Of a DNA stretch of 13,989 bases, positions 1-13,989 are shown in pieces. Source of the DNA: Verrucomicrobiota bacterium (lineage in GTDB: Bacteria; Verrucomicrobiota; Verrucomicrobiia; Chthoniobacterales; UBA10450); NCBI GenBank assembly GCA_003219995.1, contig QHRC01000135.1, positions 4,327 through 18,315 on the forward strand. Direction: 5' to 3'. Every line of letters starts with the position of its first letter. Position 1 is the stretch's first letter. A model generated the notes under the pieces. That model was not told where the DNA came from. It worked only from the letters and a program-made list of their open reading frames with translations, and ran no database searches. Position numbers and translations under genes: made by a program.

Positions 1-2534
1 AACGAAATAGTCGGCGCGTGAAATCCGTAATCCATCAAACGCTTGGCCACGTCTTCCACTTCGACACCGGCGCTCTTCCATTGGCGAAGATCGACAATGC
101 ATTCATGCGCGACAAGTTTATGTTTGCCGTTAAACAGGACTGGGAAACACGAATCGAGTCGCTTCGCGATATAATTCGCATTCAGGATTGCGACTTCACT
201 GGCGCGTTTCAATCCGGCAGCGCCCATCATCCGAATGTACATCCACGAAATCGTCAGAATGCTCGCGCTGCCATAAGGCGCGGCGGCGACCGGACCCACC
301 CGTCTGTTAAGATTGACATTTTCACTGAGGGAAGCTTGAGCCGGTAAAAACTGCGCAAGATGTTTCGCAACGCCAATCGGTCCGACGCCCGGACCGCCGC
401 CGCCATGTGGAATGCAAAATGTCTTGTGCAAATTTAAATGGCAAACATCGGCCCCAAAATCGCCCGGTCGGCAAAGGCCGACCTGCGCGTTCATGTTCGC
501 ACCGTCCATGTAGACCTGGCCGCCGTGCGCGTGCACGATCTCGCAAATCTCGCGGATAGTCGTTTCAAAAACGCCATGTGTGCTCGGATACGTCACCATG
601 AGCGCGGCCAAGTCGCGCGCGTGCTCGTCTGCCTTCGCGCGCAAGTCGGCAAGATCGACATCTCCATCTTTGAGACACGCTACCGCAACGACTTTGAATC
701 CGGCCATGACCGCGCTCGCCGGATTTGTCCCATGCGCAGAAGTTGGAATTAAGCAAACGTTGCGATGCGCTTGGCCGCGCGAGGTATGAAACTCGCGAAT
801 GGCGAGCAAACCCGCGTATTCACCTTGCGAACCGGCATTGGGTTGCAACGAAACCGCGGCAAACCCCGTCATTTCCATCAACCATTCCTCTAGCTGTTGG
901 CACATCTCGATGTATCCGGCCGTTTGATAGGCCGGCGCAAACGGATGCAGTTTCGCAAACTCCGGCCAAGAAATCGGGAACATTTCTGCAGTAGCGTTCA
1001 ACTTCATCGTGCACGAGCCGAGCGGAATCATCGACGTGGTCAGAGAAAGATCGCGCGATTCCAATCGTTTTAGGTAGCGCAGCATTTCCGTTTCTGTGTC
1101 GTGCGTGTTGAAAACGGGATGGGCGAGGAATTCAGAATTGCGGATGGCGGACTGCGGGATGTGTAACCCAGCGGGCTCGGCTGTCGCAGGGAGAGGCGGG
1201 ACGTCTGGGTTACCACCGGATTCGAAGATCGCGGTAATTTTTTGGAAATCACGATCGCTGGTCGTCTCGTCGAATGAAATGCTAATCGCGCCTGGTCCGA
1301 GCTCGCGCAAATTGTAGCCCGCTTTTTGTGCATGTTCCAAAATCGTGGCGCTTGATTCGACCTGGACGCAAACCGTGTCGAAGAAATTTTCGTGCGCGAT
1401 CTTAAAGCCGAGGCTTTTCAGGCGGAAAGCGAGTTTGCCCGTTAGCCGATGGATTCGCTCCGCGATCGCACGCAAGCCGCGCGGGCCGTGATACACCGCA
1501 TACATCGACGCGATAACGGCGAGAAGAACTTGCGCCGTGCAAATGTTGCTCGTGGCTTTATCGCGACGAATGTGTTGCTCGCGTGTTTGCAAGGCGAGGC
1601 GATAAGCAGGTCGGCCTTCGACGTCGTGGGAAACGCCGACCAGACGACCAGGCATGTGTCGTTTGTATTGATCGCGCGTTGCGAAGTAGGCGGCATGCGG
1701 TCCGCCAAACCCGAGCGGAACACCGAGCCGTTGTGTGCTGCCAACCGCAACATCGGCGCCGAACTCGCCTGGCGGCTTCAGCAAAGTGAGCGCGAGAATG
1801 TCCGCCGCGACGACGACGAGCGCGCCGGCATCGTGCGCTTGCCTGACGAATCCAGTATAATCATAAATCGCACCGTCGGTCGCAGGATATTGCACCAGTG
1901 CGCCGAAGACAGTCTCGTCGAGTTTGAACCGCGCGTGATTGTCGATCTTAACTTCGATGCCGAGCGGTTTTGCGCGCGTGCGCACGACTTCGATGGTTTG
2001 CGGATGGCAATTCTCGGCCACGAAGAAAGTTTTCCGGCCGGAAGCGACGGCGTGACAGAGCGTCATCGCTTCGGCTGCGGCCGTTGCTTCATCGAGCAGT
2101 GACGCGTTCGCGATATCGAGCTTCGTAAGATCGACAATCATCGTTTGAAAATTGAGCAGCGCTTCGAGCCGGCCTTGCGCGAGCTCGGCCTGGTAAGGCG
2201 TGTAGGCGGTGTACCAGCCCGGATTTTCGAGAATATTGCGCTGAATGACCGGCGGAGTGATGCAATCGTGATAGCCAGCGCCGATAAACGAGCGCGCGAC
2301 TTTGTTTTTTGAGGCGAGGGCGCGCAACTCGGCCAGCGCTTCGGTCTCCGACTTGGCTTGAGGCAAATCCAATTCTCGATCGAGGCGGATATTTCTTGGC
2401 ACGGTCGCGTCGATCAAGCGTTCGAGATTGTCGAATTCGAGCGCGCGCAGCATTGCGGCGATCTCTTCGTCGTTCGGACCGATGTGGCGACGCGCGAAGG
2501 AATCCGAATGAGAAATTATTTCGCGCACTTGCAT
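1..2534 (-). CDS. gcvP: Glycine decarboxylase (glycine cleavage system P protein), partial: C-terminus beyond left edge
   Basis: PLP-dependent decarboxylase of the cytosolic glycine cleavage system: it decarboxylates glycine and passes the aminomethyl group to lipoylated H protein. The reading frame is open from an ATG at 2534 to the left edge (844 codons), frame-checked at both ends and at several points between. Recognisable blocks in order are [12 protein letters not shown] near residue 15, [14 protein letters not shown], the acceptor-domain block [13 protein letters not shown], and [16 protein letters not shown] with the PLP lysine at about residue 704; the frame ends in FHAPTIS. About 100 C-terminal residues are missing by comparison with the roughly 950-residue family. 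This is the fused P1-P2 form. The frame stays open upstream of 2534 into the REP pair and past the ilvA stop, so the ATG was chosen because it gives a family-like N-terminus; no Shine-Dalgarno precedes it. No gcvT or gcvH is visible. The interdomain linker carries a translated heptamer repeat (1137-1157). Confidence 0.96.
1137..1157. repeat. Three-copy heptamer tandem repeat inside the gcvP linker
   Basis: On the plus strand three consecutive 7-mers read ATTGCGG, ATGGCGG and ACTGCGG. Read as gcvP on the minus strand they encode PQSAIRN. Three heptamers make 21 bases, so the array adds exactly seven codons and keeps the frame. It lies in the poorly conserved linker between the two PLP-fold halves of GcvP. 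Similar heptamer arrays, and PQSAIRN-like peptides derived from them, are known to me from other environmental bacteria, but that comparison is from memory only. Confidence 0.5.
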
Positions 2535-2572
2535 CGGGAAGAGACTACGGAACGTGACCTGCGCTTCAAGTT

Positions 2573-2642
2573 TGTAGCCACGGCTCTCTGTCGCCGTGTT
2601 CTTGACCTCGACCCGACGCCCCGACAGAGCGGGGCGACTACA
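2573..2642. repeat. REP pair (REPIN-like): two inverted GTAG-headed hairpins
   Basis: Two 26-base arms face each other, 2573-2598 on the plus strand and 2617-2642 on the minus strand, separated by 18 bases. Each arm starts TGTAG and then folds: stem CACGGC/GCCGTG in the first, CGCCCCG/CGGGGCG in the second, with CTCTGTC conserved in both loops. The arms agree at 18 of 26 positions. Six of the eight differences form three paired changes that preserve Watson-Crick stems. A GTAG head before a hairpin, and inverted pairing of two such units, is the established layout of REP/REPIN elements mobilised by RAYT (TnpA-REP) enzymes. It fills the gap between the ilvA stop (2645) and the gcvP start (2534). 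No RAYT gene is in the window, and copy number elsewhere cannot be judged here. Confidence 0.8.
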
Positions 2643-2644
2643 GA

Positions 2645-3886
2645 CTATTTGGTGTCGTAGGTTTCGACGCCGTGGCTTTTCAATTCGGCGTGCAACTCGG
2701 CGAGATGCTGATGATGTCGCGTCTCGACCGTGCAACGAACATGCACGGCGGAAACATCCGAACTCCCAAATGCGCGATCGTGCACGACTTGTTTGATGCT
2801 CGCTCCGGTGGAGGCGATGCGGGTGGCGAGATCGGCCAGACCACCGGGACGGTCGCTAATGACGGCGGTGAAACGGCAAAGGCGGCCATCGGCAACAAGG
2901 CCGCGCTCGATCACGCGACTCAAAACATTTGGATCGATATTTCCGCCGGAAAGCAGAAGAACAACGCGTTTGCCTGCGAATCTTTTTAGTTTTCCGGAAA
3001 GACAAGCCGCGAGCGGAGTGGCAGCCGCGCCTTCGACGACGCCTTTATCCAGCTCGACCATGCGCAAAATGGAGATCGCGATTTGTTCTTCGGTCACGAT
3101 GACGGTTTTATCGACACGCGCTTGCGCGATTTCGAATCCATTTGCGCCGACTTGCGGAATAGCTAGACCATCAGCCAGGGTCGGGTGCAGCGCGATCTTG
3201 GTCGGTTTGCCCGCTTCAAGGGCGGCCGAAAAGCTGGCCACGTTTTCTGCTTCGACCGCGATGATCTTCGTTTTCGGCCGCAAAGTTTTAATGGCGAGGG
3301 AAACGCCGGCGATCAGACCTGCGCCGCCGACCGGCACGATGACAGCGTCGGCGTCTGGGACCTGGTCAATGATCTCAAGGCCCATCGTTCCCTGTCCGGC
3401 GATAATGGCCGGATCATCGTATCCGTCAATGTAAGCCAGATCTCTTTCTTTCGCGATTTCGTGTGCGCGCGCTTTGGCTTCGGCAAAATCTTTGCCGTGC
3501 AACACGACATTTGCGCCGAGCTTCTGGCAATTGTTGACCTTAATGAGCGGCGCGAATTTTGGCATGACCACAGTCGCCGGAATGCCGAGCAATTTTCCCT
3601 GATAAGCCAGCGCCTGGGCGTGATTGCCAGCCGAAGCCGCGATCACACCGCGCTTCTTCTGCTCGGCAGAAAGTTGCGCAAGCGCGTTGCGGGCGCCGCG
3701 TTCCTTGAAACTCCCGGTGCGTTGCAAATTGTCGAGCTTGCAAAAAATTTCCATGCCGGTGATCTCGCTCAGCGGAATCGACGCGGGGCAGGGAGAATGA
3801 AAAACCGCGCCTTTGATACGGTCGCGCGCCGCTTCGATTTCTTTGAGAGTGATCACGCGCTGTGAATGTTCGCGTAAGACTGACAA
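2645..3886 (-). CDS. ilvA: Threonine ammonia-lyase (threonine dehydratase) with C-terminal ACT domain
   Basis: PLP enzyme deaminating L-threonine (usually also L-serine) to 2-oxobutyrate and ammonia in the cytosol, feeding isoleucine synthesis or threonine breakdown. The fold-type II catalytic domain spans about residues 12-330: TGSFKERGA with the PLP lysine at residue 61, SAGNHAQ at 85-91 binding substrate, the glycine loop PVGGAGL at 185-191 for PLP phosphate, and SGGN at 313-316. A single ACT domain follows (about 336-410, starting [16 protein letters not shown]), giving 413 residues. That is the short, one-ACT class rather than the roughly 510-residue two-ACT biosynthetic IlvA of E. coli, so tdcB-like catabolic use is possible. 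The long frame begins with TTG at 3886; a GTG at 3856 (protein then starting at [10 protein letters not shown]) is equally plausible, and neither has a Shine-Dalgarno. The kinase gene ends 72 bases upstream and gcvP follows on the same strand, beyond the REP pair. Confidence 0.93.
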
Positions 3887-3921
3887 TCGACAACTGCGAC
3901 ATTGGTCGCGAGGGAAAGACC

Positions 3922-3960
3922 GAGCTGTTCTGCCGCCAGGGCCGTTGGCCGTTACAGCTC
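3922..3960 (-). other. Inverted repeat with tandem GGCCGTT in the kinase-ilvA gap
   Basis: A perfect 7-base inverted repeat, GAGCTGT (3922-3928) and ACAGCTC (3954-3960), encloses 25 bases that include two adjacent copies of GGCCGTT (3940-3946 and 3947-3953). One arm begins inside the kinase stop codon. The transcript could fold into a stem-loop at the 3' end of the kinase message. It lacks the following U-run of an intrinsic terminator, so its role is undecided; it could be a weak terminator, a processing or stability hairpin, or chance. Confidence 0.35.
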
Positions 3961-5605
3961 AGGTGTCGAGGACATGGCGGATTGTTTGGGCGAGTTGCTC
4001 GGCGTCGAAGGGCTTGGGCAGAAAGAACATTCCATTATCAATCTTGTCTTCCGGCTGCATTAGCTCCTCGAGATAGCCCGAAACGAAAACAATTTTGGTG
4101 CGCGGGCTGACTTTGCGCAGCCAATCAGCGAAAAAACGGCCGCTCATTTGCGGCATGACCATGTCGGTCAGCAAGAGATGAATTCGCCGGCCCGAATTTT
4201 TTCCGATCAAACGCTGAGCGTCATCGCCATTGGCAGCTTCGATCACTTGGTAACCGAGATTGCGAAGAACGCGGACCGACATGTGTCGGACACCGATGTC
4301 ATCTTCTAGGACAAGAATGGTTTCGTTGCCGGTAGGCGGTTTCTTCCGGCTTGGTTTGTGGTAAGGCGACGGCGGCGGAGGAACTTTCGGCAGGTAAATT
4401 CGCACGGTGGTACCTTTTCCTTCCTCGCTTTCGACGCGGATATGGCCACCGCTTTGATGGACGATGCCATAACTGGTGGCGAGGCCCAGCCCGCTGCCGC
4501 GATCTTTTGTTGTAAAAAAGGGCTCAAACAGATGTGCCCTGACTTTGTCGTTCATGCCGACGCCAGTGTCGGTAACGCTGATCACAACGTATTCTCCGGG
4601 AATGAAATCGCCGCAGAGGAAGGCCGGTTTACTCTCGTCGCTAAGATCGACAACCGCTGTTTCAAACGTGAGCTGACCACCATTCGGCATGGCGTCACGC
4701 GCGTTAAGCGCCAGGTTCAGGAGGATCTGAATCAACTGACCCGGATCCACCTTAATGTAAGCGCTCTCCTTTGGATCGCGCAGGTGGAAAATGATGCGAA
4801 TGCTTTCGCCGATCAATCGGAGGACAGACCGCTCGAGATTCGCAATGAGCGAATTACCTTCGACTACGCGTGACTCAAGCGCCTGCCTGCGGCTAAATGC
4901 GAGAAGTTGCCCGGTAAGAACGGAAGCGCGGCCGGCGGCGCTCCGAATCTCGGAGACATGGCTTGCCACCGTTCCTTTCGGGCCGGTCTGGGCGAGAACC
5001 AGATCGCTGTAGCCGAGAATGGTGGTGAGGAAATTGCTGAAATCGTGCGCCACGCCACTAGCCAGCTGGCCAAAGGCTTCCATTTTTTGCGAACGGCAAA
5101 GCTGATCCTGTAGTTGTTTTCTCGCCGTGATGTCCATAAGCGAGCCGACGAAACCGATGGCCCGGCCTTCGCCGTTTCGCGATATCAGCGCGCGTTCGAG
5201 GATGTGGAGATAATGGCGAAACCGGTATTCGCCACTCCAATGCTCGCCGCAGCCGGCGAGAGCTGCGCCAATCCTGGCCATGACGTCCGCGACGTCCTCG
5301 GGATGAACGTGCTCTTGCCAAAAACCGATCTGCGTTGGAATGGAAGATTGACAGTAACCGAGCAAACTCGCGAGGCCTTGCGGCCAAACGACGGCGCCGG
5401 TTCTTACATCCCAATTCCGAACTGCATCGTTCGTAGCCCGGGCAACGATCTGAAGATGGTCCTGGCTTTGCAACGAATTGTTTTCAGATAATGCGCAACT
5501 ATCGGTTTCATTGGTTTTATAAGCGTTGAAGGGCGGCGTCGATTTATCGTCGCGGGCTGATGGCGCTACGTGCCCTGTTAAATAATCTCCCGTAGCTAAT
5601 CGCAT
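3959..5605 (-). CDS. Hybrid sensor histidine kinase: PAS, HisKA, HATPase and receiver domains
   Basis: Soluble two-component protein of 548 residues: it senses through a PAS domain, autophosphorylates on histidine and can pass phosphate to its own receiver. Visible parts are a variable N-terminus (1-48); a PAS fold of the PAS_3 type (about 52-162, with EHVHPEDV and GFVGSLMDITARK at its end); a HisKA H-box GVAHDFSNFLT with phospho-acceptor H187; and HATPase motifs NLALNARDAM (N-box, about 297), DTGVGM (346-351), EPFFTTK (361-367) and GSGLGLA (370-376). A proline-rich linker PPPPSPY (409-415) leads to a REC domain (about 428-545) with acidic pocket EDD 434-436, phospho-acceptor D481 in LLLTDMVMP, S509 and K531. 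No transmembrane segment or signal peptide is apparent, so the signal is probably cytosolic. No output domain or separate regulator lies next to it; the phosphate may go to a distant partner. ATG at 5605 has no Shine-Dalgarno; a later start within the first 48 residues cannot be excluded. Target unknown. Confidence 0.93.
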   Translation of the reverse strand: MRLATGDYLTGHVAPSARDDKSTPPFNAYKTNETDSCALSENNSLQSQDHLQIVARATNDAVRNWDVRTGAVVWPQGLASLLGYCQSSIPTQIGFWQEHVHPEDVADVMARIGAALAGCGEHWSGEYRFRHYLHILERALISRNGEGRAIGFVGSLMDITARKQLQDQLCRSQKMEAFGQLASGVAHDFSNFLTTILGYSDLVLAQTGPKGTVASHVSEIRSAAGRASVLTGQLLAFSRRQALESRVVEGNSLIANLERSVLRLIGESIRIIFHLRDPKESAYIKVDPGQLIQILLNLALNARDAMPNGGQLTFETAVVDLSDESKPAFLCGDFIPGEYVVISVTDTGVGMNDKVRAHLFEPFFTTKDRGSGLGLATSYGIVHQSGGHIRVESEEGKGTTVRIYLPKVPPPPSPYHKPSRKKPPTGNETILVLEDDIGVRHMSVRVLRNLGYQVIEAANGDDAQRLIGKNSGRRIHLLLTDMVMPQMSGRFFADWLRKVSPRTKIVFVSGYLEELMQPEDKIDNGMFFLPKPFDAEQLAQTIRHVLDT

Positions 5606-5950
5606 GCGTCACGACAGTCGAAACCGCGCATAAAAAGAGCTAGTTCCGTGCCTGATGATGTGGCGGAAACTGAGTGCGTCGGCTTTCATTCGCGAGAAAA
5701 TTCGCGCGGCAAAAAGGCGATTTGTTCCTAACCGTCGCGCGCGGCTCCGCACGACTTTTCGGACCTGAAATGACAGTTTCACATCTTCGTTTCAGTTCCA
5801 AGCAGGGAAAGGCCTTTACGCGCGAATGGAACTATGGGCGCGCGCCTTCACTCGTGGTAAGCTCATCATGCCCATGTTACCTCGCTCAGCGCGGTTCCTA
5901 ATTGCCGATCTAAAAAGTGATTCACATACCAGCACGATCGTCCTCAGCTA
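5606..5950. other. 345-base divergent intergenic region, no convincing gene
   Basis: Separates the minus-strand kinase (start 5605) from the plus-strand membrane protein (start 5951), so it should hold promoters for both. I see no promoter with good -35/-10 agreement, no tRNA-like fold and no strong long inverted repeat. A 75-codon frame at 5674-5901 on the plus strand has no Shine-Dalgarno and no recognisable domain; its arginine- and serine-rich mixed composition looks like chance translation of GC-rich DNA. The sequence is somewhat richer in A/T near 5630, 5700-5730 and 5910-5925 than the neighbouring genes, as expected of a regulatory spacer. Confidence 0.6.
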
Positions 5951-8329
5951 ATGCGAGACTCGGTGCAGCGTTCCCATTCTGACCGCAAGAAGCGCCACAT
6001 TTCGGCGGGTCAAGTAGCCGGCACCGTCGTCGTCGGCCTTTTGCCCGTCTTGGCCTGTTTTCTTGGCGGCGGCACGCAAAAATGGGCGGAGGGAATCGTG
6101 CTCGCTGTCCTTGGATTGTACCTGCTTATTCGGCCTCCGCGCGTTTCACTAGGCGCCGCCACGAACTGCACTTTCGCTGCGCTTGTCGCCGTAGCTGCGA
6201 TCGCGTTCCTGCCCGCGCGTTGGTTTTTCCCACCGACGTGGCGGACCGCGATGATCAATGATTTCACGATTTCGCTCCCAGCCACTCTCACGCCGCAGCC
6301 GTGGATCACGGCGGGTTGTCTCATTAGCTTGGTCGCCGGAATAAGCTGGCTCTATCTCGTAAGCACTCAGGAACTCGAGCTCCGTTCCGCCCGTTTTCAG
6401 TTGCGACTTTTCGTCAGTGGAATCGTTGTTCTCGGCGCGATCAGCCTCGCGCTTTATTCGGCGCATGCGACATTTCCTTTTTGGATTAATCAGCGTGGCT
6501 TCGGGCCATTCCCGAACCGGAATCAAACGACGGATCTCTTTGCGATCACGGCGATCGTTCTGCTTGCATGCGGACAGGATGATCTTCGTCGGGGAAGAAA
6601 GCTCTGGCCTCTCTGGATCGTTGCGCTCGGCGTTCTTATTACGGGCCTGATCGTGAATTTGTCGCGTGCCGGCTTCGTTATTCTGGTGGGCGGGAGCGCG
6701 CTCTGGATCGCTCTGAGTGCGCTTCGGCAGCGTTCTCCTGCGCGGATTGCGCTCGGGTTTTCTTTCCTGCTGCTTATGCTCAGCGTAATTCTGCTTATGG
6801 GCGGCGATACATTGGAACGATTTCACCTTCGGGGACTCGAGGGCATGGGAGTTTCATCTGATTTCCGATGGCTCATTTTTCAGGACACCTTTCAACTGAT
6901 TCGCGCATCACCCTGGTGTGGAATCGGCCTTGGAAATTTTGATGCCGTGTTTGCAATTTTTCGCATTGCTTCGGGCGGTGACGCCCGCGCTTTGCGTCCG
7001 GAAAGCGATTGGCTCTGGTTATGGAGCGAATTGGGCTGGCTTGCGGTCGCGTTGACAATCATTGGCGCGGCGCTTTTGATACGCCGAGTCTTGCCTTTGC
7101 AAGAGGGAACAAACCAGCGCTTTCGACTGGCGGCGCTGACTGGCGTCACGCTCTTCGCATTGCATGGACTAGTCGATGTTTCCGGACATCGGATTGGGAC
7201 GGCGTTTGCCGCTATTTTCTTATTAGGACTCTCCTTACACCGGCCATTGCGACTAAAACCGAGTCGATGGATTGCGAGCTTTTTCCGGTTGGTTGGTCTC
7301 CTCTTACTTGTGAGTGGCGTATTGTGGGTTGTCGCCGCCCGGGGCAAAATGGCGTTGCCCGGATCTGTCGGAGTCGCGAACGCCAAGGAATTATCGGCGG
7401 AGGCAAACAGCGGCCGCGATTTCGCGGAAACAATTTCACTGACGACGTGCGCGTTATTATGGGCGCCGCTCGATTGGCAGCTTTATTTTTTGCGTGCTAT
7501 CGCGGAAGTGGCGGAAAAGCAACGCGACGCAGCGCTGGATGATTTTCGACGCGCACGTTTTCTCGAGCCGAACGGTTTCGAAGTTCCATTGGCTGAGGGC
7601 AACGCCTGGCTGCCGTCTCATCCAATCCTTGCTGTGACCGCATGGCGAGAGGCATTGCGCAGAGCCGGCCCACGGCGCGCGGAAATTTTCTCCATCATGC
7701 TGACGAATGCGTCAAAGCAAAACCCGGAGGTTAGCAGAACCATGGAGGAAATCGGACTTCCTGAGCACGATCTCGTACTGCCATATCTTGTTCGAGTTTC
7801 CGGAAACACGTTCCAGCACGGTATCGAGCGGATTTTAAACAACGATCCGGAATTGAGAACATTCACTGAACCAGAAAAACTGGCGCTCTTCACTCTTTGG
7901 TCGGAGCGCGGTGATGTTGAGGAGCTTTCCAATCAGATCAAACAGCATCCGAGTTGGATCTCGTATGCTTGGTTAGGTCTGGCGAAGTATTACGCGGCTC
8001 AAAACGATTTTCGCTCGGCCTACGAACTGACTCAGCGCTACGGCGAGCCTGTCGCGTTGCCGCGCATTGCGGCGGATTCGTCGCTTGAGGAATTGCAAAA
8101 TCGTTTTTACTCCACTCCCGACAATTACGCGGTCGGTTATGCGCTGTATCGCGCGCAAGTTCAGCGAGGCCGAACGGACGATGCACTGCTAACCGCGCGC
8201 CATTTTAGCGAACGTCTAAATTCGCCTGCCTATTTCCATTTATTGGAAGCGCAGTGCTGGGCGGCCAAGCAAGACTGGGAACGCGCCTGGGCGGCCTGGC
8301 AATCATTTCAAGCCGCAAAAGGGAAGTAA
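5951..8329 (+). CDS. O-antigen ligase/polymerase-like (Wzy_C family) membrane protein with helical-repeat tail
   Basis: Polytopic inner-membrane protein of 792 residues, likely joining or polymerising surface glycans from lipid-linked precursors on the periplasmic side. About 11-13 hydrophobic segments lie between residues 20 and 463. Family features include FPNRNQTTDLFAI (187-199); NLSRAGFVILVGG (236-248, the SRxG motif); the long loop FRWLIFQDTF followed by ASPWCGIGLGNF (305-330), matching the R...P..GxGxGxF pattern of O-antigen ligases; and WLWSELGWL (356-364). Residues 475-792 are soluble and rich in alanine, arginine and aromatic helices resembling TPR or Sel1-type repeats (for example DAALDDFRRARFLEPNGFEVPLAE and AYELTQRYGEP), although strict TPR consensus is not obvious. 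Whether it is a ligase, a Wzy polymerase or a glycosyltransferase for protein targets cannot be decided; no glycosyltransferase or flippase genes are nearby. The ATG at 5951 lacks a Shine-Dalgarno but precedes a basic segment and then the first membrane span, as expected. It converges with ppdK, 46 bases away. Confidence 0.85.
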   Translation: MRDSVQRSHSDRKKRHISAGQVAGTVVVGLLPVLACFLGGGTQKWAEGIVLAVLGLYLLIRPPRVSLGAATNCTFAALVAVAAIAFLPARWFFPPTWRTAMINDFTISLPATLTPQPWITAGCLISLVAGISWLYLVSTQELELRSARFQLRLFVSGIVVLGAISLALYSAHATFPFWINQRGFGPFPNRNQTTDLFAITAIVLLACGQDDLRRGRKLWPLWIVALGVLITGLIVNLSRAGFVILVGGSALWIALSALRQRSPARIALGFSFLLLMLSVILLMGGDTLERFHLRGLEGMGVSSDFRWLIFQDTFQLIRASPWCGIGLGNFDAVFAIFRIASGGDARALRPESDWLWLWSELGWLAVALTIIGAALLIRRVLPLQEGTNQRFRLAALTGVTLFALHGLVDVSGHRIGTAFAAIFLLGLSLHRPLRLKPSRWIASFFRLVGLLLLVSGVLWVVAARGKMALPGSVGVANAKELSAEANSGRDFAETISLTTCALLWAPLDWQLYFLRAIAEVAEKQRDAALDDFRRARFLEPNGFEVPLAEGNAWLPSHPILAVTAWREALRRAGPRRAEIFSIMLTNASKQNPEVSRTMEEIGLPEHDLVLPYLVRVSGNTFQHGIERILNNDPELRTFTEPEKLALFTLWSERGDVEELSNQIKQHPSWISYAWLGLAKYYAAQNDFRSAYELTQRYGEPVALPRIAADSSLEELQNRFYSTPDNYAVGYALYRAQVQRGRTDDALLTARHFSERLNSPAYFHLLEAQCWAAKQDWERAWAAWQSFQAAKGK

Positions 8330-8375
8330 TCCGTTGCTGAGTCAGCCTGCGCCTTTGCGTCGTTTTGATCGACAA

Positions 8376-9005
8376 TCACTCCGCGATCGCCGCTTGCGCC
8401 GCGGCCAATCGGGCAATCGGGATCCGGAAAGGGCTGCAGCTCACGTAATCCAGACCAAGCCGGTGACAGAACTTGACGCTTGTCGGTTCGCCACCGTGCT
8501 CGCCGCAAATTCCGAGCTTGATGTCGGGCCGCGTTTTGCGACCGAGGTCGCGCGTAATTTCCATTAAACGGCCGACGCCTTTTTGATCGATCGAAGCAAA
8601 TGGATTTGCATCGACAATGTCGAGCTCCGCGTAAGCGGGCAAGAAACTGCCAGAATCGTCGCGGCTCATTCCGAGCGTCGTTTGAGTAAGGTCATTGGTA
8701 CCGAAACTAAAAAACTGCGCGTCCTGCGCGATCTCATCCGCGATTAATGCAGCGCGCGGAATTTCGATCATCGTCCCGACGAGATAATTAAATTTTGTCT
8801 TTTTTTCCCTCGCGACCTCGTCCGCCACGCGATGGACGATGTCGATTTGAAGTTTGAGTTCCCGCGGAAATCCGACGAGCGGAATCATGATCTCAGGGTG
8901 GACCTTGGTTCCTTTGCGTTGGACTTCGGCGGCCGCCTCAAACACGGCGCGAGCCTGCATTTCGGAAATCTCGGGATAAACAATGCCCAATCGGATTAAA
9001 TTCAT
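8376..9005 (-). CDS. ppdK: PPDK C-terminal fragment (downstream frame)
   Basis: Downstream part of the broken dikinase. Genuine family sequence starts at about 8994 with [21 protein letters not shown] and runs to the stop at 8376. It holds most of the PEP/pyruvate-binding barrel: [31 protein letters not shown] and [10 protein letters not shown] with the catalytic cysteine. The frame is open up to an ATG at 9101, but residues before about 8994 are out-of-frame translation of the upstream part. The ATG at 9005 is the closest possible restart and has no Shine-Dalgarno. Alone, this fragment lacks the ATP-binding and phospho-histidine domains and cannot complete the reaction. Confidence 0.7.
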
Positions 9006-11199
9006 GCAACTCGTGCACACGACGTGAAATTTGATCGACTGGCACTCCCAGTTTGTTCGCCAGTTCGTTTTGCTGAGCGTGATCGCTAGGCAAAAATTCA
9101 TGCAGCGGCGGGTCGAGAAAACGAATTGTCGCTGGCGCGCCTTTCAACGCCGTAAAGATGCCGATGAAATCTGCCCGTTGATATGGCAGGAGCTTGGCCA
9201 GCGCTCGCTCTCTTTCTTCCTTCGTCCCGGCGAGAATCATCTCCCGCATGGCATCGATGCGATCGCCTTCGAAAAACATGTGCTCCGTTCGGCAAAGTCC
9301 GACGCCTTCCGCGCCAAACGCGACCGCGTTTGTGACTTGCTCTGGCGTGTCCGCGTTTGTGCGCACCCCGAGAGTCCGGAACTCATCCGCCCAGTTCATC
9401 AATTTTGCGTACTCTTGATAGGTCACGCTTTTCTTCGCGCCGAGCGATCGATCAACCAGCACCTGAACAATCTCCGATGGCGCCGTCGTCACTTCACCGG
9501 CAAAAACTTCGCCCGCGCTGCCATCGATTGAGATGTAATCTCCCTGTTTCAACGTTGTTCCGTCCGCGTTAAGCGTTCGCTTTTGGTAATCGATTTGAAT
9601 ACCGCTCGCACCGCACACGCACACCTTGCCCATTTGACGCGCGACCAAAGCGGCATGCGATGAAACGCCGCCTCGCGCAGTGAGAATGCCCTCGGCCGCG
9701 ATCATGCCACGCAAGTCTTCCGGCGAAGTTTCGATCCGCGCCAGGACCACTTTTTCGCCTTTTTCGGAACGTGCCACTGCTTCTTCCGCGCTGAAAACAA
9801 CATGCCCGCAGGCCGCGCCCGGTCCGGCTGCCAAACCGCTCCCGATCTTTTTTGCTCTGCTCGCCGATTGTCGATCAAAGATTGGTGCGAGCAGATGCGC
9901 GAGTGAATCCGCTGGAATGCGCCGCACCGCTTCTTTTTTCGTAATTAATTTTTCCTCGACCATGTCGACCGCGATCCGAACGGCGGCATGACCAGTGCGC
10001 TTGCCGTTGCGCGTTTGCAAAATGTAAAGACGATTGTCTTCGACCGTGAACTCGACGTCCTGCATGTCTTTGAAATGCCGCTCGAGGAGTGCGCGCACTT
10101 TCATGAGCGATTTGTGCGCGGCCGGCATTTCCTTCGCAAGATCGACAATCGGATGCGGCGTGCGCACACCGGCCACTACGTCTTCACCTTGCGCGTTGAT
10201 TAGATATTCGCCGTAAAAAACTTTTTCTCCGCTCGCTGGATCGCGGGTGAAAGCGACCCCGGTCGCGCTCGTTTCTCCCATGTTGCCGAAGACCATCGTC
10301 TGGACATTGACCGCCGTTCCCCACTCGCGCGGGATGCCGTATTTGCGGCGATAAACAATCGCCCGGTCGTTCATCCATGAACCAAAGACGGCGCCGATCG
10401 CGCCCCAAAGCTGTTCCTTTGCATCTTGTGGAAAGGACTTCCCGGTGCGCTCTTTGATGAGCGCTTTGAAACGCTGCACCAGCGTTTTCAGGTCGGCCAC
10501 AGTTAATCGCACATCCGGAAAATCGTGCTTACCATAACGCTGATCCTTCAAATGCTCGATCACGCTCTCAAACGGTTCGTGATCTTCGCCCGCCCGCTTT
10601 TGCACGCCCATTACCACGTCTCCGTACATTTGGAGAAAACGGCGATATGAATCCCAGGCAAAGCGATCGTTCCTCGTTTGCCTGGCCACGATCTCAACCA
10701 CTTCGTCGTTCATGCCGAGATTAAGGATGGTGTCCATCATTCCCGGCATAGAATCGCGTGCACCCGAGCGAACGGAGACGAGCAACGGTCGCTCCTTGTC
10801 ACCAAGCTTCTTGTCGACCGACTTCTCGACTTTTGCCAGGGCCGCCGTCACTTGGGCTTCCAACTGCGGTGGATAGGTTCGCCTGTGTTCGTAAAAATAA
10901 GTGCAGACTTCCGTCGTGATCGTAAGGCCTGGCGGGACCGGCAAACCAATTCGCGTCATCTCGGCGAGGTTCGCGCCTTTGCCACCGAGCAAAGGCTTCA
11001 TGTTTCCGGCGCCGTCAGCGCGCCCGTCGCCAAAATAATAAACGTAACCTGGCGTTTTTTTTGACACGCCCAAACCTGAACCGCGTTTCGACGCCTGCCG
11101 CGCCGTAGGTCGCCGCGGCGACCGAAGGCGGGTCGATCTTTGCTTCCTCTTTGCCACTCGGCGCACCCGGCGCCTGAGGGATTTCGTTTTTTTGGACAT
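8938..11199 (-). CDS. ppdK: PPDK N-terminal fragment (upstream frame) with basic N-terminal extension
   Basis: A 753-codon frame encoding the ATP-binding domain, the phospho-histidine domain (H515) and the first part of the PEP/pyruvate barrel. After HEFNP (residue 736) it reads 17 non-family residues and stops at 8938. The first 44 residues are unusually rich in Arg/Lys/Ser ([18 protein letters not shown] and similar) and have no counterpart in ordinary PPDK, which starts near the YVYYFGDG motif seen at residues 52-59. A GTG at 11067 would give [13 protein letters not shown], a family-like start, and may be the true one; neither start has a Shine-Dalgarno. If expressed, it would be a truncated protein able at most to do the nucleotide half-reaction. 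Confidence 0.75.
11105..11136. repeat. GTAG-headed 16-base palindrome, possible solo REP
   Basis: GTAG at 11105-11108 runs into the perfect palindrome GGTCGCCGCGGCGACC (11108-11123), followed by GGGTCGA (11130-11136). The same order, GTAG then hairpin then GGGTCGA, occurs in the minus-strand arm of the REP pair (GGGTCGA there at 2614-2608). It lies within the non-family N-terminal extension of the ppdK frame, suggesting that this stretch is really intergenic. Stem and loop sequences differ from the other element, so common descent is uncertain. Confidence 0.4.
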
Positions 11200-11229
11200 G
11201 CGAAAATTTATCGGCTCGCCGAACGCGCC

Positions 11230-11257
11230 AAAGTAGTTCCGGGCGTTTAAGTGTCAA
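11230..11257 (-). promoter_or_regulatory. Candidate sigma70-type promoter upstream of ppdK
   Basis: On the minus strand a consensus TTGACA (11257-11252) is followed, 16 bases later, by TACTTT (11235-11230), a weak -10. It is 30 bases upstream of the ATG at 11199 and in the 153-base gap below the PUR gene. The perfect -35 is the main support; the poor -10 keeps confidence low. An alternative A/T-rich -10-like stretch near 11203-11210 is too far from this -35. Confidence 0.3.
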
Positions 11258-11352
11258 CGCGCGGTGGTGGCAGGTGCGCTTACGGATTCAAGAGCGTTGC
11301 AGCCGACACGGCCGCCTTCCTTTACAGAAGATCGAAATCTGTGATCGTGCGC

Positions 11353-11562
11353 TTAGGCTGGCGCTCGCTCGCCATTTTCGATCACTTCGCCAATTGCCGC
11401 CGTGAATTCATCTACGCCTGTGCTTGGCACGATGATGGTGTTGCGGCGGCCGTGCGCTTCCTCAGTAATCCGCAAGAATTTTCCCCGGTCATTTTCCCGG
11501 AATTCCACGTGAAAATGTTTGCGTTCGATCTGTAGCTCTTTCGCCTCGATGATATTATCCAT
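11353..11562 (-). CDS. Small PUR-domain nucleic-acid-binding protein
   Basis: The sequence KHFHVEFRENDRGKFLRIT followed by EEAHGRRNTIIVPSTGVDEF matches a PUR repeat (the beta-beta-beta-beta-alpha module of Pur-alpha, PF04845). In the eukaryotic family the corresponding block is of the form RFYLDVKQNxRGRFLKIAE. With one repeat, the protein would be expected to dimerise to form a full single-stranded DNA/RNA-binding fold, as known for bacterial single-repeat Pur proteins. I chose the ATG at 11562 (69 residues, MDNIIEAKELQIERKHF), which gives a compact family-like start. The frame extends to a GTG at 11619 (88 residues), with another GTG at 11598; none has a Shine-Dalgarno. It lies 105 bases (48 from the longer start) downstream of rnr on the same strand, hinting at co-transcription and an RNA-related role. 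The exact target is unknown. Confidence 0.82.
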   Translation of the reverse strand: MDNIIEAKELQIERKHFHVEFRENDRGKFLRITEEAHGRRNTIIVPSTGVDEFTAAIGEVIENGERAPA

Positions 11563-11667
11563 TTCGGAAACGGCGGAGTTTACGCTGCTCTCGTTCACAA
11601 AGGGAAGAATATTCTGCACAAAAAATTACGACAATTTCGCAGGTTCCACCGTCGTTTACGTTAAAAG

Positions 11668-13842
11668 TTATCGCTTCTTCTGGCTCGGCTTTTTCGTCGT
11701 TGCTCGATCGGCCAGCGCAAAGTCAATCTGCCGCTTGAACGCATCGACTCGTACGACGAAAACACGAACCTGATCGCCTATCGCGAATCGTTTTCGTGAC
11801 CGGCGGCCAAGCAAGCGCCGGTGCGTTGGATCGAACAGATAAAAATCATCGGTCAGAGCGGAGACGTGAACAAGGCCGGTCACAAGCACGTCCGGCAACT
11901 CCACCACCAGCCCGTAATTGCGAACATCGACAATCGCTGCGCGAAACGCCTGCGGATCGCGCAGATCGAGTTGGCGCTGAAAAAACTGGAGCTTTTTCAT
12001 CCGGACGGCTTCGATTTCGGCTTCAGCCGCCGTGCGCTCTGTTTCTGAAATATGATCAGCAATGGACGAGATTTGGTTAATGTCGAGTCGCGACCGCGGC
12101 CCCAAGTTGCGCTCGGCCAGCGTGCGATGCACGACGAGGTCGGCATAGCGGCGAATGGGGCTGGTGAAGTGCAGATAATTCGCTTTCGCTAGCCCATAAT
12201 GTCCGAGCGGCTGTGGTCCATAACGCGCGCGTTTCAAACTTTTGAGCAAAGCGATTTTGAGCGCCTGTTCTTCCGGCTTGCCACGAATCGACGCGAGAAA
12301 GCGCTGAATCTCGGCGCGATGAGAAAGATCGCCTACTTTGTAATTAAAGCTGAGCACGAACTCGCGATACTCCGCCAATTTTTCTGGATCGGGATTTTCG
12401 TGAACGCGATAAATGGTTGGAGTTGAGCGATGCCTGAGCTCGCGCGCCACCGCTTCATTTGCTGCCAGCATGAATTCCTCAATCAGTTGATGTGACTCGT
12501 CGTTTTCCACCCGCTCGAGTTTCACCGGCACGCCAGTTGGATCGACATGAACTTTTACTTCGGGAAAATCGAGATCGAGCGAGCCATGCTCGAATCGCTT
12601 CCGCCGCAGCAGCGATGCGAGCCACCAGGCGGCGTGCAATCGTTTGCTCAGTTCGTCGCCGGGTTTCGATTGAAGAATCGCGTAAGCTTGTTTGTAAGTC
12701 AGTCGCTGGTCGCTGCGAATCACGCTTTTCGCAAAGCGCGCGCTTTTTGCCCGACCGTTTTTGTCGAACTGAATGAAAACCGAGTAGGTGAGACGGTCGA
12801 CACCCGGCCGCAGGCTGCAAACCCCGTTGCTCAATCGCTCCGGCAACATCGGAATGACCCGGTCGGGCAAATAAACGCTGTTGCCGCGTCGGCGCGCTTC
12901 ACCATCCAGCGCGCTGTTCGGTTCGACATACGAAGCGACATCGGCAATGTGTACGCCCAGTTGCCAATCCTCATCGTCGAGTTTTTCGACGTGAATGGCG
13001 TCGTCAAAATCGCGCGCATCATCCGGATCGATCGTGATGATGAACTTTCCTCGCAAATCTTCGCGATCTTCAGTCATTCGCCGGTCGACTGTTTCTGGAA
13101 TTCCACTGGCCTCATCGACAACCTCTTTTGGGAACTCGGGCGAAAGCCCGTATTTTCGAATGATCGACAACATGTCGACGCCGGACGCAGCAGCCGGTCC
13201 GAGCACTTCGATGATTTCACCTTCCGGATTGACGTGACGCGATTCCCACGACTCGAGCCGGACGACTACTTTGTCGCCCACTGTAGCGGCGGTCTGTGAC
13301 CGTCCATCTACTGCGGGCCGCACATAAACATCATGGACGAGCCGCGGATCATCCGGGACGACGTAATAAAAGTTGCGCGAATGCTGTAAAGTTCCGACAA
13401 CCGTATCGTGGGCACGTTCCAAAATTCGAATCACGCGACCCTCGCTTCGTCCATGCCGATCTTTCGCGCGCCTGGGAACCGCATCGCGCGTGATGCGTGC
13501 GACCACGCGATCGCCATGCATGGCTGTGCCGGTGTTCTCCGCCGCGATAAAAATATCGGGCTGGCCTGAAGTTTCCGTTGTCAGAAATCCGTAGCCGGCC
13601 TGGTGGATCGACAACTTACCGGTAACCAGGTCGGCCTCAGCCGGCAGGACGTAGCGATCTTTCCGGATGCGTGCGACCTCCCCGGAGCGTTCGAGCTCAC
13701 GGAGCATTTTTCGAAACGCGACACGCTCCCCGCTTTCCAGCCTGAGCTTGCGCGCCATCTCGATCTTATCGAGCGGCTGGTAATCTTTCCGAGCCAAAAG
13801 CGCGAGAATCTTTTCTCGAATTTTGCGTCCGTTTTGAGGCAT
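11668..13842 (-). CDS. rnr: Ribonuclease R (RNB-family 3'-5' exoribonuclease)
   Basis: Processive, Mg-dependent 3'-5' exoribonuclease that degrades structured RNA, rRNA fragments and mRNA decay intermediates. Its 724 residues show the RNase R order. An N-terminal winged-helix-like segment (about 5-65, IREKILALLARKD) comes first. Cold-shock/OB domains follow (about 70-215, with GKLSIHQAGYGFLTTE). The RNB catalytic domain (about 260-590) has the metal-binding signature IDPDDARDFDDA (acidic residues 272, 278, 280, 281), YLPDRVIPMLPERLSNGVCSL and HFTSPIRRYADLVVHR. An S1 domain (about 632-712, AAIVDVRNYGLVVELPDVLVTGLVHVS) precedes a basic tail ending TTKKPSQKKR. It is somewhat shorter than E. coli RNase R (about 810), mainly in the tail. 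The ATG at 13842 is followed by MPQNGRKIRE and lacks a Shine-Dalgarno. It is divergent from the gene at 13906, 63 bases away; the PUR gene follows downstream. Confidence 0.96.
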   Translation of the reverse strand: MPQNGRKIREKILALLARKDYQPLDKIEMARKLRLESGERVAFRKMLRELERSGEVARIRKDRYVLPAEADLVTGKLSIHQAGYGFLTTETSGQPDIFIAAENTGTAMHGDRVVARITRDAVPRRAKDRHGRSEGRVIRILERAHDTVVGTLQHSRNFYYVVPDDPRLVHDVYVRPAVDGRSQTAATVGDKVVVRLESWESRHVNPEGEIIEVLGPAAASGVDMLSIIRKYGLSPEFPKEVVDEASGIPETVDRRMTEDREDLRGKFIITIDPDDARDFDDAIHVEKLDDEDWQLGVHIADVASYVEPNSALDGEARRRGNSVYLPDRVIPMLPERLSNGVCSLRPGVDRLTYSVFIQFDKNGRAKSARFAKSVIRSDQRLTYKQAYAILQSKPGDELSKRLHAAWWLASLLRRKRFEHGSLDLDFPEVKVHVDPTGVPVKLERVENDESHQLIEEFMLAANEAVARELRHRSTPTIYRVHENPDPEKLAEYREFVLSFNYKVGDLSHRAEIQRFLASIRGKPEEQALKIALLKSLKRARYGPQPLGHYGLAKANYLHFTSPIRRYADLVVHRTLAERNLGPRSRLDINQISSIADHISETERTAAEAEIEAVRMKKLQFFQRQLDLRDPQAFRAAIVDVRNYGLVVELPDVLVTGLVHVSALTDDFYLFDPTHRRLLGRRSRKRFAIGDQVRVFVVRVDAFKRQIDFALADRATTKKPSQKKR

Positions 13843-13859
13843 ACAAGCGAAAGCTTATT

Positions 13860-13880
13860 GTTAGAAGATTTCGATCTAAC
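13860..13880. promoter_or_regulatory. Inverted repeat in the rnr/13906 divergent spacer
   Basis: GTTAGA (13860-13865) and TCTAAC (13875-13880) form a perfect 6-base inverted repeat around 9 bases; inside it AGAT-TTCG-ATCT could form a tetraloop hairpin. It sits between the divergent starts of rnr (13842) and the small secreted or membrane protein (13906), so it could be an operator or a 5'-leader hairpin. A site this short can occur by chance. Confidence 0.25.
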
Positions 13881-13892
13881 GAGATTTCAACC

Positions 13893-13898
13893 GGAGGT
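13893..13898 (+). promoter_or_regulatory. Strong Shine-Dalgarno sequence
   Basis: GGAGGT followed by a 7-base spacer and ATG at 13906. It is a near-perfect anti-16S match at ideal spacing and decides the start of the partial gene that follows. No other start in the window has a comparable site. Confidence 0.8.
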
Positions 13899-13905
13899 CG
13901 AACAA

Positions 13906-13989
13906 ATGCAAAAAGCGATTGTAACCGTTACATTTGCGATTGTCTTGGCGGCAATCGTCTCATTGGCGGCAGGAGGTGTGAAAATGAAA
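13906..13989 (+). CDS. Small exported or membrane protein, partial: runs off right edge
   Basis: Twenty-eight codons are visible before the window ends, with no stop. The start is fixed by a GGAGGT Shine-Dalgarno 7 bases upstream. The peptide begins MQKAIVTV, continues with a hydrophobic core FAIVLAAIVSLAAGG (about residues 10-24) and then a basic VKMK. A lysine, then an uninterrupted hydrophobic stretch and small residues (SLAAGG), suits a Sec signal peptide or a single membrane anchor. The basic residues after the core would fit a membrane protein whose C-terminal side remains cytoplasmic if it is not cleaved. Function cannot be assigned from this stretch. It is divergent from rnr and appears unrelated to it. 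Confidence 0.7.
   Translation, partial: MQKAIVTVTFAIVLAAIVSLAAGGVKMK

Follow-up and report, generated by a model that had tools for sequence, protein, structure and literature searches.

The gap between ilvA and gcvP in a verrucomicrobial genome holds two inverted hairpins that differ from each other by swapped base pairs, and the locus raises the question of how two unlike arms came to be joined and what their difference does. The sequence under study, referred to here as the window, is a stretch of 13,989 nucleotides that forms part of contig C26 of the 2.1 Mb, 77% complete assembly G000. The original prediction, made from the letters of this stretch, described a REPIN-like element whose arms had diverged by compensatory changes and whose fold a RAYT (TnpA-REP) enzyme would recognise. 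The element is a real dispersed hairpin pair linked to a transposase, and the differences between its arms belong to a whole family of repeats.

Results

The left, A-type arm (2573..2598, plus strand; TGTAGCCACGGCTCTCTGTCGCCGTG) consists of TGTAG, the stem CACGGC/GCCGTG and the loop TCTCTGTC, as read in the sequence and seen in folding and covariance-model matches. The right, B-type arm (2617..2642, minus strand; TGTAGTCGCCCCGCTCTGTCGGGGCG in the minus-strand reading) consists of TGTAG, the stem CGCCCC/GGGGCG with a G-C closing pair, and the loop CTCTGT. An 18-base spacer (2599..2616) separates the two. In both arms GTAG directly precedes a short stem-loop on its 5′ side, one base away from the stem, and two such units inverted around a short spacer have the layout of a REPIN or GTAG REP dimer. 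Direct reading thus bears out the predicted pair of inverted 26-base TGTAG hairpins, and base-by-base comparison recovers the eight differences claimed between them, at arm positions 6, 8, 10, 11, 13, 22, 23 and 25, six of which form three stem base-pair swaps at pairs 8-25 (A-T versus G-C), 10-23 and 11-22 (G-C versus C-G). Both neighbouring genes lie on the minus strand: ilvA (threonine ammonia-lyase, 2645..3886), whose stop codon (2645-2647, plus-strand CTA) stands two bases away from the element, as had been noted, and gcvP (glycine dehydrogenase, 3..2534, truncated at the window end), whose likely ATG at 2534 has the element 38 bases upstream. Single arms with a few flanking bases fold better than shuffled sequences (z -2.67 with 4/200 shuffles as good, and z -2.40 with 2/200), the whole element on the two strands reaches only z -1.83 and -1.03, and the arm pair is absent from the 25 longest of the 185 inverted repeats in the window. 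No intrinsic terminator (a GC-rich hairpin followed by a T run) is found at 2573-2642, with two such sites elsewhere in 2400-2800, and no Rfam family matches the element up to E 1, so a terminator or a known RNA family was discarded as its identity. Elsewhere in the window, pyruvate phosphate dikinase (8376-11199, minus strand) is divided between two frames that overlap (8938-11199 and 8376-9101), a pattern suggestive of a frameshift or of an error in assembly.

The arms are not unique to this locus. The pattern TGTAGNNRCNNNNCTCTGTC has eight matches in the own assembly, two of them in the ilvA-gcvP element, and the reversed pattern has none, which indicates that the recurrence is not due to chance. 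With 150 of the 2449 first-look candidates scored, a covariance model built from 13 arms gives at least 42 matches (E up to 10) in the same assembly. Inspected by eye after neighbouring matches had been paired, these yield at least ten complete CTCTGTC-type dimers, on contigs C19, C26, C37, C38, C70, C131, C150, C175, C241 and C268; the second arm is a weak match in the C37 and C70 dimers (E 0.298 and 0.003), and C185 has only one good arm. Ten dimers in a 77% complete assembly is a low number for a REP family. By mechanical ORF calls, five of the ten have an ORF edge no more than 6 bases away and five overlap some ORF, the C38 copy among the latter. This copy is an in-frame REPIN dimer at 1474-1528 of locus L026 within argS (68-1816; TIGR00456, 493.8 bits), inside the part that matches the DALR anticodon-binding domain and with the reading frame unbroken.

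Beyond the own genome, the covariance model matches 29 of 58 genomes at E up to 0.001 (own included), namely 28 of the 37 from the same bacterial family and one of the 21 from elsewhere in the order, so the REPIN-like character originally proposed is supported by dispersed copies in the own genome and in relatives. A dimer pattern open equally to AA, AB and BB, and to spacers of 4-34 bases, detects 65 dimers among the 83 family genomes, spread over 23 of them, and the reversed-pattern control detects none; the spacers in this census, for which only 4-34 bases were permitted, measure 4-31 bases. One genome (G101) supplies 11 of the 65 dimers, some in tandem, so that the copies are not all independent.

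The most regular property of the family is the composition of its dimers. All ten dimers of the own assembly, read by eye, pair an A arm, with a CACGGC-like stem, with a B arm, whose stem is mostly CGCCCC- or CGCCTC-like. With stem pair 5 as the criterion (G-C marks an A arm, C-G or T-A a B arm), 58 of the 65 census dimers can be classified and comprise 56 AB, one AA and one BB, the other seven each having one mismatched, unclassifiable arm; removal of three duplicate sequences leaves 53 AB, one AA, one BB and seven unclassifiable. Random joining of the 64 A and 59 B arms would yield about half AB. Stem pairs also covary within each type, as A pair 2 is A-T in 45/64 arms and G-C in 13/64 (the other six are G-T or A-C) and B pair 5 is C-G in 31/59 and T-A in 28/59. 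As the A/B contrast recurs in 56 of 58 classifiable dimers, the original reading of the swaps as compensatory drift inside the ilvA-gcvP element is ruled out, and the swaps of the window are most simply taken as the family contrast, which the element would have inherited. An earlier heterodimer count of 33/35 is loose, as it counts every mismatch among the first six bases of the stem, even one caused by a register shift, and two of its rows overlap in L133. Across RAYT subfamilies of the same bacterial family, 86 loci have arms on both strands; at 71 of these the mean number of differences is two or more per 18 bases, and at 15 it is lower.

A RAYT gene lies among such arms in two relatives, G020 (L105) and G007 (L106), and the two proteins score 92.1 and 97.1 bits against NCBIfam NF047646 (cut-off 80), with Pfam Y1_Tnp above its cut-off in one of them. 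The RAYT designated A2 has an HVH motif and conserved tyrosines, which we take to be the Y1 HUH motif, and the best solved-structure match of the RAYT is TnpArep 4er8 (E 2.2e-8). A search of the 83 family genomes gives five genes at 270 bits or more, all five with arms on both sides, the other listed matches scoring 207 bits or less. A second search, of named genomes, gives 13 relatives, ten with arms on both sides, and arm matches at E 0.05 or below are absent from the other three (L149, L151, L152). The two sets overlap, as judged by equal match scores and lengths, and together represent ten distinct arm-flanked loci. Nine of the 13 relatives are titled Verrucomicrobia, Spartobacteria or Chthoniobacterales bacterium, in agreement with the verrucomicrobial setting supposed at the outset, and there is one each from Acidobacteria, Lentisphaerae, Kiritimatiellales and the PVC group. 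The Acidobacteria-titled contig (JAIVJG010000242.1, L144) carries a clade RAYT with the same arms, as a result of either transfer or misbinning. Weaker arm matches of up to 32.5 bits, from related short-loop repeats, also adjoin RAYTs outside the clade, and at two of the ten loci (L146, L147) the arm scores are no higher than this.

The predicted RAYT link therefore holds for relatives, where RAYT genes are flanked by the same GTAG hairpins and the lineage thus has RAYT homologues, and is not seen in the genus of the window (G000-G003, assemblies 73-87% complete), in which no cognate RAYT is found and the best matches reach 109-177 bits versus 270 or more for the clade. Two more complete genomes, G008 (98%) and G026 (95%), likewise have 29 and 52 arm matches with no cognate RAYT found. 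Pattern dimers occur in four of the five genomes with a 270-bit gene versus 19 of the 78 without (Fisher p 0.019), and this co-occurrence is a link, not a tight one. The nearest RAYT in the own assembly, on contig C29, is 51% identical, and its flanks carry a heterodimer of a related kind, whose loop has 3 bases. Nine Y1_Tnp matches occur in this assembly, seven of them over the Pfam cut-off, and five loci, on C29, C261, C120, C14 and C237 (L010, L011, L013, L014 and L016), have their own, different GTAG hairpins, so that several REP families coexist in this genome.

The two arm types are also mostly fixed in orientation relative to the RAYT. At seven of the ten arm-flanked loci the RAYT sense strand carries the B arms and the antisense strand the A arms (34/34 arms); the exceptions are L111, which is mixed, and L145 and L147, which are A-A. 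A nearest-neighbour polarity test over 71 heterodimeric loci gives 37 for, 21 against and 13 ties and so lends no support to a universal rule of polarity across all RAYT families, and restriction to unique pairs gives 27, 16 and 12 (p 0.063). Gapped scoring, devised after this first result, gives 32 for, 11 against and 9 ties among 52 unique pairs (p 0.001), with 14, 7 and 4 (p 0.095) at a RAYT identity of 70 or more and 9, 2 and 3 (p 0.033) at 75 or more. Agreement in polarity among nearest RAYT relatives thus appears modestly favoured, not universal. In post hoc tallies of hand-defined subfamilies, the loci fully in polarity number 14/14 for CGCTTCGC, 6/6 for TCCGCTG, 3/3 for GCGCGTG, 4/6 for CGGTGCTTG and 3/6 for CCGGSATC; L185 looks reversed for the CGCTTCGC group and was missed by the motif used. 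With a stricter hairpin finder, five of seven CTCTGTC loci are in polarity, again post hoc, and the other two are the mixed L111 and L137, whose RAYT lies outside the clade.

The difference between the arms has a marked effect on in silico folding. With DNA parameters, a clover of two separate hairpins is favoured over one long hairpin in 33 of the 65 natural dimers (mean E_long minus E_clover -0.9 kcal/mol), and the element in the window favours the clover (-16.0 vs -12.2). Homodimer constructs made from the same arms never favour it (0/130; mean E_long minus E_clover -20.3 kcal/mol), and after random re-pairing of arms the clover is favoured in 79/150 A-B, 0/150 A-A and 8/150 B-B combinations. 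RNA parameters favour the clover in only 14/65 dimers. Part of this shift follows from any difference between A and B.

At the ilvA-gcvP site itself, two genomes of the same genus (G001 and G003) have a like element at the same position, in the same B-to-A order, with a spacer that has diverged from that of the window. From this shared position and order, the simplest reading is one insertion that would have preceded the split of the three genomes. Other relatives have a different sequence or, in G014, a short gap at this site, and no exact empty site was obtained among the relatives compared. In two genomes of other genera, L157 (G078) and L173 (G006), different GTAG-type hairpin pairs are seen by eye in the ilvA-gcvP gap, as if the site had been reused by such pairs.

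Discussion

The element is probably a REPIN that is copied by a RAYT, with two fixed arm types acting as distinguishable ends and a fold close to the balance between clover and long hairpin. Such an element, small, non-autonomous and made of two GTAG-tagged hairpins in inverted orientation, would be copied via single-stranded DNA by the RAYT, a Y1 enzyme of the HUH type, and we infer that the dispersed copies were mobilised in this manner. One arm would then be recognisable per DNA strand, with A and B on opposite strands; the text of Corneloup 2021 (PMC8266576) describes TnpA-REP as processing the REP and not the inverted strand. The swapped base pairs would let each arm fold, yet leave A and B pairing poorly with each other because their stems differ by these swaps, and such poor pairing would hold the element near the balance between the two folds. 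As the fold recognised by RAYTs has been proposed to be the clover rather than the long hairpin (Bertels and Rainey 2011, PMC3116915, Figure S11 legend), the A/B design would govern how frequently the enzyme gains access to the element. Neither excision nor insertion was observed. A stronger version, in which the arms are true left and right ends, polarity is kept and the swaps hold the folding balance as a brake on copying, is put forward only tentatively.

It is conceivable, if not the favoured account, that the A-B rule has no function and goes back to a single founding heterodimer, inherited by all copies with arms that rarely recombine. A single founder would give the fixed A-B composition, and the homodimeric RAYT-linked repeats at 15 of 86 loci in the same bacterial family mean that heterodimers are not required in general. 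Against such simple inheritance, stem pairs have changed within the types, yet the A-B contrast at pair 5 is kept in 56 of 58 dimers, and other subfamilies of RAYT likewise have heterodimers, several of them with polarity in the post hoc tallies. It is more doubtful that the asymmetry serves to protect DNA, as proposed in the text of Di Nocera 2013 (PMC3733652), where the weaker hairpins of heterodimers would evade SbcCD-type nucleases; the long hairpin of the homodimer versions, about 20 kcal/mol better than their clover in DNA, agrees with this, whereas the persistence of the homodimeric repeats argues against it and strand polarity is left unexplained. Retention of the element as a stabilising or attenuating structure in an ilvA-gcvP mRNA is improbable, since, for all that G001 and G003 share it and each arm is a stable RNA hairpin, other copies adjoin other genes or lie in frame within argS, the site lacks a terminator-like sequence and more distant relatives lack the element there.

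The REPIN reading places the family among several known systems. It shares with IS200/IS605 ends a Y1 enzyme, single-stranded hairpin ends and ends that can be distinguished. IS200/IS605 ends lie on one strand, whereas the arms of the A-B REPIN are recognisable on opposite strands. The REPINs of Pseudomonas, as presented in PMC3116915, are alike in that a REP doublet is the replicative unit and a long hairpin and a clover are proposed, but the GI REPINs of P. fluorescens are described there as symmetrical, in contrast to the two arm types and near-balanced folds seen here. The y-z BIMEs of Escherichia coli described in Corneloup 2021 (PMC8266576) combine two REP types, and RAYT genes are reported to be flanked by inverted, sometimes dimorphic REPs (Nunvar 2010, PMC2817692), as in the A-B family; the E. 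coli REPs have a stem bulge and lengths of 35, 29 and 37 nt, unlike the A and B arms, which are alike in length and loop and are set apart by base-pair swaps. More than one REP subfamily is reported at nearly half of the sampled genes in the text of Quentin 2018 (PMC6006769).

The closest likeness is to the GTAG REPs of Di Nocera 2013 (PMC3733652), whose text covers HH dimers, exclusive heterodimers and a verrucomicrobial host (O. terrae), and whose HH heterodimers, like the A-B family, have GTAG outside, inverted dimers and unlike stems. Among them, GTAG-3 of Enterobacteriaceae forms exclusive heterodimers and the GTAG-24 dimers of P. aeruginosa join elements with different stems; the stem and loop of the A-B family, its strand polarity relative to the RAYT and its folding balance do not figure in the descriptions in that text. 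Among the matches listed in a literature search, which left aside figures, supplements and most subscription papers, there was no paper on the A-B repeat family or on arm polarity. As REP heterodimers were already published, the family is a new, strict case of a known arrangement; the preference of REPs for heterodimers is given in the text of Di Nocera 2013 as having no obvious explanation. The family offers a clean case of this preference, with arm types distinguished mainly by base-pair swaps, a near-absolute A-B rule, RAYTs accompanied by both arms and mostly fixed polarity, in which two ideas become directly testable, namely that RAYTs distinguish the two ends and that the asymmetry of the arms decides whether the long hairpin or the clover forms.
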